Source: Prolixibacteraceae bacterium (GTDB lineage: Bacteria; Bacteroidota; Bacteroidia; Bacteroidales; Prolixibacteraceae). Taken from it: DNA of 64,000 nucleotides. Both the position numbers and the translations under genes were made by a program. Shown here one piece after another: positions 1 to 64,000 of the stretch (position 1 is its first letter; every line of letters starts with the position of its first letter). The notes beneath the pieces are model-generated. The model saw nothing but the letters and a program-made list of their open reading frames with translations. It was not told where the DNA came from and made no database searches. The stretch lies in contig JAQUIJ010000022.1 in assembly GCA_028683385.1 (NCBI GenBank), positions 26,275 to 90,274 on the forward strand. The letters run 5' to 3'.

Positions 1-666
1 GTCTTCCTTTCCTTCGTTGTATTTTCCTTTCACGCGGTTGTGGACATCAACCATCGATTTGGTTATTCCTTTAATTCCACGAAGCTCTTTTTCATAAGCT
101 TTTTCCAGACCACTTACACCAATGTAGTCTCCCGATAAGTAATACGGATCATTATCGATGATTCTCTGATTGACTTCGCCAACATATCCTAATACCTGGG
201 CAGCACTTTTACTTGGGTACTCGCGCAAAGTTCGCGATTGAACATAGAAACCAGGGTATTTGTATAATTTTTCCTGAAGTGGGGCATAAATATCAGGCGA
301 AATCTGGCCAACAACAATTGACGGTTTATAGCGAGAATATTGTTTCGCTTTTTTGATCGCTTCTCTTAATTCAACCCGGTCGAGTTGCACGATGTTACAC
401 AATTCTGTCGTATCAAAAGTCTTTACTTCACGAGGAATCATCATCAGGTCGTAAGCAGCCTTATTGTACACCATCAGCTCGCCTTTACGGTCGTAAATAA
501 GCCCTCGTGCAGGGTAGATCGTTATAAATCGAAGTACATTGCGTGTTGCAAATTGCTTGTATGTTTTGTTGGTAATTTGAATCGAGAATAGTCTGAGAAT
601 GAAAATCACACCAACCCCGAGCATGATACCTGCAATAATAAGTTTCCGTTTAGAAAATGTATCCAC
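1..666 (-). CDS. mrdA: penicillin-binding protein 2, N-terminal part (cut by window edge)
   Basis: Peptidoglycan transpeptidase of the cell-elongation (Rod) complex. Only the first 222 codons are inside the window. I read the frame directly: a short basic N-terminus (VDTFSKRKL), one membrane anchor at about residues 9-26, then the PBP dimerisation region with YPARGLIYDRKGEL at about 51-64 and the REYPSKSAAQVLGYVGEVN stretch typical of PBP2. The SxxK catalytic domain lies beyond the edge. The start is GTG at 664-666; the only upstream in-frame codons are two sense codons and the mreD stop, so no ATG is possible. It sits 6 nt after mreD, so it is co-transcribed and probably translationally coupled with mreBCD. 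Family assignment is firm; the gene is partial only because of the window. Confidence 0.9.
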   Translation of the reverse strand, partial: MDTFSKRKLIIAGIMLGVGVIFILRLFSIQITNKTYKQFATRNVLRFITIYPARGLIYDRKGELMVYNKAAYDLMMIPREVKTFDTTELCNIVQLDRVELREAIKKAKQYSRYKPSIVVGQISPDIYAPLQEKLYKYPGFYVQSRTLREYPSKSAAQVLGYVGEVNQRIIDNDPYYLSGDYIGVSGLEKAYEKELRGIKGITKSMVDVHNRVKGKYNEGKED

Positions 667-672
667 CGCAAT

Positions 673-1179
673 TTAGTTTTTAAAGACAATGAATTGACTG
701 CCCAGTATAATGATGATCGAAAATACACTGCTGAGAATCCAGCGGAGTAAAGTTTCGAAAAAGTCGGCAAACGAAAATGCCTCAGCAAAAAAGAGAAATA
801 AGTGGTGGATTAAAACTGAGATGACTGTGTATTTAATAAAACTGGCGAATCCAAGTTGGGTCATGTTGGGCGTGGTCCCTTTTTCGATGAGTTCGCGCGA
901 TGAAACCAGTTGGGCAATTCCAGGGCGCAAAAATCCCAATAAAACAGTTGCACCGGCATGGATTCCCGGCGTATTTCCAAAAATGTCAATCGTAATACCC
1001 AGGATGAAAGAAATACCTAATAGAAAATATCCTGGAATAGTAAACGGTAGCAACAGAATAAACAGAATGTATATATATGGATTAACCAGTCCACTGAATT
1101 GGATATTGTTCAAAATTAGCACTTGTACCAGAACAAGTACGAAAAACATAATAACGTATTTCCCCAAATCTTTTATCAT
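673..1179 (-). CDS. mreD: rod shape-determining protein MreD
   Basis: Inner-membrane subunit of the elongasome, linking MreB/MreC to PBP2-RodA. The 168-residue product is almost wholly hydrophobic with about five predicted membrane segments (roughly residues 8-30, 35-53, 55-75, 98-125, 135-160), which is the MreD pattern. Sequence conservation in this family is weak, so the call rests on size, topology and position: the gene starts inside the last codons of mreC (4-nt overlap, start at 1179, mreC stop at 1176) and is followed 6 nt later by mrdA. That mreB-mreC-mreD-mrdA order is the conserved bacterial arrangement. Confidence 0.9.
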   Translation of the reverse strand: MIKDLGKYVIMFFVLVLVQVLILNNIQFSGLVNPYIYILFILLLPFTIPGYFLLGISFILGITIDIFGNTPGIHAGATVLLGFLRPGIAQLVSSRELIEKGTTPNMTQLGFASFIKYTVISVLIHHLFLFFAEAFSFADFFETLLRWILSSVFSIIIILGSQFIVFKN

Positions 1180-2006
1180 TCACCTACGTTGTTAGATTCA
1201 AGTCTTTTCAATTCGTCCTGCTTGGTGTTTTTAACAACTTCCACGTATTTCAGGGTTCTGAAATTGGTCGAAAGCTCAACTTTAATGTTGTAGAAATTTG
1301 TTCCGCTTTCTACATCAAAATTCTTAATGGTTCCAATCATAATTCCTTCAGGAAAAATGCTCGAATAGCCACTTGTTACCACGGTATCTCCAATGTTTAC
1401 AATGATATGAAACGGAATTTCTTTCAGGTCGGCAGTATTCGCATGTTCACCATCCCATACCAAAGCTCCGAAATAATTATTTTTGTTGATTTTGGCCGGA
1501 ATACTCAGGCGCTTGTTCAGCAATGATAATCCGGTTGAATAGTTTGGCGAAACATTGGTGATTACACCAACAACCCCGTCTGCGCTAATCACTCCCATGT
1601 CGGGCCTGATACCTTGCCTTGAGCCTTTATTCAGGGAAATGTAGTTGAATTGCTTGTTTACCGAGTTGCTTATTACTTTTGCTGATGCAAAATAGTAGGC
1701 AGGTGCATCCACTGTATCAGGTCGGTTAATCGGATATTTTTCCTGATTCCTGATCCTGAACTCAAGCTGTTTGTGCAAGGAGGCATTTTCGGCAGCCAAT
1801 CGGGCATTTGTCCGGCTTAAACTGAAATAGTCGTCAAAATGACTGAACCGCTCATAAAGAGTTCCAACAATATCGTTGCTGGAATTAACAAATGCTACCC
1901 GTTGGTAATTGTTGAGACTGACTATCAAGGAAAACGAAATTGCCTCAAGAACCAGAAACATCATTACAAAATAATTTCGTAGTAAGAAACGAAATAAACT
2001 TCTCAT
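1176..2006 (-). CDS. mreC: rod shape-determining protein MreC
   Basis: Bitopic scaffold of the elongasome. The 276-residue product has a basic N-terminus and one membrane segment (about residues 12-30), a short coiled coil (about 58-92, ending in ENASLHKQLEF), and a beta-rich periplasmic domain with the family motifs GSRQGIRPDMGVISADGVVG (about 138-157) and TVVTSGYSSIFPEGIMIGTI (about 217-236). Length matches Bacteroidota MreC. It begins 35 nt after mreB and overlaps mreD by 4 nt, so the four genes form one operon. Confidence 0.95.
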   Translation of the reverse strand: MRSLFRFLLRNYFVMMFLVLEAISFSLIVSLNNYQRVAFVNSSNDIVGTLYERFSHFDDYFSLSRTNARLAAENASLHKQLEFRIRNQEKYPINRPDTVDAPAYYFASAKVISNSVNKQFNYISLNKGSRQGIRPDMGVISADGVVGVITNVSPNYSTGLSLLNKRLSIPAKINKNNYFGALVWDGEHANTADLKEIPFHIIVNIGDTVVTSGYSSIFPEGIMIGTIKNFDVESGTNFYNIKVELSTNFRTLKYVEVVKNTKQDELKRLESNNVGE

Positions 2007-2041
2007 TTTAATTTGGAAGGTTTACCCCTTCCTTTTCAGTT

Positions 2042-3064
2042 TTATCTGATCAGGAAAGAGAATTTATTTACATTCTTAAGTGCGATACCGGTACCACGAG
2101 CTACTGCACGCAATGGATCTTCGGCAACATGAAACTGGATGTTGATTTTATCAGTAAATCGTTTGGCCAATCCACGCAACAAAGCTCCACCACCAGCCAG
2201 CCATATTCCACGGGCAACAATGTCGGAATAAAGTTCCGGAGGCGTTTGTTCGAGTGCGCTCAAAATGGCTGTTTCAATTTTATTGATCGATTTTTCAAGA
2301 CAGTGAGAAATTTCCTGGTATGAAACAGGCACTTCAATCGGAAGGGCTGTCATTTGGTTTGGACCTTGAATGACATAGTCTGCTGGTGGATTGTCGAGTT
2401 GCGACAACGCTGATCCAACATTGATCTTAATTTCTTCTGCAGTACGCTCACCAATTTTGATGTTGTGTTGATGGCGCATGTATTCCATGATGTCAGCAGT
2501 CAAATCGTCGCCAGCGATGCGGATTGATTTATTCGTAACCAAACCTCCCAGTGAAATTACAGCAATTTCGGTAGTACCACCACCGATGTCAACAACCATG
2601 TTTCCTTCAGGAGCTTCAACATCTAGTCCGATACCGATTGCGGCAGCCATTGGTTCATAAATCATATAAACATCGCGTCCACCGGCATGTTCCGACGAGT
2701 CACGAACAGCACGGATTTCAACTTCGGTTGATCCGGAAGGGATGCAAACTACCATTCGAAGTGAAGGTGCAAAAAAGCGAGACTTGGGATTCATCATTTT
2801 GATCATTCCCCTGATCATTTGTTCAGCAGCGTTAAAGTCGGCAATTACACCGTCACGCAGCGGACGTATTGTTTTCAGGTTCGCATGCGTTTTTCCCTGC
2901 ATTTGCCGGGCTTTTTCACCTATTGCAACAAGCTTTTCAGTTTTTAGGTCGATGGTAACGATCGATGGCTCGTCAACAACAATTTTATCGTTGTGGATAA
3001 TAATGGTGTTGGCTGTTCCAAGGTCGATGGCAATTTCCTGCGTTAAAAATGAAAACAATCCCAT
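2042..3064 (-). CDS. mreB: rod shape-determining protein MreB (bacterial actin)
   Basis: Cytoplasmic actin-like ATPase that forms membrane-associated filaments orienting peptidoglycan synthesis. The 340-residue protein carries the actin-fold signatures: phosphate-1 loop DLGTANT at about residues 14-20, phosphate-2 loop VDIGGGTTEIAVIS at about 158-171, and the adenosine motif WLAGGGALLRGLAKRF near 288-303. Length and motifs are canonical. The start at 3064 is the natural ATG, placed before the amphipathic N-terminus MGLFSFLTQE. It lies 139 bp downstream of purH on the same strand. Whether purH reads through into mreB is not clear from the sequence. Confidence 0.97.
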   Translation of the reverse strand: MGLFSFLTQEIAIDLGTANTIIIHNDKIVVDEPSIVTIDLKTEKLVAIGEKARQMQGKTHANLKTIRPLRDGVIADFNAAEQMIRGMIKMMNPKSRFFAPSLRMVVCIPSGSTEVEIRAVRDSSEHAGGRDVYMIYEPMAAAIGIGLDVEAPEGNMVVDIGGGTTEIAVISLGGLVTNKSIRIAGDDLTADIMEYMRHQHNIKIGERTAEEIKINVGSALSQLDNPPADYVIQGPNQMTALPIEVPVSYQEISHCLEKSINKIETAILSALEQTPPELYSDIVARGIWLAGGGALLRGLAKRFTDKINIQFHVAEDPLRAVARGTGIALKNVNKFSFLIR

Positions 3065-3163
3065 TTGTATGTCTATTTTTCTTTGTTTAAAATTTTAATT
3101 AACAGTCGTTTGACATGATTAAACAGTCAATGGTCATTTGTAAAATGTCAATGCTTGAAGTCT

Positions 3164-3183
3164 TTAGGATTTTTTCCTAACGA
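3164..3183. terminator. weak hairpin between purH and mreB
   Basis: A short inverted repeat, TTAGGA and TCCTAA around an A/T run, lies just downstream of the purH stop. It could be a weak intrinsic terminator or only an mRNA hairpin; the stem is 6-7 bp and there is no long U tail. Confidence 0.3.
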
Positions 3184-3203
3184 CTAATGACTAATTTCTG
3201 TTT

Positions 3204-4796
3204 TTAGTGTTTGAAATGTCTCACTCCTGTGAATACCATTGCAATACCGAATTCGTCACAGGCCGCGATTACTTCTTCGTCGCGAATACTGCCACCAGGT
3301 TCTACAATGTATTTTATTCCGAATTCGTTGGCAGCTTCAACGCTGTCTCTGAAAGGGAAAAATGCATCCGAGATTAATACTGAATCTTCAATACTAATGC
3401 CTTCTTTTAAATTGAATCTCGGAATGGTTAATTGGCGCAAACTATCTAGTCGGTTGGGTTGTCCCATTCCGGCTCCGGTGAGCCAGAACGATCCGTCCGG
3501 ATTTTGTGTTACCAGGGCAATCGCATTACTTTTTAAATGTTTGCAGGCGGTAATGCCAAATTTCGACAGATTCATTTTCGAATCGTCAAATTGTATTTTT
3601 GTTACATTTTTGAATTCTGTTTCCAAACCTTCGTCTTCATCCTGAATGAGTAACCCACCGCTGATCGAACGATAGAGTTTTTCACCTGCGATTTCAGGTT
3701 TTACAGGTGTTTCCAATACGCGAAGGTTTTTCTTTTTGCCCAACACTTCCAGAGCTTCCGGAGTGTAGCCAGTTGCAATGATTATTTCAACGAATCGTTT
3801 ATTGAACCATTCGGCTATTGTTTGGTCAATCACTCCGGTGAAACAAACAATGCCTCCGTAGGCGCTAACCGGATCGCCAGCCCAAGCCAGTTCTAGCGAT
3901 TTCAGAATGTCATCAGTAACAGCAAGTCCGCATGGATTTAAATGTTTGACTACCGAAACAGCAACTTTATTTGCTAAATGAGTTACTGAATGGAAGGCAT
4001 CACTTGCTGATTTCCATGCAGCATCGGCATCAAGCATGTTATTGTACGAAAGTGCTTTCCCTTGCAATACTTTTGCATTAGAAAGGGTGATGTCTGAATT
4101 GGTATTGTTGAATTTGAAAAAGGCAGCCGACTGATGAGGGTTTTCGCCGTAGCGTAAAACCTGTCCATCGTTAACACTAATACGGGCTTCTTCTGATTTT
4201 TCGCCGTTAAAATAATTGAAGATGGCGCTGTCGTAATGCGATGAAGTTGCAAAAGCTAAACGGGCAAATTCTTTACGGTCGGCAAGTGAAGTTGCTCCTT
4301 CTTTTTCGATGAGCAAATCGAGTAGTGTCTGGTATTGGTTACGCGACGATACAATAACCACATCGTTGAAGTTTTTGGCAGCGGCGCGAATCAGAGAAAT
4401 GCCGCCAATGTCAATCTTCTCAATGATGTCTTCTTCAGACGCTCCTGAAGCAACGGTTTCTTCAAATGGATAAAGGTCGACGATAACTAAATCGATTTCA
4501 GGAATTTCGTATTTGGCAATTTGTTGTTGGTCGCCCAGGTTGTCTCTGCGGTTCAAAATTCCGCCAAATACTTTTGGATGAAGGGTTTTTACGCGTCCTC
4601 CCAAGATTGAAGGATAACTTGTAAGTTCTTCTACCGCAATAACGGGAGTTCCAAGTTCTTCAATAAATGATTGTGTTCCACCGGTTGAATAAATAGTGAC
4701 GCCTATTTCGTCCAATTTTTTAACTATCTGATCCAACTTATCTTTGTGATATACTGAAATTAACGCCGATTTAAGTGTTTTTAAGTCCTTCATCAA
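3204..4796 (-). CDS. purH: bifunctional AICAR formyltransferase/IMP cyclohydrolase PurH
   Basis: Catalyses the last two steps of de novo purine synthesis: formylation of AICAR by 10-formyl-THF, then cyclisation to IMP. The N-terminal MGS-like cyclohydrolase domain starts with LKSALISVYHKDKLD and includes the STGGT loop (about residues 37-41) and GGRVKTLHPK (about 66-75). The C-terminal formyltransferase domain has the RYGENPHQ motif (about 216-223), the VKHLNPCG motif (about 284-291) with the catalytic Lys-His pair, and the conserved C-terminus GSIRDEEVIAACDEFGIAMV. At 530 residues it is full length. The start at 4796 gives MMKDLKTLKSAL; the second Met is an equal candidate. A -7 match lies 22 nt upstream. 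Its position before mreB is a recurrent Bacteroidota arrangement. Confidence 0.97.
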   Translation of the reverse strand: MMKDLKTLKSALISVYHKDKLDQIVKKLDEIGVTIYSTGGTQSFIEELGTPVIAVEELTSYPSILGGRVKTLHPKVFGGILNRRDNLGDQQQIAKYEIPEIDLVIVDLYPFEETVASGASEEDIIEKIDIGGISLIRAAAKNFNDVVIVSSRNQYQTLLDLLIEKEGATSLADRKEFARLAFATSSHYDSAIFNYFNGEKSEEARISVNDGQVLRYGENPHQSAAFFKFNNTNSDITLSNAKVLQGKALSYNNMLDADAAWKSASDAFHSVTHLANKVAVSVVKHLNPCGLAVTDDILKSLELAWAGDPVSAYGGIVCFTGVIDQTIAEWFNKRFVEIIIATGYTPEALEVLGKKKNLRVLETPVKPEIAGEKLYRSISGGLLIQDEDEGLETEFKNVTKIQFDDSKMNLSKFGITACKHLKSNAIALVTQNPDGSFWLTGAGMGQPNRLDSLRQLTIPRFNLKEGISIEDSVLISDAFFPFRDSVEAANEFGIKYIVEPGGSIRDEEVIAACDEFGIAMVFTGVRHFKH

Positions 4797-4818
4797 TAAT
4801 CCTTTTGTAATTTGGGCT

Positions 4819-4826
4819 CAAAGATA
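4819..4826 (-). promoter_or_regulatory. -7 promoter element of purH
   Basis: On the minus strand this reads TATCTTTG, an exact match to the Bacteroidota -7 consensus TAnnTTTG. It lies 22 nt before the purH start, so transcription would begin about 12-15 nt upstream of the coding region. No purine riboswitch-like structure fits in that short leader. Confidence 0.5.
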
Positions 4827-5285
4827 ATAAAACACCTTGATTTTTTCCGCTACGAATCTTACTAATTAAGCTTAATCTAACATTTATAATTAGATTCTAA
4901 TTTCGGTGATGTATCCTTGCCGCACTGATATAAATATTCTAACGGACGGATTGCTTCTTTGTTATAGAAAGTAAAAACAAATAAAAAGCTGAAAGTGAGA
5001 TTCATTCGAATAAAGAGTTTGTAGTAGTGTCGGTATTTATCGTCAGGTTTTATTCTGAAAGTTTCTTTTTGTATTCATTTTGAACGGGTTGAGGTTGATT
5101 GGTAGATTATCCGATTTTATTTCCTTCAATTTTTCAATTTATTTGTAATCATTTCAGAAATCAGTAACTAATTTTTTAGATTCCGGAAATTCCGGTTCCG
5201 TTTTTGGCTTACTTGTGGTTTTTAGAAAGCAATTGCTGTTTCTGTTTCAGGATTGTTTTATATTTACTTTTCAATTCGGGGAAAT
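4827..5285. other. intergenic spacer between purH and the ABC permease
   Basis: About 460 A/T-rich bases between divergent genes. I see no ORF with coding character, no RNA gene and no strong hairpin. It must hold the promoter of the plus-strand permease, but no clear -7 match stands out close to the start. Confidence 0.5.
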
Positions 5286-6539
5286 ATGCTTTTAACCAGA
5301 TTAATAATAGAAAGTTTTTCATTTGCCTTTGGTTCGCTCAGAGGAAATAAGTTGCGCACATTTCTTTCGTTGTTGGGAATTACCATCGGCATTTTTGCCA
5401 TTATTTCCGTTTTTACAGTAATCGATTCTTTGGAAGGATACATTCGGAACAGCCTGAATTCTTTGGGTAGCAACATGGTTTACATTCAGAAATGGCCATG
5501 GGCTCCTCCTGAAGGTGAATCGGAATATCCCTGGTGGAAATACATGAACCGGCCCGTGCCTACCATGGAGGAAGCCGAGGAATTGGGTCGTCGTTCGAAG
5601 AATATCGAAGATGTCGTTTATTTTTTTGGTTTTAACCGTACCGTGCAGTTCGAAAACAGCAAGGCTGAAAATACAGAAATATTGGCGACCACTCACGACT
5701 TAATTAATACCTGGAGTCTCGACATTGAAAAGGGGCGTTATTTCACTGAGTCAGAATCGAACTCAGGAGCTAGTCTGGCGATTTTGGGAAGCGAGCTTGC
5801 GGTTAAGCTTTTCGACAACGTGGATCCAATCGGTAAAATGATTAAAATTCAAGGACATCGGTTACAGGTAATAGGTGTTTATTTGAAAAAGGGAACTGAT
5901 ATGTTCAATACCAGCATGGATAAACGGGTTCATATTCCGGTGGTTTATGCCATGAGCATGGTTGATGTGCGCGATCACGACCAGGGGCAGGCCATTAATA
6001 TAAAAGCCAAGCCTGACGCCGATCATGATGAATTTGTTGCTGAAATAGAAGGGCAGATGCGTTCTTTACGCCGGTTACGACCTTTGGAAGAAAACGATTT
6101 TGCGATTAATGAAGTGAGTGTGATCTCGAACAGGTTCGATGCATTCTTTAAGGTCTTTAACTTTGCAGGATGGATCATTGGCGGTTTCAGCATTCTGGTG
6201 GGTGGTTTCGGTATTGCCAACATCATGTTTGTATCGGTTAAAGAACGAACAAAAATTATAGGAATTCAAAAGGCCATTGGTGCCAAAAAATATTTCATCC
6301 TGCTTCAGTTTATTTTCGAAGCAGTAGTGCTTTCTTTGGTTGGAGGTGTCATCGGACTCATCCTTATATTTATAGGTACGCTTATCTTTAGTTATGTTGC
6401 CGATATGACAATTGCCTTGTCCATGGCAAATATTATTCTGGGCTTAACCATTTCCGGAGTCATCGGCATCCTGGCTGGGTTCATTCCTGCCCTTTCGGCT
6501 TCGCGGCTCGATCCGGTTGAGGCGATGAACAGCGTTTAG
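5286..6539 (+). CDS. MacB-type ABC transporter permease (FtsX domain)
   Basis: Inner-membrane permease of the MacB/FtsX superfamily, which works in mechanotransmission or extrusion and normally pairs with a separate ATPase. The 417-residue product has one N-terminal membrane helix (about residues 20-42, after FGSLRGNKLRTFLSLLGITIG), a large MacB_PCD-type periplasmic domain (about 45-275), and three C-terminal helices in the FtsX domain (about 285-310, 335-362, 375-405) with ERTKIIGIQKAIGAKK and the ending PALSASRLDPVEAMN. These motifs are classic for the family. I chose ATG 5286, after a GGGGAA stretch, over the upstream Met at 5253, because MLLTRLIIESF is the usual N-terminus. No ATPase gene is adjacent, so it is an orphan here. 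Confidence 0.9.
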   Translation: MLLTRLIIESFSFAFGSLRGNKLRTFLSLLGITIGIFAIISVFTVIDSLEGYIRNSLNSLGSNMVYIQKWPWAPPEGESEYPWWKYMNRPVPTMEEAEELGRRSKNIEDVVYFFGFNRTVQFENSKAENTEILATTHDLINTWSLDIEKGRYFTESESNSGASLAILGSELAVKLFDNVDPIGKMIKIQGHRLQVIGVYLKKGTDMFNTSMDKRVHIPVVYAMSMVDVRDHDQGQAINIKAKPDADHDEFVAEIEGQMRSLRRLRPLEENDFAINEVSVISNRFDAFFKVFNFAGWIIGGFSILVGGFGIANIMFVSVKERTKIIGIQKAIGAKKYFILLQFIFEAVVLSLVGGVIGLILIFIGTLIFSYVADMTIALSMANIILGLTISGVIGILAGFIPALSASRLDPVEAMNSV

Positions 6540-6575
6540 TCGGGTTGCGGGATGCGAGTTCTGAGTTACGCGATT

Positions 6576-6609
6576 AGTCAGGGTTTCACTCCAAAGTGAA
6601 GCCCTGACT
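6576..6609. repeat. AGTCAGGG...CCCTGACT hairpin, copy 1
   Basis: Inverted repeat AGTCAGGGTTTCACT / AGTGAAGCCCTGACT with a tiny loop, in the convergent space after the permease and overlapping the 3' end of the minus-strand YjdF-like gene. A near-identical copy is at 11117-11155. Such a hairpin can act as a bidirectional terminator. It may equally be a REP-like dispersed repeat. Confidence 0.75.
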
Positions 6610-7266
6610 TGTTTCTAAAGGGGATTGTTGAGTGTTCTGCTGAGTCAAATGAACGGAATTAGCAATTGAGACCAAATGCTTATGCCCAAATAAAATGGTG
6701 AGGGCTGCACCTATCAAAGCGCACAACATATCAGATTGAGCATCCCAAACATAACCCTGCGTTCCAAGTACATCGGAGGTGTATTGGTTGTCGCCCAATA
6801 CGATTATAAAAAACCACTCAAAAATCTCATACATTCCGCTCACAGTGATTGCGACACAAAATGAGAAAAAATTTATCCAGGAAAAATTCCGAATAATATC
6901 GTGTTTGATTATTACTTCTCTTGCGATTAATACCGGGAGAATTCCTTGAACAAGATGTCCTAATTTATCGAAATTATTTCTCTCCATTCCAAATAAATCC
7001 TTAATATCATTAAAAATGGGAACGTTTGGAAAAGAATAATGTGCTCCTACAGAAATCATACACGCAGCAATAAATGCCCATGAATTCGTTGTATTTGTAA
7101 ATCTGATTTTATGATAGAAATAGATATAAACCAGAATAATAAATATAACTCCTGTAATCTCAAGCATCCATACATAATAATCTTTCGGGAATATAGACGA
7201 CCAGATAAATACAAGTGCATACAATATAATTAAAACTCTATTGTATAAATTGTTACTAAGCTTCAT
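6586..7266 (-). CDS. YjdF-family (DUF2238) integral membrane protein
   Basis: Inner-membrane protein of unknown function. The 226-residue product has about six membrane segments and the family core: FDKLGHLVQGILPVLIARE (about residues 98-116), a YEIFEW motif (about 145-150), and DVLGTQGYVWDAQSDM (about 164-179), the signature I recognise from E. coli YjdF/YjjP-like DUF2238 proteins. It is the last of three minus-strand genes (lipoprotein, small membrane protein, this gene) with only 18 nt between it and the preceding gene. The last dozen residues overlap a repeat hairpin, so the true C-terminus may have been extended by repeat insertion. Confidence 0.8.
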   Translation of the reverse strand: MKLSNNLYNRVLIILYALVFIWSSIFPKDYYVWMLEITGVIFIILVYIYFYHKIRFTNTTNSWAFIAACMISVGAHYSFPNVPIFNDIKDLFGMERNNFDKLGHLVQGILPVLIAREVIIKHDIIRNFSWINFFSFCVAITVSGMYEIFEWFFIIVLGDNQYTSDVLGTQGYVWDAQSDMLCALIGAALTILFGHKHLVSIANSVHLTQQNTQQSPLETSQGFTLE

Positions 7267-7284
7267 CCTGAAATTGCTAAATGA

Positions 7285-7773
7285 TTAGAGCAAATTACCC
7301 TTTGTTTTTTCCTGATGGAGATATAAACGGAACAATACATTATAAGCAAGCAAAAAGATGATGAGAATTGAAAATGATACAATGAAAATAGCCATTCCAT
7401 AGACCAATAAGAACGAAATTAACCAAAGCAGAATAGTAAAAAAGAGGGAATTTATAAGCGCTTTGATACGCAGAAAATTATAATTGAATTTTTCATTTTG
7501 CTCCTTCGAAAATGAAACCAGTCCAATTCCACCTATTAAAAATATTGCAGCCAATTCATCTAAAATATTGGTCTGAGATACAACAAAATACTTCGTTTGA
7601 AGATAAGTAGTAACAATCGCAAATATTTTTATATTAAATATTTCAGGCTTCCCTCCCCAAAAATATAAATAAATAAACGGCACAGACAAAGCCATCAATA
7701 GAAACCCAATGTACTTTGCTTTATAGGGGAAAATGGACAGGTTTAATTTCAAACTACTTTCAGGATTTAACAT
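7285..7773 (-). CDS. small integral membrane protein, unknown function
   Basis: I do not recognise a family. The 162-residue product has about four hydrophobic helices: residues 18-37, a possible one near 65-85, and a strong pair near 100-150 (SLFFTILLWLISFLLVYGMAIFIVSFSILIIFLLAY). The ATG at 7773 overlaps the last codons of the upstream lipoprotein gene (stop at 7767), so the two are translationally coupled; a GTG two codons earlier (7779) is the alternative. The following gene is a YjdF-family membrane protein, so the three probably work at the envelope together. Confidence 0.75.
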   Translation of the reverse strand: MLNPESSLKLNLSIFPYKAKYIGFLLMALSVPFIYLYFWGGKPEIFNIKIFAIVTTYLQTKYFVVSQTNILDELAAIFLIGGIGLVSFSKEQNEKFNYNFLRIKALINSLFFTILLWLISFLLVYGMAIFIVSFSILIIFLLAYNVLFRLYLHQEKTKGNLL

Positions 7774-8408
7774 GTGCACCCAATGTATTTAACCGTTCCA
7801 TCTTCAAGATAAACATCTAATCCAACAAGAGCAAATTTGTGGTTATAAATAGCGTCGACATGCAAAATGCCTGGCGAATGACTTTTGTACCTAACCTTAA
7901 TGACTTTAATATACATTCCTCCCCAGTAAAAATCATCTTCAGTTGATTTTTCGATAACCTCGTTCTCCAAAGTTACACCACCAACTTTTGCCGAATATTT
8001 ATCTCCAACTTTGCTATTGTAATTCACCAAAGTAAGCTTACTTCCATCGTTAAAGACGACCTGAGCCCCTTCATCAGTTATTTTTGCGTTTACAGTTGCA
8101 TTAACCGTATTCCCTGAAATAGTAACTGTGCCGGGAAATCTTTCGGTTGGTACCGCTTTTAATATATCGATATACGTGCTGTTTGTTGTGCTTCCCGAAC
8201 AGGAAAAAGTTGACACATCTCCCTCTAATTTTGTAACAGTCATCCCTTTAACTGCGACACCTTGAATTGGTCCCCACGATATTGTGTGACCAACTTCACC
8301 AACTGGCGACTGGGAGCCGCCTAAAACAGATAAGTCATCTTTTTGACAGGAAGTAAATGCTGAGAAAGCGCTAAACAGGATAGTTAGCGAAAAAATTTTT
8401 GGTTTCAT
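7767..8408 (-). CDS. predicted lipoprotein, unknown function
   Basis: Secreted lipoprotein of 213 residues: a lipobox FTSC with Cys at residue 21, followed by QKDD, then a low-complexity linker and a beta-rich body (about 40-213). No enzyme motif is visible. The protein ends in an unusual Cys-rich tail (IGCTC). It is the first gene of a three-gene minus-strand operon and overlaps the start of the next gene by 7 nt. Its role is unknown; an outer-membrane or periplasmic surface protein is likely from the signal and the two membrane-protein partners. Confidence 0.8.
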   Translation of the reverse strand: MKPKIFSLTILFSAFSAFTSCQKDDLSVLGGSQSPVGEVGHTISWGPIQGVAVKGMTVTKLEGDVSTFSCSGSTTNSTYIDILKAVPTERFPGTVTISGNTVNATVNAKITDEGAQVVFNDGSKLTLVNYNSKVGDKYSAKVGGVTLENEVIEKSTEDDFYWGGMYIKVIKVRYKSHSPGILHVDAIYNHKFALVGLDVYLEDGTVKYIGCTC

Positions 8409-8561
8409 AGTAATTGAATTTTGGTTGTTGATTTTTTTGTATTGTATAGTATGGTTACATTTGAGATAAAATTAGTTGAAGTTGGAATGGGGGATGGTTC
8501 AAATGAACAAAATGAGAGGTTCAAATCGTAAAAATCAACTAACTGGTATTGACTTTGACTT

Positions 8562-9668
8562 ATGGATCATTTAAAACTAACCTTATTAGTTTCGTCGTTT
8601 ACAATTCCTCTGGTACTGGCAATTACATTGTTCGTTTCTTCGAAGAATAATTTGTCGAAAAAGATTATGGGTTTTGGATTATTGAATGCCTTTTTTGTAT
8701 TTCTGGCCAATTATATTTATTTCTATAAGTTATTCGACACCTATTCATACATTCACAGTTTGCACATTGCTACTGTTCTTTGGATTTTCCCTTCGATATA
8801 TCTTTACATAAAATCGATTGCTGAAAGTGAAAAACAGTTGAAAAAAGAGTTTTGGCATTTCCTTCCGGGGCTTGTTTTTGGACTGACTTCAGCAATTCTT
8901 TTCGGGTTACTATTGAGCCACGACGAAAAAATCTATTATTTGTCGAATTACAGGAGCGGAGTTCAATTTGCGAGTCGGAACATTAAAATGGTTTCTGTTT
9001 TTCGTTCAACTGATGTTATCCTAATTGTTGGGCAAGTCATTTATTATTCAGTAAAATTTATCCGGATCCCGAATAAATACCAGCTTGAATTAAATGAAGA
9101 ATATTCCAATATCGAGAATTTCTCTATCAACTGGCTAAAATGGTTTAATGTGTCGTTTGTTTCCATTGGACTATTATGTATATCTTTTTACATGTTTAAT
9201 CCATTTCACGAAAAAAATGACTTTTTCCTGATCCTGTTTCTGTTTTCTATTTCAGCTTTTATTTGGGTTCTTGGAATTTGGTCGTTTAAGCAGAAGAAAC
9301 CGGAAGTTGCTTTGGATTCAATTCAGGAACAGCCTGCCGTGAATAGCGATTCTCTTAAAATAAAGGAAGAGGAGTTGGCTAAAACCCTAATGGCTTATTT
9401 CGAAAAGGAGAAGCCTTATTTACAACCCGACCTTACGTTGACCGCAGTAAGTAAGGTTATTGGAACGAACCGAACCTATCTTTCTTCGGTTATCAATAGT
9501 GATTTTGGAGTAAATTTTAATGTTTTTGTGAATCAGTTTCGGGTGCGTTATATCGAAGATTACCTAAAACAATACCCCAAAACAACAAAAGAAGAATTAG
9601 TCGACATCGGAGGCTTTGGCTCTGTTAGTTCGTTAAAACGGGCTATGAAAAAAGAGGATAACAACTGA
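8562..9668 (+). CDS. AraC-family regulator with N-terminal membrane domain
   Basis: Transcription factor of 368 residues. The first about 245 residues form seven or eight hydrophobic helices (for example 6-25, 36-55, 65-82, 97-118, 150-165, 193-215, 222-242), a membrane sensor arrangement common in Bacteroidota. A charged linker follows (about 250-275), then an AraC/XylS HTH domain (about 280-365) containing LTAVSKVIGTNRTYLSSVIN as the first helix-turn-helix and a second ending in GFGSVSSLKRAMKK. It is transcribed divergently from the lipoprotein/YjdF operon (154 bp between starts), so that operon is a natural target. This is inference from position. Confidence 0.88.
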   Translation: MDHLKLTLLVSSFTIPLVLAITLFVSSKNNLSKKIMGFGLLNAFFVFLANYIYFYKLFDTYSYIHSLHIATVLWIFPSIYLYIKSIAESEKQLKKEFWHFLPGLVFGLTSAILFGLLLSHDEKIYYLSNYRSGVQFASRNIKMVSVFRSTDVILIVGQVIYYSVKFIRIPNKYQLELNEEYSNIENFSINWLKWFNVSFVSIGLLCISFYMFNPFHEKNDFFLILFLFSISAFIWVLGIWSFKQKKPEVALDSIQEQPAVNSDSLKIKEEELAKTLMAYFEKEKPYLQPDLTLTAVSKVIGTNRTYLSSVINSDFGVNFNVFVNQFRVRYIEDYLKQYPKTTKEELVDIGGFGSVSSLKRAMKKEDNN

Positions 9669-9756
9669 TTCGGATAGTGAATCCCTGATTGTCTTTGTTC
9701 GCAATATTAAGAAATTTACGTTTTAAAGAAGGTTGAAACTTATTTCCCTTTGGGAA

Positions 9757-9772
9757 ACATAATACATTATGT
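9757..9772. promoter_or_regulatory. palindrome upstream of the DUF3667 gene
   Basis: ACATAATACATTATGT is palindromic except for its central dinucleotide and lies 50-65 nt before the DUF3667 start. It could be an operator. No matching regulator can be named. Confidence 0.35.
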
Positions 9773-9821
9773 ATTTTAGCGCTACGGTCGATGAACAACC
9801 TTCGAGCGTTGAATCTTGTCT

Positions 9822-11057
9822 ATGTCAACAAATAAAATTAAATCCGAAACCTGTTTGAATTGTGAAACGCATTTGCGTCTTGAAGATAATTATTGCCCAA
9901 ATTGTGGGCAAAAAAACACCACGCACATCATTCCACTAAAACACATTTTGCTTGAAACTTTTGAAGACTTTTTTCATTTCGACACAAAGTTGTGGAACAC
10001 CATTAAAACCACGTTTACAAGGCCCGGAAAAATTACAACTGATTACCTGGAGGGCAAGAGAGCCCGTTATGTGCCACCCGTTAAACTTTACATTTTTATC
10101 AGTTTTATCTTTTTCTTACTGTTGGGAAAACTGAGCGACCATACCATCGAAAACAGCAAAAATAAGCACCTGATTAAACAAGGTGATGATAAAGCGATGA
10201 GTATTTCGCTAAACGAACTGTTGGAAAACAAGAGGATTTATCACAGCAAGAATTCAGGTGATGTCCGCATGATGGAGTTACGCATGATGGAGTTTGACTA
10301 TACCTCGAAAGACAGCCTCCGAGAGGATTTGAAGCGACTGAAATCTGCACCTGATTCGATCATTGACAAGCTGTTGATGAAGGAAGAAATTGATACAACA
10401 GCATATTACCGGGAGAACCTCCGCAGCTTGCTTGACCTTATTCCTGAACACTGTCAGGCTTTAGATTCCGCGAAGTTTCGCATCAACCTCTTTAACAAAG
10501 TTGAATTCGCGTCGCAGGAAGAGTATGATAAATTCAAAGAACAGATTCACGATTATTCCGATGAACAGGTTGACTCTTTGTTAATATCGAAAGGTGAAAA
10601 GGTAACCTGGTTCAACCGGCAAATGTTAAAAAAGCTTGGAAAGTTCGACTGGAAAAACAAAGATGATATCAAAGAGATTACTCACGCGATCTTAAAAAGT
10701 ATCTCACTGACTATGTTTATTATGATGCCTCTCACGGCTATATTGCTTCTGCTGATATTCTATCGCAGGAAGTATTACTATGAACATCTGATTTTTTCCA
10801 TTCATATACATACGATCTTTTTCCTTATCCTAAGTTTTGTTCTTGCTGTTCAGGTTTTTATCAGCGATACTGTGGGTGGAAAACTGTGGTTTTGGGCATT
10901 TCTGGTATGCCTGATCTATCTGATTTCATCACTAAAGCACAACTACAATCAAACCTGGGGCAAAACAATTGCTAAGTTTTTGTTGATGTCGATTCCTTAT
11001 TTAATAATTAGTCTTTCGCTTACTTTGTTTGCTGTACTGTATGGTTTTTTAGCTTAA
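9822..11057 (+). CDS. DUF3667 zinc-ribbon membrane protein
   Basis: 411-residue protein of the DUF3667 family. It opens with a zinc ribbon, CLNCETHLRLEDNYCPNCGQK (about residues 8-27, two CxxC pairs), followed by the conserved block PGKITTDYLEGKRARYVPPVKLYIFISF (about 67-94). A membrane helix at about 87-103 precedes a long hydrophilic domain (about 110-285), and four C-terminal helices follow (about 295-315, 325-345, 355-372, 385-408). I chose ATG 9822 over the TTG two codons earlier. Function is unknown. It stands alone, 150 bp after the AraC gene. Confidence 0.85.
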   Translation: MSTNKIKSETCLNCETHLRLEDNYCPNCGQKNTTHIIPLKHILLETFEDFFHFDTKLWNTIKTTFTRPGKITTDYLEGKRARYVPPVKLYIFISFIFFLLLGKLSDHTIENSKNKHLIKQGDDKAMSISLNELLENKRIYHSKNSGDVRMMELRMMEFDYTSKDSLREDLKRLKSAPDSIIDKLLMKEEIDTTAYYRENLRSLLDLIPEHCQALDSAKFRINLFNKVEFASQEEYDKFKEQIHDYSDEQVDSLLISKGEKVTWFNRQMLKKLGKFDWKNKDDIKEITHAILKSISLTMFIMMPLTAILLLLIFYRRKYYYEHLIFSIHIHTIFFLILSFVLAVQVFISDTVGGKLWFWAFLVCLIYLISSLKHNYNQTWGKTIAKFLLMSIPYLIISLSLTLFAVLYGFLA

Positions 11058-11116
11058 AACAATTGGTGGAATAGCTAAATAGGTTTTAACGAGAACAGTG
11101 CTTCACGTATGAGATA

Positions 11117-11155
11117 TTAGTCAGGGTTTCACTTCCAAAGTGAAGCCCTGACTAA
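11117..11155. repeat. AGTCAGGG...CCCTGACT hairpin, copy 2
   Basis: Inverted repeat TTAGTCAGGGTTTCACTT / AAGTGAAGCCCTGACTAA in the convergent space between the DUF3667 and DUF1080 genes. It matches the hairpin at 6576-6609 almost base for base. Both copies sit where converging transcripts end, which suits a bidirectional terminator. Confidence 0.8.
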
Positions 11156-11203
11156 TTTTATGCGAAATCGGTTTTGTAGAACATCGATTTCTCCATTTAT
11201 TTA

Positions 11204-12088
11204 TCAATTAAAGTATTTGGAATATCCTTCTGGTAATTTTTCGATCGATTTGATCTGAATGTCTTTGAAATACACTTCAGCGGCTTCGCTTTGAAGCTGA
11301 ATTTTTCCTTTGGTCAATGGAATTGATTTTCCGTCTTTTACATATCTCGAGTTTTGCAGAACCATAACTACATGCCCGTTAACGATTCGAACACTTTTGT
11401 CGCCAAAACAAATCAATTCAAGAGTTGTCCATTCACCGGTTTGACTTTCGTAATCGGCACTGCGCAAACAAAAGCCATCCCGCCCCGTTCCCGGACCAAT
11501 TGGCAGGAAGGGTTGCTTTTCGCTGGCTACCGTGTTCATATTTCCTTCCGGAATAAACGCCCGAACATCAATTGCCGAACTCGCAATTCCCCAATGATCA
11601 CCCATGTGTCCTTCCATAATCTGGAATTCCTGCGAAAGCATCCATGAACGCCAGTAATCTACGCCACATTCTCCAATTGAATGATACAGTAAGCCTGAAT
11701 CTTTCAACTTCTCGATGCGAGGTTCCCATTTTTTATCGCCCCATTTTACTTTCAAGGTCAAATGGTAATTCTCAAATTCCTGTTTGGTAAATACGCAGCC
11801 GTAAATTTCACCGGTGATGTGCAGTACCGGCTCGCCGTTTACTTCGTCAACCGTAAAAACGTTGCTCTTGTTTTTATTGTAACCAACAGGTTCAATCAAA
11901 TTGCCATTTTCATCTTTCGGTTGTTGTCCGTTAAAGCTGTTTGAGAAGCTGAAACTCTGGTAAACTTCCCATTGAGAAAGATTTTTATCAAGTAAGTTGA
12001 CCCATTTTTCGTTTGAAGGAGTGAATGAACTAAAACTAAACAGTAACGCAAATGCGATAGTTGATTTGATTAAATGATTCATATTCAT
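11204..12088 (-). CDS. secreted DUF1080 (3-keto-disaccharide hydrolase-like) protein
   Basis: Exported protein of 294 residues with a signal peptide (about residues 1-24, hydrophobic FALLFSFSSF) and one DUF1080 domain, a concanavalin-like fold. Recognisable features are WVNLLDKNLSQWEVYQSF after the signal, the KDSGLLYHSIGECG stretch (about 134-147), WMLSQEFQIMEGHMGDHW (about 155-172), and the C-terminal GKIQLQSEAAEVYFKDIQI. Some family members hydrolyse 3-keto-glycosides; the substrate here is unknown. I chose ATG 12088 (or 12082): the frame stays open to 12154, but that extension overlaps rsmA and would precede the signal peptide. Confidence 0.85.
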   Translation of the reverse strand: MNMNHLIKSTIAFALLFSFSSFTPSNEKWVNLLDKNLSQWEVYQSFSFSNSFNGQQPKDENGNLIEPVGYNKNKSNVFTVDEVNGEPVLHITGEIYGCVFTKQEFENYHLTLKVKWGDKKWEPRIEKLKDSGLLYHSIGECGVDYWRSWMLSQEFQIMEGHMGDHWGIASSAIDVRAFIPEGNMNTVASEKQPFLPIGPGTGRDGFCLRSADYESQTGEWTTLELICFGDKSVRIVNGHVVMVLQNSRYVKDGKSIPLTKGKIQLQSEAAEVYFKDIQIKSIEKLPEGYSKYFN

Positions 12089-12116
12089 AGTTTTAGTATT
12101 ATGGTTTATTCGCTGT

Positions 12117-12914
12117 TTAAAGCGACTGATCACTGTTTTTTGACTGTTCCCCAATCAACCTCACGATCATTTCAAACTCAGTCACACCCAATTGCTCCGG
12201 ACGTTTGTCGAATATGGGGTTTGCCTTTAATTCGTCGGTGGTAATCATGGTTTTTAACGAATTCCGCATGGTTTTACGCCGCTGGTTGAACGCCATTTTT
12301 ACGATGCCTTTAAAGAGCTTTTCGTCACAGTTCAGCTTCTCTGTTTTGTTGCGGGTCAGGCGGATGACTCCCGATTTTACTTTCGGCGGTGGGGTAAATA
12401 CATCTTCGTTTACGGTAAAAAGGTATTCAATGTCGTAATATGCCTGAAGAAATACACTTAATATTCCGTAGGTTTTCGATCCGGGACCGGCTGCCAAACG
12501 CTCTGCAACTTCCTTCTGCAACATGCCAACAACTTCAGGAATTTGGTTGTGGTATTCGAGCACCTTGAAAAATATTTGAGAGGAGATGTTATATGGGAAA
12601 TTGCCAATGATAGCAAACGGTTCAGTAAAATGGTTATGCAGATTTAATCTCAGAAAGTCAGCAGAAATGATCCGCTCTTTAATTTCAGGGAAATGAGTAT
12701 TCAAGTAATCAACCGATTCACGGTCGATCTCTACCACCGAAGTTTCATACGCTTTGTTTTCCAATAGAAATTGAGTCAAAACTCCCATTCCAGGGCCAAT
12801 TTCCAATACTTTTTTTACGTTGGTTGCCCGAAGACTTTCAACGATTTCTTTCGCAATATTCTTATCGTTTAAAAAATGTTGCCCCAAATTCTTTTTTGCC
12901 CTTACGTTTGCCAT
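12117..12914 (-). CDS. rsmA: 16S rRNA (adenine1518-N6/adenine1519-N6)-dimethyltransferase
   Basis: KsgA/RsmA dimethylates two adjacent adenines in helix 45 of 16S rRNA late in 30S assembly. The 265-residue protein has [18 protein letters not shown] (about 7-24), SAM motif [15 protein letters not shown] (about 38-52), the catalytic NFPY tetrapeptide (about 101-104; the family norm is NLPY), and [12 protein letters not shown] (about 170-181). The C-terminal helical domain carries [13 protein letters not shown]. Length is typical. A minus-strand -7 match is at 13018-13025. The gene runs divergently from the flippase-like gene. Confidence 0.96.
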
Positions 12915-12983
12915 AATTCTTTATGAGTTGCCTGACTTGGTTTTAATTATTGATAAAAAACTGCCCGATTTAAAACAAATCTG

Positions 12984-12991
12984 TATTTTTG
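12984..12991 (+). promoter_or_regulatory. -7 promoter element for the flippase-like gene
   Basis: TATTTTTG, an exact TAnnTTTG match, about 87 nt before the TTG start at 13078. Together with the opposite-strand element at 13018-13025 it makes a pair of face-to-face promoters whose transcripts would overlap by a few tens of bases. Confidence 0.4.
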
Positions 12992-13017
12992 CCACGATGG
13001 CAGATTTTGTGCCGTGA

Positions 13018-13025
13018 CAAAAGTA
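13018..13025 (-). promoter_or_regulatory. -7 promoter element for rsmA
   Basis: On the minus strand this reads TACTTTTG, matching TAnnTTTG, about 100 nt upstream of the rsmA start. It is the best-scoring element by eye in that leader. Confidence 0.4.
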
Positions 13026-13077
13026 CGTTAAATTCGGCTGCTATTACAAACGCATTTATATCAATAAATAAAAGAGC

Positions 13078-14082
13078 TTGAAACAAAGTATACTTAAAAC
13101 CCTCAAATTTGTCTCCTTCTTTTTACTCGGAATATTCATATTCTGGATGGTTTATAAAGATCAGGATTTTAAACGTATAAAAAGTGTTTTAACCAACGAT
13201 GTTAATTATTTCTGGATTGTGGTTTCACTCTTGCTTGGATTGTTAAGCCACGTCAGCCGGACGATAAGATGGAATTTATTGATTGAACCGCTCGGAAGGA
13301 AACCACGGTTGATGAATACTTTTTTAGCGGTTATGGTTGGCTACCTCATGAATCTGGCATTGCCGCGGATGGGCGAAATATCGAGGTGTGGTGTGATCGC
13401 ACGCTACGAAAAAATATCGTTTACCAAGTTGGTCGGTACCGTCGTTACCGAACGTCTGATTGATGTATTGATGCTGCTTATTCTTTTGGCAATAGTTGTT
13501 TTAACTCAATTTGGACAGGTTCTTGAATTTCTGAACAATAACCCTGAAGTAAATGAAAAGCTGCAAAAAGTAATTTATTCGCCAGTTCTGATTGGTGGAT
13601 TGTTTTTATTTCTGGCCGTTTTATGGTTTAGTCGTCACAAGATTCGTGAAAGTTCATTGATGAAAAAAGTGATGGGTTTTGTTGGTCAGTTCGTCGAAGG
13701 TTTTCGCAGCATTAGTAAAATGAAGAAGAAAGGTTCATTTATTTTTCACTCGGTATTTATATGGGTAATGTATTACCTGATGATGTATCTGATATTCTTT
13801 TCATTTGGATTTACTTCGCATTTAGGTCCATTGGCAGGATTAACTGTTTTTGTTTTGGGTAGTTTTGGTATGGTGGCTCCGGTCCAGGGTGGTATTGGCG
13901 CTTGGCATTTTATGGTCATTGAGGGACTTGCCCTTTATGGAGTTGACAGGGCTGACGGGAAAGTATTTGCTTTACTTGCCCATGGAACCTCAACCGTTAT
14001 GCTGATTGTGCTTGGCCTTATTGGAGTATTGGTTCTGCCATTTGTAAATGAACGCGAAGAAGTATTAGAAAATAGTCATTAG
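13078..14082 (+). CDS. flippase-like (LPG synthase TM region) integral membrane protein
   Basis: 334-residue polytopic protein of the UPF0104/lysylphosphatidylglycerol synthase TM-region superfamily. About eight membrane segments are visible, with the family blocks LLGLLSHVSRTIRWNLLIEP (about residues 52-71), LALPRMGEISRCGVIARYEKIS (about 96-117, written here in part) and VVTERLIDVLMLLI, and near the C-terminus APVQGGIGAWHFMVIEGLALYG. Members of this family move or modify lipids or lipid-linked sugars; the substrate is not evident. Start is TTG at 13078, since no ATG precedes KQSILKTLKF. The next gene, an FtsX permease, begins 70 nt later. Confidence 0.85.
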   Translation: MKQSILKTLKFVSFFLLGIFIFWMVYKDQDFKRIKSVLTNDVNYFWIVVSLLLGLLSHVSRTIRWNLLIEPLGRKPRLMNTFLAVMVGYLMNLALPRMGEISRCGVIARYEKISFTKLVGTVVTERLIDVLMLLILLAIVVLTQFGQVLEFLNNNPEVNEKLQKVIYSPVLIGGLFLFLAVLWFSRHKIRESSLMKKVMGFVGQFVEGFRSISKMKKKGSFIFHSVFIWVMYYLMMYLIFFSFGFTSHLGPLAGLTVFVLGSFGMVAPVQGGIGAWHFMVIEGLALYGVDRADGKVFALLAHGTSTVMLIVLGLIGVLVLPFVNEREEVLENSH

Positions 14083-14152
14083 TCAATAGAAAAGCGAGTT
14101 AACTTTGTCCAATGACAATGACTTTTTCCCAAAAGTAAATTAGTAAATAGCC

Positions 14153-15406
14153 TTGAATATAAATCTTTACATAGCCAGACGAATTTTTTCTTCGAAAGAA
14201 AATCGGGAAAACCTTTCGCATCGGATCGTAAACATTGCCCTTTTCGGTATTGTTCTCGGCTTGGTGGTGCTGATTTTGTCAGTGGCTATTGTTACCGGTT
14301 ATAAATCGGAGGTTGGGCGTAAAGTCATCGGGTTTGGCTCTCATTTGCAGGTTGTCAATCTCGACTCCAACCAATCGTTCGAAACCAGTCCAATTAGCCA
14401 AAATCAGCCATTTCTTCCTGAACTCAAGAGTATTGAAGGCATCCGTCATGTTCAGATTTTTGCGACTAAACCTGGTATAATTCGCACCGATGACGAAATT
14501 CAGGGCGTTGTGCTGAAGGGAATCGGACCTGATTTCGACTGGTCATTTTTTCAGGAAAATAAAGTGGCAGGCGAACCTTTTCAGGTTCAGGACACCGTTC
14601 GAAGCAACAAAATCTGGATTTCGAAACAAATGGCCGACTTGATTAAGCTTAAGTTGGGCGACGACCTCAATATGTTTTTTATCAATGGATCGGAGTTTGT
14701 ACCACGTCAGCGTAAATTTCAACTGGCCGGAATTTACAAGACCAGTCTCGAAGAGTTCGACCGGATGTTTGTTTTGGTTGACATCAATCACATTCGTCGG
14801 TTAAACAACTGGAAGGAAGATCAGGTCAGTGGTTTCGAGATTCTGGTCAACGATTTCAAGCAACTTGAGCCTGTTGAAAAGGAAGTAAATGATTTGCTCC
14901 TGAGAAATACGACTCCCGACAGCCCAGTTTTACAGGTTGTAAGTATCAAGGAAAAATACAGGCATATTTTCGACTGGTTGGGTCTGCTCGACATGAATGT
15001 TTGGGTGATTTTAACACTGATGGTTTTAGTCGCCGGATTTAATATGGTATCAAGTCTGTTAGTTATTATTTTGGAACGCACGCAAATGATTGGAATTCTA
15101 AAAGCCATGGGAGCACGTAATTGGAGTATTCGAAAGGTGTTCCTTTATTTTTCGGTTATGCTGATTCTGAAAGCCTTGGTATGGGGAAATATTCTGGGTA
15201 TTGGCATTTGCCTTATTCAGTTGTACACGCATGTTTTCAAGCTCGATCCAAGTTCGTATTACCTTGAATATGTTCCAATACATCTGACTGTTTTGCACCT
15301 GGTTTTGCTGAATGTCGGAACTGTCTTGATAACAGTGCTGATGTTGCTTTTGCCATCCTATTTCATCACCAAAGTTTCTCCTGAAAAAACAATTCGCTTC
15401 GAATAA
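14153..15406 (+). CDS. LolE/LolC-type ABC permease (FtsX domain)
   Basis: 417-residue permease resembling the LolC/LolE lipoprotein-releasing subunits. The N-terminus NINLYIARRIFSSKENRENLSHRIVNIA leads into the first membrane helix (about residues 25-50), followed by a periplasmic MacB_PCD-type domain (about 50-275) and three C-terminal helices (about 280-305, 325-350, 375-400). The FtsX motif ERTQMIGILKAMGARNWSIRKVF is at about 304-326. The family extracts lipoproteins from the inner membrane with LolD; no ATPase is next door. The start is TTG at 14153. In Bacteroidota this single permease commonly serves in place of a LolC/LolE pair, which is background knowledge, not shown here. Confidence 0.88.
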   Translation: MNINLYIARRIFSSKENRENLSHRIVNIALFGIVLGLVVLILSVAIVTGYKSEVGRKVIGFGSHLQVVNLDSNQSFETSPISQNQPFLPELKSIEGIRHVQIFATKPGIIRTDDEIQGVVLKGIGPDFDWSFFQENKVAGEPFQVQDTVRSNKIWISKQMADLIKLKLGDDLNMFFINGSEFVPRQRKFQLAGIYKTSLEEFDRMFVLVDINHIRRLNNWKEDQVSGFEILVNDFKQLEPVEKEVNDLLLRNTTPDSPVLQVVSIKEKYRHIFDWLGLLDMNVWVILTLMVLVAGFNMVSSLLVIILERTQMIGILKAMGARNWSIRKVFLYFSVMLILKALVWGNILGIGICLIQLYTHVFKLDPSSYYLEYVPIHLTVLHLVLLNVGTVLITVLMLLLPSYFITKVSPEKTIRFE

Positions 15407-15571
15407 TAAAATGGCTGATTGCTTTTGTGAAAATGATCTTTTGAAAGGTTAGGGTTCTTCCTTTTTTGATTGTCCGTTACAATGAATTAAGCCAACATTA
15501 AATCATGTTTTTCTTCGGAAAATAATTGAAGCTTTGTCTGCGTTAAGGTCATAATTCGTTAATTTTAGACA

Positions 15572-16204
15572 ATGTATTCTGCTGTTAAAACATATCTAAA
15601 AGAATATTTGCAGGGCGAATTGCCTGGCATCAATGCGCATTCAAAAATGCTTCCTCCCGGCAGGCGCTTAAAGACGAACGCCGATGAACTTCCGTCGGTA
15701 AAAATGAGCAGTGTTTTGTTGCTGCTTTTTCCTGAAGGTGATCAGTTGTACATTTGTTTAACTAAACGCCCGCATACCATGAAGCACCATCCGGGGCAAA
15801 TCAGTTTTCCCGGAGGAAAGGTTGAGAAAGACGATACTTCCGCAGAGATGACTGCTTTGCGCGAAGCGAGGGAAGAAGTGGGTATTGATCACCATCAAAT
15901 TGAAATTTTGGGGAAATTATCCGATCTGTATATTGAGGTTAGTCAATTTTCCATTCAGCCATTTCTGGCCTGGGCCGATCAGAAACCTGAGTTTTTAGTT
16001 GATTTTGGTGAAGTTGAAAAGCTGATCTTATTTCCAGTCAGCGATTTTATTGCCAATGAAGTTATTTCAGAAATCGAGCTTGAGACGGTTACAGGGGCAC
16101 TTCGGGTGAAATACTACCCTTATGATGGCGAATTTATCTGGGGCGCTACTGCAATGATTTTATCCGAATTAATTGAGATTCTGAAAAAACAAGTAACTGT
16201 ATGA
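15572..16204 (+). CDS. Nudix hydrolase, CoA pyrophosphatase-like
   Basis: 210-residue Nudix protein of the UPF0035/NudL type. The conserved TKRPHTMKHHPGQISFPGG precedes the Nudix box, which reads GGKVEKDDTSAEMTAL then REAREEVGI (about residues 78-102) with all metal-binding glutamates of the REUXEEXGU core. Family members cleave CoA or its derivatives to 4'-phosphopantetheine and 3',5'-ADP. ATG 15572 is the natural start. It stands alone; the 3' spacer holds a 180-bp repeat element. Confidence 0.88.
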   Translation: MYSAVKTYLKEYLQGELPGINAHSKMLPPGRRLKTNADELPSVKMSSVLLLLFPEGDQLYICLTKRPHTMKHHPGQISFPGGKVEKDDTSAEMTALREAREEVGIDHHQIEILGKLSDLYIEVSQFSIQPFLAWADQKPEFLVDFGEVEKLILFPVSDFIANEVISEIELETVTGALRVKYYPYDGEFIWGATAMILSELIEILKKQVTV

Positions 16205-16270
16205 TCGGGCGATTAGGTGGCCAAAATATCTAGTGTTGTGTTAATGATCTTTTGACGTAATGTCGAGGCA

Positions 16271-16450
16271 GTATCAAAAGTGATTATGCTTTTTCAAAAA
16301 CTTACAATTTGAAAGTACTGACACTGTTAAAACCCCTAAATCCCCTGAAGGGGACTTCAAAGCCGCCCCTTCAGGGGAGGTTTGGAGGGGTGAAATGAAG
16401 TTGAACTTACAATTTGAAAGTTGAATTTGTGAAACATTGACTTTTGATAC
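16271..16450 (+). repeat. 180-bp MITE-like element, copy A
   Basis: Non-coding element bounded by perfect 11-bp inverted termini GTATCAAAAGT (16271-16281) and ACTTTTGATAC (16440-16450). Inside are two direct copies of ACTTACAATTTGAAAGT and a strong inverted pair CCCCTGAAGGGG / CCCCTTCAGGGG. A nearly identical copy in opposite orientation is at 55358-55538. Size, termini and lack of ORF suit a MITE or a complex REP element. Confidence 0.85.
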
Positions 16451-16461
16451 AACCTCCTCTT

Positions 16462-16500
16462 CGATGATGAGATCCCGAAATAAATTCGGGATGACCAGAT
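16462..16500. repeat. ATCCCGAAATAAATTCGGGAT palindrome region
   Basis: A hairpin ATCCCGAA / TTCGGGAT followed by GACCAGATTCCG. A related palindrome is at 21600-21672. It fills the rest of the Nudix-peptidase spacer. Confidence 0.6.
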
Positions 16501-16586
16501 TCCGAAAGAATCAAGTTAATACACCATTAGTTTTTGTTAAGTTGATTACTATTTCCTTATTTTAGGCGATATAAAAATTTCTGTAC

Positions 16587-18065
16587 ATGCATTCAAAATA
16601 CCTGGTTTCGCTTTTCTTGTGTTTGTTCTTTATCCGTGCCAATTCTCAGGATCAGGAAAAAGCCATTCTATCTACATTTCATTCCATTTCAAGTCACGAT
16701 TTGCTGAATTATGCTGCTGAGTTAAGTTCTGAAAAATACAATGGACGGCTTTCCGGCTCTCCGGGATATGCGGCTGTTGCCAGTTGGGTGGCCGATCAGC
16801 TTAAACAGGTCGGGGTAAAACCGGGTTTGTCTGATGATAATTATTTTCAATGGTTCCCGAATGCATACAGCGATGTACTGACTCCTGGCAGCGTGACTTT
16901 GCTTGCTGGTAAAGACAATCCTGAAAAAGAATACAAATTCCCCGATGATTATTATCCCGGATCGAATTCTGCTTCTGGAACTGTTTTCGGCGAGGTGATT
17001 TATGTTGGATTCGGCATTTCGGCGCCCGAACTGAATTACGACGATTATCGAAACATCGATGTCAAAGGTAAAATTGTATTGATGGAAACCGGCGTGCCAT
17101 ACACACGCAACGATAGCACTCTTCAGAAATGGGAACCCTATAGCTATCACCGGTATAAATTTCAACGGGCTCACGAACTGGGTGCTGCCGGATTATTGTA
17201 TGTCAGCAAAATTGCGAATCCAAATACATCGTACCTCGAAGGATTTGTTTACGCGCACATTGGCGAACCTGTTGCCGAAGAACTCTTTGCCGGAACTGGT
17301 CAAAAATACGCCGAAACACATGCCGCAATTGTGAAGAATATCAAGCCAAATTCGTTCTTGCTGAATAAAAAGGTTAGAATTTCGGCTTCGACCAACTATT
17401 TTCCGGATAGTCGCTCGTGCAATGTAATCGGGATGATTGAAGGCTCTGACCCCATTTTGAAGAATGAGGCCATCATTATTGGTGGACACCTCGATGCTGT
17501 CGGAAGTCCCGGATGTTTGTTTCCCGGAGCACTCGACAATGCTTCAGGATCGGCCGACATCCTGGCCGCTGCAAAGGCGCTGGCAAAGTCCGAAGTAAAA
17601 CCTGCCCGTACCGTCATTTTTGTTTTCTTCGGAGGGGAGGAGTGTGGCCTTTACGGAAGTAAGAAATGCGTGGAATCGCCTGTCTGGCCAAAAGAAAAGG
17701 TAATTTGCATGATTAACCTCGATATGGTAGGGAACGGAACAGGCTTCCGTCTGGGAAACGGAAAATCATTTCCTGAAATTTTAGATCATTTTTCAGAAGC
17801 CAATGATAAATACATTCATCGCGATTTCAAAGCTTCAGAAACTCATGTGAATTATGGCAGGCCACGTACCGACGGGGCGATTTTTGAAAAAGTTGGATAC
17901 AAAGTGCTGGATTTGTCTACCTCTGGCACGGTAAAACCCGTTTATTACCATGCGCCGCTTGATAATACCGAAGCGCTGACACCTGAAATTATGGAAGATG
18001 CTGCCAAGTTGCTTTATTTGGGTGTGCTGGATTTGGCCAACGATCGGACGATCAGTGTTAAGTAA
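16587..18065 (+). CDS. secreted M28-family metallopeptidase with PA domain
   Basis: Exported zinc aminopeptidase of 492 residues. A signal peptide ends near ANS (about residue 20). A PA-like insert occupies about residues 110-265 (GEVIYVGFGISAPELNYDDY... and DVKGKIVLMETG). The M28 catalytic domain follows with GGHLDAVG (first metal His-x-Asp), LDNASGSADI (bridging Asp), FGGEECGLYGSKK (catalytic Glu and metal Glu), NLDMVGNG (metal Asp) and a late His near VKPVYYHAPLDNTEAL. All metal ligands are present, so it should be active in the periplasm or outside the cell. Confidence 0.92.
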   Translation: MHSKYLVSLFLCLFFIRANSQDQEKAILSTFHSISSHDLLNYAAELSSEKYNGRLSGSPGYAAVASWVADQLKQVGVKPGLSDDNYFQWFPNAYSDVLTPGSVTLLAGKDNPEKEYKFPDDYYPGSNSASGTVFGEVIYVGFGISAPELNYDDYRNIDVKGKIVLMETGVPYTRNDSTLQKWEPYSYHRYKFQRAHELGAAGLLYVSKIANPNTSYLEGFVYAHIGEPVAEELFAGTGQKYAETHAAIVKNIKPNSFLLNKKVRISASTNYFPDSRSCNVIGMIEGSDPILKNEAIIIGGHLDAVGSPGCLFPGALDNASGSADILAAAKALAKSEVKPARTVIFVFFGGEECGLYGSKKCVESPVWPKEKVICMINLDMVGNGTGFRLGNGKSFPEILDHFSEANDKYIHRDFKASETHVNYGRPRTDGAIFEKVGYKVLDLSTSGTVKPVYYHAPLDNTEALTPEIMEDAAKLLYLGVLDLANDRTISVK

Positions 18066-18080
18066 AAAGATTAATTGTGC

Positions 18081-19544
18081 TTATTTTAGAAACTCCTGAA
18101 ACCACAAACCTGAATCTTTCACGATTCGCTGCTGAGTTTGAAAATCGATATAAACCAGTCCGAATCGGGTGCGGAAACCTTTATCCCATTCGAAATTGTC
18201 GGTAGGCGACCAGACAAAGTATCCATTTACGTTAACATCGTCCAGTCTGGCTTTGAAAACGGATTGCAGGTGATTTTTGAAATATTCTATTCGCCGGGCG
18301 TCGTGAACTTTGCCACCCTCAACACGATCGGGAACACACGTTCCGTTTTCGGTCACCAGTAAATTCCGGATACCTTTATATTCGCTGAATTTCTTCAGGA
18401 CATGGTAAAGTCCTTCCGGATAGATTTCGTATTCCAACTCGTTAGCAGGCACACCACGATCTTTGGCTTTTACTTCTTTGGCCTGAATATACGGGATGAT
18501 TGACTTTTCGACAATGGCCCGGAAATAATACTGAACGCCAATGAAATCGAAATCAAAAATCATCCGATCCTCGTCGCCCGGCTCGTAATATTTGTGGATT
18601 TTTTTCAGTACAGGTAGCGCATTTTCCGGATAACCCAAACCAAGCGCGGGTTCAATAAAAAGCCGGTTAATTCCTGCATCAACACGGCTGGCAGCTTCAA
18701 TGTGTTTTTGTTCCTGATTGAGCGGTTCGATGTGGGCGGTAAAAAAAGTGGTGCCAATGTTAGCCCCGGCCACATTTCGCCGGATGATGCGGCCACCTTC
18801 GGCATTGCACAATACCGAATGATGAACTGCTTTCAGAAATCCCCTGATGTTTCGGCGTCCGGGAGCCATGTATCCCGCAAGGTAACCACCTGCGACGAAC
18901 GAAAATTGCTCGTTTAACACCATCCAGTTTTTTACTTTGCCGCCATACTCTTTGGTAACCACTTCGACATATTCCGAAAACCAGTCCAGAATCTTCCGGT
19001 TCGTCCAACCGCCCTGATCTTCGAGTACCTGAGGTAAATCCCAGTGGTAAATGGTAATCCAGGGTTCAATGCCGACAGCTAAGCATTTGTCGATCACACG
19101 GTGGTAAAAATCCAGCCCGGCCTGATTAATTTCACCTGTTCCTGAAGGTAAAATCCTGGGCCAGGAAATTGAAAACCGAAAGACTTTAAAATTCATCGAT
19201 TTGATCAAGTCGATATCTTCTTCGTACCTGTGGTAAAAATCGGCAGCAACATCGGCATTTTCGCCCCGTTCAATTTTGCCTGATTTTCTTGAAAAATGAT
19301 CCCAGGTTGACTCGCCTTTCCCGTCCGCATTCCACGCACCTTCGGTTTGGTAGGCTGCCGCAGAAACTCCCCACTTAAAATCAGGGCCAAAATCGGCTTT
19401 ACTTAAATTAAATGCTGCATCGACTGATGCTTTATTACTTCCCATTTTAGTGTATCCAAATTTCATGTAACTGGACAACAAAAGGCCAGTTCCTGCTACT
19501 CCGGTTATTTTTACCCAGTCTCTCCGCTTCATTTTGCTGATCAT
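18081..19544 (-). CDS. GH1 family beta-glucosidase with Tat-like signal
   Basis: Glycoside hydrolase family 1 enzyme of 487 residues, cleaving beta-linked glucosides or related sugars. The N-terminus MKRRDWVKITGVAG has the twin-arginine pattern, so export is likely. The catalytic domain starts at FKWGVSAAAYQTEGAWNADG (about residues 55-74). The acid/base Glu lies in WMVLNEQFSF (about 206-215; the usual triplet is NEP, here NEQ) and the nucleophile in LLVTENG (about 390-396). WSPTDNFEWDKGFRTRFGLVYID near the C-terminus is the aglycone-site signature. ATG 19532 (MKRRDW) is an alternative start. It ends convergently with the M28 peptidase gene. Confidence 0.93.
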   Translation of the reverse strand: MISKMKRRDWVKITGVAGTGLLLSSYMKFGYTKMGSNKASVDAAFNLSKADFGPDFKWGVSAAAYQTEGAWNADGKGESTWDHFSRKSGKIERGENADVAADFYHRYEEDIDLIKSMNFKVFRFSISWPRILPSGTGEINQAGLDFYHRVIDKCLAVGIEPWITIYHWDLPQVLEDQGGWTNRKILDWFSEYVEVVTKEYGGKVKNWMVLNEQFSFVAGGYLAGYMAPGRRNIRGFLKAVHHSVLCNAEGGRIIRRNVAGANIGTTFFTAHIEPLNQEQKHIEAASRVDAGINRLFIEPALGLGYPENALPVLKKIHKYYEPGDEDRMIFDFDFIGVQYYFRAIVEKSIIPYIQAKEVKAKDRGVPANELEYEIYPEGLYHVLKKFSEYKGIRNLLVTENGTCVPDRVEGGKVHDARRIEYFKNHLQSVFKARLDDVNVNGYFVWSPTDNFEWDKGFRTRFGLVYIDFQTQQRIVKDSGLWFQEFLK

Positions 19545-19891
19545 TTGATGTTGAAGGGCTAATTTTCAGTCGCAAAAGTAGATCAATTGTATGGATCGAA
19601 AGATTAAATTTTGATTACAACTAAATCATTCAAAAGCCAGTCAGTTAAAACTGACGGCTAGGGATAATCGCTTTAAATATGCTTATCGGACAGTAATCAG
19701 ATGCTTTATATAGAAAACTGATTCGATTAGAATTAAAATAAAAGACACACACATCTCTTATTTATTTTAGTATATTCAAACTCCTTAAGTTATTGAATTA
19801 AATGCTGTTCATAATCGAAATATTTAAAACAAAAGGAATCTGTATTTCGGGATTAAATAAATACTGAAATAAAAGTCTATAACTAAAAAAG
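19545..19891. other. intergenic spacer with one REP-like hairpin
   Basis: Divergent spacer between the GH1 and AraC genes. It holds a hairpin GCCAGTCAGTT / AACTGACGGC at about 19634-19654 and otherwise A/T-rich sequence with the promoters of both genes. I see no ORF or RNA gene. Confidence 0.5.
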
Positions 19892-20713
19892 ATGATCTAC
19901 AAATTCTTTCAGCCTCGTCCTGTATTAAAAGAATATATCAAGGAATATCTTTTGCTTCATTTTGAATTTACCGGGCTTTCGGTTAATCCACAGAGAGATT
20001 ACACGCCCTGTCCGGAACAATGTCTGACTTTTGACCCAAGAGGACACATCACCGCAATTAACAGACAAACCGGAGAAAAACAACGAAGAAACAGCAGCTA
20101 TATTTCCGGACAACAAAGCACCTGTTATGATCTGCGCTTCGATCCGGATTATTTGATGATAAAAGTAGTTTTTCAGCCGGGAGCATTGTTTAAATTATTG
20201 GGGGTTCCACTTTACGAATTCAATGGATATGTTGATGCCTCCCTGATACTCAATACTGAAATTGACCCGGTAAACGAACAGCTGGCCAATGCAACCGATT
20301 ATATAAATATGATTCAAATAATCGAAGATTACCTGTTGGCAAAAGTCAGAAACACACGGTTCAGCAATCAACCAATGGATCACATTCAATACATATTAAA
20401 CCGTCAACCAGACCAGTTTTCCTTAAAATGGTTTGCAAATCAGGCATGTTTAAGTCCCAGACAATTTGAACGGAAGTTTTTGGAACGTTTTGGCGTCAGC
20501 CCAATTTTATACTGCAGAATTGCACGGTTTCACAAGGCATTCGAAATGAAAGAAAGTCATCCGGAAATGGACTGGCTTGATGTGGCCTTAAACTGTGGAT
20601 ATTCAGATTTTCAGCACATGAACCGAGATTTCAAACAATTTTCGTCGACCACCCCAACCACTATGCTAAACAACCATCTTAATGCCACTGAAAGAATACT
20701 TAATTTGGTTTAA
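19892..20713 (+). CDS. AraC-family transcriptional regulator
   Basis: Cytoplasmic regulator of 273 residues. The N-terminal about 150 residues are of the DUF6597-like ligand domain found in Bacteroidota AraC proteins (IYKFFQPRPVLKEYIKEYLL at the start, MIKVVFQPGALFKLLGVP at about 89-106). The C-terminal AraC HTH (about 165-265) has FSLKWFANQACLSPRQFERKF and the second HTH DVALNCGYSDFQHMNRDFKQF. Both DNA-binding helices are intact. The cupin gene follows 90 nt later on the same strand with its own promoter, and may be a target. Confidence 0.9.
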   Translation: MIYKFFQPRPVLKEYIKEYLLLHFEFTGLSVNPQRDYTPCPEQCLTFDPRGHITAINRQTGEKQRRNSSYISGQQSTCYDLRFDPDYLMIKVVFQPGALFKLLGVPLYEFNGYVDASLILNTEIDPVNEQLANATDYINMIQIIEDYLLAKVRNTRFSNQPMDHIQYILNRQPDQFSLKWFANQACLSPRQFERKFLERFGVSPILYCRIARFHKAFEMKESHPEMDWLDVALNCGYSDFQHMNRDFKQFSSTTPTTMLNNHLNATERILNLV

Positions 20714-20733
20714 AAGATGTCGTTTTTTTACAC

Positions 20734-20763
20734 TTGTACTGGGTTATTGCAAGTTTATATTTG
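20734..20763 (+). promoter_or_regulatory. full -33/-7 promoter of the cupin gene
   Basis: TTG at 20734-20736, 19 bases, then TATATTTG at 20756-20763: both boxes of the Bacteroidota sigma-AB promoter at standard spacing. The cupin ATG is 40 nt downstream. Confidence 0.6.
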
Positions 20764-20802
20764 TCAAATCGAATAATCTTTGGAGGTAATAATTTAAAGT
20801 AA

Positions 20803-21465
20803 ATGGTCATGAATGAAAATCAAAATGCCTCAAACAGACGCAATGCCATACAAAAAATGGCTTTGAGCACAGCTGCCCTAAGTTTCTTTTCGTTCAAATC
20901 TTTTAATGAGCCAGAAGTGACGGACAAGCCTAAAAATGGAGATGCAAAGTTATCGCCCTTTTATTTACCTCCGGCAGAACCATTACAACCCGGTCCAGGT
21001 GGACTCAATATCAGAACCTGGGTTCGAAGCTCTCAAACCAACATGCAATTTTCGAATGTTGAAACAGCCGTTGCACCAAAACATATGGGCCCTGCACCTC
21101 ATTTGCATGAAAGTCTGGATGAAATCATGCTGGTTCTTGAAGGTACTGCTACAGTAATTTTAGACGGTAAAATCGACGAAATCCAGACTGGTGGCTGGCA
21201 TATGCGCCCACGTGGACTCGAACATACATTCTGGAATGCCTCAGATAAACCATTGCGTTTTATGGACATGTATTTCAACCAAAACTTTGAAGATTACCTG
21301 GAAGAATTATTTCACAGTATTATTCCTGATATGGTTAAAAACAATTTAACACCCATGGATCCAGGTATCCATAAACGCATGGCCGATCTTGATAAAAGAT
21401 TTGGCGTAACCATGTTTCCTGAAAAAAGACAAGCCATTGTTGACAAATACGGACTGATTGGATAA
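20803..21465 (+). CDS. exported cupin-domain protein
   Basis: 220-residue protein with a Tat-like N-terminus (NRRNAIQKMALSTAALSFFSF) and one cupin domain (about residues 70-165). The metal-site motif APHLHESLDEIMLVLEGT contains two His and a Glu of the first cupin box; the second box is PRGLEHTFWNAS. Fold and probable metal binding are clear but the reaction is not. The start at 20803 follows GGAGGTAATAA, an unusually good ribosome-binding stretch for this phylum; the Met two codons later is an alternative. Confidence 0.85.
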   Translation: MVMNENQNASNRRNAIQKMALSTAALSFFSFKSFNEPEVTDKPKNGDAKLSPFYLPPAEPLQPGPGGLNIRTWVRSSQTNMQFSNVETAVAPKHMGPAPHLHESLDEIMLVLEGTATVILDGKIDEIQTGGWHMRPRGLEHTFWNASDKPLRFMDMYFNQNFEDYLEELFHSIIPDMVKNNLTPMDPGIHKRMADLDKRFGVTMFPEKRQAIVDKYGLIG

Positions 21466-21497
21466 TTGAGATGTTCGATATAATCGTTATAAACTAA

Positions 21498-21545
21498 CAA
21501 GCCCCCGCCATCCTTTTCCGGACAACGAGGGCTTGATTTATTTTT
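21498..21545 (+). terminator. intrinsic terminator after the cupin gene
   Basis: CAAGCCC (21498-21504) pairs with GGGCTTG (21529-21535), with more pairing inside and a T-rich tail (ATTTATTTTT). It lies 33 nt after the stop. Confidence 0.65.
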
Positions 21546-21599
21546 CAAATGATTGGTATCTTAAGAAGTGCTTAAATTTAAAGTAACAAAACCCAATTT

Positions 21600-21672
21600 T
21601 TGGTCATCTCGAATTTATTTCGGGATCTGATATTTAGCATGGTGTGATCCTGAAACAAGTTCAGGATGACTG
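21600..21672. repeat. two REP-like palindromes (TCGGGAT and ATCCTGAA families)
   Basis: Two adjacent hairpins: ATCTCGAATTTATTTCGGGAT, related to 16462-16500, and ATCCTGAAACAAGTTCAGGAT followed by GAC. A third relative with a longer loop is at 48783-48831. They fill the convergent space between the cupin and E1 genes. Confidence 0.6.
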
Positions 21673-21712
21673 GCCCCTTAAAATTTAAGATACCTCCTAT
21701 TTTAATCAAATA

Positions 21713-24181
21713 TTATACTCCCAATTTATTTCTCCTGATCTGTTCGGCGCTGGTAAAATTGTTTTTCACCACATGGCCTTTTAATGGCAGCATTTTTTCG
21801 TGGATCGCATCGATCATCCAGTCTGCGCAGGGGAAGAATGAGTTTTCGAGTTCGTAAGCCGGAGTGATCCAGTTGCGCGAACCAACCACTACTGGTGGAG
21901 CATCCAGATCATCGAAGGCCAGTTCTGATATGGTTTGTGCCATTTCTTTCATAAACGATCCACGGGTTGAGGCATCTCCTGAAATTAAAATCCGTCCCGT
22001 CTTTTTAATTGAAGCCAAAACGGGTTCGTAGTTAAACGGACTTAAACTTCGTGCATCAATTACTTCTGCCGAAATTCCGTATTTTTCCTGAAGAATATCA
22101 GCAGCTTCAATGGCACGGTATAAAGTTGCACCAATGGTCAGAATAGTTACATCTGTTCCTTCGCGTTTCACATCCGGTTCACCAATGGCAATTTCGTAAT
22201 AACCTTCAGGAACACCACCTTTGTGGAACATTTCACCCATGTCATACAAACGTTGGCTTTCAAAGAAAATTACCGGATCGGTACCCTGCAATGCTGCATT
22301 CATCAAACCTTTGGCATCATATGGAGTCGCAGGGAAAACCACTTTCAATCCCGGAATCTGAGCAGTCAAAGCAGTCCAGTCCTGTGAGTGTTGAGCGCCG
22401 TATTTCGAACCTACCGAAACACGCAACACCACCGGCATTTTGATCACGTTTCCGCTCATCGCCTGCCATTTCGGGAGTTGGTTAAACACCTGATCGCCGC
22501 AACGGCCAAGGAAGTCGCAATACATGATTTCAGGAATGACACGGCCGCCACACATCGCATAACCAATTGCTGTTCCAACGATGGCAGCTTCAGCAATCGG
22601 AGAGTTGAACAAACGGTGATATGGAAGCGCTTCGGTCAAACCGCGATACACAGCAAACGCACCACCCCAGTCACGGTTTTCTTCACCGTAGGCAATTAGA
22701 GTTGGGTCTTTGTAGAAACGATCAACGATTGCCTCGAAAATTCCGTCGCGGTAGGCGTAAGTTTTTATTTTTGAGTGTGCTTTGCCATTTTCGTCAAATG
22801 CAAAACGTTCTTTTTTAGCCAATTGCTGAACGCGTGGGTTTTCTTCCATTGGATGATTTACGTCCGGAGCACGGTCTTCCATGCGGTCAACTGATTCGTT
22901 TCCAAACATCATCTCACCAATCAGGTTTGGATTTTTTGCCATATCCATCCGTGGAGAAATCTCCAGGTCAATCGCCAGTTTCATGCTCGATTCCATCAAA
23001 CTGATGGTGTCGCCTTTAATTCCGGTTAATTGTTCTTCAGTAGCTACTCCGGTTTTAACCAGTTCTTTTCCAAACCAGGCAATCGAATCCTGTGCTTCCC
23101 AGGCTTCCACTTCTTCTTTCGAACGATACGAAGATGCATCTGAAGGAGAGTGACCGCTGTAACGGTAAGTCAAAACATCCAATAAAACCGGTCCGCGTTT
23201 TTCTTCCAGAATTTTACGTTTGCGTTTGTAAGCGTCAATCACAGCAAGCGGATTGTACCCATCTACACGCTCTGCGTGAAGTTGATCGGCGTTCAAACCA
23301 GCACCAATACGGGCAGCAACTGTGTAACCTGCAGTTTCGCCACAAGTTTGCCCACCCATTCCGTATTGATTGTTCATGATGTTGATGATCAACGGAAGAC
23401 CACCTTTCATATCACCTTCCCACAATTCGTTGAATTGATCCATCGTAGCGAAAGTCAGACCTTCCCAGACCGGACCACAAGCCATCGAAGCATCACCAAT
23501 GTTGGCAACCACGATTCCTTCTTTGCGGTTTACTTTTTTATAAAGCGCGGCACCTACTGCAATATCTCCTGAACCTCCAACAATCGCGTTGTTCGGATAA
23601 ACACCGAAAGGAGTAAAGAATGCGTGCATCGAACCACCCAATCCTTTGTTGAAACCGGTTTCACGCGCAAAGATTTCAGCCAGTGTTCCATAAATCAGGA
23701 ATTTAATGGCCAGTTCCTTTACCGTTCCGGTATGTCCTTTTTTTACAGGCGCAAAAGTGATTCCGTCGAAATGACTTTCCATCACGTTCATCAGTTGTTC
23801 GTCGCTCAGTTTCGCGATGGCCGACAAGCCTTTGGCCAGAATTTCGCCGTGTGAACGGTGCGAACCGAAGATAAAATCCTCAACGCCCAGCGTATAAGCC
23901 ATTCCAACCGCGGCAGCTTCCTGTCCTATTGACAAGTGAGCAGGTCCCGGATGATCATAAGCGATACCGTTGTAATCGCCACGGATTTTAATCATGTTCA
24001 ACATGGTTTCAAACTCACGAATCACCACCATATCGCGGTAAATACGCATCAAATCTTCATTGCTGAAATTTGCTTTTTCTTCTTCAACAGTTTTACTGTA
24101 CTGGTTTACAGGAATCGGATTGAAGGTAATCTCACCAGCTTTCCTGACTTCTGATGGATCAATAAATTGTGACTTTGGCAT
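21713..24181 (-). CDS. 2-oxoacid dehydrogenase E1, fused alpha and beta subunits
   Basis: Thiamine-diphosphate decarboxylase component of a 2-oxoacid dehydrogenase complex, 822 residues, with alpha (about 45-455) and beta (about 490-820) regions in one chain. The alpha part has PGPAHLSIGQEAAAVGMAYTL and the TPP-binding stretch IGDASMACGPVWEGLTFATM...IINIMNNQYGMGG. The beta part begins YRDGIFEAIVDRFYKDPTLIAYGEE and includes FNSPIAEAAIVGTAIGYAMCGGRVI. Substrate could be pyruvate or branched-chain 2-oxoacids; sequence reading alone cannot decide. ATG 24181 (MPKSQFID) is chosen over a Met 14 codons upstream. It is the last gene of the E2-E3-E1 unit. Confidence 0.93.
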   Translation of the reverse strand: MPKSQFIDPSEVRKAGEITFNPIPVNQYSKTVEEEKANFSNEDLMRIYRDMVVIREFETMLNMIKIRGDYNGIAYDHPGPAHLSIGQEAAAVGMAYTLGVEDFIFGSHRSHGEILAKGLSAIAKLSDEQLMNVMESHFDGITFAPVKKGHTGTVKELAIKFLIYGTLAEIFARETGFNKGLGGSMHAFFTPFGVYPNNAIVGGSGDIAVGAALYKKVNRKEGIVVANIGDASMACGPVWEGLTFATMDQFNELWEGDMKGGLPLIINIMNNQYGMGGQTCGETAGYTVAARIGAGLNADQLHAERVDGYNPLAVIDAYKRKRKILEEKRGPVLLDVLTYRYSGHSPSDASSYRSKEEVEAWEAQDSIAWFGKELVKTGVATEEQLTGIKGDTISLMESSMKLAIDLEISPRMDMAKNPNLIGEMMFGNESVDRMEDRAPDVNHPMEENPRVQQLAKKERFAFDENGKAHSKIKTYAYRDGIFEAIVDRFYKDPTLIAYGEENRDWGGAFAVYRGLTEALPYHRLFNSPIAEAAIVGTAIGYAMCGGRVIPEIMYCDFLGRCGDQVFNQLPKWQAMSGNVIKMPVVLRVSVGSKYGAQHSQDWTALTAQIPGLKVVFPATPYDAKGLMNAALQGTDPVIFFESQRLYDMGEMFHKGGVPEGYYEIAIGEPDVKREGTDVTILTIGATLYRAIEAADILQEKYGISAEVIDARSLSPFNYEPVLASIKKTGRILISGDASTRGSFMKEMAQTISELAFDDLDAPPVVVGSRNWITPAYELENSFFPCADWMIDAIHEKMLPLKGHVVKNNFTSAEQIRRNKLGV

Positions 24182-24244
24182 CGTATTTTGTTTTAAAATT
24201 GTTTTTCGTTGTTTTAACTCCACTTTAAAAGCTGCAATTTAATA

Positions 24245-24431
24245 CCCCGAAGGGGTTAAATTTGAATAACCACCGGTGAAACCGGTGGAAAAGAACTACA
24301 ACAAATACCCAACCCTGAAAGGGTTGTATTAATTACAGCCCTAATATTCAACCCTTTCAGGGTTGATGTATTGTTTTTCGTCTTCCGTGGGTTTCACCCA
24401 CGGTTATTCAGATTAAGTCCTTTCAGGACTT
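24245..24431. repeat. composite palindromic repeat block 1
   Basis: Spacer between E3 and E1 made of nested hairpins: CCCCGAAGGGG, CCACCGGTGAAACCGGTGG (24270-24288), the mutually complementary pair AACCCTGAAAGGGTT (24311-24325) and AACCCTTTCAGGGTT (24350-24364), CCGTGGGTTTCACCCACGG (24385-24403), and AAGTCCTTTCAGGACTT running into the lpd stop. The first and last modules are inverted copies of one unit (hairpin, TTATTCA, second hairpin). A second block is at 43387-43566. Confidence 0.85.
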
Positions 24432-25790
24432 TCAAAACTGAAAGATCGTTTCCTTGATGATCTCACTCACGGTCGGGTGGGGGAATACAATTTCTTCCAC
24501 GTCCTGAACACGCAGTTGCGCTTCGATGATGGCACAGGCTCCCCAAATCATTTCGGAACAAGCTCCGCCAACCATATGAATCCCGAGAATTTCGCGGTAT
24601 TTTTTACCGACAATCACTTTGCAGAAACCGTCTTTACCTTCGTTTTCGGCAACAAACCGCCCGGCAAAAGCCATTGGCAGTTGTTTCACTTCCACTTCAA
24701 TGCCTTTTTCTTTGGCTGCGGTTTCGGTAAGTCCAACTCCGGCAATCTCAGGATGAGTATAAACTACGCCAGGAATGGCATCATAACGCATCATATCTTT
24801 CCGACCCAGCATGTGGTTTACCGCCACTTCACCTTCGCGACTGGCCGTGTGTGCCAATAATGAGAATCCGGTGATGTCACCGGCGGCATAAACATTCGGC
24901 ACATTGGTGCGGCAATTCTGATCGATTTTTACTCCACGTGGCGTAAATTCAACACCGATATTTTCGAGACCAATTCCAGTCGCATTGACTTTTCTACCAA
25001 CAGAAAGCAAAACCTGATCACCAGTAATTTTCATTTCCTGATCGTCTTTTTCGAAGACCACTTCTTTGCCGTTTAGTTTGGTTACGCGGGCATTCAGGTG
25101 GAATTCGATTCCTTTTTTCACAAATTCTTTGCGAACAAAAGCAGCAATTTCTTCATCCACTCCGGTTAAAATCTCCGGAAGCATTTCGATGACAGTCACT
25201 TTGGTTCCCATCGCGTTGAAAAAATCGGCAAATTCAGAACCGATCACACCGCCACCAATAATGACGAGGCTTTCAGGCTTTTCCTTGAGCTGAAGAATTT
25301 CGCGGTTGGTCAAAATCTGCGAGGCATCCAGTCCCGGAATTGGAGGGACGGCAGCTTCAGAACCAGCGCAAACCAATAAACGGTTCGCCTGATATTCCTG
25401 ACCATCAGCTTCGATGGTAATTACTTCGCCACGTTTTTCCTTGATGGTTGCTTTGGCCATCACCACATCGGCTTTGGCATGTTTCATTTTGGCGCCAATT
25501 CCGGCAACCAGTTTGCGTACCACTTTGTCTTTGCGGAGCATGATTTTCTTGAAATCGATGGAAATGTTTTCCACATTGATTCCGTATTTGCCTGCTTCTT
25601 CGGCATATTCGAGCATTTTGGCCGAATTCAGAAGTGTTTTGGTTGGTATGCAACCTTCGTTCAGGCAAACACCACCCAGCGAACGCATGTCGAATATCAA
25701 AACGCTCATGCCTTTGGCTCCGGCACGTTCTGCTGCTACATAACCTGCAGGGCCTCCGCCTATAATTGCTAAATCGTATATTTTGCTCAT
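24432..25790 (-). CDS. lpdA: dihydrolipoyl dehydrogenase (E3)
   Basis: FAD-dependent E3 component that reoxidises dihydrolipoamide with NAD+. The 452-residue protein starts SKIYDLAIIGGGPAGYVAA (FAD-binding), has the redox-active disulfide GGVCLNEGCIPTK (about residues 37-49), an NAD-binding GGGVIGSEFADFF (about 180), a second FAD contact NVYAAGDITG (about 305), and the C-terminal HPTVSEII with the catalytic His. All key residues are present. The frame stays open 63 codons further upstream, but that extension is low-complexity and crosses a repeat hairpin, so ATG 25790 is the start. Confidence 0.95.
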   Translation of the reverse strand: MSKIYDLAIIGGGPAGYVAAERAGAKGMSVLIFDMRSLGGVCLNEGCIPTKTLLNSAKMLEYAEEAGKYGINVENISIDFKKIMLRKDKVVRKLVAGIGAKMKHAKADVVMAKATIKEKRGEVITIEADGQEYQANRLLVCAGSEAAVPPIPGLDASQILTNREILQLKEKPESLVIIGGGVIGSEFADFFNAMGTKVTVIEMLPEILTGVDEEIAAFVRKEFVKKGIEFHLNARVTKLNGKEVVFEKDDQEMKITGDQVLLSVGRKVNATGIGLENIGVEFTPRGVKIDQNCRTNVPNVYAAGDITGFSLLAHTASREGEVAVNHMLGRKDMMRYDAIPGVVYTHPEIAGVGLTETAAKEKGIEVEVKQLPMAFAGRFVAENEGKDGFCKVIVGKKYREILGIHMVGGACSEMIWGACAIIEAQLRVQDVEEIVFPHPTVSEIIKETIFQF

Positions 25791-25898
25791 TGTATTTTTA
25801 TTGTTCTTTTTAATCTTGATTTGATCTATTTCGTCCGAAATTTGATCCTCACATTTATCATCATTTGCTCGCGGACGATTTTGCTTTTGTTCTATTTC

Positions 25899-25922
25899 CC
25901 CCGGGTTGAAACCCGGGGCTAC
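25899..25922 (-). repeat. GTAG-headed palindrome (REP-like)
   Basis: The palindrome CCCCGGGTTGAAACCCGGGG (25899-25918) is followed by CTAC, so on the minus strand it reads GTAG directly 5' of the hairpin. That is the layout known for REP sequences recognised by RAYT proteins. It sits between E2 and E3. Confidence 0.65.
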
Positions 25923-26010
25923 AATATTTCCACCGCTACGCAGTTTAAATTCGATGCACAAATCGACGTATTTCGACATCCCGAAACGCGCAACTCGTAA
26001 CCTGCAACAA

Positions 26011-27330
26011 TTAAATCACAAGATTTTCAATTTGTTCTTTAATCTCTCTCAGGAAAAGCGTTGCTTCGCCGCCGTCCAATGCCTGATGGTCGTAGGTTAG
26101 CGACAAACCCATCATCGGAACGAATCCGTAAACGCCATCGCCCAAATCTTTCGGACGTGGAACAATGGTACAAACGCCCAAAATAGCAGTCTGCGGAATG
26201 TTGATGACCGGAGTAAACATTTCGACACCGTAGTTTCCAAGGTTGGAAATGGTGAAAGTTGCAGCTTCAGGTGCCAGTAACTCCGGACTCACATTGCCTT
26301 TGCGGCATTGTCCGGCGATGGCTTGCAGCTGTCCCGAAAGTCCTTCTAGTGAAAGATCATCGGCATTTTTAATGGCAGGTACCATCAATCCGCGATCGGT
26401 ATCAACAGCCAGACCAAGGTGAACTTTCTTGAACCAGCGCATGCTGTCGCCAATAAAATGGGTATTTACCTGTGGAAATTTCTTTAGAGCTTTGATCACC
26501 GCGAAACAAACCAAATCGTTGATGGTGATGTTCTGCGTAATTTGTCCGGCATCGAGTGCTTTCTTGTATTTTTTGCGCAAAGCCATGATGGTGCGGGCAT
26601 CGGCGCTCATGTGGTGAGTCAACTGAGCTGAGTTTTGCAGCGAAGTATGCATTGCTTTGGCAATTAACTTGCGCATGTTGGTGAGTTTTTTCACTTCGAA
26701 ATCGTCGCTGTAAATCGGATTGTACGAAATTAGGTCTTTTGCAACTGCTTTTCCTCCCAATCCAGTTGTCGTTTCGCCAACTTTCAGGCCTTCTGCTTTG
26801 GCTTTTTCCTGAGCCAGCGGAGTGAGTTTTGGCATCACCTGTGCCGCAGCTTCAATGTCGCGCTCAATGATACGACCTTCAGGACCGGAACCATGTAATT
26901 GTTGATAAGCAACACCTGACTTTTCAGCCAGATTTTTCGCACGGGGCGAAATTTTTACTTTTCCTGATGGTTCCGAAACCGTTTTTACTTCCGGAACAGT
27001 AGCCTTTTCAGCAACTACCTCAGCGGCAGCAGCAGTTTCAGCAACAGGAGCGGCTACTTGTCCACCCGGACGGAATTCGTCGACCGATTCACCGGCAGCA
27101 CCGATGACTGCAACGTTTACCAATACCGGAACTTCGTCGCCTTCAGCAAAAAACACGTCTAACAAAATACCGTCAGCTTTGGCTTCCTCTTCAAACGAAG
27201 CTTTGTCTGTTTCATACGAAAAAAGGATGTCGCCTACCTTCACAGCGTCACCCTTCTTCTTAACCCATTCACCTAAAATACAGGTCTCAACCGATTGCCC
27301 CTGACGAGGCATTAATACAGGAATTGCCAT
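26011..27330 (-). CDS. dihydrolipoamide acyltransferase (E2)
   Basis: Core acyltransferase of the 2-oxoacid dehydrogenase complex, 439 residues. One N-terminal lipoyl domain (about 1-80) with the lipoylated Lys in YETDKASFE (about residue 43); an Ala/Glu/Val linker (about 90-120); a peripheral-subunit-binding domain (about 125-162, SPRAKNLAEKSGV...GRIIERDI); and the catalytic domain from about 205, ending YDHQALDGGEATLFL. The His and Asp of the family motif DHRxxDG are present, with Arg replaced by Gln. It is the first gene of the operon and faces the GntR gene. Confidence 0.93.
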   Translation of the reverse strand: MAIPVLMPRQGQSVETCILGEWVKKKGDAVKVGDILFSYETDKASFEEEAKADGILLDVFFAEGDEVPVLVNVAVIGAAGESVDEFRPGGQVAAPVAETAAAAEVVAEKATVPEVKTVSEPSGKVKISPRAKNLAEKSGVAYQQLHGSGPEGRIIERDIEAAAQVMPKLTPLAQEKAKAEGLKVGETTTGLGGKAVAKDLISYNPIYSDDFEVKKLTNMRKLIAKAMHTSLQNSAQLTHHMSADARTIMALRKKYKKALDAGQITQNITINDLVCFAVIKALKKFPQVNTHFIGDSMRWFKKVHLGLAVDTDRGLMVPAIKNADDLSLEGLSGQLQAIAGQCRKGNVSPELLAPEAATFTISNLGNYGVEMFTPVINIPQTAILGVCTIVPRPKDLGDGVYGFVPMMGLSLTYDHQALDGGEATLFLREIKEQIENLVI

Positions 27331-27358
27331 ATTTGATTTGTTTTAACAACTTTAGTTT

Positions 27359-27374
27359 ACTTGTAAACACAACT
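27359..27374. promoter_or_regulatory. operator-like site 1 (probable GntR target)
   Basis: ACTTGTAAACACAACT agrees at 12 of 16 positions with site 2 (27458-27473). It overlaps a second palindrome GTTTACTTGTAAAC (27355-27368). It lies in the 5' leader of E2, where a bound repressor could block elongation. Confidence 0.5.
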
Positions 27375-27440
27375 GCATGTATTTATTCAGCTTAAATAGC
27401 TAATAAGTCAGCAATTAAAATACTATCACATATCATTCGT

Positions 27441-27448
27441 CAAAACTA
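27441..27448 (-). promoter_or_regulatory. -7 promoter element of the E2-E3-E1 operon
   Basis: On the minus strand this reads TAGTTTTG (TAnnTTTG). A TTG -33 box lies 20 nt upstream at 27469-27471, inside operator-like site 2. Transcription would start about 100 nt before E2. Confidence 0.5.
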
Positions 27449-27457
27449 TATTATTCT

Positions 27458-27473
27458 ACTTGTATTTACAAGT
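27458..27473. promoter_or_regulatory. operator-like site 2 (probable GntR target)
   Basis: ACTTGTATTTACAAGT is a perfect inverted repeat of ACTTGTA around a TT centre, containing the GTATTTAC core seen in HutC-type GntR operators. It covers the -33 box of the E2 promoter and lies 28 nt upstream of the -7 match (TACTTTTG, 27501-27508) of the gntR gene, so one site could control both directions. Confidence 0.6.
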
Positions 27474-27500
27474 TAAATTTTAAATTTTAATATTTTTTAT

Positions 27501-27508
27501 TACTTTTG
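27501..27508 (+). promoter_or_regulatory. -7 promoter element of the gntR gene
   Basis: TACTTTTG, matching TAnnTTTG, 18 nt before the ATG at 27527. The upstream TTG codon at 27506 therefore falls inside the promoter and cannot be the translation start. Confidence 0.5.
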
Positions 27509-27526
27509 ACTCAAATTCATTCGATT

Positions 27527-28243
27527 ATGGCCGAAGAGAATAAAATACCACAGCACAAAAAAATCTACGAAATCCTCCGGAAGCACATTTTAACAGGCGT
27601 TTACGAAGAAGGAAGCCTTTTGCCGTCTGAAAATGAATTGTGTGCGGTTCATAACATCACACGACCTACCGTTCGTCAGGCGCTTGAAGCCTTGGTGAAT
27701 GATGGTTTTATTTCGAAAAAACAGGGAAAAGGTAGTATCGTCAGAAAGCCGCCTCAGGATATTGGAATTCTTAGTATTTCGGGAACAGCATCGGCCATTG
27801 GAAATCAATATTTGCAGACACAGATTTTGCAAAAGCCACAGATTAAACCCTGGCCCGAACGTTTCCCATTTGATTTGACTGAGATTGAACGTGAATCGGG
27901 CTGTATTTACATGGAACGGCTTCGACTGGTTGATGCGCAGCCTGTTTTTTACGACATCAACCGAATACCAAATATCAATCTGCCCCGCTTTTCGAGTCGT
28001 TCGTTTGAAAACAAATCGCTGTTCGAAACGCTTCGCACACAATACCAGATTGAAATTAGGGGAGGGGAGCAGAAATTAAAAGCCATTAAAGCCGATCAAT
28101 TGATTGGACAATTGCTAAATATTCCAGTTGGCGATCCAGTTTTGAGCATGGAACGTAAGCTGAATACAAACCGGGATGGATTTCATATTTACTCGACTAT
28201 CTTTTTTAATTCGGCCAAGCATTCGATATTCGGAACGTTTTAA
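27527..28243 (+). CDS. GntR/HutC-family transcriptional regulator
   Basis: 238-residue regulator: an N-terminal winged HTH (about 5-70, with LLPSENELCAVHNITRPTVRQAL and the wing KKQGKGSIV) and a C-terminal UTRA effector domain (about 90-235, with CIYMERLRLVDAQPVFYDINRI). UTRA domains bind small metabolites. It is divergent from the E2-E3-E1 operon with two related palindromes between them, so autoregulation and control of the dehydrogenase operon are the natural inference. The effector may be a 2-oxoacid or acyl-CoA, but nothing in the sequence shows which. Confidence 0.92.
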   Translation: MAEENKIPQHKKIYEILRKHILTGVYEEGSLLPSENELCAVHNITRPTVRQALEALVNDGFISKKQGKGSIVRKPPQDIGILSISGTASAIGNQYLQTQILQKPQIKPWPERFPFDLTEIERESGCIYMERLRLVDAQPVFYDINRIPNINLPRFSSRSFENKSLFETLRTQYQIEIRGGEQKLKAIKADQLIGQLLNIPVGDPVLSMERKLNTNRDGFHIYSTIFFNSAKHSIFGTF

Positions 28244-28357
28244 AAAAGATACCAGGTATATTTTTTTTGCAACTTTCGAAATGTAAGCAATTAGGCTCAA
28301 ATTGGTATCAAAAAAGACGAATTCTTAAATAATACCCAATATTTACTTCCAGATCGT

Positions 28358-28375
28358 AAATCAAGCGCTTGATTT
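28358..28375. promoter_or_regulatory. perfect palindrome upstream of aspartate kinase
   Basis: AAATCAAGCGCTTGATTT is an 18-bp perfect palindrome. A near match to the -7 box (CATCTTTG, 28389-28396) follows 13 nt later, placing the palindrome over the -33 region. That suits a repressor operator for the kinase gene. Confidence 0.45.
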
Positions 28376-28444
28376 CAAAAATAATTCTCATCTTTGTCTC
28401 ACATATAAATATTTACTCAACTCCTTTTAAATAAGAGGTTTATT

Positions 28445-29761
28445 ATGAAAGTATTAAAATTTGGAGGAACCTCCGTAGGATCGGTAGAAAACATGCGCGC
28501 TGTGATGCAGTTAATTGCCGATGGAAATCAAAAATTAGTCGTTTTGTCGGCCATGTCGGGCACGACGAACTCGCTGGTTGAAATTGCCAACTACCTTCAG
28601 AAGAAGAACAAGGATGCAGCCAGACAAGTGATCAGCCAATTGGAACAGAAGTACTACAAGGTAGTCAACGATTTATACGAAACAGAGGAGAAGAAGGAAA
28701 AGGGTAAAACTATTGTTTCCGGAATTTTTCAAACGATAAAATCTTTAACCGCCGGCGATTTTAATGAAGTGGGCGAAAATACCATTGTTGCACAGGGCGA
28801 ATTGCTGTCAACCGCTTTGTTTGCTGAACTGATGCTTGAAAACGGATACAAAGCAGTCTATCTTTCTGCGTTGGATTTCATGAAAATTGACAGCGATAAA
28901 GCTGCTGATTCTCACTTTATTCAGGAAAACATCGGTAAAATACTGGAGCAATCAGAGGTTGCCGATTACTATATTACTCAGGGTTTTATCTGCCGCAATG
29001 CAGAAGGAAATATTGACAACCTACAGCGTGGTGGAAGTGATTATACCGCAACATTGATTGGCGCTGCAATTGATTCAGAAGAAGTTGAGATTTGGACTGA
29101 TATCGATGGATTCCATAACAACGATCCTCGGTTTGTGGAGAACACCAAAAAGATCGATCAGTTGTCGTTTGACGAAGCTGCTGAGTTGGCTTATTTCGGA
29201 GCAAAAATCCTGCATCCGCAAACGGTGCTTCCGGCTAAATTACAGAATATTCCGGTTCGCCTGAAAAATACGATGCACCCAAGCGATTCCGGGACCTTGA
29301 TAACATCTAAATCAAGTTCACATGGAATTAAAGCTGTTGCGGCAAAAGATGGGATTACTGCCATTAAAATCCGTTCGTACCGAATGTTGAATGCTTATGG
29401 TTTCCTGAAAAATGTTTTCGAAATTTTCGAATTCTTTAAGACTCCAATCGATATGATTTCTACTTCTGAGGTTGCTGTATCCTTAACCATTGACAATACA
29501 AAACATCTGAAAGAAATTATTTCGGAATTGAAAGAATATGGCGAAGTGGAAGTTGATACTGATCTGACTATTGCTTGTATTGTTGGCGATATGATTGCGG
29601 AAGAAGTTGGATTTGCGGCTAATGTATTTTCGGCATTGAAAGAGATTCCAATTCGAATGATTTCATACGGGGGTAGTCGTCACAACATTTCTGTGCTTGT
29701 AAAAACAGAACTCAAAAAGCAAACGCTTCAGGCATTGAGCAATAATTTGCTGAATACATAA
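28445..29761 (+). CDS. lysC: aspartate kinase, monofunctional
   Basis: Phosphorylates aspartate in the first step of the Lys/Thr/Met/Ile pathway. The 438-residue protein opens MKVLKFGGTSVGSVENM, the kinase ATP/substrate signature, and has SAMSGTTNSLVEIA (about 36-49), GRGGSDYTA-like QRGGSDYTATLIGAAI (about 199-214) and EIWTDIDGFHNNDPR (about 217-231). Two C-terminal ACT domains (about 305-438) provide amino-acid feedback control. No homoserine dehydrogenase domain is fused. It is a single gene with its own terminator. Confidence 0.94.
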   Translation: MKVLKFGGTSVGSVENMRAVMQLIADGNQKLVVLSAMSGTTNSLVEIANYLQKKNKDAARQVISQLEQKYYKVVNDLYETEEKKEKGKTIVSGIFQTIKSLTAGDFNEVGENTIVAQGELLSTALFAELMLENGYKAVYLSALDFMKIDSDKAADSHFIQENIGKILEQSEVADYYITQGFICRNAEGNIDNLQRGGSDYTATLIGAAIDSEEVEIWTDIDGFHNNDPRFVENTKKIDQLSFDEAAELAYFGAKILHPQTVLPAKLQNIPVRLKNTMHPSDSGTLITSKSSSHGIKAVAAKDGITAIKIRSYRMLNAYGFLKNVFEIFEFFKTPIDMISTSEVAVSLTIDNTKHLKEIISELKEYGEVEVDTDLTIACIVGDMIAEEVGFAANVFSALKEIPIRMISYGGSRHNISVLVKTELKKQTLQALSNNLLNT

Positions 29762-29783
29762 GCCTAAGAGCGAAACAATACAG

Positions 29784-29825
29784 AGAGCTGCCCTGCTGAT
29801 ATTCAGTCGTTGGCAGCTCTTTTTA
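29784..29825 (+). terminator. intrinsic terminator after aspartate kinase
   Basis: AGAGCTGCC (29784-29792) pairs perfectly with GGCAGCTCT (29812-29820), followed by TTTTT. It lies 23 nt after the stop. Confidence 0.8.
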
Positions 29826-29979
29826 TTTTCTATTCTCTCCGAAGTACAAAAAATAAGCATCACAAATCAGGAAAGACTGATTCCGTAGTTTCTTCATGCT
29901 CAGTGAACGATGCACTCATTTATTTTACTCAAAATCAGCATTTTTTTAATGCTAGAATTAGTTTGCATTGAAAATTGCC

Positions 29980-29987
29980 TATATTTG
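29980..29987 (+). promoter_or_regulatory. -7 promoter element of the cold-shock gene
   Basis: TATATTTG, an exact TAnnTTTG match, 32 nt before the ATG. The 5' leader is thus about 20-25 nt and very A/T-rich, unlike the long structured leader of E. coli cspA. Confidence 0.5.
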
Positions 29988-30018
29988 CAACAATATTTCA
30001 ATTTTTTTATTAATTATT

Positions 30019-30210
30019 ATGAAAACAGGTAAAGTTAAATTTTTCAACGAATCTAAAGGATTCGGTTTTATTAAAGACAGTGAATCTGATAAAGAATACT
30101 TCGTTCACGTTTCAGGTTTGGTTGACCAGATCAGAGAAGATGACGACGTAACTTACGAACTTCAAGAAGGAAGAAAAGGATTAAACGCGGTAAATGTTAA
30201 ACTAGCATAA
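30019..30210 (+). CDS. cold-shock domain protein (CspA family)
   Basis: 63-residue single cold-shock domain, a nucleic-acid chaperone acting on RNA or ssDNA. It has RNP1 KGFGFIK (about residues 13-19) and RNP2 YFVHVS (about 28-33). The family sequence VKWFN is VKFFN here. ATG 30019 is chosen because the upstream extension (17 codons) covers the -7 promoter. The terminator follows directly. Confidence 0.95.
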   Translation: MKTGKVKFFNESKGFGFIKDSESDKEYFVHVSGLVDQIREDDDVTYELQEGRKGLNAVNVKLA

Positions 30211-30241
30211 GTAGTCTAATATTTTTAAGATTTAAAGTTCG

Positions 30242-30267
30242 AAGCCTTGCATTTTTGCAGGGCTTTT
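30242..30267 (+). terminator. intrinsic terminator after the cold-shock gene
   Basis: AAGCCTTGC pairs with GCAGGGCTT (one G-U) around an A-T loop, followed by TTTTCTTTT. Confidence 0.75.
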
Positions 30268-30307
30268 CTTTTGCCCTCTACTTTGGATTATCCTGATGTT
30301 ACGGAAA

Positions 30308-31069
30308 TTAGCGCAAACGGCACAATTCGCTATGAGTGTTCCTCGAAGTAAGTTTTACATTAAATCGGTCGGTCAAACTTTCGAACCTCGCCTTTGCTAG
30401 TTCGGGGCGGTTATTTTCTCCTGAAAGGTGACTCAGAAATACATGAACTAACTCGGGACCGGCATGGTCGCGAATCAACTCAAAAGCCTGATCATTTGAT
30501 AAATGACCGTGGGATGAGGCCACTCTTCGTTTCAGAAGATAAGGGTAAGAACCTTCCCAAAGCATTTTTTCGTCGTAATTTGTTTCCAGAAATAAGGCGT
30601 GGCATTTACGCAAATGATGTTTCAGTTGATCGCAAGCTTCGCCAATATCGGTAAAAACACCAATATGCCAGTCGTCGTGCTCAATCCGAAATGAACACGG
30701 TTCGGCAGCATCATGGTTTTTAAGGAAGGAATGAATACTTAATGTTCCGGCTTTCACCGTTTTCCCGGGAATGAAAATATGGTAAAGTTCAGGTTGCTCT
30801 GTTTCGCGTAATGCATTGTAAGTACCCTGACTAAACCACGCCGGGATACCCAGCTTTTTACTCAAAACACGAACTCCGCTCACATGGTCGGTGTGTTCGT
30901 GACTCACAAAAATTCCCCTGATTTTGGATGCATCTAATCCTGCATCGTGGATTCGTATTAATATTTTCTTGGCAGAAACACCTGCATCGACCAGAATTGC
31001 ATCCGTTTCGTTACCTACATAGTAACAATTTCCATTACTTCCCGATGCCAGTGCACAAAGCTCTATCAC
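30308..31069 (-). CDS. metallo-beta-lactamase-fold hydrolase (YycJ/WalJ-like)
   Basis: 253-residue MBL-fold protein. The metal-binding motif SHEHTDHVSG (about residues 55-64) is intact, as are ASGSNGNCYYVG at the N-terminus, FTDIGEA (about 138-144, metal Asp), ETNYDE and ASSHGHLSNDQA (about 184-195), and VFLSHLSGENN near the C-terminus. This pattern matches the YycJ/WalJ exonuclease-like group. The start and length are normal. It lies 111 bp downstream of aroK on the same strand. Confidence 0.88.
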   Translation of the reverse strand: MIELCALASGSNGNCYYVGNETDAILVDAGVSAKKILIRIHDAGLDASKIRGIFVSHEHTDHVSGVRVLSKKLGIPAWFSQGTYNALRETEQPELYHIFIPGKTVKAGTLSIHSFLKNHDAAEPCSFRIEHDDWHIGVFTDIGEACDQLKHHLRKCHALFLETNYDEKMLWEGSYPYLLKRRVASSHGHLSNDQAFELIRDHAGPELVHVFLSHLSGENNRPELAKARFESLTDRFNVKLTSRNTHSELCRLR

Positions 31070-31179
31070 TTTATTGATTGATTATTTGTTATTGATTTTA
31101 TTAGTCATTAGTCATTGGAAAAAAGTGAAAAGAAATTTCCCAATGACTCTTTTCACTTAATCGAGAGTCTTGTGTACGC

Positions 31180-31680
31180 CTAATTACCCAACAATTCTAC
31201 AACCTGGGCTGGTGCAATTTCACTTCCTTTCAGAATATACTTTGCCTTTTCGTAAAAAGGACGTCGTTTGGCAAGTAATCCTTCAATGAATTGGTGAAGT
31301 TCTTCCGGAGATTTTCCTTTGATGAGTGGCCGTTCAATTTTTGCATGGATTAGTCTGCTTACCAACGAACTAACATCAACATCAAGAAAAACACAAAAAC
31401 CGGAATCATTCATCAGTTCCATGTTGTCAAAAAAACAAGGAGCGCCGCCGCCAGTTGCTAAAATAACATCGTCGAAGCCACAAACCTCTTCCAACACGTT
31501 TCGCTCTTTTCTGCGGAAACTTTCTTCTCCTTCCTCGGCGAAAATCTGTGGTATCGTTTTAAAATATTTTTCTTCCAGAAAAGAGTCCAAATCAATGAAG
31601 GTCAAATTTAACTCTGAAGCAAGTGAACGTCCGAGAGTAGATTTGCCGCAACCCATAAAGCCAATCAGGAATATTCTCAT
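31180..31680 (-). CDS. aroK: shikimate kinase
   Basis: Phosphorylates shikimate at the 3-OH in aromatic amino-acid synthesis. The 166-residue protein has Walker A GFMGCGKST (about 7-15), the DLDSFLE Asp pair (about 31-37, shikimate and Mg), ESFRRKERNVL with the substrate Arg (about 54-64), the GGGAPC motif (about 77-82) and the lid Arg in KIERPLIKG (about 113-121). Canonical size. It starts 37 nt downstream of the parC stop on the same strand. Confidence 0.94.
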   Translation of the reverse strand: MRIFLIGFMGCGKSTLGRSLASELNLTFIDLDSFLEEKYFKTIPQIFAEEGEESFRRKERNVLEEVCGFDDVILATGGGAPCFFDNMELMNDSGFCVFLDVDVSSLVSRLIHAKIERPLIKGKSPEELHQFIEGLLAKRRPFYEKAKYILKGSEIAPAQVVELLGN

Positions 31681-31717
31681 AAATCAAGATAAAAGTAAAA
31701 AAGGCAAAAGTAATTGA

Positions 31718-34357
31718 TTAAAACTCCAAAGTCATTTGATTTGGTGGATCTTCGTTTTCGCCTGGTTTATCTGGTCCAAACAATAAGTCTTCAATATCCG
31801 GAATCACAATTTCGTTTGACTTGACTTCTTCTTCCGGCTCTTCAACTTCTTCGTCGATAACCGTTGGCTCAAGTTCATTGATTTGGCTGATTTCATAGAT
31901 AGAAAGTCGTTTCCCTTTGGCTTTGTATGATTTAATACCGATGAATTCATCTACATCAATCACTTCTGGTTCACGACCTTCATTTTTACCGCCAAATATG
32001 AGTTCCAAACGAGGATGACCGACCCAGGTAAAAGTTACCAACCGATTTCCAGGGAATTCGCCAATAAACCCGGCCTCCTTCTGTGATTCGTCAATCTCGA
32101 ATCGTTTCACGTAATAAAAGCTTTGCTCAGCATCAAAATACACTGCGGTAAGGACTTTCCCGGGGTCGAATTTTTCGATGAGTAATATGCCATCGTTGAA
32201 ATGGTTCGACAAGTCAAAATTACAGATCAGGTATTCACCGTTCTTATAGATTACAAAAATCATATCGTCGCCGGTGAATTCGCCAAGATACTTGCCACGG
32301 TTATCAGAATTAAGTCTCCGCACATCTTCGTCGAACCAAATTTTACGGCCACCCAAAGTTGAGACACCTTTTTCCTTGAGCGCTATTTTATGAATTTCGA
32401 ATTTAGTCAGGATATTGCCCATCGAAGCACGGCCTTTAATCGCCAATTCACTGAAGTCAACTTCGAATATAAGTTTTTTAATACGCGGTTTTGGCTTCAG
32501 AGTAACACGCAAAACTTCAGCTTCTCCATTCGGGTTTTCGCTGAAATACATGATTCGCGAACCTGGAGTGCCTTGCGTTAAGTCGTATTCTTTATCGCGG
32601 GTGACGCCAGTTACAGCCATGCGTTTCATGTAAACAAAGCCATTTTTCCCATCTCGATATACCACATTATAAATGGTCCGGTTATCGTTTTTCTTGAAAA
32701 TGGCAATGTGCAAAACGTTTTTACCGATGAACGCCTTTTCGGATACTTTAGAAACGATGTATGTGCCGTCTTTCCTGAATACGATTACATCGTCGATGTC
32801 AGAACAATCGCAAATGTATTCGGCCTTTTTGAGGCTGGTTCCCATAAAGCCTTCAATCCGGTCGACGTATAGCTTTTCGTTGGCAATTACCACTTTCGAG
32901 GCCACAATGTTTTCAAAATTCCGAATTTCGGTTTTACGTTCGCGTCCTTTTCCATATTTATTCCGGAGGCGCTCGAACCATTCGATTGTAAAAGGAATGA
33001 TATTGGCAATCTTATTGTTTATCTCTTCAATTTCGGCTTCGATGGCCAATAAATGATCGTTGGCTTTATCTGTATTGAATTTCAGGATTCGAGCCATGCG
33101 GATTTCCATCAGTTTCAGGATATCATCGCGGGTTACTTCGCGCTTTAATTTTGGTTTCCATGGAGTAAGTCGCATGTCAATATGGTCGACCGCTTCATCC
33201 ATATTGGCTGAATCTTCAAACTGCTTATCCTTATAGATGCGTTCTTCGATAAATATTTTTTCGAGCGACGAAAAATGCCAGGCTTCTTCCAGTTCGCCTC
33301 TTCGGATTTCGAGTTCCAGCTTCAGCAGTGCAACCGTTTGATCGGCATTGATTTTCAGGATTTCGCTGACACCAATAAATTTTGGTTTGTCGTGCTCGAT
33401 GATGCAACTGTTGGGCGAAATAGAAACCTCACAATCGGTAAAAGCAAAAAGGGCATCAATGGTTTTGTCTGACGACATTCCGGGAACCAAATGGATCAGG
33501 ATTTCAACTTTATCGGATGTGTTGTCGTCAATTTTCCGGATTTTAATTTTGCCTTTGTCGTTGGCTTTGAGGATCGATTCGATGAGCGAAGCTGTTGTTC
33601 TTCCAAAAGGGACCTCTGTAATGACCAGCGTTTTGCTATCTTTTTTCTCAATTTTAGCCCTGACTTTAATTGATGAACCCCGGATACCGTCATTGTAGCG
33701 GGTAAAATCACCCGATCCGCCAGTTGGAAAATCAGGATATAACACGAAGTCTTCGCCACGCAGATAAGCGATGGAAGCATCGATCAACTCGAGAAAGTTG
33801 TGAGGTAGAATTTTACAGGCCAGACCTACGGCAATTCCTTCGACTCCCTGAGCCAATAAAAGCGGGAACTTAACCGGAAGAGCCAGTGGCTCACGGTTAC
33901 GTCCGTCGTATGATAATTTCCAGTTGGTGGTTTTCGGATTGAACACCACATCGAGTGCAAATTTCGAAAGGCGCGCTTCGATGTAACGGGGAGCTGCAGC
34001 TCCATCACCAGTAAGTAAATTTCCCCAGTTTCCCTGACAATCGATCAACAGTTCTTTTTGTCCGAGCTGAACCAATGCATCGCCAATGGAAGCATCCCCG
34101 TGCGGGTGATACTGCATGGTTTGCCCGATAATATTAGCAACTTTGTTGAAACGACCATCGTCCATAATACTCATGGCGTGCAAAATCCTTCGCTGAACTG
34201 GCTTAAAGCCATCCTCGACATAAGGTACTGCGCGTTCGAGAATAACATAAGAGGCATAATCTAAAAACCATTGCTGGTACATTCCTGACAAATAGACTAT
34301 TCCGTCCTTTTTTTCTTCTTTTGGAAATTCTTCTTTATTGATGTTTTCTTCAGTCAT
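31718..34357 (-). CDS. parC: DNA topoisomerase IV subunit A
   Basis: Cleavage-rejoining subunit of topoisomerase IV, which decatenates daughter chromosomes. The 879-residue protein has the N-terminal winged-helix region (QRRILHAM), the quinolone-determining region with YHPHGDASIGDALV, and the catalytic Tyr in AAAPRYIEARLS. A coiled-coil gate follows (about 350-460), then a C-terminal beta-pinwheel and an acidic tail. The ATG at 34357 is chosen over a TTG five codons earlier. It is 90 bp downstream of parE; the pair forms one operon. Identity as ParC rather than GyrA follows from pairing with a ParE-type B subunit and from the C-terminal domain, which lacks an obvious GyrA box. Confidence 0.93.
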   Translation of the reverse strand: MTEENINKEEFPKEEKKDGIVYLSGMYQQWFLDYASYVILERAVPYVEDGFKPVQRRILHAMSIMDDGRFNKVANIIGQTMQYHPHGDASIGDALVQLGQKELLIDCQGNWGNLLTGDGAAAPRYIEARLSKFALDVVFNPKTTNWKLSYDGRNREPLALPVKFPLLLAQGVEGIAVGLACKILPHNFLELIDASIAYLRGEDFVLYPDFPTGGSGDFTRYNDGIRGSSIKVRAKIEKKDSKTLVITEVPFGRTTASLIESILKANDKGKIKIRKIDDNTSDKVEILIHLVPGMSSDKTIDALFAFTDCEVSISPNSCIIEHDKPKFIGVSEILKINADQTVALLKLELEIRRGELEEAWHFSSLEKIFIEERIYKDKQFEDSANMDEAVDHIDMRLTPWKPKLKREVTRDDILKLMEIRMARILKFNTDKANDHLLAIEAEIEEINNKIANIIPFTIEWFERLRNKYGKGRERKTEIRNFENIVASKVVIANEKLYVDRIEGFMGTSLKKAEYICDCSDIDDVIVFRKDGTYIVSKVSEKAFIGKNVLHIAIFKKNDNRTIYNVVYRDGKNGFVYMKRMAVTGVTRDKEYDLTQGTPGSRIMYFSENPNGEAEVLRVTLKPKPRIKKLIFEVDFSELAIKGRASMGNILTKFEIHKIALKEKGVSTLGGRKIWFDEDVRRLNSDNRGKYLGEFTGDDMIFVIYKNGEYLICNFDLSNHFNDGILLIEKFDPGKVLTAVYFDAEQSFYYVKRFEIDESQKEAGFIGEFPGNRLVTFTWVGHPRLELIFGGKNEGREPEVIDVDEFIGIKSYKAKGKRLSIYEISQINELEPTVIDEEVEEPEEEVKSNEIVIPDIEDLLFGPDKPGENEDPPNQMTLEF

Positions 34358-34447
34358 TTTTGCTTTTTGCAATCACTTATTTCATTCGCATTTTATGCAG
34401 TATTACTCAACAGGTGACTTTAGGTACCCCGCTGAGTCTCGCGTTTC

Positions 34448-36280
34448 TTAAAAGTCGTCTTTCTCAACGTACAGATTTTCAATAATAAACTCCTGTCGTT
34501 CGGGTGTATTTTTGCCCATGTAATATTCAAGCATATTGGCTACCGATTCGTGCTTTTTCATCAGAATTGGGTCGAGTCGGATATCAGGTCCGATGAAGTT
34601 TTTAAACTCATCAGGCGATATTTCTCCCAGACCTTTGAATCGGGTAATTTCAGCGGTTTTCCCAAGTTTCTGAATGGCTGCAACCCGTTCGTCTTCGTTG
34701 TAACAATAGTAAGTTACTTTTTTGTTGCGGACGCGAAAAAGCGGGGTCTGAAAAATAAAGAGATGTCCCTGACGAACCACTTCGGGGAAAAACTGCAAAA
34801 AGAAAGTAATGAGCAACAACCGGATGTGCATTCCGTCGACATCGGCATCGGTAGCGATAATCACTTTGTTGTAACGTAAATCGTCTATGCTTTCTTCGAT
34901 ATTCAAAGCTGCCTGAAGGAGATTAAATTCTTCATTTTCGTACACAATTTTCTTTGTTAATCCGAAAGTGTTGAGTGGCTTACCCCGCAAACTAAATACA
35001 GCCTGTGTATTTACATCGCGCGACTTGGTGATCGATCCACTTGCCGAATCTCCTTCAGTAATAAAAATTGACGAATTTTCGCGCAATTCATGATTGCTGT
35101 CCAGATGCACCCGGCAGTCGCGCAATTTTTTGTTATGCAGGTTGGCCTTTTTTGAGCGCTGTTTGGCCAGTTTCTTAATTCCGGAAATGGCTTTGCGTTC
35201 GCGTTCCGATTCCTGAATCCGGCGTAACAAAACCTCCGAAACGTCTGGATTTTTATGCAGGTAATTATCCAGTTCCTTCAGCACAAAATTGGTCACAAAA
35301 GTTCTTACGGAAGGTCCTTCCGGTCCAATGTCTTTGGAGCCCAGTTTGGTTTTGGTTTGCGACTCAAATACAGGTTCTTCAACTTTAATACTGATGGCCG
35401 CAACAATTGAAGCACGTATGTCGGAAGGATCAAAATCTTTTTTATAAAAATCGCGGATAGCTTTTACGAGAGCTTCACGAAAAGCAACGAGGTGAGTTCC
35501 TCCCTGTGTTGTATGTTGTCCGTTTACAAACGAATAATAATCTTCTCCGTATTGGTTTCCATGTGTTAGGGCAATCTCAATGTCGTTACCTTTCAAGTGA
35601 ATGACCGGATAAATGGATTCCCCTTCCATGTTTTCTTCGAGCAAATCGCGTAACCCGTTTTTGGAATGGAACTTTTCTCCATTGAATTCCAGCGTAAGGC
35701 CGGCATTCAGGAAAGAATAGTTTTTCATCATATTGACCACATAGTCGTCAATGTAATGATAGGCTTTAAAAACGGTAATGTCAGGTGTGAAAGCGACATA
35801 AGTACCGTTGGGTTGATCGCTTGGAACAACTTCTTGCTCTTCTTTGACAATGCCTTCGCTAAAGCTTATTTCTTTAACTTCACCTTCACGGAATGATTTG
35901 ATTAAAAAATGACTTGATAAGGCATTCACTGCCTTGATCCCAACGCCATTCAGTCCTACTGATTTTTTAAATACTTCAGAGTCGTATTTGGCTCCGGTAT
36001 TCATTTTTGAAGCAACATCGAGCAGTTTCCCCAATGGAATGCCGCGACCATAATCGCGCACTGAAACCAGTTCATTGCTGACGCGGACTTCAATCCTCCT
36101 TCCGTTTCCCATCATGAACTCGTCGATGGAGTTGTCCATCACTTCTTTTAACAAAACATATATACCATCGTCGCTCGCCGAGCCATCACCCAACTTACCG
36201 ATATACATTCCGGGTCTTTTCCGGATATGTTCCTGCCAATCGAGCGTTTTTATTGAACCTTCATCATAATTCGGCATCAT
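34448..36280 (-). CDS. parE: DNA topoisomerase IV subunit B
   Basis: ATPase subunit of topoisomerase IV. The 610-residue protein starts with the GHKL domain: RKRPGMYIG (about residues 20-28), [13 protein letters not shown] (ATP/Mg, about 45-57), DYGRGIP (about 74-80) and [15 protein letters not shown]. The transducer region follows, then the TOPRIM domain with ITEGDSASG (about 410-418) and [13 protein letters not shown] (about 485-497). The C-terminal [11 protein letters not shown] is typical. ATG 36280 follows GGAAGGG; a TTG four codons earlier and an ATG directly after are alternatives. Confidence 0.93.
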
Positions 36281-36292
36281 ATTCCCTTCCAA

Positions 36293-36603
36293 TTTGCAAC
36301 AAATATAAAGAAAACAAAAGTCGATTGGAAATTCAGAAGTCCGACATTAACTAACAATTGGCGGTTGAAAACTTATTCGGATTTCTGTGGGTTAGCTCAA
36401 AAATAAGTTGAGAATAAGTGTATTTATCCGATTGGTTTACAGGTGCGTATTCCGATTTTAAATTGATTTTTTAAATCATCACATTATTCTCAGTTTTCAT
36501 TCGTTTTAATGAGGCGTGGAATGACTGGATTGGTCTTCATTGTTAAATTTCACGAACCGAATCCTGTTTTTAAAAATTCAGATTTGAACTTCTTTTCAGA
36601 ATA
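36293..36603. other. divergent spacer between parE and the porin
   Basis: About 310 A/T-rich bases with no ORF, RNA gene or strong palindrome. It must hold the parE promoter; the porin promoter is at its right end. Confidence 0.5.
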
Positions 36604-36632
36604 TTGATGAGGGTTTATTTTAATTATCTTTG
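36604..36632 (+). promoter_or_regulatory. -33/-7 promoter of the porin gene
   Basis: TTG at 36604-36606, 18 bases, then TATCTTTG at 36625-36632. The porin ATG is only 8 nt after the -7 box, so the transcript would be leaderless or nearly so if this promoter is used. Confidence 0.5.
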
Positions 36633-36639
36633 CGCCGAC

Positions 36640-38691
36640 ATGTTTAAAAAGTACATCTATATAGTTATTGCGGCAGTTCTGATTGTATTCCAATCGAATG
36701 CGCAAGTCAGGCCGGGAGTTTCGAATTCAAATAGACAAAATGATTCGGAGGAGAATTCGGAATCAACTTCAAAGAAGAACAAGGCACCCGTTAAGCCTAA
36801 GATTCCTTCTTATATAAAAACATGGCAGGTTAGCCAGCAAGGTTCGCGGATTGAAAAAAACGAACTGGATACGGCTATGACTTTTTATCATGTTTACCAA
36901 CCAATTTTTCAAAAAAGTATAAGCAATACCTTTGTTGGGAATAATGGGGGAGCCTACATTTCCAATGACTTTTTCCAGCGGAAGCCCAATTCTGATTTCT
37001 ATTTTGCCCGATCGTTTGATGTTTACTGGCTTACTCCATCGCAAATCAATTATTTCAATACTACTACTCCCTTTTCGCTGCTCGATTACAGCCAAAGTGA
37101 TAGCAAAAACACAAAAAACGAAACAAGGTTTAATGTTTTCCTTTCGCAAAATGTGAATAAGAAACTCAACTTCGAATTTATTTATAACCAGACAAAATCT
37201 CAGGGGCAGTATTTATATCAGGCGAATAAGTTTCACAGTATAGCATTGGTTTCTTCGTATAATTCCAATAATTTTCTGTCTCATACGAACATCATTTTTA
37301 ACCGTCTGGAAGGGCAGGAGAATGGGGGAATTGAGGCGAATCAACCCCTCGACTTAACTGATAAAACTGAAAATTTCAGTGTTCGGATGGATGATGCAGC
37401 TAATAAACTCCAGAACAATACGATTTTTACAGTCAACGAATATCGGGTGGGTAAAACGATTGAGGCCGACTCTGCTGAAAATGTGATTAAACGATTTATT
37501 CCACGGGTGGGATTTATACACGAATTTGAGTTCTCGGGAAACAAAAGAGGATTCACAAAAAAGGATAAGTCTAAAGACTTTTTTGCAAACAATTACGTCA
37601 ATACAGGACTTACAAACGACAGTGTAAGGTATAACCGATTGACAAATATATTTCAGATCAAATTTTACGAAGCTCCGGATCGGAAATATACTTTTGGGAA
37701 GCGCGTATACATTGGGCACGATGAAATATCGTACCATACATCTACTCAACTTGATGATTTAGGTGCACATCCGTTTCCTTTAATTGGTTCAAATTTTTAT
37801 CAGATTTCAAGTCCTTTAAGCAGTTTTTTTGGTACCGAAAGATTATTCTTTTCCAAACAGACAAATACATATATTGGGGGAGGAATATTCAGGGAAGAGG
37901 GGAAATTCTGGCAATGGGAGGCCGATGGTCGAATTTATCTGGCCGGATATCGCACCGGGCAAACAGAACTCAATGGATATGTCAATAAGCCACTAAAAAT
38001 CGGTAGAGATACAACCAGCCTTCGGATTGAAGGGAGCTTAAAAACGCTGGTGCCTGAATATTATGATTCGTATTTCTTCTCTAATAATTTTGTGTGGAAG
38101 AATATCTTCAGCAACATCAATGAGATGACGATCAAATCGAGTATTCATTCACAGGAATATAAAACTACGATTGGTGTCAATTATTCATTGATTGGAAACT
38201 ACATCTACAATCATATTCACGCCATGCCAGCTCAATCGAAAAGCGAATTGCTGATCCTTTCGGCTTACCTCAATAAGGATTTCGAAAGCGACCACTGGGT
38301 TCTTCGTACTCAGGCTTTGGTGCAGAAAGCAAACAACGAAAACGTCATACATTTGCCTGCCTTTGCTGGATTCATCAGCCTGAATTACAGAACAATCATT
38401 TCAAAAGTCATGCATTTTCAGATTGGCGCCGATACCCGATATAATTCAGCTTTTTACGCAGATGCATACGATCCGGCAACAGCCCGATTTTATCTCCAGA
38501 ATACACAGCTAATCGGGAAATACCCGTATATTGATTTACATGCAAACCTCAAGTTAAAACGCACCCGATTCTTTTTCATCCTGATGAATGCTGGTTCCGG
38601 ATTTGTTGGTAATAACTATTTTATGGCACCAGATTATCCATATTACAGGAGAACTTTCCGATTTGGAATTTCATGGTCGTTTTACGATTAA
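36640..38691 (+). CDS. putative outer-membrane porin (Bacteroidota porin family)
   Basis: 683-residue secreted beta-rich protein. A signal peptide MFKKYIYIVIAAVLIVFQSN ends near NAQ (about residue 23). A basic Ser/Lys/Asn-rich linker follows (about 25-55), and then the body with alternating hydrophobic/polar strands rich in Tyr, Phe and Asn, ending in the aromatic strand RTFRFGISWSFYD. This matches the 'putative porin' family (Pfam PF14121 by my recall). ATG 36640 is chosen because the upstream 12 codons cover the promoter. The substrate is unknown. Confidence 0.82.
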   Translation: MFKKYIYIVIAAVLIVFQSNAQVRPGVSNSNRQNDSEENSESTSKKNKAPVKPKIPSYIKTWQVSQQGSRIEKNELDTAMTFYHVYQPIFQKSISNTFVGNNGGAYISNDFFQRKPNSDFYFARSFDVYWLTPSQINYFNTTTPFSLLDYSQSDSKNTKNETRFNVFLSQNVNKKLNFEFIYNQTKSQGQYLYQANKFHSIALVSSYNSNNFLSHTNIIFNRLEGQENGGIEANQPLDLTDKTENFSVRMDDAANKLQNNTIFTVNEYRVGKTIEADSAENVIKRFIPRVGFIHEFEFSGNKRGFTKKDKSKDFFANNYVNTGLTNDSVRYNRLTNIFQIKFYEAPDRKYTFGKRVYIGHDEISYHTSTQLDDLGAHPFPLIGSNFYQISSPLSSFFGTERLFFSKQTNTYIGGGIFREEGKFWQWEADGRIYLAGYRTGQTELNGYVNKPLKIGRDTTSLRIEGSLKTLVPEYYDSYFFSNNFVWKNIFSNINEMTIKSSIHSQEYKTTIGVNYSLIGNYIYNHIHAMPAQSKSELLILSAYLNKDFESDHWVLRTQALVQKANNENVIHLPAFAGFISLNYRTIISKVMHFQIGADTRYNSAFYADAYDPATARFYLQNTQLIGKYPYIDLHANLKLKRTRFFFILMNAGSGFVGNNYFMAPDYPYYRRTFRFGISWSFYD

Positions 38692-39050
38692 TAAATGGTA
38701 TCCAAGACAAGCTGACTGATTTTTCATGTAGCTTTAAGTACGGTATGTATCTGTCTTGCATTTCTTTGTTAAGAAATAATGGATTGTTGTTGATAAATAT
38801 GTATCATTGTGATCATTCAAGAATTACAATTCCCTAGTTTTATGGCTCGTTAAATCGTTCTTGATTTTTAGGATGATTCACTGGGTTTTGGTGTTGCAGT
38901 TCAGGAAAATTAAATGCCAGTTTATAAAACATTGTTTGTGCTTGAGTGATGCTTAAGTAGTTGAATGTAAATTATACAGCTATTTTGAAAGAATGTGTAA
39001 CAAAGTTCAGGAAAGAGAACCGAAATTTATCGTGTAATAATTTGTTGAAA
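38692..39050. other. spacer after the porin gene
   Basis: About 360 bases without a supported gene. The reading frame upstream of the next gene is open from 38961 but looks non-coding before the signal peptide. I see no strong terminator. Confidence 0.4.
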
Positions 39051-39425
39051 ATGAAAATTCGTATTGTTTTGTTATTGGCTGTTTTTTGTTTTTCATTCCG
39101 CCCGTCGATCCAAAAGGCTGCTGCTTTAGCTTCATCCAGTAATGGATTTTACATTACAGTTGATGACTTTACTGATCGGACAAAGCATAGTTATATTGTG
39201 CAATCAAGAGATTCTGTTGATGTTATTTTTAAGCTCTTTTTTGAATCGGAACTTGAACTTGGTGATGTAAATCGACCAATTGCTATTTTCAACGGAGAAC
39301 ATGATTTTTATGTGGCTCGCGTGAATGTCTTTCAAAAACCAAATGGTAAACTGAGTTTTCACCATCTGAAATATCCCAAGATAAAGGTAACCAAACGTGC
39401 GAAATTAGCTCCGGTTACTTTATAA
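39051..39425 (+). CDS. small secreted protein, unknown function
   Basis: 124-residue product with a signal peptide (MKIRIVLLLAVFCFSFRP, cleavage probably near residue 25-28) and a small basic beta-rich domain (FYITVDDFTDRTKHSYIVQ...). I do not recognise a family. ATG 39051 is preferred; the frame is open 30 codons further upstream, but that part is not like coding sequence and would mask the signal peptide. It lies 355 bp before the leucine leader with no sign of co-regulation. Confidence 0.55.
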   Translation: MKIRIVLLLAVFCFSFRPSIQKAAALASSSNGFYITVDDFTDRTKHSYIVQSRDSVDVIFKLFFESELELGDVNRPIAIFNGEHDFYVARVNVFQKPNGKLSFHHLKYPKIKVTKRAKLAPVTL

Positions 39426-39780
39426 TCCATACTGCGTTTAGAGTTTTAGAAATTAGAATAGTATCGGTATAATCTTCGGTTCACTAAAGGTATGCCTGTT
39501 TTTTAGCTTCTTATTGAATTCACCGTGTCCACAATTTGTTCAGGAGGCATGAAGTGGTTGCAACTTTAAAAAGGAGATGAAATGCTACTTTCGGGCTAAG
39601 TTTGTTCAGAATTTTTAGTATTGCTAAACTTTCTCCTGAAAATTGTGTTTATAAATTCTGAAAATCAAAACGATTCAATAAAAAGACAATTTCATCTTTT
39701 TATTAGTAATCCGAATAAAAAAGTCTGTTTTATTTTCAGTTTAAAAAATAATGTTCATATTTGCATCAAATTATTCAGAA
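39426..39780. other. spacer upstream of the leucine leader
   Basis: No ORF or RNA gene is evident. A weak -7 match, CATATTTG (39756-39763), lies 18 nt before the leader ORF and is the likely leu operon promoter. Its first base differs from TAnnTTTG. Confidence 0.45.
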
Positions 39781-39852
39781 ATGACACGTTTTGCTAACAT
39801 TTCCCTTCTAGGTCTCATTCTCGGTATTCTCCTTATTTGGATGCACGATTGA
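39781..39852 (+). CDS. leucine/isoleucine-rich leader peptide
   Basis: 23-codon ORF upstream of leuA, ATG to TGA. Six codons are Leu (9, 10, 12, 14, 17, 18) and four are Ile (7, 13, 16, 19). The Leu codons are CTT, CTA, CTC, CTC, CTC and CTT, none of them the TTG, CTG or TTA that dominate neighbouring genes. It begins MTRFANI and ends IWMHD. There is no sign that the peptide itself has a function. Position, codon content and the downstream hairpins (39849-39920) make it an attenuator leader peptide. A ribosome short of charged tRNA-Leu (or Ile) would stall over codons 12-18. It is too short for normal gene finders. Confidence 0.85.
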   Translation: MTRFANISLLGLILGILLIWMHD

Positions 39853-39858
39853 GAATGG
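39816..39858 (+). promoter_or_regulatory. protector (1:2) and antiterminator segments of the leu attenuator
   Basis: CATTCTC at 39816-39822, inside Leu/Ile codons 12-14, is complementary to GAGAATG at 39851-39857, with G-U pairs extending both ends. TTGAGAATGG at 39849-39858, spanning the leader stop codon, is also perfectly complementary to CCATTCTCAA at 39891-39900, the 5' arm of the terminator. So segment 2 can pair with 1 or with 3, and 3 with 2 or 4. Confidence 0.8.
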
Positions 39859-39885
39859 TATGGGTAAAACTATAAAGAGCTTTTT

Positions 39886-39920
39886 AAAGGCCATTCTCAA
39901 AACAGGGGATGGCCTTTTTT
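39886..39920 (+). terminator. leu operon attenuator terminator (3:4)
   Basis: AAAGGCCATTCTC (39886-39898) pairs with GGGGATGGCCTTT (39905-39917) through 13 bp including two G-U pairs, loop AAAACA, then Ts. It lies 34 nt after the leader stop and 175 nt before leuA. Its 5' arm is the partner of the antiterminator segment. Confidence 0.88.
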
Positions 39921-40094
39921 CTTACAGTTCAATTATATAAGAGATCATGAATATACAAGGAAACAGATATTTAAACGCAACTAATTCGTCTCAAGCCCCC
40001 TCTCTTTCGCAGGAGAGGGGAAGCCTTCGGGCAGATGTATGTCTGGAGAATGTAGAGATAAATAGTATTGAAAAAACGTATTAAAAAAATAGTT

Positions 40095-41615
40095 ATGAGT
40101 GATAGATTGTACATTTTTGACACCACATTACGTGACGGAGAGCAAGTCCCTGGGTGTCAGTTGAACACCGTTGAGAAAATTGAGGTTGCAAGAGCTTTGG
40201 AGGAATTGGGCGTTGATGTGATTGAGGCCGGTTTCCCGATTTCAAGCCCTGGCGATTTCAATTCGGTAGTAGAAATATCAAAAGCGGTTACATGGCCAAC
40301 TATTTGTGCGCTTACCCGCGCAGTCGAAAAAGACATTGATGTTGCTGCTGAAGCGCTCAAATTTGCGAAAAAAGGGCGTATTCACACTGGTATCGGAACT
40401 TCGTTTTATCACATACATCACAAACTGAATTCCAATCAGGACGAAATTATTGAACGTGCTATTGCTGCCGTAAAATATGCCAAGCGTTACGTTGAAGATG
40501 TTGAATTTTATGCAGAGGATGCCGGCCGTACTGAAAACGAATATTTGGCCAGAGTGGTCGAGGCTGTTATCAAGGCTGGTGCAACTGTAGTGAATATCCC
40601 GGATACAACAGGTTATACCATGCCGCACGAATTTGGTGCAAAAATTAAATACCTGATCGACAATGTACCCAATGTGCACAAAGCAATTTTGTCGACACAC
40701 TGCCACAACGATTTAGGAATGGCCACGGCCAATACAATCGCCGGAATCATGAACGGAGCCCGTCAGGCTGAGGTAACCATTAACGGGATTGGTGAACGTG
40801 CAGGAAATACTTCTTTGGAAGAAGTGGTTATGATTTTAAAGAGCCGCTATGCGATTTTGAATATTGATACCAACATCAATACCAAAAATATATACAAAAC
40901 CAGCCGAATGGTTTCGAACATGATGAATATGCCTGTTCAGCCGAATAAGGCTATTGTAGGTCGCAATGCTTTTGCGCATTCCTCCGGAATTCATCAGGAT
41001 GGTGTATTGAAGAATCGCGAAAACTATGAAATTATGGACCCTGCGGATGTGGGTATCAATGAATCGAGCATTGTTTTAACTGCCCGTAGCGGACGTGCAG
41101 CGTTGAGGCATCGTCTTGAAATCATGGGTTTTGAATTAGACAAAGAGAAACTGGACGAAGTTTATGAACAATTCCTGAAATTGGCTGACAAGAAAAAAGA
41201 CGTGAAAGATGATGATGTGGCTGCTTTGTTAGGGGATGCAACTCAGAAAGAACGCCGCATTAAGCTTGATTTCTTACAGGTTGTAACCGGAAAAGGTCTG
41301 GTGCCAATTGCAAATGTACGATTAGACATTGCCGGTGAAATATTGGATGCAACAGCTTCCGGAAATGGTCCGGTTGATGCTGCGTTGAAAGCTGTAAAGA
41401 AAATAATTCACCGCAAGGTTGTTTTGGAAGAATTCCTGATTCAGGCTATAACTCATGGTAGCGACGACTTAGGTAAAGTGCACATGCAGGTAAAACACGA
41501 AGAGGGTAATTACCATGGCTTTGGCGCGAATACCGATATTATTACTGCATCTGTTGAAGCTTTTCTGGATGCCATCAATAAAATTCCGGGAGGAGTGAAG
41601 GCTAAGAAAGAATAA
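40095..41615 (+). CDS. leuA: 2-isopropylmalate synthase
   Basis: Condenses acetyl-CoA with 2-oxoisovalerate, the first committed step to leucine. The 506-residue protein has [12 protein letters not shown] (about 9-20), the metal motif [14 protein letters not shown] (about 200-213) and [14 protein letters not shown] (about 230-243) in the TIM barrel, and a C-terminal LeuA regulatory dimer domain (about 370-505) where leucine normally inhibits. ATG 40095 (MSDRLYIFD) is chosen over a TTG nine codons upstream. First structural gene after the attenuator. Confidence 0.94.
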
Positions 41616-41958
41616 TAAAGGAGACCAAAGTCAGAAGACGGGAGACGGAAAAGTCGAAGTTTACCGTCGGGGAAATGTGTCGGATTAATCCTGTTTGATC
41701 AACCGACAATCGCCAACAGGAATCCTAAAAACATATACCCTGAGAGGGTTTAATATGAATAGCCCGGAGTAAAACGACGAAGGAGTGGCACCCCGGGTAA
41801 ACGGAATTAGATAGAATAACCGTCCGCGAGATAAAGTCGGCAAAAGCGGATATTTAATTTCGGACGTAATTGTAACAACCTTTGAAAATGAGGTTTTAAA
41901 AAGAAATAAAATAAATATTTGTTTCATCTATTATGGATGAGGCTCTTAAATGAAAATA
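41616..41958. other. leuA-leuC spacer with degenerate repeat
   Basis: About 340 bases between leuA and leuC. It holds a degraded version of the composite hairpin family: ACCCTGAGAGGGT near 41738-41750, TATGAATAGCCCGG, and a matching CCCCGGG 45 nt later. No gene is visible. Confidence 0.5.
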
Positions 41959-43359
41959 ATGGAAGCAAAAACTTTATTCGACAAAATTTGGGACTCGCAT
42001 GTGGTGAAAGAGGTTGAAGGCGGCCCAAGTGTTTTATACATCGACCAGCATCTGATTCACGAAGTGACCAGCCCGGTTGCATTCCTTGGTCTGGAAAAAC
42101 GTGGATTGAAAGTGTTGCGTCCGGAGAAAACTGTTGCTACTCCCGACCACAACGTGCCAACAATCAACCAGCACCTGAGCATTAAAGACGAATTGTCGCG
42201 CAATCAGGTTGAAATGCTGAAGAAAAACTGCGCCACTCATGGTATTGTTTATCATGGACTTGGAAGCGAAGGGCATGGTGTGGTTCATATTATTGGTCCT
42301 GAAATGGGACTTACCCAACCTGGAATGACCATCGTTTGCGGCGACAGCCACACATCAACTCACGGTGCTTTTGGAGCCATTGCTTTCGGAATCGGTACCA
42401 GCGAGGTGGAAATGGTGTTTGCCAGTCAGTGCATCATGCAACCCAAACCGAAGAAAATGTTGATTTCGGTAAATGGTAAACTGAACAAAGGAGTAACCGC
42501 CAAAGACATTGCTTTATATGTAATTGCTCAGATTTCAACTTCTGGCGGAACTGGCCATTTTGTTGAATTTGCCGGATCGGCTATTGAAAGTTTATCGATG
42601 GAAGGCCGTATGACACTTTGCAACATGAGCATCGAATGTGGTGCACGTGGTGGTATGATTGCTCCTGACCAAACGACTTTTGACTATGTAAAAGGTCGCC
42701 AGTTTGCTCCGAAAGGCGAAGCCTGGGATAAAGCGCTTGCTTACTGGAAAACACTGAAATCGGATGCCGATGCCGTATTTGATTCTGTTTACGAATTTGA
42801 CGCAGCCAATATTGAACCGATGATCACTTTCGGAACCAACCCGGGAATGGGAATCGGTATTTCGAAAAATGTTCCAACCAGTGATGGTTTAGTTGGAAAT
42901 GATAAGCTGACTTACGAAAAGTCGTTGAAATATATGGGTTACAACCAGGGCGACAAAATGGTCGGTAAGCAAATCGACTATGTTTTTGTTGGAAGTTGTA
43001 CCAATGGAAGAATTGAAGATTTCAGGGCATTTGCGAATGCTGTTAAAGGCAAACATAAGGCGGATAATGTAACCGCCTGGATTGTTCCCGGATCGCATGC
43101 TGTAGAGAAACAAATTATTGCTGAAGGTCTGGTTGAAATTCTTGAAGCTGCCGGTTTTGAACTGCGTCAGCCTGGCTGCTCTGCCTGTTTGGCGATGAAC
43201 GACGATAAAATTCCGGAAGGAAAATATTCCGTTTCCACCTCGAACCGCAATTTCGAAGGCCGTCAGGGACCGGGCGCCCGCACATTGCTCGCCAGTCCGT
43301 TGACTGCCGCCGCTGCTGCAGTAACAGGAAAGATTACCGATCCGAGAGAATTCCTTTAG
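41959..43359 (+). CDS. leuC: 3-isopropylmalate dehydratase large subunit
   Basis: Isomerises 2- to 3-isopropylmalate together with LeuD; aconitase-type [4Fe-4S] enzyme. The 466-residue protein has [12 protein letters not shown] at its N-terminus, [12 protein letters not shown] (about 125-136), the cluster Cys in VGSCTNGR (about 342-349) and the Cys pair PGCSACLA (about 405-412). All three iron ligands are present. ATG 41959 is chosen to match family N-termini; ATG 41950 adds three residues and is equally possible. Confidence 0.93.
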
Positions 43360-43386
43360 AGTTTTGGGTAAAAGCAATACTATAGT

Positions 43387-43566
43387 TCAACCCCTTCAGG
43401 GTTGTTGATACTTGGGGCTGGGTTCCGTGGGTTAACACCCACGGTTATTCAAATTAAATCCTTTCAGGATTTTAACGAAGAAAAGTCCGAAGGACTTGAA
43501 TATGAATAACCACCGGTGAAACCGGTGGCAAAACATAACAGGGATTTTAGAACCCCGAAGTGGGTT
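43387..43566. repeat. composite palindromic repeat block 2
   Basis: Spacer between leuC and leuD: AACCCCTTCAGGGTT, CCGTGGGTTAACACCCACGG (43425-43444) followed by TTATTCAAATTAAATCC and TTTCAGGA, then the inverted unit AAGTCCGAAGGACTT, GAATATGAATAA, CCACCGGTGAAACCGGTGG (43510-43528). It has the same modules as block 1 (24245-24431), in different order. Confidence 0.85.
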
Positions 43567-43617
43567 CAATATTAAAAGAATTACTTTTTAATACTGAAAT
43601 CATCAAAAATAAGAAAT

Positions 43618-44205
43618 ATGGCATACGATAAATTTACAACATTGACATCGCCGGCAGTTCCGCTGCCCATCGAAAATATTGATACTGACCAGATTATTCC
43701 GGCTCGTTTCCTGAAAGCCGTCGAACGCAAAGGTTTTGGCGATAACCTGTTCCGCGACTGGCGGTACGATAAAAGTAACCAGCCGATTGCTGATTTTCCG
43801 CTGAATCAGGCAAAGTATTCAGGCAAAATTTTGGTAGCGGGTAAAAATTTTGGAAGTGGTTCGAGCCGCGAGCACGCTGCCTGGGCAATTTACGATTATG
43901 GATTCCGCGTGGTGGTTTCCAGCTTTTTTGCCGACATTTTCCAGGGAAATGCTTTGAACAATGGCATCCTTCCGGTGGTTGTAAGCCCTGAGTTCCTGGA
44001 GAAGATATTTGCGGCTATTTCAGCCGATCAGAATGCTCAGTTTGAGGTTGATCTTCAGAATCAGAAATTTACGATTTGTGCAAGTGGCGAATCGGCTGGT
44101 TTTACGATTAATCCCTACAAAAAACATTGTTTGACTAACGGTCTCGATGATATCGATTATCTGGTCAGCATGAAAGAAGAAATTGCAGCTTTCGAAGCGA
44201 AATAA
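43618..44205 (+). CDS. leuD: 3-isopropylmalate dehydratase small subunit
   Basis: Swivel-domain partner of LeuC. The 195-residue protein has [14 protein letters not shown] (about residues 20-33), [22 protein letters not shown] (about 75-95) with the substrate-phosphate loop, and [19 protein letters not shown]. Length and motifs are canonical. It is separated from leuC by a repeat block and from the second leuA-like gene by 90 bp containing a small hairpin. Confidence 0.94.
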
Positions 44206-44228
44206 ACACACTGAACACAAAGTTTCGC

Positions 44229-44270
44229 ACAAAGAAAACCAAGTGGACTATTTCATCGTGATTTCTTTGT
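44229..44270. repeat. ACAAAGAAA...TTTCTTTGT hairpin
   Basis: Inverted repeat between leuD and the second leuA-like gene; the sequence around it (TTTCTTTGTGTCCTTCGTGG) recurs in variant form at 57551-57695. Likely a REP-like spacer element. Confidence 0.55.
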
Positions 44271-44295
44271 GTCCTTCGTGGTTAAATTAATTGTT

Positions 44296-45840
44296 ATGAC
44301 AGGAAAAGTAGTTGAGGTTAAAAATCAGGTGATTAGTATAATGGATACGACATTGCGGGATGGTGAACAAACATCCGGCGTGTCGTTTACTGACATGGAA
44401 AAACTGAGTGTCGCCCGTATTTTGCTGGAAGATGTGAAAGTTGACCGGATAGAAATTGCCTCTGCACGCGTTTCTGACGGTGAATTTCTTGCGGCTAAAC
44501 GGGTAATGGAATGGGCAAAAGAGAAAGGCCATTTGCCGAAAATTGAAATTTTAGGCTTTGTCGATGGCCAGATTTCGCTCGACTGGATTAATGCTGCTGG
44601 CGGAAAAATGTTGAATTTACTTTGCAAAGGTTCATACAAGCATGTCACTCAACAACTCCGGAAAACTCCCGAGCAACACATTGAAGACATTAAAAAGTCT
44701 GTTCAGTACGCCGATGAACTCGGAATCAGGGTAAATGTTTACCTCGAAGATTGGTCGAACGGGATGCGCAGTTCGAAAGATTACGTGCATTTTATGGTTG
44801 GCGAATTACTCAAACTCAACATCAACCGCATCATGTTGCCCGACACACTTGGCATTCTTGATCCGGATGAAACCTATGAGTTTTGCCGCGAAATGATTGA
44901 ATCTTTTCCTGATGGACATTTCGATTTTCATGCGCACAACGATTACGATTTGGCCTGTGCCAATGTGTTTCACGCTATCAAGGCCGGAATTCGCACGGTT
45001 CACACTACCGTAAATGGACTCGGAGAACGTGCCGGAAATGCTCCGCTTTCGAGTGTGATTGCAACCGTGAAAGATCACCTGAAAATGGAGACAAAGGTGA
45101 ATGAATCGATGCTTAATAAAATTTCCAGACTGGTCGAATCGTTCTCCGGAATCCGCATTCCAACAAATAAACCGTTGATTGGCGAATTCGTTTTCACGCA
45201 ATGTAGTGGAATTCATGCCGATGGCGATAGTAAAAATAACCTGTATTTTAACGACTTGCTTCCTGAGCGTTTTGGCCGTACTCGTGTTTATGCGCTTGGA
45301 AAAACTTCAGGGAAGGCCAATATCAAGAATAATCTGGAAGAATTGGGCATTGAACTCGACCCGGTTGCATTGAAACTGGTGACAGATCGTATCATTGAAC
45401 TGGGCGATCGCAAGGAAACCGTAACGATTGAAGATCTTCCATACATTGTTGCCGATGTGCTTAATTCAGAAGATGAAGAAGCGGCAATTAAGTTGGTGAA
45501 CTACGCATTGGCTCATGGAATGAACCTCAGGCCTTCGGCAACTGTGTGCATACAGATTAAAGGTGAAAAGTATGAAGCAAATTCTGCTGGTGATGGTATT
45601 TATGATGCTTTTATGAATGCCGTTCAGATGATATACAGTGAGTTAAATAAACCGCTGCCAAAGTTACTCGATTATTCAGTAACCATTCCTCCTGGAGGTC
45701 AAACCGACGCTTTGGTCGAAACCTTGATCACCTGGGAGTTGGGTCGTGAATTCAAAACCCGTGGACTTGATTCGGACCAGACAGCCGCAGCTATTAAGGC
45801 TACCATGCGTATGCTGAATATGATTGAATCTAAGAATTAA
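44296..45840 (+). CDS. second LeuA-family synthase (2-isopropylmalate or citramalate synthase)
   Basis: 514-residue member of the LeuA/CimA/homocitrate synthase family: [18 protein letters not shown] (about 15-32), metal motif FHAHNDYDLACAN (about 215-227), GLGERAGNAPLSSV (about 245-258), and a C-terminal dimer domain (about 390-510). It differs clearly from the other LeuA in its N-terminal barrel. Bacteroidota commonly carry two such genes in the leu cluster. This copy could be a citramalate synthase (pyruvate plus acetyl-CoA, leading to isoleucine), a leucine-insensitive LeuA, or a homocitrate-type enzyme; sequence reading does not decide. The following methyltransferase starts on its stop codon. 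Confidence 0.85.
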   Translation: MTGKVVEVKNQVISIMDTTLRDGEQTSGVSFTDMEKLSVARILLEDVKVDRIEIASARVSDGEFLAAKRVMEWAKEKGHLPKIEILGFVDGQISLDWINAAGGKMLNLLCKGSYKHVTQQLRKTPEQHIEDIKKSVQYADELGIRVNVYLEDWSNGMRSSKDYVHFMVGELLKLNINRIMLPDTLGILDPDETYEFCREMIESFPDGHFDFHAHNDYDLACANVFHAIKAGIRTVHTTVNGLGERAGNAPLSSVIATVKDHLKMETKVNESMLNKISRLVESFSGIRIPTNKPLIGEFVFTQCSGIHADGDSKNNLYFNDLLPERFGRTRVYALGKTSGKANIKNNLEELGIELDPVALKLVTDRIIELGDRKETVTIEDLPYIVADVLNSEDEEAAIKLVNYALAHGMNLRPSATVCIQIKGEKYEANSAGDGIYDAFMNAVQMIYSELNKPLPKLLDYSVTIPPGGQTDALVETLITWELGREFKTRGLDSDQTAAAIKATMRMLNMIESKN

Positions 45841-46559
45841 TGACTTATACCAAACAAAAATCATCTCCGGAAACTATTCGGAATAATTTCGATCAACAAG
45901 TTGAGCGGTTTTCAAACCTGGAAACCGGACAAACAACTGCTGTCGATTCGCCTTTGTGCATGGAATTGGTAGCTCGGTCGGCTGCATTGCTTAATCCTGA
46001 AGCAGCGAGAATCATGGATTTAGGCTGCGGCGGCGGAAATTACGCGGTAAAAGTATCGTCTTTTCTTCCGAATGTCGATTGTACTTTAGTTGATCTGAGT
46101 GCAAATATGCTTGTAAAGGCAAAGGAACGCGTTTCTGAAAATATCTCTGGCTCTGTTACAACCATTCAGGGTGATTACCGTGAAGTTGCGTTTGAAGAAA
46201 ATTCGTACGATGTGATTACTGCCGGTACCACGCTTCATCATCTTCGGGAAGCTCAGGAATGGGAATCGGTTTTTTTGAAAATCTACCGCGCGCTAAAAGT
46301 GGGTGGAACATTCTGGATCAACGACATTGTGTTAAGCGAAACCGATGAAATCAACCAAATGATGTTGGAGGGTTGGATTGATGAAATGAGAAAGCACCAC
46401 GATGAGGATGAGGTTAATATGTATCTGAATCGTTACGAATCGGAAGATACCCCGCGTACCTTGAGTTATCAACTCGATCTGATGAAACAAGTTGGATTTT
46501 CGAAAACAATAGTATTGCATAAACATTTTAATTTTGCAGCCTTTGGCGCAAGAAAATAG
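45840..46559 (+). CDS. class I SAM-dependent methyltransferase
   Basis: 239-residue methyltransferase. Motif I is MDLGCGGGNYAVKV (about residues 59-72), followed by DCTLVDLSANML (about 79-90) and ITAGTTLHHLREAQEW (about 122-137). No substrate-specific feature is recognised. Its ATG overlaps the TAA of the second LeuA gene (TAATG), so translation is coupled. It thus sits inside the leucine operon, between that gene and leuB, an odd place for a methyltransferase. A 25-bp inverted repeat separates it from leuB. Confidence 0.85.
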   Translation: MTYTKQKSSPETIRNNFDQQVERFSNLETGQTTAVDSPLCMELVARSAALLNPEAARIMDLGCGGGNYAVKVSSFLPNVDCTLVDLSANMLVKAKERVSENISGSVTTIQGDYREVAFEENSYDVITAGTTLHHLREAQEWESVFLKIYRALKVGGTFWINDIVLSETDEINQMMLEGWIDEMRKHHDEDEVNMYLNRYESEDTPRTLSYQLDLMKQVGFSKTIVLHKHFNFAAFGARK

Positions 46560-46560
46560 G

Positions 46561-46624
46561 AACCACATAGATACATAGGACACATTTTTATAATTTTCTA
46601 TGTGAACTATGTGCCTATGTGGTT
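46561..46624. repeat. CCACATAG inverted-repeat element
   Basis: Two 25-nt arms (46561-46585 and 46600-46624), AACCACATAGATACATAGG... and its reverse complement with four mismatches, around a 14-nt A/T loop. It fills the methyltransferase-leuB spacer and would form one long hairpin. Confidence 0.75.
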
Positions 46625-46651
46625 AATACAGAAATAAATAAAACCAAAAAT

Positions 46652-47716
46652 ATGAAGTTAAAATTAGCCATTCTTCCCGGCGACGGGATCGGACCTGAAA
46701 TTATCGATCAGGCCATGAAAGTTGTGAAAGTGGTTGCTGCCAAATTCAACCACGAATTGGAATATGAATTTGCATTAACCGGAGCTTGTGCCATCGATGA
46801 ATTGGGCGCACCTTATCCCGATTCTACACACGAATTGTGTATGAAAGCGGATGCTGTTTTGTTTGGCGCCATTGGCGATCCCAAATACGACAATAACCCG
46901 AAAGCGCCTGTTCGTCCGGAACAAGGTTTGCTGCTGATGCGCAAAAAACTGGGTTTGTATGCCAACATTCGTCCGGTAGTTACTTTCCCTTCGTTGCTGC
47001 ACAAATCGCCGCTTCGCCGCGAGTTGATTGAAGGCGCCGATTTCGTGGCTATCCGCGAATTGACCGGCGGTATTTATTTCGGTGAGAAAGGCCGTAAAGA
47101 CAATGGCAACACTGCTTTCGACGTGTGCGAATACACGCGCATGGAAGTGGAACGTATCCTGAAACTGGGTTACGAGTACGCCATGAAACGCAACAAAAAA
47201 CTGACTGTTGTTGACAAAGCCAATGTATTGGAAAGCTCACGTTTGTGGCGTGAAGTGGCTCAGGAAATGGCGCCATCATATCCTGAAGTGACTACCGAAT
47301 ACATGTTTGTGGATAATGCTGCCATGCAAATCATTCAGTGGCCAAAAAACTTCGATGTAATGGTTACCGAAAACATGTTCGGTGATATTTTGACTGACGA
47401 AGCTTCGGTAATTACCGGATCGCTTGGTTTGTCGCCATCTGCTTCTATCGGAATTCACACTTCGGTATTCGAACCCATTCACGGTTCGTATCCGCAGGCT
47501 GCCGGTAAAAATATTGCCAACCCGGTTGCTACCATTTTGTCGGCTGCCATGATGTTCGAATATGCATTCAACCTGATGGAAGAAGGCGCTATTATCCGCA
47601 AAGCGGTTGATGCTTCGCTCGACGCGAAAGTGGTAACTGTTGACATTTCAACAGAAAAACCATATTCTACTTCGGAAGTAGGAGATTGGATTGCCGATTG
47701 GATTAGCAAAAACTAG
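46652..47716 (+). CDS. leuB: 3-isopropylmalate dehydrogenase
   Basis: NAD-dependent oxidative decarboxylation of 3-isopropylmalate, third step of leucine synthesis. The 354-residue protein starts [17 protein letters not shown], has the substrate Arg residues in [16 protein letters not shown] (about 91-106), the Tyr/Lys pair (REL...GGIYFGEKG and [15 protein letters not shown]), the metal Asp in [12 protein letters not shown] (about 240-251), and the NAD-binding [21 protein letters not shown] 46652 is chosen over a GTG/ATG further upstream that runs into the repeat. Last gene of the cluster. Confidence 0.95.
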
Positions 47717-47766
47717 GGTGGCGCGGTTTTTAACCGCGAAAAGTGGCGATTGGAAATCGCCGCACC
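47717..47766. repeat. double hairpin after leuB
   Basis: GCGGTTTTTAACCGC and GGCGATTGGAAATCGCC lie within an imperfect outer inverted repeat GGTGGCG / CGCCGCACC. This is a REP-like element directly after the leuB stop. Confidence 0.65.
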
Positions 47767-47771
47767 CGGGG

Positions 47772-47804
47772 AAAGGCTCTTTGCGCAAGCAGGGAGCCTT
47801 TTTA
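47772..47804 (+). terminator. intrinsic terminator of the leu cluster
   Basis: AAAGGCTC (47772-47779) pairs with GAGCCTTT (47794-47801), with further T after it. It closes the leu operon. Confidence 0.75.
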
Positions 47805-47836
47805 GTTCAGCTTCGATATTCTTTGTCGAAGAAATG

Positions 47837-48658
47837 TTATTGGTTTAATGTCGGGCCTTGTATTGCAATCGGTACAATTGCTCCATGCGATTGTACTTTT
47901 GTTGCAGGCGAAATGCTGATTTCGTGTGTCCCGTCGGCGTTGTACTTCACCATTGGCGGAACTTTCTTCAGGTTGAATAAGTCGTAGCTTTTTTTCAGAT
48001 CAGTCCACAGACTTACCTTATCCTTGTTTTTGCTATATCCGGTAATCAAACGTTTGTACGTTTTATCTTCCAGTTTTGCCGGATAAATGCTAATGTCAAT
48101 TTTTTGCTGTCCGGCATTGTAGGCTTCAATGCAATAAATAAACAGTTCTTTGATTTTTTCGTCGGTAATGGCAATGCAGCCCGACGATTCGCAATTCCCA
48201 TGAATATAGATGAGGTTGCCCAGGTGTCCGCGAACGCCGCGTATGCTGTCGGAAGCATTCGGGTAATTGATGCGCATCGAAAGGTAATATTTGCTGTAAG
48301 GGTTCAGTTCGTTGATGTGGTAAAATCCTTCCGGAACCTGCAAATCGTACGAACGCCTTTTGGGGCCAATTTCTCCTGATATTTCGCAGATTGGAAATTC
48401 TTTGACCAAAGTAAACGCCGTGTCGCAGGTATTCTTAGCCCATACTTCAATTTTCTTTTCGGTTTTGAAGGCGCGGAGGTAAATTTCCATGCTGTCGCGT
48501 GAAATGCCATGATCGGCAAGCGTTTTGGCAACCACTTTCTCCTTATTCGAGTAAGCCTCCCTCACCCGCGTGTAATTCAGTTGCTTCTCTCTGAATGTAG
48601 CCGGTGTTGTTCCTGATTTCAGGAGGAATAACGAAAAAAGGATAATCAAGTATTTCAT
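47837..48658 (-). CDS. L,D-transpeptidase (YkuD-family) exported protein
   Basis: Exported protein of 273 residues: a signal peptide (about 1-18) and a YkuD-type catalytic domain (about 60-200). The catalytic motif reads IYIHGNCESSGCIAITDEKI (about 151-170), giving the His and the Cys of the HGxx...SxGC signature. Such enzymes form or break 3-3 cross-links or attach proteins to peptidoglycan. Conserved Bacteroidota form with a C-terminal extension after the domain. It ends convergently with leuB. Confidence 0.85.
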   Translation of the reverse strand: MKYLIILFSLFLLKSGTTPATFREKQLNYTRVREAYSNKEKVVAKTLADHGISRDSMEIYLRAFKTEKKIEVWAKNTCDTAFTLVKEFPICEISGEIGPKRRSYDLQVPEGFYHINELNPYSKYYLSMRINYPNASDSIRGVRGHLGNLIYIHGNCESSGCIAITDEKIKELFIYCIEAYNAGQQKIDISIYPAKLEDKTYKRLITGYSKNKDKVSLWTDLKKSYDLFNLKKVPPMVKYNADGTHEISISPATKVQSHGAIVPIAIQGPTLNQ

Positions 48659-48782
48659 TTGCTTTGTAAAAGTTGGGCAAAAATAATGGAAAACGAGTGA
48701 AATGCAGTTCGTGACCGACTTTTTCTTCCAATGTTAAAGCAAGGAGACTTTAGAGGAAGATTACTGGTCCGATTTCCATATG

Positions 48783-48831
48783 GTCATCCTGAACTTCCTG
48801 CCCGCTTGCTTGTCAGGCGGGGATTCAGGAT
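48783..48831. repeat. ATCCTGAA...TTCAGGAT palindrome with inner GCCCGC/GGCGGG stem
   Basis: Hairpin CATCCTGAA / TTCAGGATC with a second stem CCTGCCCGC...GCTTGTCAGGCGGGG inside. Same family as 21600-21672. It lies in the 426-bp divergent spacer (48659-49084), which otherwise shows one -7 match (TATTTTTG, 48882-48889) and no gene. Confidence 0.6.
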
Positions 48832-49084
48832 CTGTCCGCCCAAATTACCTGATTGAAATTTATTCAAATCGAAAAAATCCTTATTTTTGCTGCCTCTAAA
48901 ACCCTTGGATGTTTAATTTGTGTTCGGATATTGTGAAGTAAATAACTTCTTATTTTTTTAATCTGAAGTTATCCCCTTGTTTACTCTGGCCAATTCTGGT
49001 TCGAGTTGTTTTTATGTCTTTATTTTACAAAAACATACTGTCAGAAGATTGATTTCTTTTGATGGGCATTAACATTTAAACATC

Positions 49085-49858
49085 ATGAGTAACGATAATA
49101 AATCAATACACGAATTCGACTTTAGTTTAATCTGCGAATATTTCTCAAGTACCGAACGGCAAGGGCCCGGAAGTCCTGAAGCCACCATTAAGGCACTAAG
49201 CTTTATCGATCATCTGACCGACGAATCGCGCATTGCTGACCTGGGCTGCGGATCGGGTGGACAAACCATGGTTTTAGGCCAGCATGCTCCCGGGCAAATT
49301 ACCGGAATCGACTTGTTTCCCGATTTTATCAGGCTGTTCAACCAAAACGCTGCGAAACTTAATCTTCAGGATCGGGTGAAAGGGATTGTTGGTTCAATGG
49401 ATAACCTTCCTTTTCAAGATGAAGAATTAGACCTGATCTGGTCGGAAGGTGCAATCTATAATATTGGCTTTGTACGTGGGTTGACCGAGTGGCGGAAATT
49501 CCTGAAACCCGGAGGTTATGTAGCCGTAACGGAAGCATCGTGGTTTACCGAAGAGCGACCTGCCGAAATCAACGAATTTTGGATGGATGCTTATCCTGAA
49601 ATAGACACGATCCCCAATAAAGTTGCACAGATGCAAAAGGCAGGATATATTCCCGTTGCCACTTTTATCTTGCCCGAATATTGCTGGATCGAAAACTACC
49701 ATGTTCCGCAAGTCGCTGTTCAGGAATTTTTTCTGAAGAAGTATGCAGGTAATAAAATGGCTGAGGAATTCATCGGGTTTCAGCGCTATGAAGCCGAACT
49801 GTACACCAAATACAAGGCTTATTACGGCTATGTATTCTATATTGGTAAGAAAATATAG
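49085..49858 (+). CDS. class I SAM-dependent methyltransferase
   Basis: 257-residue methyltransferase with [19 protein letters not shown] (about residues 46-64) as motif [13 protein letters not shown] (about 72-83), [27 protein letters not shown] (about 101-126, in part) and the post-[18 protein letters not shown]. Similar proteins are widespread in gut and marine Bacteroidota; no substrate is known to me. It is not similar enough to the leu-operon methyltransferase to be a recent duplicate. Confidence 0.87.
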
Positions 49859-49872
49859 TTTGTAGTTTTTCA

Positions 49873-49905
49873 ACTGATCCGATGACTTTGTGTCATCGGA
49901 TCAGT
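49873..49905 (+). terminator. hairpin after the methyltransferase gene
   Basis: ACTGATCCGATGAC pairs perfectly with GTCATCGGATCAGT around loop TTTGT (14-bp stem), 14 nt after the stop. There is no good U tail, so it may terminate weakly or stabilise the mRNA 3' end. Confidence 0.6.
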
Positions 49906-49953
49906 AAACCACCTTGCAAAGGCAAATTTGCAGCAAAAAGGTGCAACCTTCCA

Positions 49954-50163
49954 CCTAAAAGCTCCGCAATCCTCCCTTTGGGGTGGTCGTGGATACCTAA
50001 AAGGTACAAGTTCCTACCTTTTTCGGGGAATGTTGGACCTAAAAGCTCCGGCGTTCTCTCTTCTAGGTGGTAGGGAGTACCTAAAAGGTCCGCCATTGCA
50101 TCTTTTAGGTGGTAGGGGGTACCTCTGAGGTACCCCCTACCACCTTTGAGGTACCCCCCTGAG
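49954..50163. repeat. 42-bp minisatellite, five units
   Basis: Five consecutive diverged units begin at 49954, 49996, 50038, 50080 and 50122, an exact 42-bp period; four start CCTAAAAG and the last CCTCTGAG. Units 4-5 show a 21-bp half period, and GGTAGGGGGTACC / GGTACCCCCTACC (50111-50141) forms a 13-bp perfect hairpin. Because 42 is divisible by 3, frames stay open on both strands with 14-residue repeats (Leu-Leu-Gly on the minus strand), but neither ORF looks like a real gene. Confidence 0.85.
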
Positions 50164-50194
50164 CAGAAATAAGAGTGAGAAGTCGTTGAGTTTA

Positions 50195-50890
50195 TTAAGA
50201 AAGGCTCTTTTGCATATACCTCTGTGTCCAGGGGCAATGTACCAGGCATTTCAGACAAGTGGTGCATTGGTACACATCAATCCGTTCGTCGCGTGCGATG
50301 CTTTTTGTCCAATTGATTCCTTTGATGGCACCTACCGCGCAAACATCTTTACAAATGGTGCAATTTCCACATTTCGGATGAACTTCAGCATTGGTGGATG
50401 TTGGTAAGGGTGCGTTGGTCAGAATGGAGCACATGCTTAATGCACTACCCAGTTCATTCGTAATGAGCAGGTTGTTTTTGCCAATCCAGCCCGTTCGGGC
50501 CAACACGGCAATGGTTTTATGGGGCAAAACTGTAGCGTGGTTTTGAAAATCGTAACAGCCGTTTCTTTCCAGGTTTTTATCCGATTGCGAAAAGGCCAGA
50601 TAGTTTTTTGATTGCAGCATATCCGCCAGATCGTCAGCCATTCGTCCCGCTTCTAGTTCTTTCAGGCTAAATTCATCTTCATCCTGACGGTTTGAGCGAA
50701 CAAGTTGTTCCACATAGTCGTCGGTTTCTGCTACTTCCCGAATAAATTCAGGAGATAAGGGCAAGCCAAACAGGATAGCCGTATTGAGCCCCTTATTTTG
50801 CTGAAAAGACAGATCGGAGATGTCCACAAAATGAACAAAAGTAGCTCCCCAACGGGTAAGTATTTCGCTGATTTCAGATTCAAGTAACAT
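50195..50890 (-). CDS. short QueG-like [4Fe-4S] protein
   Basis: 231-residue protein with a central block typical of epoxyqueuosine reductase (GWIGKNNLLITNELGSALSM, about 135-154) and a C-terminal double [4Fe-4S] ferredoxin domain: CGNCTICKDVC (about 177-187) and CTTCLKCLVHCP (about 212-223). QueG proteins are usually over 300 residues and bind cobalamin; this one is clearly shorter at the N- and C-termini. It may be an electron-transfer or corrinoid-related relative rather than a queuosine enzyme. It stands alone, 62 bp after the MFS gene on the same strand. Confidence 0.7.
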   Translation of the reverse strand: MLLESEISEILTRWGATFVHFVDISDLSFQQNKGLNTAILFGLPLSPEFIREVAETDDYVEQLVRSNRQDEDEFSLKELEAGRMADDLADMLQSKNYLAFSQSDKNLERNGCYDFQNHATVLPHKTIAVLARTGWIGKNNLLITNELGSALSMCSILTNAPLPTSTNAEVHPKCGNCTICKDVCAVGAIKGINWTKSIARDERIDVYQCTTCLKCLVHCPWTQRYMQKSLS

Positions 50891-50952
50891 GACTTTTGTT
50901 TAATAAGCCAAAGTTAGGGTTTCCATAAAATCAGGAGACGGAATCAGGAAAC

Positions 50953-52116
50953 TTATTTTGCATTTTGGTTGTAGGGGCCAATTACTTTCAGCCTGAAAAA
51001 GGCCAGTCCTGCAACGCACACCAGCGAACTCAGCAAGAATAAGGCCTGGATTGAAATGTATTGGGCAATTAATCCGGAGACGATCATTCCGAGCCCCATG
51101 CCTAAATCCAGCGCAGTGTAAAGCGTTGAGTTGGCAGCGCCACGGTTTCGGTCGTCGGCCAGATTATTCACAATGGTTTGGAATGTTGGGAAAATTACGC
51201 CAATGCCAAAACCGATAATCAGCCCTGAGATGTAAAATCCTGCCGCATTTCGTACTAAGGCCAGCAGCGGAAAACCTACAATCATTAGGATCAGGCAAAA
51301 CGTTAAAATGCCAAGTGGTCCTTTCCGGTCGAATGTCTTTCCGGCGGTAAGGCGCGAAATGCCAATTCCGGCAGCGAAAATCAGGAAGAACAGCGATGTG
51401 TTTTCGATGCCGATTTCACGGCCAAACAGGGCGATAAACGAGAGCAGTCCGCCATAGGTGGTCATGATCACAAGCAGGTTGATCGATGGAAGTATCGATT
51501 TCCGGTGAAAGAGATTTCCCACGCTGAAATCGATTTCTTTTCGGGTTGTCAGTTTCCGGGGTAATCTGATGGAATAAGCAAAGATGAGGCTCATCAGGCT
51601 AATGAACAGTGCCGACAGGAACAACTCGGAATATCCGCCGTGGTGAATGATGAAAGCGCCAACTATGGGCCCAACCGACATGCCCATGGTGGTCGACAGC
51701 GAGAAATAACCAATTCCTTCGCCACGTTTGGCCGTTGGAATAATGTCAACGGCAATGGTCGATCCCGAGATGGTGGTAACGCCCCAGGTCAGTCCTTGTG
51801 CAAATCGTAGAAAAATAAGGGCAACGATGCTGAAAGCGATGAGGTATCCGGCGAATAGGCTGGTGTAAAAGATCAGGGCGAGTAGTAAAATGGTTCGCCG
51901 GCCAAATTTATCGAGTGCAAAACCCGAGAATGGTCGGATCATGACTGATGCAATGGTGTAAGCTGCCAGAACAAGACCAACCTGCGACTTTCCGGCGTGC
52001 AACTCGTTGACCAGGTAAACAGGGAGTGCCGAAATGAGCGCATAATACGTGATGCACATAAAGAAATTCGACAATGTCAGGAGTATAAAATCGCGGTTCC
52101 ATATTTTCTCGTACAT
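50953..52116 (-). CDS. major facilitator superfamily transporter
   Basis: 387-residue permease with twelve membrane segments. Motif A, GFALDKFGRRTILL (about residues 65-78), sits in the 2-3 loop, and a partial repeat LTAGKTFDRKGPLG (about 255-268) in the 8-9 loop. The N-terminus IWNRDFILLTLSNFFMCITYYAL is typical of the drug:H+/YfcJ-like subgroup. The substrate is unknown. The QueG-like gene follows and may be in the same transcript. Confidence 0.87.
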   Translation of the reverse strand: MYEKIWNRDFILLTLSNFFMCITYYALISALPVYLVNELHAGKSQVGLVLAAYTIASVMIRPFSGFALDKFGRRTILLLALIFYTSLFAGYLIAFSIVALIFLRFAQGLTWGVTTISGSTIAVDIIPTAKRGEGIGYFSLSTTMGMSVGPIVGAFIIHHGGYSELFLSALFISLMSLIFAYSIRLPRKLTTRKEIDFSVGNLFHRKSILPSINLLVIMTTYGGLLSFIALFGREIGIENTSLFFLIFAAGIGISRLTAGKTFDRKGPLGILTFCLILMIVGFPLLALVRNAAGFYISGLIIGFGIGVIFPTFQTIVNNLADDRNRGAANSTLYTALDLGMGLGMIVSGLIAQYISIQALFLLSSLVCVAGLAFFRLKVIGPYNQNAK

Positions 52117-52295
52117 CGTTCCTGAACATTTAAATGAAGCCGCAAAGGTATTCTACTTTCAGTTGGAGTATCCTTGCACGTTTCCTGATTTAACGTGAAG
52201 CTAATATTCCGGGATTTGATTTTGTTCTTCTGTAAACTTTATCTGAAGGAAGCCTGTTTTTACAGCGAAAAGCAGATTATGTCTGTTTTTGAAAC

Positions 52296-52303
52296 TATTT
52301 TTG
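52296..52303 (+). promoter_or_regulatory. -7 promoter element of ilvA
   Basis: TATTTTTG, exact TAnnTTTG match, 28 nt before the ATG at 52331. It overlaps the first codons of a longer reading frame (from 52289), which rules that start out. Confidence 0.5.
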
Positions 52304-52330
52304 CGCACCGATCAGAAAACAGAAAACACC

Positions 52331-53593
52331 ATGACACAACAGAAATCATATTACCCAACACTGCGTAGCATCACGTTGGCACAACTGAACCTGAATACCA
52401 TTGTAGAAACGACTCCGCTTCAACGAAATACGAACCTTTCCAACCGTTATTCGGCTAATGTATTCCTGAAACGGGAGGATTTGCAGGTTGTCCGTTCGTA
52501 TAAAATCCGGGGAGCGTACAATAAAATTTCGGGATTGACCGATGAGGAGCGTCTTCGTGGAGTTGTTTGTGCCAGTGCCGGAAACCATGCGCAGGGTGTG
52601 GCTTATTCGTGCCAGTTGTTGGATATCAAGGGCAAAATTTACATGCCAACTACCACGCCGAAGCAGAAAATAACGCAGGTTAAAATGTTCGGAAAAGATA
52701 AAGTCGAAGTGATTTTGGTAGGAGATACCTACGATGCAGCTTCGGAAGCCGCACACCGCAATAGCGAAGAAACAGGTATGGTTTATATTCATCCGTTCGA
52801 CGATCCGCAGATTATCGAAGGACAAGCGACTTCAGGAGTTGAAATCCTTCAGGATTTTTCAGGGAGCATCGATTACCTGTTTTTGCCCATTGGCGGCGGC
52901 GGTTTGGCTGCCGGGGTAGGAGCGTACTTCAAGCAAATCAGCCCGGGTACCAAAATCATTGGGGTTGAACCTGCCGGGGCGCCTTCGATGAAAATGAGCA
53001 TCGAAAAGGGTGAAGTCACAACTTTGAATACTATCGATAAATTTGTTGATGGCGCTGCTGTTCAGCGTGTTGGCGATCTCACATTTAAGGTTTGCCAGCA
53101 GGTTCTCGATGATATTGTGGCCGTTCCTGAAGGAAAAGTTTGCACAACGATCCTCGAATTGTATAATCAGGATGCGATTGTGGTTGAACCAGCCGGGGCG
53201 CTGGCCATTACGGCACTCGATTTTTACCGTGAGCAGATTAAAGGGAAAAATGTGGTCTGCATGGTTTCGGGCAGCAACAACGACATCACCCGCACCGAAG
53301 AGATTCGGGAGCGATCGATGCTTTACGAAGGCTTGAAACATTATTTTATCGTTCGCTTTCCTCAGCGTGCCGGAGCTTTGCGCGATTTTGTTGATCAGGT
53401 TCTCGGGCCAAACGACGACATTACCATGTTCGATTACTCGAAGAAAACCAACCGCGAGAAAGGTCCTGCCCTAATCGGGATTGAGCTTCTGGATAAAGAT
53501 GATTTTCCAGGTCTGGTTCAGCGCATGGAAGCCAACGGGTTTCTGGCCGAATACATCAACGAACGACCCGATTTATTTCAGTTGCTGATTTAA
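52331..53593 (+). CDS. ilvA: threonine ammonia-lyase (threonine deaminase)
   Basis: PLP enzyme converting threonine to 2-oxobutyrate, first step of isoleucine synthesis. The 420-residue protein has the PLP Lys in VVRSYKIRGAYNKI (about 47-60), the SAGNHAQGVAYS loop (about 80-91), the phosphate-binding GGGGLAAG (about 182-189) and a single ACT-like C-terminal domain (about 335-420, HYFIVRFPQRAGALRDF). The biosynthetic type with one regulatory domain is likely. ATG 52331 is supported by the promoter. It is far from the leu genes and has no attenuator that I can see. Confidence 0.93.
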   Translation: MTQQKSYYPTLRSITLAQLNLNTIVETTPLQRNTNLSNRYSANVFLKREDLQVVRSYKIRGAYNKISGLTDEERLRGVVCASAGNHAQGVAYSCQLLDIKGKIYMPTTTPKQKITQVKMFGKDKVEVILVGDTYDAASEAAHRNSEETGMVYIHPFDDPQIIEGQATSGVEILQDFSGSIDYLFLPIGGGGLAAGVGAYFKQISPGTKIIGVEPAGAPSMKMSIEKGEVTTLNTIDKFVDGAAVQRVGDLTFKVCQQVLDDIVAVPEGKVCTTILELYNQDAIVVEPAGALAITALDFYREQIKGKNVVCMVSGSNNDITRTEEIRERSMLYEGLKHYFIVRFPQRAGALRDFVDQVLGPNDDITMFDYSKKTNREKGPALIGIELLDKDDFPGLVQRMEANGFLAEYINERPDLFQLLI

Positions 53594-54087
53594 AAAGGGA
53601 GACCGGAGCAGGAAGACCGAAGACCGGAAAAGTTGGCAGTCGCATTCTTAAGCGCGAAGCGGTGCCATTATTGTAGAAATAAAGAGCCAGAAGAAAAATT
53701 ATTCATCCGAGTGTAAATGCCATTTAAAATGCAAATCGTTCTCCGGACGAAACGGCGATGCCGTTCATCAGATTGCCTTCTCATTGCGGCGCATACCATA
53801 TTCTCCTTTTAACGAACTTAGTCATGTGTGCCTTCATTGATCTCACATTTCATTGGCTATAATCATTACACCCGTTCGGGGTTAAGTGGCCAATAAGCAC
53901 ACAGATTCTAAGTCGCGAAGCGTTGCCAGTTGTAACATTAATCTGTGCACCCCCGCTGCCCGCAGCAACTTTCCCTTTTCCTTATTCCTTTTCCTGAATA
54001 AAACACAGGATACCAAAGGATACAAAACCTGTAGGAAATGGCTTACTTTATTCCGAAATTGATGAACTACTTAAAAACTAAAATACA
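53594..54087. other. 494-bp spacer with a degenerate repeat pair
   Basis: No ORF with coding character. Two related segments lie 260 bp apart: ATTCTTAAGCGCGAAGCGG (53644-53662) and ATTCTAAGTCGCGAAGCG (53904-53921), each followed by TGCCA. They may be remnants of one repeat element. Confidence 0.45.
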
Positions 54088-55329
54088 ATGAGCAATCAAT
54101 CATTATTCGTCGGCTATCCGGGCAAACAAGCACTGCTTGAAGAACTGAAAAAGAACGGAACACCGAAAGTGCTTCTGGTAAATGGTCATTTCCATACGCC
54201 ATTCTCATTCAGTGCTTTTACCGAAATTGAGCAACCGTTTAAGTTGGCCGAGGCCGAAGGTGTTCAGGTACTTGGGATCAACGATTTTTACACCACCGAC
54301 GGATATGCCGAATTTGCCGAACTGGCATTGAAATATAAAATCTTTCCGCTGTTCAACATCGAATTCATGTCGTTGCAGAAAGACCTTCAGGAAGCCAATG
54401 TTCGGGTAAACGATCCTGCCAATCCGGGCCGTACCTATTTCTCCGGAAAAGGCTTGACCAGTCCGCTTGTTTTGGGCGGCGAACAGTTGCGGTTGCTGGA
54501 ACAGGTTCAGCACGAAAGCAATGTTCAGACTGCCGAAATGGTGAAGAAACTGAACGAATTGCTGGCTGAAATCCATGCCGGTTTTAGCTTCGACTTTGAC
54601 GACCTGAAAGCCAAATATGCGAAGAACATGTTGCGCGAACGTCACATCGCCAAAGCGCTGCGCATTGCCATCGACGAAAAATTCAGCAACCCCGAAGAAA
54701 AGAAGGCATTTTATACTCAGGTTTTCTCCGGAAAGGAAGTCAAATCGAAACTGACAGATGTTGCAGGTTTGGAAAATGAGATCCGAGGCAATCTGTTGAA
54801 GGCTGGTGGCCGTGCTTTTGTTCCTGAAGATCCGAAAGCATTTTTAAGCCTCGAACAGGTGAAAGACATTATTATTACTGCCGGTGGAATTCCTTGCTAT
54901 CCCGTGTTGCTCGACGATGCCAAAGGCAATTTTACGGATTACGAAGGCAACTTTGTGAAACTTTACGAAACCCTTAAAATCAAAGGTGTGTATAGTCTGG
55001 AGTTGATTCCCGGACGTAATACATTTGCTGTGCTGAAAGATTTTGTGACTTTCTTCCGCTCGAAAGACTTCCTGATCACATTTGGTACCGAACACAATAC
55101 CCCTCAGCTCGATCCTGTAAAAGTTTCGTGTAGCGGAGGCGTCGAGTTGGACGAAGAACTCGAACAAATCGGATTCGAAGGAGCCTGCATTATTGCGGCG
55201 CACCAATACCTGATTGCAAAAGGCGAGCAAGGTTACCTGAATGCCGATGGCGATGCCAAAACCAAAGAATACGACGCGTTCGTTGAATTAGGTCAGGCGG
55301 TAATTAATCATTTTATTGGAGAAAAATAA
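54088..55329 (+). CDS. PHP-domain protein, putative metal-dependent phosphoesterase
   Basis: 413-residue protein. An N-terminal PHP fold is indicated by VNGHFHTPFSFSAF (about residues 31-44, the HxH metal motif), GINDFYTTDGYAEFAELAL (about 64-82) and the late TFGTEHNTPQL (about 339-349) with a metal Glu/His pair. The middle (about 140-250) is helical and charged and has no motif I know. The exact reaction is unknown. It precedes three sugar-metabolism genes on the same strand, separated from the next by a 180-bp mobile-like repeat, so a role in the same pathway is inferred. Confidence 0.7.
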   Translation: MSNQSLFVGYPGKQALLEELKKNGTPKVLLVNGHFHTPFSFSAFTEIEQPFKLAEAEGVQVLGINDFYTTDGYAEFAELALKYKIFPLFNIEFMSLQKDLQEANVRVNDPANPGRTYFSGKGLTSPLVLGGEQLRLLEQVQHESNVQTAEMVKKLNELLAEIHAGFSFDFDDLKAKYAKNMLRERHIAKALRIAIDEKFSNPEEKKAFYTQVFSGKEVKSKLTDVAGLENEIRGNLLKAGGRAFVPEDPKAFLSLEQVKDIIITAGGIPCYPVLLDDAKGNFTDYEGNFVKLYETLKIKGVYSLELIPGRNTFAVLKDFVTFFRSKDFLITFGTEHNTPQLDPVKVSCSGGVELDEELEQIGFEGACIIAAHQYLIAKGEQGYLNADGDAKTKEYDAFVELGQAVINHFIGEK

Positions 55330-55357
55330 ATTTGATCAGATTTTCATGTAGGTGGTT

Positions 55358-55538
55358 GTATCAAAAGTCAATATTTCACAAATTCAACTTTCAAATTGTA
55401 AGTTCAACTTCATTTCACCCCTCCAAACCTCCCCTGAAGGGGCGGCTTTGAAGTCCCCTTCAGGGGATTTAGGGGTTTTAACAGTGTCGGTACTTTCAAA
55501 TTGTAAGTTTTTGAAAAAAACATAATCACATTTGATAC
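55358..55538 (-). repeat. 180-bp MITE-like element, copy B (inverted)
   Basis: Reverse-complement copy of 16271-16450 with only a few differences. Termini are GTATCAAAAGT (55358-55368) and ACATTTGATAC (55528-55538). It lies between the PHP gene and the aldolase gene inside what would otherwise be an operon. Confidence 0.85.
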
Positions 55539-55567
55539 AGCCTCCTACCACAAAAAAAATAAAGTAT

Positions 55568-57538
55568 ATGAAACCAGAAATTCAGGAATTAATCGAAATA
55601 TCACAGTTCTACGGCAAGCAGAAAGATTTTGTCATTGCCGGTGGAGGCAACACGTCGTACAAAGACGAAAACCATATTTATATCAAGGCCAGCGGACACA
55701 GCCTTGCAACCATTGGCGAAGATGGTTTTGCGCAGCTCGACCGCAAAGGGCTGCAATTGATTGCTGGGAAAACTTATTCGGAAGATGTGATGAAACGCGA
55801 AAATCAGATCAAAAACGACCTGTTGAATTCGCGTGTTCATCCCGAAAAAGGCCAGCGCCCATCGGTTGAAACTTCGCTGCACGATTTAATTGATTTCCGC
55901 TTTGTGGTTCATACCCACAGCACCAAAGTGAACGGACTGATGTGTGGCAAGGATGCTGAAAAGCGCACCGCCGAACTGTTTGGCACCGAGGTGGTGTTTG
56001 TGCCTTATGTCGATCCCGGGTACATTTTGTACAAGGAAGTGGAAACCCGCATCAATGCTTATCGCAGTCGGGTAGGAGCCGAACCTCAGATCATTCTGTT
56101 GCAGAACCACGGAATTTTTGTGGCAGCCGACAACACTGCCGAAATCCATGAACTTTACACCAAAGTAATTGCGAAATTGGACGTTGCCATTGGCGAAATC
56201 GCGCCACTGGTAAAACTTCCGGTTGATCCGGTTGCTGCGAAAATCATTCCGGCCATCCGCATGATGCTTTCCGGAAATGGGTTGAAAACCTTGAAAGTCA
56301 TCAATAACTCGTATTACGAGCGTTTCCTTTCTTCGGAAACCGAATTTCAGAAAATAGCATTGCCATTTATTCCTGATGGAATTGTGTATTGCAATTCATC
56401 GTTCATTTATGCTGAATATGCTGGTGATGCGAATTCTTTACTGAATGAACTTTCCGAAAAAATAAAAACATACACCGAAACGCAGCCTAAAACTCCAAAG
56501 ATCATTTGTATCAAAGGAATAGGCTGCATTCTGGCCAACGATAATGCGCAGGCTGTTGCTACTTTGGAAGATGTGATGATGGACACTTGCCTGGTGAGTC
56601 TGTATTCCGAAAAATTTGGAGGACAAAGCCCAATGACCAAAGAACAGGTTAATTTTATTGATACCTGGGAAGTGGAACAATACCGCAGTGCCATTGCAAT
56701 GGGAGCTACCGCCGGACGTGTCGATCGCAAAATTGCGATTGTTACCGGAGGCGCTCAGGGTTTTGGAGCCGGAATCGTGGAGAATCTGATGGGAAATGGC
56801 GCCAATGTGGTGATTGCCGACCTGAATGAAGAACTGGGCGTGAAATTTGCCGAATCGCTGAACGACGGTAAAGGCAAAAACAAAGCCTTCTTTGTGAAAG
56901 CCGATGTGTCGAATGCCGCTTCGGTTGAGAGTTTGGTATTTCAAACCGTTTGCGAATTTGGCGGACTGGATATTTTCATCAGCAATGCCGGTATTTTACG
57001 TGCCGGTGGTCTGGAAGAAATGACTCCTGAAACCTTCGAACTGATGACCAAAGTGAACTATTCGGCTTACTTCCTGTGCGCCAAATATGCTTCGGCAGTC
57101 ATGAAACTTCAGAACAAATTTAAACCCGATCATTTTACCGATATCATCCAGATTAATTCCAAATCGGGATTGAAAGGCAGCAACAAAAATTTTGCTTACG
57201 CAGGTGGTAAATTTGGTGGAATAGGCTTGACCCAATCGTTTGCCATGGAGCTGATGCCAGCCAAAATCAAGGTCAATTCGGTTTGTCCGGGCAATTTCTA
57301 CGACGGTCCGCTTTGGGCTGATCCAGAGAAAGGATTGTTTGTGCAATACCTGAATGCCGGTAAAGTACCCGGTGCCAAAACCATTGAAGACGTGAAACGT
57401 TTCTATGTAGCACAGGTTCCGGCAGGTCGTGGTTGCACTCCGCTCGACGTGATGCGCGCCGTGTATTACATCATCGAACAGGAATACGAAACCGGCCAGG
57501 CCGTGCCCGTAACCGGTGGACAAAATATGTTGAATTAA
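55568..57538 (+). CDS. bifunctional class II aldolase / short-chain dehydrogenase
   Basis: 656-residue fusion. The N-terminal class II aldolase/adducin domain (about 1-390) has AGGGNTSYKD (about 22-31), the zinc HxH in VVHTHSTKVNG (about 107-117) and LLQNHGIFVAA (about 185-195). The C-terminal SDR domain (about 405-656) has the NAD loop VTGGAQGFGAGI (about 398-409), ISNAGIL (about 475-481), and the catalytic Tyr-x3-Lys as YAGGK. Relatives include the RhaE-RhaW type aldolase/dehydrogenase of rhamnose breakdown, but the substrate here could be another sugar-1-phosphate. ATG 55568 is supported by the family N-terminus. Confidence 0.88.
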   Translation: MKPEIQELIEISQFYGKQKDFVIAGGGNTSYKDENHIYIKASGHSLATIGEDGFAQLDRKGLQLIAGKTYSEDVMKRENQIKNDLLNSRVHPEKGQRPSVETSLHDLIDFRFVVHTHSTKVNGLMCGKDAEKRTAELFGTEVVFVPYVDPGYILYKEVETRINAYRSRVGAEPQIILLQNHGIFVAADNTAEIHELYTKVIAKLDVAIGEIAPLVKLPVDPVAAKIIPAIRMMLSGNGLKTLKVINNSYYERFLSSETEFQKIALPFIPDGIVYCNSSFIYAEYAGDANSLLNELSEKIKTYTETQPKTPKIICIKGIGCILANDNAQAVATLEDVMMDTCLVSLYSEKFGGQSPMTKEQVNFIDTWEVEQYRSAIAMGATAGRVDRKIAIVTGGAQGFGAGIVENLMGNGANVVIADLNEELGVKFAESLNDGKGKNKAFFVKADVSNAASVESLVFQTVCEFGGLDIFISNAGILRAGGLEEMTPETFELMTKVNYSAYFLCAKYASAVMKLQNKFKPDHFTDIIQINSKSGLKGSNKNFAYAGGKFGGIGLTQSFAMELMPAKIKVNSVCPGNFYDGPLWADPEKGLFVQYLNAGKVPGAKTIEDVKRFYVAQVPAGRGCTPLDVMRAVYYIIEQEYETGQAVPVTGGQNMLN

Positions 57539-57550
57539 AATGTGAAATAG

Positions 57551-57695
57551 CCACAAAGGCACAAAGAAATTCTTTACACCCCCAACCCCCTGAAGGGGGC
57601 TTTTACTGCAGAATTGCAAGTCATGGTAATTCGTTAAAGTCCCTTTTAGGGGATTTAGGGGTAAACAAAAACTTAGTGTCTTCGTGCCTTCGTGG
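57551..57695. repeat. 145-bp element with CCACAAAGGCAC inverted termini
   Basis: Termini CCACAAAGGCACAAAG (57551-57566) and CTTCGTGCCTTCGTGG (57680-57695) are inverted copies with two mismatches. Inside are CCCCCTGAAGGGGG and the partly complementary CCCTTTTAGGGG. It is a non-coding MITE-like element between the aldolase and dehydrogenase genes. Confidence 0.7.
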
Positions 57696-57711
57696 CAAAA
57701 CCAAAAAGAAT

Positions 57712-58971
57712 ATGAAAACAAAAGCAGTTCGTTTATACGGAAAAGAAGATTTAAGGCTTGAAGAGTTTGAACTTCCGGCGATCACAGCCGACGAAATTTT
57801 GGCAAAAGTAGTGTCCGACAGCATTTGCATGTCGTCGTACAAAGCAGCCAAACAGGCTACCGATCACAAACGTGTTCCGAATGATATTGCCGAAAACCCC
57901 ATCATTATAGGCCATGAGTTTAGCGGCGAGTTGGTCGAAATTGGCGACAACTGGAAACACAAATTCAAGGCCGGACAAAAATTCTCGATTCAGCCGGCCA
58001 TTTATTACGAAGAAGGTCCGGTGGGTGTGTTGAGCGCTCCTGGATATTCGTACCAGTACATCGGTGGTGACGCCACTTATGTGATCATCCCGAAAGATGT
58101 GCTGGTTCAGGATTGTTTGCTGGCTTACGACGGCCCGGGTTTTTATCCTGCCTCGCTGGCCGAGCCGCTTTCGTGCGTGATTGGCGCCATGCATGCCAAC
58201 TACCACACCACTCCGGGTTCGTACATCCACAACATGGAAATTGTAGCCGATGGCAAAATGGCGATCCTCGCCGGCGTTGGTCCGATGGGATTGGCTGCCA
58301 TCAATTATGTGATCCACCGAGCCGATCGCAAACCTAAATTGTGCGTGGTTACCGATATCGACCAAACACGTTTAGATCGTGCGGCTTCGATTTATACCGT
58401 TGCTGAAGCAGCCCAACGCGGCATCGAACTCGTTTACCTGAATACCAAAATTGAAGATCCGGTGGCTAAACTGAAAGAACTTTCAGGAGGAACCGGCTAC
58501 GATGATGTGTTTGTATTTGCTCCGGTGGCTCCGGTAATTGAGCAGGGCGATGCTATCCTGGCTTTCGATGGTTGTCTGAATTTCTTCGCCGGACCATCCG
58601 ATCCGAACCTTCAGGCTAAAATGAATTTTTACAACGTGCATTATGCCTACACGCATATCGTGGGAACTTCAGGAGGAAACACCGACGACATGAAAGAAGC
58701 TATTGATGTGATGACGGCTGGCCTCGATCCTGCAGGATTGGTTACCCACATTGGCGGGCTGAACGCAGTGGCCGAAACCACATTGCACTTGCCCAATATT
58801 CCGGGTGGAAAGAAACTGATTTATACCCATCTGGAAATGCCTTTGACTGCTATTGCCGATTTTGCTGAAAAGGGAAAGACAGAACTTTTGTTTGCAAAGC
58901 TGGCCGAAATCTGCGACCGTCACCAGGGATTGTGGTCGGTTGAGGCTGAAGAATATTTGCTGGCGAATTAA
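57712..58971 (+). CDS. zinc-type alcohol/polyol dehydrogenase, SorE-like
   Basis: 419-residue medium-chain dehydrogenase-like protein. The catalytic region has GHEFSGELVEIGDNW (about residues 64-78) with the zinc-site His and Glu; the NAD(P)-binding region has ILAGVGPMGLAAINYV (about 183-198). Overall it resembles the L-sorbose-1-phosphate reductase (SorE) branch, which interconverts a ketose-1-phosphate and a polyol phosphate; this is a family resemblance, not a demonstrated activity. ATG 57712 is chosen because the longer open frame would start inside the preceding gene and cross a repeat. Confidence 0.82.
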   Translation: MKTKAVRLYGKEDLRLEEFELPAITADEILAKVVSDSICMSSYKAAKQATDHKRVPNDIAENPIIIGHEFSGELVEIGDNWKHKFKAGQKFSIQPAIYYEEGPVGVLSAPGYSYQYIGGDATYVIIPKDVLVQDCLLAYDGPGFYPASLAEPLSCVIGAMHANYHTTPGSYIHNMEIVADGKMAILAGVGPMGLAAINYVIHRADRKPKLCVVTDIDQTRLDRAASIYTVAEAAQRGIELVYLNTKIEDPVAKLKELSGGTGYDDVFVFAPVAPVIEQGDAILAFDGCLNFFAGPSDPNLQAKMNFYNVHYAYTHIVGTSGGNTDDMKEAIDVMTAGLDPAGLVTHIGGLNAVAETTLHLPNIPGGKKLIYTHLEMPLTAIADFAEKGKTELLFAKLAEICDRHQGLWSVEAEEYLLAN

Positions 58972-58977
58972 AAATCG

Positions 58978-59020
58978 GTAGAGACGTTGCATGTAGAGAC
59001 GTTGCATGCAACGTCTCTAC
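58978..59020. repeat. GTAG-headed 28-bp perfect palindrome with a direct half copy
   Basis: GTAGAGACGTTGCAT occurs at 58978-58992 and again at 58993, where it continues into a perfect 28-bp palindrome ending at 59020. The element starts 6 nt after the dehydrogenase stop and could act as a terminator or REP. Confidence 0.8.
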
Positions 59021-59103
59021 AGAAGATTTGTATACTGTGTTTCTTTTATGTAATATCTCTTCTGCTGATACTTGATACTTGTGTCTTGATACGTTATTGA
59101 TGG

Positions 59104-59111
59104 TACCTTTG
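59104..59111 (+). promoter_or_regulatory. -7 promoter element of the transaldolase gene
   Basis: TACCTTTG, exact TAnnTTTG match, 26 nt before the ATG. TTG boxes lie upstream at slightly non-standard spacings. Confidence 0.4.
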
Positions 59112-59137
59112 CCGCATAAACAATTAGAGATAAAACA

Positions 59138-59803
59138 ATGATTTACATGGCCGACACAGCCAACCTGGATGAACTCAGGGAGCTGTACACATTTTTCCCT
59201 TTGGAGGGAGTAACTACCAATCCAACTATTTTGAGCCATGCCGGCTTAAAACTTTCTGTAGCCATCGAAGGCATTCAGGAGTTGGTTGGTTCAGGAATGG
59301 TTCACGTGCAAATGATTTCGTCTGAATCGGATGATATGGTGCGCGAAGCCAAAAAATACCGCAGTTATTTCGATTTTGGTGATAACTTTTATGCCAAGAT
59401 TCCGGTTACAGCCAATGGTTACCGTGCCATGCGAATTCTGAAAGATGCCGGAATTAATGTAACTGCAACTGCTATTTTTACGCAGCAGCAGGCTTTGGTT
59501 GCGATGAAGGCCGGTGCCGATTTTGTGGCTCCATACGTGAGCCGTTTGGACAATATTTCGTCGCACGGAATTGAAGTGGTAGGGGATATCGTTGAAAACA
59601 TTGCCTTATACGGGTTGAATGGCAAAGTACTTGCAGCCAGTTTTAAAACCGTCGACCAGATTTATCGTACCAGCATGGCCGGTGCACACTCAGCAACGAT
59701 CAATCCTGAATTGTTGTATCAGCTCATCAAACATCCCATGACCGACATCAGCGTAAAGCAGTTTGAAATCGACTCTGAAGGATTATACGATATCGAGTTC
59801 TAG
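59138..59803 (+). CDS. fructose-6-phosphate aldolase-type transaldolase
   Basis: 221-residue small transaldolase. The residues known in E. coli FSA are present: Asp6, Thr26, Asn28, Schiff-base Lys at 87 (FYAKIPVT) and Tyr at 133 (APYVSRLDNI). Such enzymes cleave or form fructose-6-phosphate-like ketoses to dihydroxyacetone or transfer three-carbon units. It follows the dehydrogenase by 166 bp with its own promoter. Given its neighbours it probably cleaves the product of the sugar/polyol pathway. Confidence 0.88.
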   Translation: MIYMADTANLDELRELYTFFPLEGVTTNPTILSHAGLKLSVAIEGIQELVGSGMVHVQMISSESDDMVREAKKYRSYFDFGDNFYAKIPVTANGYRAMRILKDAGINVTATAIFTQQQALVAMKAGADFVAPYVSRLDNISSHGIEVVGDIVENIALYGLNGKVLAASFKTVDQIYRTSMAGAHSATINPELLYQLIKHPMTDISVKQFEIDSEGLYDIEF

Positions 59804-59852
59804 TTAAGTGCAAGGATAAACGGAGCCCGGAAACGGGAGACCGTGATATAGG

Positions 59853-59894
59853 AAAAAGGATTTCATCTGAATTACAGATGGAATCCTTTTTTTT
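59853..59894 (+). terminator. intrinsic terminator after the transaldolase gene
   Basis: AAAAAGGATTTCATCTG (59853-59869) pairs with CAGATGGAATCCTTTTT (59875-59891) through 17 bp, one of them G-U, loop AATTA, with more T after it. A very strong terminator. Confidence 0.85.
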
Positions 59895-60046
59895 ATTAAG
59901 GTTCGTGAAAGAACGAATGAGGATTAGCATATATCTTGATCATACCAAATTTACCGCTCAAAAAAAATAATCCAACTTTTTCTGTTGTTGAAGTGAACTT
60001 TTTATACTTTCGTACGCTTAATATGAAAGTATATAGATTTATAGAT

Positions 60047-60760
60047 ATGAAGCAAACAATTGTAATTTTGGTTTTTATTTTAGGCCTTTTCATTGACTTA
60101 AAGGCACAGACGGTCGAAAATGTGGATGCCGTAAAATTCAAGGATTTAATCGGCAAAGGAAATATGATTCTTCTCGATGTGCGTACGCCGGGTGAATATT
60201 CGCGGGGACACATTCAGGGTTCAACGTTGATCGATATATCTGATCGCAATTTTGCAACGAAAGTAGGCATGTTGCAAAAAGACAAAACCATTTTAATTTA
60301 TTGCCTGTCGGGAAGTAGGAGCGATGCTGCTGCCGGGTACATGAGCAAACAAGGGTTTAAGAAAATTTACACCTTGCAGTACGGCATTATGACCTGGAGT
60401 CGGCAGGGATTTCCGCTGGAACAGAGTAACAATGTGGTTGCTAGTGCCGGCACAACTTACACCGAACAATCGTTTGGAAAATTGCTGAAAGACAACAAGC
60501 TGGTGCTGGTCGATTTTCATGCCGTTTGGTGTGCGCCGTGTAAAGCAATGAGTCCGGTTATCGATCAGGTTTCGGCCGAATTTAAGGGAAAAGCTAAAGT
60601 TGAAAAGGTGGATATTGAAGCTAACAAAGTCATAACAACAGCTTACCAGGTGCAAACGATTCCCGGATTTGTGCTGTTTAAAGATGGCGAAAAAGTGTGG
60701 AGCTACAACGGTGTGATTAGCTATGCCGACCTTTCGGGGGTAATTAAAAAATATTTGTAG
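60047..60760 (+). CDS. exported rhodanese-thioredoxin fusion protein
   Basis: 237-residue periplasmic protein: signal peptide (about 1-18, ending LKAQ), a rhodanese domain (about 25-120) with VRTPGEYSRGH and active-site CLSGSRSD (Cys near residue 85), and a thioredoxin domain (about 130-237) with WCAPCKAM and TIPGFVLFKDG (cis-Pro). Both catalytic cysteines are present. It may move sulfur or reduce disulfides/persulfides outside the cytoplasm. ATG 60047 is chosen; ATG 60023 is possible, and the -7-like TACTTTCG at about 60005-60012 suits either. Confidence 0.85.
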   Translation: MKQTIVILVFILGLFIDLKAQTVENVDAVKFKDLIGKGNMILLDVRTPGEYSRGHIQGSTLIDISDRNFATKVGMLQKDKTILIYCLSGSRSDAAAGYMSKQGFKKIYTLQYGIMTWSRQGFPLEQSNNVVASAGTTYTEQSFGKLLKDNKLVLVDFHAVWCAPCKAMSPVIDQVSAEFKGKAKVEKVDIEANKVITTAYQVQTIPGFVLFKDGEKVWSYNGVISYADLSGVIKKYL

Positions 60761-60796
60761 TTGTTGGGTTTGAAGGGGGATTCAATCCTAAAATTA

Positions 60797-60826
60797 AAGG
60801 GCTTTCCTGATGGGAAGCTCTTTTTT
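60797..60826 (+). terminator. intrinsic terminator after the rhodanese-thioredoxin gene
   Basis: AAGGGCTTTCC pairs imperfectly with GGGAAGCTCTT around TGAT, followed by TTTTTT. Confidence 0.55.
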
Positions 60827-60876
60827 GCTCCATATAAAATGAAAATTATAAAATGTGAAAAACTGATACGGAATAT

Positions 60877-61446
60877 TTACCAGATCGAATCTTTGTATTT
60901 TTGCCACCATTTCTCCGGATTTTGCCTGATGTAATATTGAGCCGCAATTAAACTTTCCTTATCGCTAATAATCCTATCGTAAAAGCGGGAATGCCATGAA
61001 AATAATCCACCAAACTTATTCTGGTTTGCCCACCGGGTAACTGCAGATTTATACTGCCCGATAATGACAGACAATGATCCTGAAGGCAAAGGTCCAAATT
61101 GATTGTAAACAGGGGCTTTCTCAGTCACAACATGTTGCGGCCCTACTTCTGTCAGATGTGATTGCAACATGTCGTCATTTCCCATTTCTCCAACATGAAT
61201 TATCCCATGCATATGATTGGGCATAATGACAAATTCGCCCAATTTGACATGACTGAAATGAACAGGTATTTCAATCCAGAATTTTTGTGCCATTTTCCCA
61301 AGTTCATTGAGTTCCATTTCGGAAGGGGATATTGCTTTGCCAAATAAACATTGTCCAAACCGTATGTTTATGGTTATAAAATAAATGCACGATTTACTAT
61401 AATCATGATCTGCTTTCCTGATATTTCTTCTGTTATGAAAATCCAT
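60877..61446 (-). CDS. REP-associated tyrosine transposase (RAYT, IS200-like)
   Basis: 189-residue HUH-superfamily Y1 transposase. The metal-binding motif is VIMPNHMHGIIHV (about residues 74-86, His-x-His), an N-terminal strand YFITINIRF (about 22-30) is typical, and the probable nucleophile Tyr lies in AAQYYIRQNPEKW (about 168-180). Single-copy genes of this type are domesticated or self-limited and bind REP hairpins headed by GTAG. Such a hairpin is 118 bp upstream (61564-61587), and others occur elsewhere in the window. No flanking IS ends or target duplication are visible. Confidence 0.88.
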   Translation of the reverse strand: MDFHNRRNIRKADHDYSKSCIYFITINIRFGQCLFGKAISPSEMELNELGKMAQKFWIEIPVHFSHVKLGEFVIMPNHMHGIIHVGEMGNDDMLQSHLTEVGPQHVVTEKAPVYNQFGPLPSGSLSVIIGQYKSAVTRWANQNKFGGLFSWHSRFYDRIISDKESLIAAQYYIRQNPEKWWQKYKDSIW

Positions 61447-61500
61447 ACGGAAATTTTGGTATGAAATTAATCAGAATCATTGAAAATGCTTTGTTTTCCG

Positions 61501-61518
61501 GTCACGATTTATCGTGAC
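61501..61518. repeat. GTCACGAT hairpin beside the RAYT gene
   Basis: GTCACGAT, TT, ATCGTGAC: an 18-nt inverted repeat 55 bp upstream of the RAYT start. It may be a REP-half or a regulatory site. Confidence 0.55.
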
Positions 61519-61563
61519 CTTACAACGGTTGCGGTTCTTCAACGTAAGCGGTTCGCACAAACT

Positions 61564-61587
61564 GTAGGGCCACGACATGTCGTGGCC
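61564..61587 (+). repeat. GTAG-headed REP hairpin beside the RAYT gene
   Basis: GTAG (61564-61567) is followed at once by the perfect 20-bp palindrome GGCCACGACATGTCGTGGCC. A partial copy (TATCGTGGCCGTGAAC) is at about 61629-61644. GTAG plus hairpin is the recognition layout of characterised RAYTs. Confidence 0.75.
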
Positions 61588-61679
61588 GTGGAAAAGCAAA
61601 CAAACATATGTTATTCTGGGGGTGTATTATCGTGGCCGTGAACATCACATTGAAATACATGGTTGTTGCCCCGACCAAA

Positions 61680-62570
61680 TTAGACCGTTTTTTTTACGCC
61701 TTTCCGGCTAATGAGGTAAACACCCGTCAGGATAAAACACATGCAGATGAGGTGAAGTAAGGTCACTTTTTCGCCGTCGAGTACACCCCAAAGGATGGCG
61801 AAAATGGGAATGATGTAGGTAACCGACGAGGCTGCTACTGCCGATGAGTGACGAATCAGACTATTCATCAGCAACATGGCAAGCGCAGTACCGACAATTC
61901 CAAGCGCGGCAAGAGCCAGTAAATGAACCGGCCACGAAGGATTGGCGGCCACCGCCGATAAATTGGTAGTGAGCAAATAGGCCAGTGCCACCGGTCCAAT
62001 AAATAAAAAGGATAACGAAGTAACCTGAATTCCTGAAAGATGTGGTAGTTTCGCTTTAATCTGGTTGATGCTGATGGCATAAAAACAAGTGGCCAGCACA
62101 ATGTAAAAGGCAAAACTGTTAACCGTTCCCAGGTGGAATCCGTCTCCGGCAAGGATTAGGCCGGTTGCACCTGCCAGTCCGAGCGACAACCCAATCGCCT
62201 GCAACCAGCGGAAAGCCGTTTTGTGAAACATCATACCTACAATTAAGGTGAATACCGGCGTGAGCGAATTAAGCATTCCGGCCAGCGAGCTGTCGATTTG
62301 CGTTTCGGCTTTCATAAACAAAAAGGCCGGGAAGAAACTACCGATGAACCCCGCAATTAGCAAGCTTTTTAGATCTTCTTTCCTGATGCTTTTTAAGTTG
62401 CGGATCGATAATGGAAGCAGCGCCAGCGAAGCCAGCAAAATGCGTAAAGCGCCCGCCTGCTCGGGGCTGAAACTCTTTAGCCCGATTTTCATCAGGATAA
62501 ATGAACTGCCCCAGATAAAAGCCAGAACCATTAAAATGGTTATTTGAAATCCGCGTTTTTCCCAGATCAT
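61680..62570 (-). CDS. DMT-superfamily (EamA) transporter
   Basis: 296-residue permease with ten membrane segments in two EamA repeats (about 8-140 and 150-290). Recognisable features are IWGSSFILMKIGLKSFSPEQ near the N-terminus and the SSVTYIIPIFAILWGVLDGEK block (about 245-265) in the second half. These exporters handle amino acids or small metabolites; the substrate is unknown. A single gene on the minus strand. Confidence 0.88.
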   Translation of the reverse strand: MIWEKRGFQITILMVLAFIWGSSFILMKIGLKSFSPEQAGALRILLASLALLPLSIRNLKSIRKEDLKSLLIAGFIGSFFPAFLFMKAETQIDSSLAGMLNSLTPVFTLIVGMMFHKTAFRWLQAIGLSLGLAGATGLILAGDGFHLGTVNSFAFYIVLATCFYAISINQIKAKLPHLSGIQVTSLSFLFIGPVALAYLLTTNLSAVAANPSWPVHLLALAALGIVGTALAMLLMNSLIRHSSAVAASSVTYIIPIFAILWGVLDGEKVTLLHLICMCFILTGVYLISRKGVKKTV

Positions 62571-62642
62571 AAATGCGAGGTTTTAGGTTGGAAAGATAAT
62601 GGAAAAGATGGAGAGCGAAAAAACCTGAACAGGATTTCCTTT

Positions 62643-63136
62643 GTGGAAAATTGGACTACAGCCCAGATTCGATTGCATTCTCAATTTCCGTCAGCTAAAG
62701 CAGACGGAAAAGGATAGCGCATTGAATGAGAAGGAATGTAGATCAAAGCAATATCCTTTGCCGTCACATTTATGTGACGGACATGAAGATTCCCATCGCA
62801 AAGGGGGCTTTAGCCCAATAAATAGTCTACATCGCAAAAATGCCTGTAGTACCCCCCAACACAAAACCGGCATTGCAGATTCCTCCGCTGTGGAAAATTG
62901 GACTACAGCCCAGATTCTATTGCATTCTCAATTTCCGTCAGCTAAAGCAGACGGCAAAGGATAGCGCGATGAATGAGAAGGAATGTTGATCAAAGCAATA
63001 TCCTTTGCCGTCACATTTATGTGACGGGCATGAAGATTCCCATCGCAAAGGGGGCTTTAGCCCAATAAATAGTCTACATCGCAAAAATGCCTGTACCCCC
63101 CAACACAAAACGGGCACCACAGATTCCTCCGCAGTG
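62643..63136 (+). repeat. 247-bp tandem duplication rich in hairpins
   Basis: Two direct copies, starting with GTGGAAAATTGGACTACAGC at 62643 and 62890 (period 247), over 90 percent alike by eye. Each contains three hairpins: CCGTCAGCTAAAGCAGACGG, CCGTCACATTTATGTGACGG (62761-62780, 63008-63027) and GGGGGCTTTAGCCC. Short ORFs inside are mirrored on both strands and are not real genes. Confidence 0.88.
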
Positions 63137-63164
63137 CCGGTTTTTTTTCTGTCCATTTCGAATA

Positions 63165-63548
63165 TTAGTTCAGTGCAGTGGGAGCCTGCACAGTCTCTTT
63201 GGCCGGAGCTTCGGCATCGGTAAGCAGGAATAGATTATATTTGGCGGCATTGTTCTGAAACACCAGTTTGGCACATTGGCAAACCATGGCCATCTTTTCC
63301 CACACGGCGTTCATTGTTTGAATACGTACACTGGCAGTCAGCGAACGTGCTTTTTTTGCTTGCTGTTGGGCAGCGTCTTGTTCAACGATCGCCGTGGCCA
63401 GGCCATTTAGCATCTCAATTTCTTCTTCTTTCAATCCTTTGGCCAGCAATGCCGTTTTATATTCTTCCTTCGAAGCCTGTTTGTAAGTGGAGTGGAGCAA
63501 TACCGGTAATTTAAGCTGACTGTTCCGTGCCGAATCGTATTGTTGCAC
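63165..63548 (-). CDS. hypothetical helical protein, probably 5'-truncated
   Basis: 127 residues from a GTG start, no family recognised. The sequence is helical and Ala/Gln/Lys-rich, with a central SLTASVRIQTMNAVWEKMAMVCQCAKLVF and an Ala/Pro-rich tail. There is no ATG: an in-frame stop lies only 36 nt upstream of the GTG, and the residues before the GTG do not look coding. Next to a tandem duplication, a 5'-truncated remnant is the most likely reading. A GTG-initiated small protein is the alternative. Confidence 0.4.
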   Translation of the reverse strand: MQQYDSARNSQLKLPVLLHSTYKQASKEEYKTALLAKGLKEEEIEMLNGLATAIVEQDAAQQQAKKARSLTASVRIQTMNAVWEKMAMVCQCAKLVFQNNAAKYNLFLLTDAEAPAKETVQAPTALN

Positions 63549-64000
63549 ACAGAAGCAGTTTGCGACCGTCGTAAATTGCTTCTAAGTGCCGGAACGAATC
63601 AACTAAGCGGTGAGCTTAATCAGCTATGCGACGCAAAATTTCAGCTAACAGTCGGGTTAAACCAGCAGAGTGGGGGAGGAAGGAAGCGGAGGGACGGATA
63701 GGATTTCCGAATGAGCGCGGAGAGATGCAGGATATGGAGATATAATAAGGATTATGACATTAGATCGGTAAGATTTTGGAAAAGTCTATTTATTTTGATT
63801 CAAGAAAATAGCTCGAATTGAAGAATTCAGAGAGTGAAACATCTAAAGCTAGCAATATCTTTTCAACATTCTTAATTACTGATGGTGCGTTAATTTTTTA
63901 TTTTTCGTTGTAACTTATTGATATAAATATATTTACAGGCGTTCTTTGACTTTTTGATTTGAAATGAAAAGTAACTTTGCATTTTTTTAATGCAAGGCTA
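63549..64000. other. right-end spacer with a promoter element
   Basis: No ORF or RNA gene is seen in the last 450 bases. A -7 match TAACTTTG is at 63972-63979 on the plus strand, so a gene probably starts beyond the right edge. The sequence turns strongly A/T-rich from about 63730. Confidence 0.4.

What the first reader, a model, noticed from the sequence alone, without database searches (positions are those of the whole stretch)
39781..39920. Complete Leu/Ile transcription attenuator upstream of leuA in a Bacteroidota genome
All parts of a classical ribosome-mediated attenuator are present. A 23-codon leader ORF has six Leu and four Ile codons, with Leu given by CTT/CTC/CTA rather than the TTG/CTG common in neighbouring genes. 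A protector segment inside codons 12-14 (CATTCTC, 39816-39822) can pair with GAGAATG (39851-39857). The same region extended, TTGAGAATGG (39849-39858), is perfectly complementary to CCATTCTCAA (39891-39900), the 5' arm of a 13-bp terminator followed by Ts. Stalling on Leu codons would free the second segment to form the antiterminator. Attenuators of this design are textbook in enterobacteria; I do not know of one described in this group, where promoters and translation initiation differ.
Basis: partly seen in the sequence, partly recalled or inferred. Interest (0 to 1): 0.88.

Follow-up and report, generated by a model that had tools for sequence, protein, structure and literature searches.

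The report
Leucine–isoleucine attenuator switch before leuA
In front of the leucine-making genes of a Bacteroidales bacterium lies a 23-codon leucine- and isoleucine-rich reading frame beside two mutually exclusive RNA hairpins, predicted to let a stalled ribosome switch the genes on when leucine or isoleucine runs short; the same layout stands before leuA in many relatives, Bacteroides and Prevotella among them.

Summary
It is a classical ribosome-mediated attenuator, a kind already indicated for Bacteroidota, so the design is not new. Comparison makes the case strong. Leu/Ile/Val-rich ORF, terminator and antiterminator occur together before leuA in 71 of 105 Bacteroidales loci (61 strictly), against 0 strict hits in 105 shuffles and 0 of 498 regions before other ORFs. 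In 67 loci the Leu/Ile codons stop about 15 nt before the antiterminator strand (51/67 at -15, 12/67 at -12), about where a stalled ribosome would begin to cover it. The rare codon CTA makes up 30-33% of leader Leu codons, 4% in window genes. The same genome carries His, Ile/Val/Leu, Trp and Phe/Tyr leaders before hisG, ilvD, trpE and tyrA. Extras: tandem Trp attenuators before trpE and tandem Val/Ile-rich ones before an aminotransferase gene. 38 of 105 loci lack a clear leader. Termination and the amino-acid response are untested.

The parts
39733..39763 (+). Promoter-like: TTTTC (39733-39737) and TATTTG (39758-39763); start of transcription predicted near 39768-39771
   Evidence: Both blocks are conserved in the 21-row alignment; likeness to the Bacteroidota TTTG / TAnnTTTG promoter is recalled, not tested
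39781..39852 (+). Leader ORF MTRFANISLLGLILGILLIWMHD, stop TGA at 39850-39852
   Evidence: in-frame 3-nt gaps in 3 genus rows, variable columns 8/24, 3/24, 12/24 at codon positions 1, 2, 3, and 16 synonymous vs 9 non-synonymous variants (24% synonymous expected at random)
39799..39837 (+). Control codons, Ile7 to Ile19 (6 Leu, 4 Ile)
   Evidence: A-site stall computed for codons 8-24: P(antiterminator) 0.93 at codon 8, 0.96-0.97 at 9-19, 0.80 at 20, 0.23 at 21, 0.01 or less from 22 on; codon 7 not computed
39813..39854 (+). Protector hairpin: 39813-39817 with 39850-39854, 39821-39829 with 39839-39848
   Evidence: MFE folds; 91.1% cells paired, 4 pairs changed on both sides
39849..39859 (+). 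Antiterminator strand B (contains the leader stop codon)
   Evidence: Pairs with 39890-39900; 96% of cells paired in 23 sequences, 7 of 11 pairs never vary
39886..39900 (+). Shared strand C: terminator 5' arm (39886-39898) and antiterminator 3' arm (39890-39900)
39905..39920 (+). Terminator 3' arm (39905-39917) and T run (39915-39920)
   Evidence: 97.7% of cells paired, 2 pairs changed on both sides in 8 cells
40095..41615 (+). leuA, 2-isopropylmalate synthase
   Evidence: TIGR00973 698.8 bits, cut-off 598.7
41950..43359 (+). leuC
   Evidence: TIGR00170 655.5 bits, cut-off 560.25
43618..44205 (+). leuD
   Evidence: TIGR00171 197.5 bits, cut-off 116.25
44296..45840 (+). Citramalate-synthase-like gene (cimA-like); start codon uncertain, ORF opens at 44269
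   Evidence: Piece 44299-45837: best family NF042433 CimA, 662 bits, under its cut-off of 950; activity inferred
45840..46559 (+). Methyltransferase-like gene of unknown role
   Evidence: Only sub-cut-off matches among the families shown
46619..47716 (+). leuB (ORF bounds; true start may lie inside)
   Evidence: TIGR00169 438.5 bits, cut-off 353.2

Best explanation
The region 39781-39920 is a ribosome-mediated transcription attenuator that likely ties expression of the leuA-leuC-leuD-cimA-like-leuB cluster to the supply of charged tRNA-Leu and tRNA-Ile. When both are plentiful, the ribosome would run to the stop codon, which lies inside antiterminator strand B, cover B, and let strand C pair with the 3' arm as a terminator. 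When Leu- or Ile-tRNA is short, the ribosome would stall at one of the Leu/Ile codons up to codon 19, its front edge just short of B; B would pair with C while the terminator's 3' arm is still being made, and polymerase would read on into leuA. Shown by sequence: ORF, alternative pairings, their conservation, and the codon-to-B spacing. Inferred: promoter, translation, kinetic trapping, termination, amino-acid response. The mixed Leu/Ile code fits a gene cluster whose LeuCD and LeuB would serve both leucine synthesis and, with the cimA-like enzyme, the citramalate route to isoleucine.
For: Strict anatomy in 61/105 leuA loci, 0/105 shuffles, 0/498 regions before other ORFs; composite hits in 5 of 5 further order members. 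Leu/Ile codon edge near -15 nt from B in 67 loci: 51/67 at -15, 12/67 at -12, 5/67 at -9. Antiterminator energy with own strand C -14.3 versus -10.0 kcal/mol with strands C of the other sequence type, 63 loci. CTA at 30-33% of leader Leu codons versus 1-2% in leuA. Leader letters follow the pathway: His before hisG 19/20, Trp before trpE 16/20, Leu/Ile/Val before ilvD 20/21 and leuA 23/26, Phe before pheA 3/21; of the 50 other gene/letter combinations 47 are zero, the rest 1/20, 2/21 and 1/20. Val averages 4.8 per distinct ilvD leader, 0.3 per leuA leader of the same relatives and 0.85 per leuA leader of the order. Simulated stall: antiterminator 0.94-0.96 for transcript ends 39900-39911; ribosome at stop codon: no antiterminator, terminator 0.95 at 39917. 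cimA-like gene downstream of leuA on the same contig and strand in 30 of 32 genomes, 3 of them cut by a contig end.
Against: At equilibrium the full terminator wins even with the ribosome stalled (P 0.95 at 39917), so the model needs kinetic trapping. With no ribosome, the antiterminator reaches 0.75-0.92 between 39900 and 39911, so the protector is weak. The antiterminator helix shows no covariation beyond shuffles because most of its pairs are invariant. 20 of 63 loci have an antiterminator matched by more than 5 of 100 spacer shuffles. 38 of 105 leuA loci lack a leader by the criterion of 7 Leu/Ile/Val in 14 residues. Right before leuA in 35 loci outside the order there were only 2 weak composite hits. 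One row (L033) has a 1-nt insertion late in the ORF that shifts its frame, after the control codons. One Ile-rich leader (L080) belongs to a genome with no cimA-like hit. No transcript data.
Confidence: 0.9

Rival explanations
1. The leader peptide itself is the sensor: a specific nascent chain arrests the ribosome in response to free leucine or another ligand (TnaC-like, recalled), with the same hairpins downstream.
For: The peptide is nearly fixed within the genus.
Against: Across the order mainly the Leu/Ile content and its distance to B persist; rare Leu codons are enriched; sibling leaders swap Leu/Ile for His, Val, Trp or Phe/Tyr by pathway.
Confidence: 0.04
2. The ORF is an independent small hydrophobic membrane peptide or type I toxin, and the hairpin merely its terminator.
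For: 23 residues, strongly hydrophobic.
Against: Position before leuA, codon-edge rule and shared strand C in 67 loci; a related element before ilvD; His and Trp leaders of the same layout are not hydrophobic. No toxin test was run.
Confidence: 0.02
3. A ligand-binding RNA (riboswitch or T-box) senses leucine or uncharged tRNA directly and the ORF is incidental.
For: Structured 5' leader ending in a terminator.
Against: No Rfam family matches the window; in 8 loci carrying the element only two 5S rRNAs and one tRNA matched; in-frame gaps and synonymous bias in the ORF.
Confidence: 0.02
4. The switch acts mainly on mRNA stability or leuA translation rather than on termination.
For: Terminator-like hairpins can also be processing sites (general knowledge).
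Against: Leader to leuA distance varies widely among relatives, leader ORF start -171 to -357 in the genus; the window's stem is followed by six T, as the scan required of the others.
Confidence: 0.04

Closest known systems
Leu and ilv leader-peptide attenuators of enterobacteria (leuL, ilvL; recalled)
   Same: Short ORF with control codons, protector/antiterminator/terminator alternatives, rare Leu codon CTA, mixed branched-chain codons as in ilvL
   Different: No Rfam family matches the window; stop codon lies inside the antiterminator strand; Leu and Ile codons in about equal number in leuA leaders of the order (283 and 286 of 868 codons); no GGAGG-like Shine-Dalgarno sequence before the leader ATG
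Leader-peptide attenuation indicated in Flavobacterium psychrophilum (Guerin 2021, PMC9723704, section 19 read)
   Same: Same phylum, same proposed mechanism, amino-acid biosynthesis operons; structured 5' elements before pheA and hisG are named
   Different: Another order; leuA not named in the section; supplementary tables not seen
Bacteroid-trp RNA motif, RF01692 (Weinberg 2010, PMC2864571, table row seen)
   Same: Probable cis-regulatory RNA in Bacteroidetes
   Different: No match in this genome, although this genome has Trp leaders before trpE
Tandem attenuators of Salmonella mgtCBR (PMC3641672, listing and start of abstract seen)
   Same: Two short ORFs and attenuators in series, relevant to the tandem trpE and aminotransferase leaders
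   Different: Different genes; here each leader is rich in one kind of amino acid and has its own terminator

Membership tests
Ribosome-mediated transcription attenuators | Short leader ORF rich in codons of the pathway's end product | tested here: met
   6 Leu, 4 Ile of 23; conserved; pathway-specific in siblings
Ribosome-mediated transcription attenuators | Intrinsic terminator between leader and first gene | tested here: met
   sequence and conservation only, termination not measured
Ribosome-mediated transcription attenuators | Antiterminator mutually exclusive with the terminator | tested here: met
   Shared strand C
Ribosome-mediated transcription attenuators | Ribosome at control codons leaves, and at stop codon covers, the antiterminator strand | tested here: met
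   by computation with an assumed front edge 12 nt past the A-site codon's first base
Ribosome-mediated transcription attenuators | Leader ORF is translated | tested here: inconclusive
   In-frame gaps and synonymous bias support it; L033 has a late frame-shifting insertion; not measured
Ribosome-mediated transcription attenuators | Read-through rises when the cognate aminoacyl-tRNA is short | not testable with these tools
   Needs RNA data
Described Rfam leader, riboswitch and T-box families | Match over the gathering score | tested here: not met
   0 matches in the window
Bacteroid-trp RF01692 | Covariance-model match | tested here: not met
   0 in own genome

The most novel reading that the evidence does not exclude
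Bacteroidales run most of their branched-chain, histidine and aromatic amino-acid biosynthesis through a battery of ribosome-mediated attenuators, wired in series where tight control is needed (tandem Trp units before trpE, tandem Val/Ile-rich units before an aminotransferase gene). The leuA unit is a two-input Leu/Ile sensor matched to a combined leucine/citramalate-isoleucine gene cluster. If so, ribosomes and RNA polymerase must run closely coupled in a phylum said to start translation largely without Shine-Dalgarno pairing.
Probability: 0.55. Interest if true: 0.72.

Novelty: new member of a known kind. Interest (0 to 1): 0.55.

Why it matters
It gives a base-by-base testable attenuator for an order that includes common human gut bacteria. 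The sharp edge of control codons about 15 nt before strand B reads out, from comparative sequence alone, where the ribosome's front edge should lie. A whole set of such switches in one genome would argue for close coupling of transcription and translation in Bacteroidota and makes that question testable at defined sites.

Tried and rejected
Rfam scan of the window and of 8 loci with the element: nothing covers it. Bacteroid-trp model in the own genome: none. Threonine-type leaders before thrA: 0 of 8 regions. Phe leaders before pheA: 3 of 21 by the strict matrix; a looser scan listed 4 of 21, 0 of the 16 genus rows among them; in the own genome a Phe/Tyr/Trp leader MKRTSNNSFFYWFYYFCSQIGIGW stands before tyrA instead (relatives not checked). 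An order-wide covariance search with the Bacteroides/Prevotella-type model (R1, strict filters) matched 58 of 247 genomes at E <= 0.001 but not the own genome, so this sequence model under-reports the element; which gene each hit precedes was not checked, and at least one (G026:C15) lies before ilvD. Class-level and phylum-level leuA upstreams: 2 weak composite hits of 35; of 9 of these re-read with 11.5-14 kb upstream, 3 (one family) have clear leaders at the head of a long gene cluster that ends at leuA and L255 a possible one. A correlation of Ile codons with the cimA-like gene could not be tested: 30 of 32 genomes have it, one contig ends too early, one lacks it. First control set was contaminated: all 7 strict hits of 400 were leuA leaders reached from another start; it was redone.

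Rows dropped before counts: L014, L031, L032 (near-duplicates) and L016, L028 (partial leuA) from the 105; one search used 26 leuA rows and left out L027 besides L014, L016 and L028, and L027 is a miss, so 23/27 is the fairer figure; one search also left out L192-L195 (ilvD second copies or pieces), L240 and L243 (pheA pieces) and L281 (weak trpE hit). Type-2 alignment A2 holds 25 of 44 rows, chosen for likeness. Many rows are close relatives, so the counts are not independent events.

Full report
What is there. ORF 39781-39852 codes MTRFANISLLGLILGILLIWMHD; strand B 39849-39859 overlaps its stop codon; strand C 39886-39900 can pair with B or with the terminator's 3' arm 39905-39917; six T follow at 39915-39920. 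leuA starts at 40095 and is followed by leuC, leuD, a citramalate-synthase-like gene, a methyltransferase-like gene and leuB. The window lies in a 5.9-Mb genome; the closest named record listed by LeuA is Prolixibacteraceae bacterium UBA10471.

More than chance. I scanned 500 nt before leuA (less where the contig ends) in 105 loci (28 from whole genomes and 80 named Bacteroidales contigs, less 3 near-duplicates) for a Leu/Ile/Val-rich ORF of 8-45 codons, a terminator after it, and a duplex between the spacer and the terminator's 5' arm. 71 of 105 have all three and 61 pass strict thresholds; of 105 dinucleotide shuffles 2 have all three and none is strict. Of 500 regions before other ORFs 24 pass loosely and 2 strictly, both being leuA upstream regions themselves, so 0 of 498. 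At least two of the 71 (L029, L059) look like chance. Five of five further order members also carry the element (L111-L115). Record titles of loci with it include Prolixibacteraceae, Bacteroides, Phocaeicola, Prevotella, Parabacteroides, Dysgonomonas, Tannerella, Barnesiella, Labilibaculum and Ancylomarina. 38 of 105 lack a leader with at least 7 Leu/Ile/Val in 14 residues; two of these, L040 and L075, keep the typical terminator and a weaker leader.

Two sequence types, one geometry. In the window's family strand B mostly reads TGAGRATGG and sits on the stop codon; in Bacteroides and Prevotella it reads GGAAGTGA and sits, in most rows, inside the reading frame. In both, Leu/Ile codons fill the stretch before B and stop at about the same distance: by codon start relative to B in 3-nt bins, 58/67 at -21, 51/67 at -18, 51/67 at -15, 12/67 at -12, 5/67 at -9. 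A ribosome with such a codon in the A site covers about 12 nt beyond the codon's first base (recalled; PMC4833913, passages seen, gives up to 12 nt beyond a stop codon), so the codons end where a stall would begin to hide B. Folding the window's RNA behind that edge gives the same answer: stall at codons 9-19 leaves P(antiterminator) 0.96-0.97, codon 20 0.80, codon 21 0.23, codons 22 to stop 0.01 or less. hisG leaders, with His triplets, show a similar edge near -18 to -15; ilvD leaders run closer to B (-12 to -9), and trpE duplexes were not cleanly placed.

Pair counts. On 23 sequences the terminator keeps 97.7% of cells paired with 2 pairs changed on both sides. The antiterminator keeps 96%, with 7 of 11 pairs invariant, so it carries no covariation evidence of its own; partner swaps supply it: -14.3 kcal/mol with its own strand C, -10.0 with strands C of the other type (63 loci, own better than every cross-type partner in 34). 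Shuffling the spacer gives a median z of -2.5, with 43 of 63 loci beaten by at most 5 of 100 shuffles. The terminator uses G-U pairs at two places where the antiterminator uses mostly Watson-Crick pairs, which may tune the contest.

Coding evidence. Three genus rows have 3-nt in-frame gaps in the ORF (two of them at the same place); three others have a 1-nt gap just after it. Against this, L033, outside the genus, has a 1-nt insertion late in the ORF, after the control codons, which shifts the frame and lengthens the peptide. Variable columns are 8, 3 and 12 of 24 at codon positions 1, 2 and 3; 16 synonymous and 9 non-synonymous variants against a random synonymous share of 24%. CTA is 30% and 33% of leader Leu codons in the two types, 1-2% in the leuA genes and 3.6% in 40 window ORFs.

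Specificity. The strict scan before five genes in the own genome and relatives gives His for hisG 19/20, Leu/Ile/Val for ilvD 20/21 and leuA 23/26 (23/27 with a dropped miss), Trp for trpE 16/20, Phe for pheA 3/21; of the other 50 combinations only three are non-zero (1/20, 2/21, 1/20). Val makes up 99 of 312 control codons of ilvD leaders and is not among the eight commonest residues there in leuA leaders. A model of the window's element finds leuA (E 1.9e-28) and ilvD (E 5e-8) in the own genome, so these two are probably related by descent. Of nine weaker hits up to E = 1, two are a Phe/Tyr/Trp leader before tyrA and a Val/Ile-rich leader before an aminotransferase gene; four (L286-L289) look like chance or bare terminators; three were not read.

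Mechanism and its limits. With the ribosome stalled, B pairs with C as soon as C is out (0.94 at transcript end 39900, 0.96 to 39911); once the terminator is complete it wins at equilibrium (0.95-0.96 at 39917) in each of the three states computed. The switch therefore depends on order and speed of folding, as I recall for known attenuators, and this was not modelled kinetically. Without any ribosome the antiterminator is also favoured for a while (0.75-0.92), so a poorly translated leader might read through.

Why Leu and Ile together. LeuCD and LeuB serve leucine synthesis and, with citramalate synthase, the citramalate route to isoleucine (pathway knowledge). A cimA-like gene lies downstream of leuA on the same contig and strand in 30 of 32 order members with leaders, three of them cut by a contig end. 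This fits a two-input sensor but is not a test of it: Ancylomarina (L080) has an Ile-rich leader and no cimA-like hit.

Prior work. Vitreschak et al. 2004 is not held; I recall its abstract naming Bacteroidetes/Chlorobi among groups with candidate attenuators. Lopatovskaya et al. 2010 was seen only as a reference. The kind is therefore known, and the presence of such switches in the phylum is already indicated; I found no description of the leuA element, its order-wide geometry or tandem trp units in searches, which cover open-licence papers only.

Verdict. A conserved Leu/Ile attenuator on comparative evidence; new member of a known kind; the wider set and the tandem units are the parts most worth following.

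Noticed in passing
L262 (own genome, G000:C23), reverse strand, -350 to -78 before the trpE match: Two Trp attenuators in series: MIQNTNTIWLPWWGLLSKK with its terminator, then MKNIWWWHRNFSQYRGRK with its terminator. Tandem in 13 of 20 trpE loci (12 of 15 in the genus, where 2 of the other 3 are cut contigs; 1 of 5 elsewhere, L277).
   Followed up: partly
L284 and L290 (own genome, G000:C28), and L291: Two Val/Ile-rich leaders, each with its own terminator, in series before a class I/II aminotransferase gene; the same in L291, a genus relative with a 75% identical gene; only 3 of 25 genomes searched have the gene at E <= 1e-100.
   Followed up: partly
L285 (own genome, G000:C41): Leader MKRTSNNSFFYWFYYFCSQIGIGW and terminator before tyrA (prephenate dehydrogenase), while pheA in 16 genus rows has no such leader.
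   Followed up: partly
L161 (hisG) and L177 (ilvD), own genome: His-triplet leader MNKAIKHYGHHHGTLSEGRQ and Ile/Val/Leu leader MKNISIISLVIISVVVLLRAE, each with terminator and antiterminator.
   Followed up: yes
window 39924-40094: The stretch between attenuator and leuA varies widely in length among genus members and holds an inverted C-rich/G-rich piece (about 39997-40022) that looks like a small inserted repeat.
   Followed up: no
A2 alignment; Prevotella leaders such as L071, L086, L087: The Ile run ends in a conserved CGA (Arg) codon before the last Leu (IIIIRL), where Bacteroides leaders such as L081 have CTA (Leu); role unknown.
   Followed up: no
L048, L078 and other type-2 terminators: Several Bacteroides/Prevotella-type terminators keep one U-U mismatch in the shared arm; perhaps it tunes the contest with strand B.
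   Followed up: no
L089 and L097 (Salinivirgaceae): Leu-rich short ORFs ending LLLSLSLSLRLRRR and LLLLLSLRLRRR before leuA with no matching strong terminator found.
   Followed up: no
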